A DNA stretch of 5,765 bases from Nitrososphaeria archaeon. Lineage in GTDB: Archaea; Thermoproteota; Nitrososphaeria; Geothermarchaeales; JDFR-13. Positions 1 through 5,765 of the stretch are shown one piece after another. Every line of letters begins with the position of its first letter. The stretch's first letter is position 1. The notes beneath the pieces were generated by a model. The model did no database searches. It saw only the letters and a list, made by a program, of their open reading frames with translations, and had not been told where the DNA came from. The stretch spans positions 1 to 5,765 of the forward strand of contig JALSHT010000003.1 in assembly GCA_026982095.1 (NCBI GenBank), read 5' to 3'. A program made the position numbers and the translations under genes.

Positions 1-968
1 ACTTCACCGGCAAAATATTTTGAGACGGTCTCCCCCGCTGCTATACCAGCTATAGAGCTAGTTACAATGCCAGCCCCCAATGAAGCTATGTTATGGTTCG
101 CAGCATCACCAACTGATAGGAACCTTCCAGAGACAGTCTTATCGGGAGGAGGCCCCACAGGCACTAAGCCCCCGACATATGAAAGTGGCTGAGCCCTCTC
201 AAGCTTCTTACTAGCAATGGGATGCATCCTCCAAAACCGCTCCATATAAACATTTATATCCTTCTCACCGTCGACATATGGATACCTAATTCCTAAACCT
301 ACATTTGCAACTCCATCCCCCTTAGGGATTATCCATGCATAGGCACCGGGTGAATAATCCTTTCCCGTATACATCTCAACCACAGATGGATCACTATCTA
401 CACCAGCCATTTGATAGTTAATCACATGTCCAAGATTCATCTCATCAACCTCCCTGAAGAGGCCGACCTGCTCCAACAAAGTAGATGAAGTGCCTGCCGC
501 GATAACAACTACCTCTCCCTTCACCTCAAAATTTCCCATCTTACCCCTTGCATATACCGTACCATCTCTATCCAGCTTGTATACAACAGTATTTATCATT
601 ACATCAGCACCACGGTCCACCGCCTCCTTCACAATCCACTTATCAAAAGCCTCCCTATCAATTACATACCCATCGAAATTAACGCTATACTCCTTACCAG
701 AAGGAGTAAATACACTTACAGATTTGGTTTCATTAGAAACCAGCTTCATAGGCATCTTCTTAAATATCTCGAGATAGGGTTCTTCCACCTCAGGAAGTAT
801 CTTACTATATTCATGATACTGTGGAATAAATTCGCCGCACTGAATTGGAACCCCTATCTCACGCCTCCTATCGATACCGAGCACCTTAATCCCATAACTA
901 GCAAGCTTATAAAGCGTAGACGCCCCTCCAGGCCCCAACCCTACAACTACAACGTCGTATTTCTCCAT
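1..968 (-). CDS. Geranylgeranyl reductase family FAD-dependent oxidoreductase (partial, C-terminus off the left edge)
   Basis: A continuous minus-strand frame runs from ATG at 966-968 to the window edge with no stop, giving 322 residues; the family usually has about 380-450, so the C-terminus is missing. Seen: a Rossmann FAD-binding start (DVVVVGLGPGG, residues 5-15), an acidic residue at the end of strand 2 (GID, 31-33), a QCGE motif (43-46), YVIDREAFD (101-109) as in reductase-family members, AYAWIIPKGDG (209-219), which matches the family's Y-x-W-x-x-P-K signature, and the second FAD motif SVGDAANH (285-292). Known for the family: saturation of geranylgeranyl chains of membrane ether lipids, or of other isoprenoids, using FAD and an electron donor. 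Which substrate is used here cannot be told. In the GD motif, N replaces the usual G after GDAA, and the usual N-P before the Gly-rich turn reads I-A. A GGTG element 7 nt upstream of the ATG supports this start. It probably has its own promoter in the 79-bp gap after surE. Confidence 0.87.
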   Translation of the reverse strand, partial: MEKYDVVVVGLGPGGASTLYKLASYGIKVLGIDRRREIGVPIQCGEFIPQYHEYSKILPEVEEPYLEIFKKMPMKLVSNETKSVSVFTPSGKEYSVNFDGYVIDREAFDKWIVKEAVDRGADVMINTVVYKLDRDGTVYARGKMGNFEVKGEVVVIAAGTSSTLLEQVGLFREVDEMNLGHVINYQMAGVDSDPSVVEMYTGKDYSPGAYAWIIPKGDGVANVGLGIRYPYVDGEKDINVYMERFWRMHPIASKKLERAQPLSYVGGLVPVGPPPDKTVSGRFLSVGDAANHNIASLGAGIVTSSIAGIAAGETVSKYFAGE

Positions 969-974
969 ATAAGG

Positions 975-978
975 ACAC
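975..978 (-). promoter_or_regulatory. Weak Shine-Dalgarno before the reductase gene
   Basis: The minus strand reads GGTG followed by 7 nt and then the ATG at 968. It is short, but the spacing is right, and it supports the chosen start. Confidence 0.4.
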
Positions 979-985
979 CACTAAT

Positions 986-995
986 CAATATATGG
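986..995 (-). promoter_or_regulatory. Possible TATA box for the reductase gene
   Basis: The minus strand reads CCATATATTG, an AT-rich box centred about 22 bp upstream of the reductase ATG. A second AT-rich stretch at about 1007-1016 (minus strand TTTAATATGG) lies 43 bp upstream and would fit better with a leader containing the GGTG element. I cannot choose between them. The 79-bp gap contains no other recognisable gene. Confidence 0.35.
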
Positions 996-1011
996 TCATG
1001 AAAAACCATAT
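990..1011. repeat. Inverted repeat in the surE-reductase gap
   Basis: ATATGGT at 990-996 and ACCATAT at 1005-1011 are exact 7-bp inverted copies around an 8-base spacer. The element overlaps the possible reductase TATA box, so it could be a dimeric operator. It could also be a weak terminator hairpin after surE, because the minus-strand spacer begins with a T run. The sequence alone does not decide. Confidence 0.35.
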
Positions 1012-1047
1012 TAAAGTCTGATATTACAAAGAAGAGTTAAATATTGA

Positions 1048-1866
1048 TTACTTAAACAATCCATCAAGGACATCATTAACAGCATCGGCAATATGCTGGA
1101 CCTTCCTAAGGTTAGGGGTAGATGACAAGTTAGATAGTGATATGGGAGTCATCGATATGTTACCGTTTATTAATACCTCATATCCATCTGTCCCTTTAGG
1201 GAAGCTCTTAAACTTCTCTCCCCAGAGCCAGAAATACTCTCTCCCCCTTGGGTCATATCTAACATAGAGTTTCGTATTTAAAGATAGTCTGGCAAGCCTA
1301 GTAACAACTATCCTTGATTGAGGTGTAATCTGTTTAGGGAAGTTTATATTATAGAGGTCTACATTCTCTGGTAAGCCCTCTTCAAGAACTATTTTGACTA
1401 TCTCCCTAGCAATAAGAGATGCCATCTTGAAGCCGCCTCTAACCACTTCACCACCTATTACATCAGCTTTAGGCATAGACTTAGAAAATGATATACTAGG
1501 TATGTTATGGAGAGCTGAAAGAAGTGCACCGGCCACCGTACCACTCATGAAAAACTCTAGGAGACTAACGTTTTCACCTATGTTGATTCCTGAGACCGTT
1601 ATATCAGGAGGCTTCTCCATAATATGGAATAAACCCATACTTACACAGTCGCCAGTCGTACCATTCACTAGATAGCAGAGTTGATCCTTATATATGGCTC
1701 TCCTAACTCTTAGAGGCTTATGAAGGGTTACACTCAACCCTGCTGCACTCCTCTGCTGCTCAGGACATACAACTGTCAACTCCCCCAAGTCCCTAAGGGC
1801 ATCTATCAATCTCCTAAGCCCCGGGGATCTATATCCATCGTCGTTAGTCAACAATATCCTCGCCAA
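1048..1866 (-). CDS. surE: 5'/3'-nucleotidase SurE
   Basis: The product is a 272-residue metal-dependent phosphatase of the SurE family; the E. coli protein is about 253. Seen: the N-terminal signature LLTNDDG (5-11), whose two aspartates bind the divalent metal; RSAAG (39-43), carrying the conserved serine; NGTTGDCV (68-75); SGINIGEN (92-99) with the metal-ligand asparagine N95; and MSGTVAGALLSA (107-118). Family members remove phosphate from 5'- or 3'-nucleoside monophosphates and sometimes from short polyphosphate, in the cytoplasm. The start is TTG at 1864-1866: the NDDG motif must sit close to the N-terminus, and an in-frame stop (the tyrS TGA) lies only three codons upstream, so no ATG is possible. 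It follows tyrS by 6 bp and is almost certainly co-transcribed with it. Downstream of its TAA there is only a loose T-rich stretch (minus strand TTCTTTG). Confidence 0.95.
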   Translation of the reverse strand: MARILLTNDDGYRSPGLRRLIDALRDLGELTVVCPEQQRSAAGLSVTLHKPLRVRRAIYKDQLCYLVNGTTGDCVSMGLFHIMEKPPDITVSGINIGENVSLLEFFMSGTVAGALLSALHNIPSISFSKSMPKADVIGGEVVRGGFKMASLIAREIVKIVLEEGLPENVDLYNINFPKQITPQSRIVVTRLARLSLNTKLYVRYDPRGREYFWLWGEKFKSFPKGTDGYEVLINGNISMTPISLSNLSSTPNLRKVQHIADAVNDVLDGLFK

Positions 1867-1872
1867 GCCACT

Positions 1873-3012
1873 TCACCTCGTTATACCGAGGCTCTCCAAC
1901 TCCTCAATATATTTCCTTCCCGGACCATCCCTTAGATAATCAGATACAGGTTTAATCATCATCCACAGATACTCCGACACAGCATTTTTAAGGTCCAGTG
2001 GATGTATACCTCCCTTCATATATTCTTCACGAACCTCTTCTATAGAGGAGTAGATAGATTCAGAGCCTGTCTTTAGATTTACAATTTTGAATTCTAAGCC
2101 CTTCCTAATAATAAATGGATATACAACATTCTCAAGCATTGAAAATACCGGGTTGACAACAACATCGTCGGGAGGGCAATACGCCTTCCTAATCTTCCTC
2201 TTTATATCCTCCTTTGAATCATGGAGAAATATAGCTGTCTCTGGTATAGACTTAGACATTTTAATATTTAGGACGGTATCCACAAACCTATCCTTATCAC
2301 CACTCTCTCTAGCCTCCCTAATCTTAACAGCATCCTCCTGTGTCAAACCCACTCCCAAAACAAGATTGTGATGAAGAGCAACAGGTTTATAACCAAACTT
2401 CTCCCCAAGATCAATAGCTATTACATGGGCCTTCCTCTGATCCATACCACCATGGGCCACATTAACCCCTAGACTAAATATATCGGCAACCTGCATAGGC
2501 ACATAAACAAGTTGACCAAAGTTTACAGACTCACCCAACTTCCGACCTAAGATCGATATACTCCTCCTCACCCTAGATAACGTTGTTGACATGGAAACCT
2601 TCAAGAAATTCTCAAAATATTTGAGTCCATATTCCTCATAAAACTCCGATGCAAGGACAAACCTCGTTTTACTGGGTTCACCTCCTAATGACTCAATCAT
2701 ACGAGAGAAAACATCTACATAATAACCTCCGGCGACCTCCTTAATCTTATCGAGGTCACCTCCCAACTTCCTATTTATCCAGCTATGATAGTCGCCAAGG
2801 AATATGATTGTCTCAACACCAGCCATCTGGAGATCAACTACTTTATGAATAGGTACAAGTCCGGTACCTAAATGCATGAAGCCGGATATTTCAAAACCAA
2901 TATAATGTCTAAGTGGAGTGCCAGTCTCAATATACTCCTTGAGACGTTTAAGAGTCAAAATCTCATTTGTAGGCGGCCTTAGAAACAGCTCCAACCTCGT
3001 TTCAACATCCAT
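1873..3012 (-). CDS. tyrS: Tyrosyl-tRNA synthetase, archaeal type (class Ic)
   Basis: The 379-residue enzyme charges tRNA-Tyr with tyrosine using ATP in the cytoplasm. Seen: a Rossmann catalytic core with the HIGH-type motif as HLG (47-49) in FEISGFMHLG; the class I signature KMSKS (251-255); and PMQVADI (172-178) followed by GGMDQRK (188-194). Tyrosine-pocket residues line up with those I recall from the Methanocaldococcus enzyme: Y37, Y170, Q174 and D177, with the same 4- and 3-residue spacings as Y151/Q155/D158 there. The C-terminal HPLDLKNAVSEYL (337-349) is also typical and favours TyrRS over TrpRS. Between HHN (214-216) and KMSKS lie 34 residues, many charged, against about 10 in the Methanocaldococcus protein as I recall it, which suggests a lineage-specific insertion. 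The ATG at 3010-3012 lies about 28 bp from the centre of a TATA box, so the transcript is probably leaderless or nearly so. It is the first gene of an operon with surE. Confidence 0.94.
   Translation of the reverse strand: MDVETRLELFLRPPTNEILTLKRLKEYIETGTPLRHYIGFEISGFMHLGTGLVPIHKVVDLQMAGVETIIFLGDYHSWINRKLGGDLDKIKEVAGGYYVDVFSRMIESLGGEPSKTRFVLASEFYEEYGLKYFENFLKVSMSTTLSRVRRSISILGRKLGESVNFGQLVYVPMQVADIFSLGVNVAHGGMDQRKAHVIAIDLGEKFGYKPVALHHNLVLGVGLTQEDAVKIREARESGDKDRFVDTVLNIKMSKSIPETAIFLHDSKEDIKRKIRKAYCPPDDVVVNPVFSMLENVVYPFIIRKGLEFKIVNLKTGSESIYSSIEEVREEYMKGGIHPLDLKNAVSEYLWMMIKPVSDYLRDGPGRKYIEELESLGITR
1874..1879 (-). promoter_or_regulatory. Shine-Dalgarno for the surE TTG start, overlapping the tyrS stop
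   Basis: The minus strand reads GAGGTGAAGTGGC and then TTG. The GAGGTG core leaves 7 nt before the start codon and shares bases with the tyrS TGA (1873-1875). The placement explains why a weak TTG start can work and suggests termination-reinitiation coupling with tyrS. Confidence 0.7.
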
Positions 3013-3031
3013 ATTCGCAACACCCTACAAG

Positions 3032-3047
3032 CTAAATATATATTTAG
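3032..3047 (-). promoter_or_regulatory. TATA-box promoter of tyrS-surE (perfect 16-bp palindrome)
   Basis: CTAAATATATATTTAG is a perfect palindrome centred about 28 bp upstream of the tyrS ATG. Archaeal TATA boxes are centred roughly 26-27 bp before the start site, so transcription should begin at or beside the ATG. The sequence is symmetric, so it could also bind a dimeric regulator or fire in both directions. Confidence 0.65.
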
Positions 3048-3064
3048 ATTATAGCATCAAACAT

Positions 3065-3074
3065 CTAAATATTT
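3065..3074 (+). promoter_or_regulatory. TATA box of the glycosidase-like gene
   Basis: CTAAATATTT is centred about 24 bp upstream of the ATG at 3093, which predicts a leaderless mRNA. It shares the 8-mer CTAAATAT with the tyrS promoter palindrome 33 bp away. An AAGGAG (3087-3092) directly abuts the ATG, too close to act as a normal ribosome binding site for that start. Confidence 0.55.
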
Positions 3075-3092
3075 CGGTTAGGTTAGAAGGAG

Positions 3093-4259
3093 ATGAAGAT
3101 AGATATTACCCTCTATAGAAAAGTATCTGACGAGATAGAGAAGCATCAGACAAAGTATAGAACATATCTCCACACCATATCAAATAGATTGAGGAATAGG
3201 AAGATAGATATTAGAAAGCTTTACTATGCCCTCAAGAGCCTCCGAATCTACGACACAGTTCGATACGCAAGTATAGCCGATGAGGCTCTAAAGATAATTA
3301 TATCAAGCCAATTGAGTGAAGGTGAGCCAATCATAATTAAGGATGTATATAAAAGAGTCAGTAAAGGAAGGACCACCACAGAATATTCAGAGGGTGGTTT
3401 CCCAGACATGCTTGAAGGAAATAAAAAGGTGATTCATGCTGAGGCACCCTCGATAGACTCTACAATATATGCCCTACAATCTATTGTAGAATATTCGGCC
3501 CACATCCAATACTGGGACAAGACTATTGAGGAGGCGATAAAGGCTGGACTAAGATATCTACAGTTGAGAGACATAAATGGAGACGGACTATTAGAGCAAT
3601 CCAAGGGAGAAGACTGGATACCACTTCTAAGGAGGGATGGAAGCCTACTATATACTAACGCCTTATATCTAAAACTTCTTGAAGACCTATATTATCTATA
3701 CCTCGATAAAGATAAGGAATATAGTGAATACATTAAAAGCCTATACACGAAGGTATATAGGAGGATAGAGGAGAGCTTCTGGATGGACAGTCTCTACATC
3801 GAATACATAAACAGTAGTGGTGCTAAGGTATGGAGGGCGGGGGTAGACAGCTCCACTGCTGGTAGGCCTATTATTATGAGGGAGGCCAATAAAATTCATA
3901 AACATTTTACAACGCTTTATAACAGGCTTTACAACAGTCAAAACAACCTTTTAATAACGTCAGAGGCAAGGATAAAAGTCAATCCCGAGGATAGAAATCT
4001 ATATAGAATCTCAACTCCTCTACAATCTGCTGTATATGCAATGGATGTAGCTGAAGCTGGATATCCAAATCTAGCACTAAAAATAATGGATACGGTATTC
4101 CCCTACGAGGAGAATAGCCTCATTATAATTGATGACAAGAATAAAATCGTCTCTAGAAAGAGAGATGGTGATATAGCATTAGACCTAGTTCTTCTAGGAA
4201 CCTACAAGATAATTTCAGGAATTGTTAAAGGGGGTGAGGGTGCATCAGCTGGCTTCTGA
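3093..4259 (+). CDS. Six-hairpin (alpha/alpha) glycosidase-like protein, resembling the glycogen-debranching enzyme catalytic domain
   Basis: This is a 388-residue, mostly helical protein without an evident signal peptide or membrane segment. Seen: GGFPDML (101-107); APSIDSTIYALQSIVEY (118-134), resembling the 'Y-x-x-x-D-A-x-L-W-x-x-x-A-L' segment of amylo-alpha-1,6-glucosidase domains; DINGDGLLEQ (160-169) then GEDWIPLLRRDG (172-183) and TNALYLKLLEDL (188-199), placed like the D-G-L, T-W-M-D and E-x-N-A-L-x-Y segments; EESFW (226-230); and WRAGVDSSTAGRP (247-259). The order and spacing fit a glycogen-debranching-like (alpha/alpha)6 barrel. That assignment is inference from remembered motifs. 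Two things are odd. The family's early Gly-Arg-Asp motif is not visible in the short N-terminal part (about 95 residues before GGFPD), and the residue after D-W-I is proline where I expect the family aspartate, so it may act on another glycan or be inactive. The ATG at 3093 is the only start after the in-frame stop at 3084-3086. The last six codons lie inside the left terminal repeat of the structured element. Confidence 0.62.
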   Translation: MKIDITLYRKVSDEIEKHQTKYRTYLHTISNRLRNRKIDIRKLYYALKSLRIYDTVRYASIADEALKIIISSQLSEGEPIIIKDVYKRVSKGRTTTEYSEGGFPDMLEGNKKVIHAEAPSIDSTIYALQSIVEYSAHIQYWDKTIEEAIKAGLRYLQLRDINGDGLLEQSKGEDWIPLLRRDGSLLYTNALYLKLLEDLYYLYLDKDKEYSEYIKSLYTKVYRRIEESFWMDSLYIEYINSSGAKVWRAGVDSSTAGRPIIMREANKIHKHFTTLYNRLYNSQNNLLITSEARIKVNPEDRNLYRISTPLQSAVYAMDVAEAGYPNLALKIMDTVFPYEENSLIIIDDKNKIVSRKRDGDIALDLVLLGTYKIISGIVKGGEGASAGF

Positions 4260-4269
4260 ACCAGCTGAT
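4242..4269. repeat. Left terminal inverted repeat, itself palindromic
   Basis: These 28 bases match the reverse complement of 4621-4648 at 26 positions, including the first 18 (GCATCAGCTGGCTTCTGA). Within the repeat, ATCAGCTGG (4244-4252) and CCAGCTGAT (4261-4269) form a perfect 9-bp hairpin with an 8-base loop. Each end can therefore either fold on itself or pair with the other end. No target-site duplication is visible in the flanking bases. Confidence 0.85.
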
Positions 4270-4274
4270 TTTCT
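4244..4274 (+). terminator. Possible terminator of the glycosidase-like gene
   Basis: On the plus strand, the 9-bp hairpin 4244-4252/4261-4269 is followed at once by TTTTCT. The T run is what matters in archaeal termination. The site overlaps the stop codon (4257-4259), and its hairpin may belong to the minus-strand RNA instead, so the call is tentative. Confidence 0.35.
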
Positions 4275-4287
4275 CCACTGCCTCTCG

Positions 4288-4300
4288 GGCCCGTTAGGGA
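4288..4300 (-). repeat. Internal-loop motif, copy 1 (arm A)
   Basis: The minus strand reads UCCCUAACGGGCC. The same motif, with one extra A and one base change, recurs at 4481-4494 in arm C, both times on the 3' side of the arm (as RNA) between an outer and an inner helix. Repetition in equivalent structural positions suggests a functional loop or a duplication. Confidence 0.6.
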
Positions 4301-4407
4301 CTCAGATACTCAGGGGCTTGCCCGGTGAGATGGTGGCCAGCCATCCCCCGTGCCCCTTTGTATCTGAATCCCCAGAGGCACCGTGGAGATGCTCCTGCCT
4401 CTTTAAC

Positions 4408-4438
4408 GGCTAACCCACCACTTCGGAGATGGGTGGCC
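4408..4438 (-). repeat. Hairpin B, the counterpart of hairpin D
   Basis: The plus strand begins GGCTAACCCACC and ends GGTGGCC. Hairpin D (4578-4605) begins GGCTCACCCACC and ends GGTGGGCC. In both units the hairpin neighbours a long arm through a short linker (GCCTCTTTAAC before B, GCCTTT before D, plus strand), so they look like copies of one module. Confidence 0.6.
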
Positions 4439-4480
4439 TATTTCTTGCATATACACCTCCCCTTCTGAACCCTGGGGATA

Positions 4481-4494
4481 GGCCCGTTTAGAGA
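4481..4494 (-). repeat. Internal-loop motif, copy 2 (arm C)
   Basis: The minus strand reads UCUCUAAACGGGCC, in the asymmetric internal loop of arm C opposite 4539-4544. It differs from copy 1 by one inserted A and one C-to-U change. Confidence 0.6.
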
Positions 4495-4577
4495 TACCCC
4501 TTTGGAGGTTTAGGGTGTTCCCCCAACCTCCTAGGGGTCCAATACCCCCAGGGTTCTGGGGATGTGTATATGCCTTT

Positions 4578-4605
4578 GGCTCACCCACCTCCTTATAGGT
4601 GGGCC
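4578..4605 (-). repeat. Hairpin D, the counterpart of hairpin B
   Basis: CCCACCT (4584-4590) and AGGTGGG (4597-4603) form a perfect 7-bp stem with a 6-base loop, and flanking GG/CC can extend it past a four-base bulge. On the minus-strand RNA it is the first hairpin after the 5' strand of the closing helix. Confidence 0.65.
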
Positions 4606-4620
4606 GCCTCGGCAAGAGCT

Positions 4621-4648
4621 CTCAGCTGGCTCAGAAGCCAGCTGATGC
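4621..4648. repeat. Right terminal inverted repeat, itself palindromic
   Basis: This is the partner of the left repeat (26 of 28 positions). TCAGCTGGC (4622-4630) and GCCAGCTGA (4637-4645) form a perfect 9-bp hairpin around a 6-base loop. On the minus strand this is the RNA 5' end. Confidence 0.85.
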
Positions 4649-4672
4649 CACTAAAAGGGGTTTGATAATCGA

Positions 4673-4679
4673 TTTTATA
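4673..4679 (-). promoter_or_regulatory. TATA box of the structured RNA
   Basis: The minus strand reads TATAAAA, within CTATAAAATC, centred about 28 bp before position 4648. Transcription would start within a base or two of the closing helix. It lies between the ligase stop (4711) and the RNA, where no downstream protein gene on that strand would need it. Confidence 0.7.
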
Positions 4680-4710
4680 GATAATGTATATCTCAACCTC
4701 ACTTGGAGAG

Positions 4711-5765
4711 TCACACCCTACCCTTCTTGGTAAACTGCTTTCTATAAAGCATACGTATATCATTTAAGGTAGCTACTTCCGTGGGGCTCTTATCCTCCCT
4801 TATCCTCTTTATCCTAGCCAGTCTAAGGGCATATCCCGATTTATATTTGGGGCTCTTCTGTATCTCGTTAAAGTCGACTTCAACGACCACCTCAGGCTTG
4901 ACCCATACTCTATACCCCTCATCTTTAACCACTAATGATAGAAGTCTCTTAGTCATATAATGGAATTCTTCATCCGTTAGACCCTTGAATGTCTTGCCGA
5001 CCGATACATACTCTCCATTCTCCTCATCATAAACACCTAGATAATAGTCGCTTAGCCAACCCTTACGCCTACCATGACCCCATTCAGCACCTAAAATAAC
5101 AAGATCTAAAGTCTCCTTATCCTTAACCTTAACCCAATATTTACCCCGGCTCCCAAGGATATATGGAGAGTCCATCCTCTTCAACATCACACCTTCATGG
5201 CCCATTGATAACGCCTCCCTAAAAACCTCCTCAGCCTCAGAAGGCCCAATGTCATATACGGTGGTTGATAGATACTCCTTAGATACCTTCTCATCTAGTA
5301 TCGCCCTCCTCACACTATAGGGCTTATCTATCATGAGCTCTCCATCGTAAAATATAATATCAAATAGTTTTATCGTGGCTGGGATACGTTCAATATACTC
5401 CTCGAGGCTCTCCATCCTCCTAAACCTCTTCATAAGATCTTGAAATGGAAGGGGTCTACCACTCCCCCTTTCATAGGCTATAATCTCTCCATCGAGTATA
5501 CCTTTTTTGATATCGAAAGATGAGATTATCTCTATAAGCTCTGGAAAGCTCTCAGTAACTTCTGTCAACCTCCTGCTAAAGAGTTTGATTCCCGACTCCC
5601 CTATATGTATCTGGACCCTGAAACCATCGTATTTATACTCTACAGCAGCAGTATTAACACCTAGAATGTTATAACCTTCTAAGATGGATGTAGCTGGTTG
5701 GCCAAGCATCGGCCTAAGAGGGGTATATAGCTTAGGCCCTACAGTATATGGATCTATTCCCCTTG
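4711..5765 (-). CDS. lig: ATP-dependent DNA ligase, archaeal/eukaryotic type (partial, N-terminus off the right edge)
   Basis: The frame is open to the window edge, so the true start lies beyond 5765; the ATG at 5707-5709 is internal, because the upstream in-frame residues PKLYTPLRPML continue the family sequence. About 350 residues are visible out of a usual 560-610, so the N-terminal DNA-binding domain is missing. Seen, numbered from the first whole codon: motif I EYKYDGFR (42-49) with the lysine that becomes adenylated (K44), LDGE (90-93), motif III LFDIIFYDG (133-141), motif IV HEGVMLK (189-195), motif V KYWVKVK (208-214), and motif VI RLARIKRIREDK (314-325) in the OB domain. The enzyme seals nicks in duplex DNA during Okazaki-fragment joining and repair: ATP adenylates the lysine, AMP moves to the 5' phosphate, and the backbone is closed. 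All motifs are intact. No clear T-run terminator follows the TGA before the RNA's TATA box. Confidence 0.95.
   Translation of the reverse strand, partial: RGIDPYTVGPKLYTPLRPMLGQPATSILEGYNILGVNTAAVEYKYDGFRVQIHIGESGIKLFSRRLTEVTESFPELIEIISSFDIKKGILDGEIIAYERGSGRPLPFQDLMKRFRRMESLEEYIERIPATIKLFDIIFYDGELMIDKPYSVRRAILDEKVSKEYLSTTVYDIGPSEAEEVFREALSMGHEGVMLKRMDSPYILGSRGKYWVKVKDKETLDLVILGAEWGHGRRKGWLSDYYLGVYDEENGEYVSVGKTFKGLTDEEFHYMTKRLLSLVVKDEGYRVWVKPEVVVEVDFNEIQKSPKYKSGYALRLARIKRIREDKSPTEVATLNDIRMLYRKQFTKKGRV

Follow-up and report, generated by a model that had tools for sequence, protein, structure and literature searches.

What is encoded by the GC-rich island that separates two convergent genes in a 5,765-nt stretch of archaeal DNA (hereafter the window), and is it the gene of an RNA? 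In order, the window contains genes for a geranylgeranyl-reductase family protein, SurE, tyrosyl-tRNA synthetase and a 388-aa protein, then the island and an ATP-dependent DNA ligase gene. The convergent flanking genes bracket 407 nt (4242-4648, minus strand), across which the GC content of 200-nt windows is 0.51-0.58, compared with 0.33-0.52 in the rest of the window. The initial annotation had given the island these coordinates, and they proved correct: the arms 4242-4268 and 4622-4648, of 27 nt each and 96% complementary, close the structure. Its placement between convergent genes holds for the orientation of the flanks, but the last codons of the left-hand gene reach 4259, inside the 3' arm of the island. 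The minimum free energy (MFE) of the minus strand is -266.3 kcal/mol (z -20.4); its shuffles average -156.8, and none of 100 is as low. For the plus strand the MFE is -235.6 kcal/mol (z -14.9). The closed, multi-branched fold drawn by eye is recovered by computation, with 158 base pairs instead of the estimated 100 or so. The features of the locus are the following.

4242-4652, minus strand: large-RNA gene, structured part 4242-4648 (407 nt), fold z -20, covariance-model family
4649-4652, minus strand: AGTG, probable 5' end of the RNA, AGTG in 11 of 12 copies
4673-4679, minus strand: TATAAAA, putative TATA box of the RNA promoter, -31 to -25 from 4648
4622-4648, minus strand: 5' arm of P1, also self-complementary, local hairpin possible
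4242-4268, minus strand: 3' arm of P1, the opposite strand carrying the stop codon of the convergent gene
4391-4619, minus strand: arm P2, element nt 30-258, branch of the MFE fold
4481-4540, minus strand: apex of P2, stems d and e, then GGGGUAUC and GGGCC
4593-4597 (5' side, UAUAA) and 4420-4424 (3' side, GAAGU), minus strand: internal loop of P2, alike by eye in L001, L088 and L089
4272-4389, minus strand: arm P3, element nt 260-377, branch of the MFE fold
4299-4370, minus strand: core of P3, the piece modeled as R1 and R2
4315-4322, minus strand: GGCAAGCC with the bulge GGCAA in P3, identical in 11 of 12 copies
4287-4292, minus strand: palindrome GGGCCC on the 3' strand of P3, identical in 11 of 12 copies, candidate dimerization or long-range kissing contact

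With the ligase of the window as query, 70 loci were retrieved; the top three belong to archaeal MAGs and show 88, 76 and 64% identity, and the MAG at 88% is named Candidatus Geothermarchaeota. The island lies downstream of the ligase gene in all three of these best relatives (L001, L002 and L003). Its identity to the window copy is 95-96% in L001 and 75% in L002, and the 337-nt copy of L003, missed by whole-element blastn, retains the ends, the motifs and the fold. A covariance model of the 72-nt P3 core built from the window and these three loci (R1) finds the RNA in 10 of the 12 genomes of one order of heat-loving archaea from hot vents, that of G001, which we infer to be Geothermarchaeales. 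The same ten genomes, and no further ones, were returned by R1 over 300 sampled class genomes, and again by a second model built from 11 sequences (R2) over 400 class genomes. Over 398 genomes of the phylum, R2 found G001 plus one chance match, L108 (26.9 bits), the sole phylum match outside the order, rejected because it lies inside a long open reading frame, which we take to be that of MCM. Each of the ten genomes with a match, among which the window's own genome is not counted, has a single locus; a second model match lies about 200 nt upstream within the same element in G035 and G038, and is the element's own complement in G001. Of the two order members without a match, G026 has directly after its ligase gene a GC-rich island with GCATC...GGTGC ends (L125) that the P3 model matches weakly (16.1 bits, E 0.01 over 5.7 kb); it is probably a divergent copy in an eleventh genome of the order. 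In the other, G029, the contig with the matching ligase piece stops inside the ligase gene.

No credible copy was found outside the order, be it in the class, the phylum, two further phyla, viral contigs or phage and plasmid collections, the class, phylum and wider-phyla searches having been run with stricter filters that weak relatives could escape. The RNA was found in none of the 115 genomes from the phylum of G727 and none of the 279 from that of G726, and blastn of 4200-4700 gave no match in the phage or plasmid collection. The exact 27-nt end pattern does not occur in the viral and genome contigs, a pattern that misses known relatives too, L001 included. A scan of viral contigs for GGCACGGG..CCGGGCAAGCC returned 12 stretches, taken as chance since the best scores only 20.1 bits under R2. 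The 12 copies measure 337-491 nt, and AGTGGCATC is exact in nine of them.

Terminal inverted repeats of 27 nt, each nearly palindromic, and a GC content that differs from that of the host are what a MITE-like mobile element would present. The several dispersed copies by which such an element is recognized are lacking, as the ten genomes with a match have one locus each; in 10 of 11 genomes the RNA occupies the same site, following the ligase gene; and P1 and P3 carry compensatory changes. Single locus, synteny and compensatory changes together lead us to reject a mobile element, the probability of which is close to nil.

These compensatory changes emerge from a comparison of the 12 copies, the folds of which have z between -3.6 and -22.3 (30 shuffles each). 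A shared plan, the closing helix P1 (12-31 positions) and exactly two arms (P2 and P3), appears in 11 of 12 separate MFE folds, and none of 150 dinucleotide shuffles (25 for each of six copies) shows at least nine of ten end pairs together with two branches. The divergent L125 keeps the end helix, and its MFE fold has four branches, not two. In P1, 12 of 17 positions covary among the 12 copies, pairing is full except in L090 and L125, and the arms pair at 0.951 with their own partner versus 0.731 when swapped between copies. P3 was counted over 11 copies (9 distinct rows) in an alignment fitted to the model and biased toward structure, the four seed copies being gap-free outside the loop. There, 93.6% of cells are paired, versus 70.5% with the 3' letters redealt and at most 49.1% with the partners slid. 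Changes on both sides are seen in 19 of 26 pairs of P3, made up of all 11 outer-stem pairs and 8 of the 10 inner-stem ones; helix 2 has no covarying pair and 77.8% of its cells paired. In P2, all 50 cells of one apex stem and all 40 of the other are paired across ten copies, and changes are few; this is weaker evidence because these stems were taken from the folds themselves. The full-length MAFFT alignment of the 12 copies is poor in mid-P2, where the arm differs between subgroups, and was excluded from pair counting. RNAalifold on four copies found 31 of 134 pairs doubly changed, in a small set of which two rows are close relatives.

Compensatory base changes maintain one fold among the homologues, as is expected of a structured ncRNA gene. 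The family is single-copy across one archaeal order, with P1 and P3 kept by compensatory change and P2 in the same placement. A structured RNA is what the initial annotation had read in the sequence; the strong covariation of P1 and P3 bears this out, and the scattered copies that would have spoken against it are absent from the ten genomes with a match. A protein-coding island was considered by inspection only, its small frames of 63 aa (plus strand) and 70 aa (minus strand) being disfavored by the covariation in the stems and by differences in length among the copies.

The topology alone does not tell the strand, since the reverse complements of 11 of the 12 copies fold into the same topology, a likeness to be expected of a sequence that is paired. 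The coding (minus) strand folds better than its complement in all 12 copies, and G-U combinations number 24 versus six A-C on this strand (P1 positions of 12 copies, P3 of 11). The TATAAAA noticed upstream of the minus-strand 5' end is indeed there, starting 31 nt before 4648. Across the family, 11 of 12 copies have a TATA-like heptamer that starts at -30 to -34 relative to the first G of GCATC, a count based on simple consensus scoring with no shuffled control; the top-scoring site of L090 lies elsewhere, and AAATAAA is seen there by eye at -32. From the position of this box and the AGTG of 11 of the 12 copies, we place the probable start of the RNA at AGUGGCAUC, downstream of a TATA box of its own.

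The most conserved letters of the element lie in P3, where GGCAAGCC is replaced by GGCAGGCC in the divergent L125. Outside P3, the apex of P2 is another near-invariant patch. The GGCAA bulge is unpaired in most folds, pairs otherwise in L002, and is mixed in L086 and L087. The P3 model also weakly matches P2 of the same element, at L085 1700-1774 (minus strand, 26.9 bits), a match in which GGGCAAG is present, and at L084 1300-1375 (plus strand, 24.2 bits); the two arms may have a common origin or a binding motif in common. The UAUAA/GAAGU internal loop of P2 may be UAA/GAN-like. Finally, the 5' arm of P1 can form a hairpin of -14.0 to -20.7 kcal/mol in 8 of 12 copies, the closing duplex being stronger in all 12, and these palindromic arms may aid co-transcriptional folding or strand exchange between two molecules.

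Could the island belong to a known RNA family? A cmscan against the 4227 families of Rfam 15 gave no match to the island at E <= 5, the sole match in the window being a chance-level snoRNA at 1714-1764, and at E <= 1 it assigned no family to the coding strand of the element at nine loci with copies (L001 not among them). On the opposite strand of P3, L088 and L089 show at 1484-1574 (minus strand) a DUF1874 RNA match of 27.9 bits (cut-off 42), probably by chance. The initial annotation had likewise recognized no known family, RNase P and SRP RNA among those looked for, and both are found at other loci in the same genomes.

Apart from rRNA, RNase P and SRP RNA are the usual large archaeal RNAs, and the element could in principle be a very divergent version of either, or of another known archaeal RNA. 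RNase P RNA (RF00373), which resembles the element as a large archaeal housekeeping RNA, scores above the Rfam cut-off at other loci in six of the 12 order genomes, all six with the new RNA; SRP RNA (RF01857), likewise a large archaeal RNA, of about 300 nt, does so in nine of the 12. Each has its own locus and neither model matches the element, for which cmscan returned no family. Genomes without a match to either may reflect assembly gaps. A known RNA is rejected on account of the separate loci and the absence of an Rfam match, and we hold it to be very improbable. Box C/D and H/ACA guides are common in archaea too, and a compound guide RNA with an enlarged scaffold could use the internal loops as pockets. 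The coding strand, however, has no Rfam match, and the most conserved bases, GGCAAGCC and GGGCCC, are not the guide boxes as we know them, which makes a guide improbable.

Among the ornate RNAs of bacteria and phages, OLE, ROOL and GOLLD are Rfam families, and their models are all without a match here; the likeness to ornate large ncRNAs proposed at the outset is fair as a description. OLE shares with the element a large size, an elaborate fold, conserved nucleotide patches and extremophile hosts. It is bacterial and about 600 nt long, whereas the element is archaeal, 337-491 nt long, set among other neighbors and without an Rfam match. ROOL and GOLLD are also large and ornate, and become multimeric through kissing loops among other contacts. 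They form multimeric RNA nanocages (PMC12286853), in contrast to an element found at a conserved archaeal chromosomal locus and unmatched in Rfam.

Whether the RNA belongs to its neighbors can be judged from its surroundings. The order ligase, RNA, glycosidase-like gene, then TyrRS, SurE and reductase, surrounds most copies in whole or in part, and the ligase gene is upstream of the RNA in 10 of the 11 genomes with the RNA (G026 counted). In G021 the RNA is intact and none of the five window proteins was found encoded within the 16 kb examined. Since it persists there with different neighbors, the RNA is probably an independent gene, as opposed to an extension of the ligase gene. A cis element could be the 3' UTR of the ligase mRNA, or it could regulate the convergent glycosidase-like gene as an antisense RNA. 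This would explain the position downstream of the ligase gene in those 10 of 11 genomes, as well as the overlap, in the window and L001, with the end of the convergent coding sequence. Against it stand the TATA-like box that the RNA has for itself and its intact state in G021; moreover, the convergent gene ends before the RNA in L002, and the size and structure far exceed those of a terminator. We therefore give a cis element little credence.

The relocated RNA of G021 adjoins a long repetitive frame rich in W, D and T (L127 8324-10219, minus strand), with a signal-like start and a masked stretch, which looks like a surface protein.

We favor, with moderate confidence, the view that the island encodes a large, stable, independently transcribed ncRNA, which would be a new trans-acting RNA or RNP scaffold. 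In this proposal, drawn from sequence comparison, the RNA would start at AGUGGCAUC from its own TATA box and act in trans as a folded particle, either an RNP scaffold or a complex of RNA alone, much as bacterial ornate RNAs do. Binding or active sites would be provided by the GGCAA bulge, which is near-invariant, and by the apex of P2, and the RNA may self-associate via the GGGCCC palindrome. Against this proposal stand the 16.1 bits of L125 and its MFE fold without the two-branch plan, the variability of P2, the few changes in the P2 apex stems and the lack of covariation in helix 2 of P3.

Were the GGCAA bulge and the P2 apex an active site, the RNA would be a ribozyme that processes other RNAs or itself. 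Near-invariant, mostly unpaired nucleotides held in a rigid frame, and a size that resembles that of catalytic RNAs, agree with this idea. No Rfam family is similar, catalytic ones included, and conservation of this kind suits protein binding equally well; we consider a ribozyme unlikely.

The possible self-association of the proposed trans-acting RNA has a parallel in OLE. One contact of the OLE dimer is a kissing loop with a palindromic GGCC, which is exchanged for other palindromes by covariation, whereas further symmetric kissing loops of OLE are highly conserved without such covariation (PMC12286853). GGGCCC is present in 11 of 12 copies of the archaeal element and is GGGACCC in L125; being invariant, the palindrome cannot covary. 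In P3 it is predicted to be mostly unpaired in 7 of 11 copies (L003, L084, L085, L086, L087, L088 and L090) and mostly paired, with a probability above one half, in the window, L001, L002 and L089. Given the GGCC contact of OLE and its other symmetric kissing loops conserved without covariation, a dimer is a fair guess but nothing firmer, and the analogy hints that the palindrome may be a dimerization contact. A pseudoknot between GGGCC of P2 and GGCCC of P3 is also possible in one subgroup, where both sides are invariant.

The element is rated here as a new RNA class because it has no Rfam match and no description in the literature searched, the wider category of large structured RNAs being known. 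The accessible portions of open-licence PMC articles on Geothermarchaeota/Geothermarchaeales, ornate RNAs, archaeal ncRNA screens, structured Thaumarchaeota RNAs and new large RNA classes contain no description of this RNA; one of these articles gives 104 candidate RNAs (PMC2864571). That 10, and probably 11, of the 12 order genomes have the RNA, each at a single locus and with its structure strongly selected, implies a basic function, one that has so far not been looked for. To our knowledge, conserved archaeal ncRNAs of this size have rarely been described outside rRNA, RNase P and SRP RNA. In its boldest form, the interpretation would be that of a class unknown until now, universal in the order as RNase P and SRP RNA are, dimeric through GGGCCC, a ribozyme or an RNA particle, and an independently arisen archaeal counterpart of the bacterial ornate RNAs; taken as a whole, this picture is conceivable yet doubtful. 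With this family one can test directly whether ornate large RNAs like those of bacteria and their phages also arose in archaea.

The 388-aa product of the convergent gene (3093-4259, plus strand) has no Pfam or NCBIfam match, and only six entries, itself included, were found among 5.8 billion proteins. Its predicted structure (mean pLDDT of 80) is similar to those of (alpha/alpha)6 glycosidases, GH116 for example, with a best Foldseek E of 1e-7, a TMq of about 0.6 and an identity of about 10%. The stop and last codons (4242-4259) fall inside the 3' arm of the RNA gene, on the opposite strand, and the C-terminal ASAGF or ASAGI is common to the protein and its two closest relatives, P0002 and P0003.
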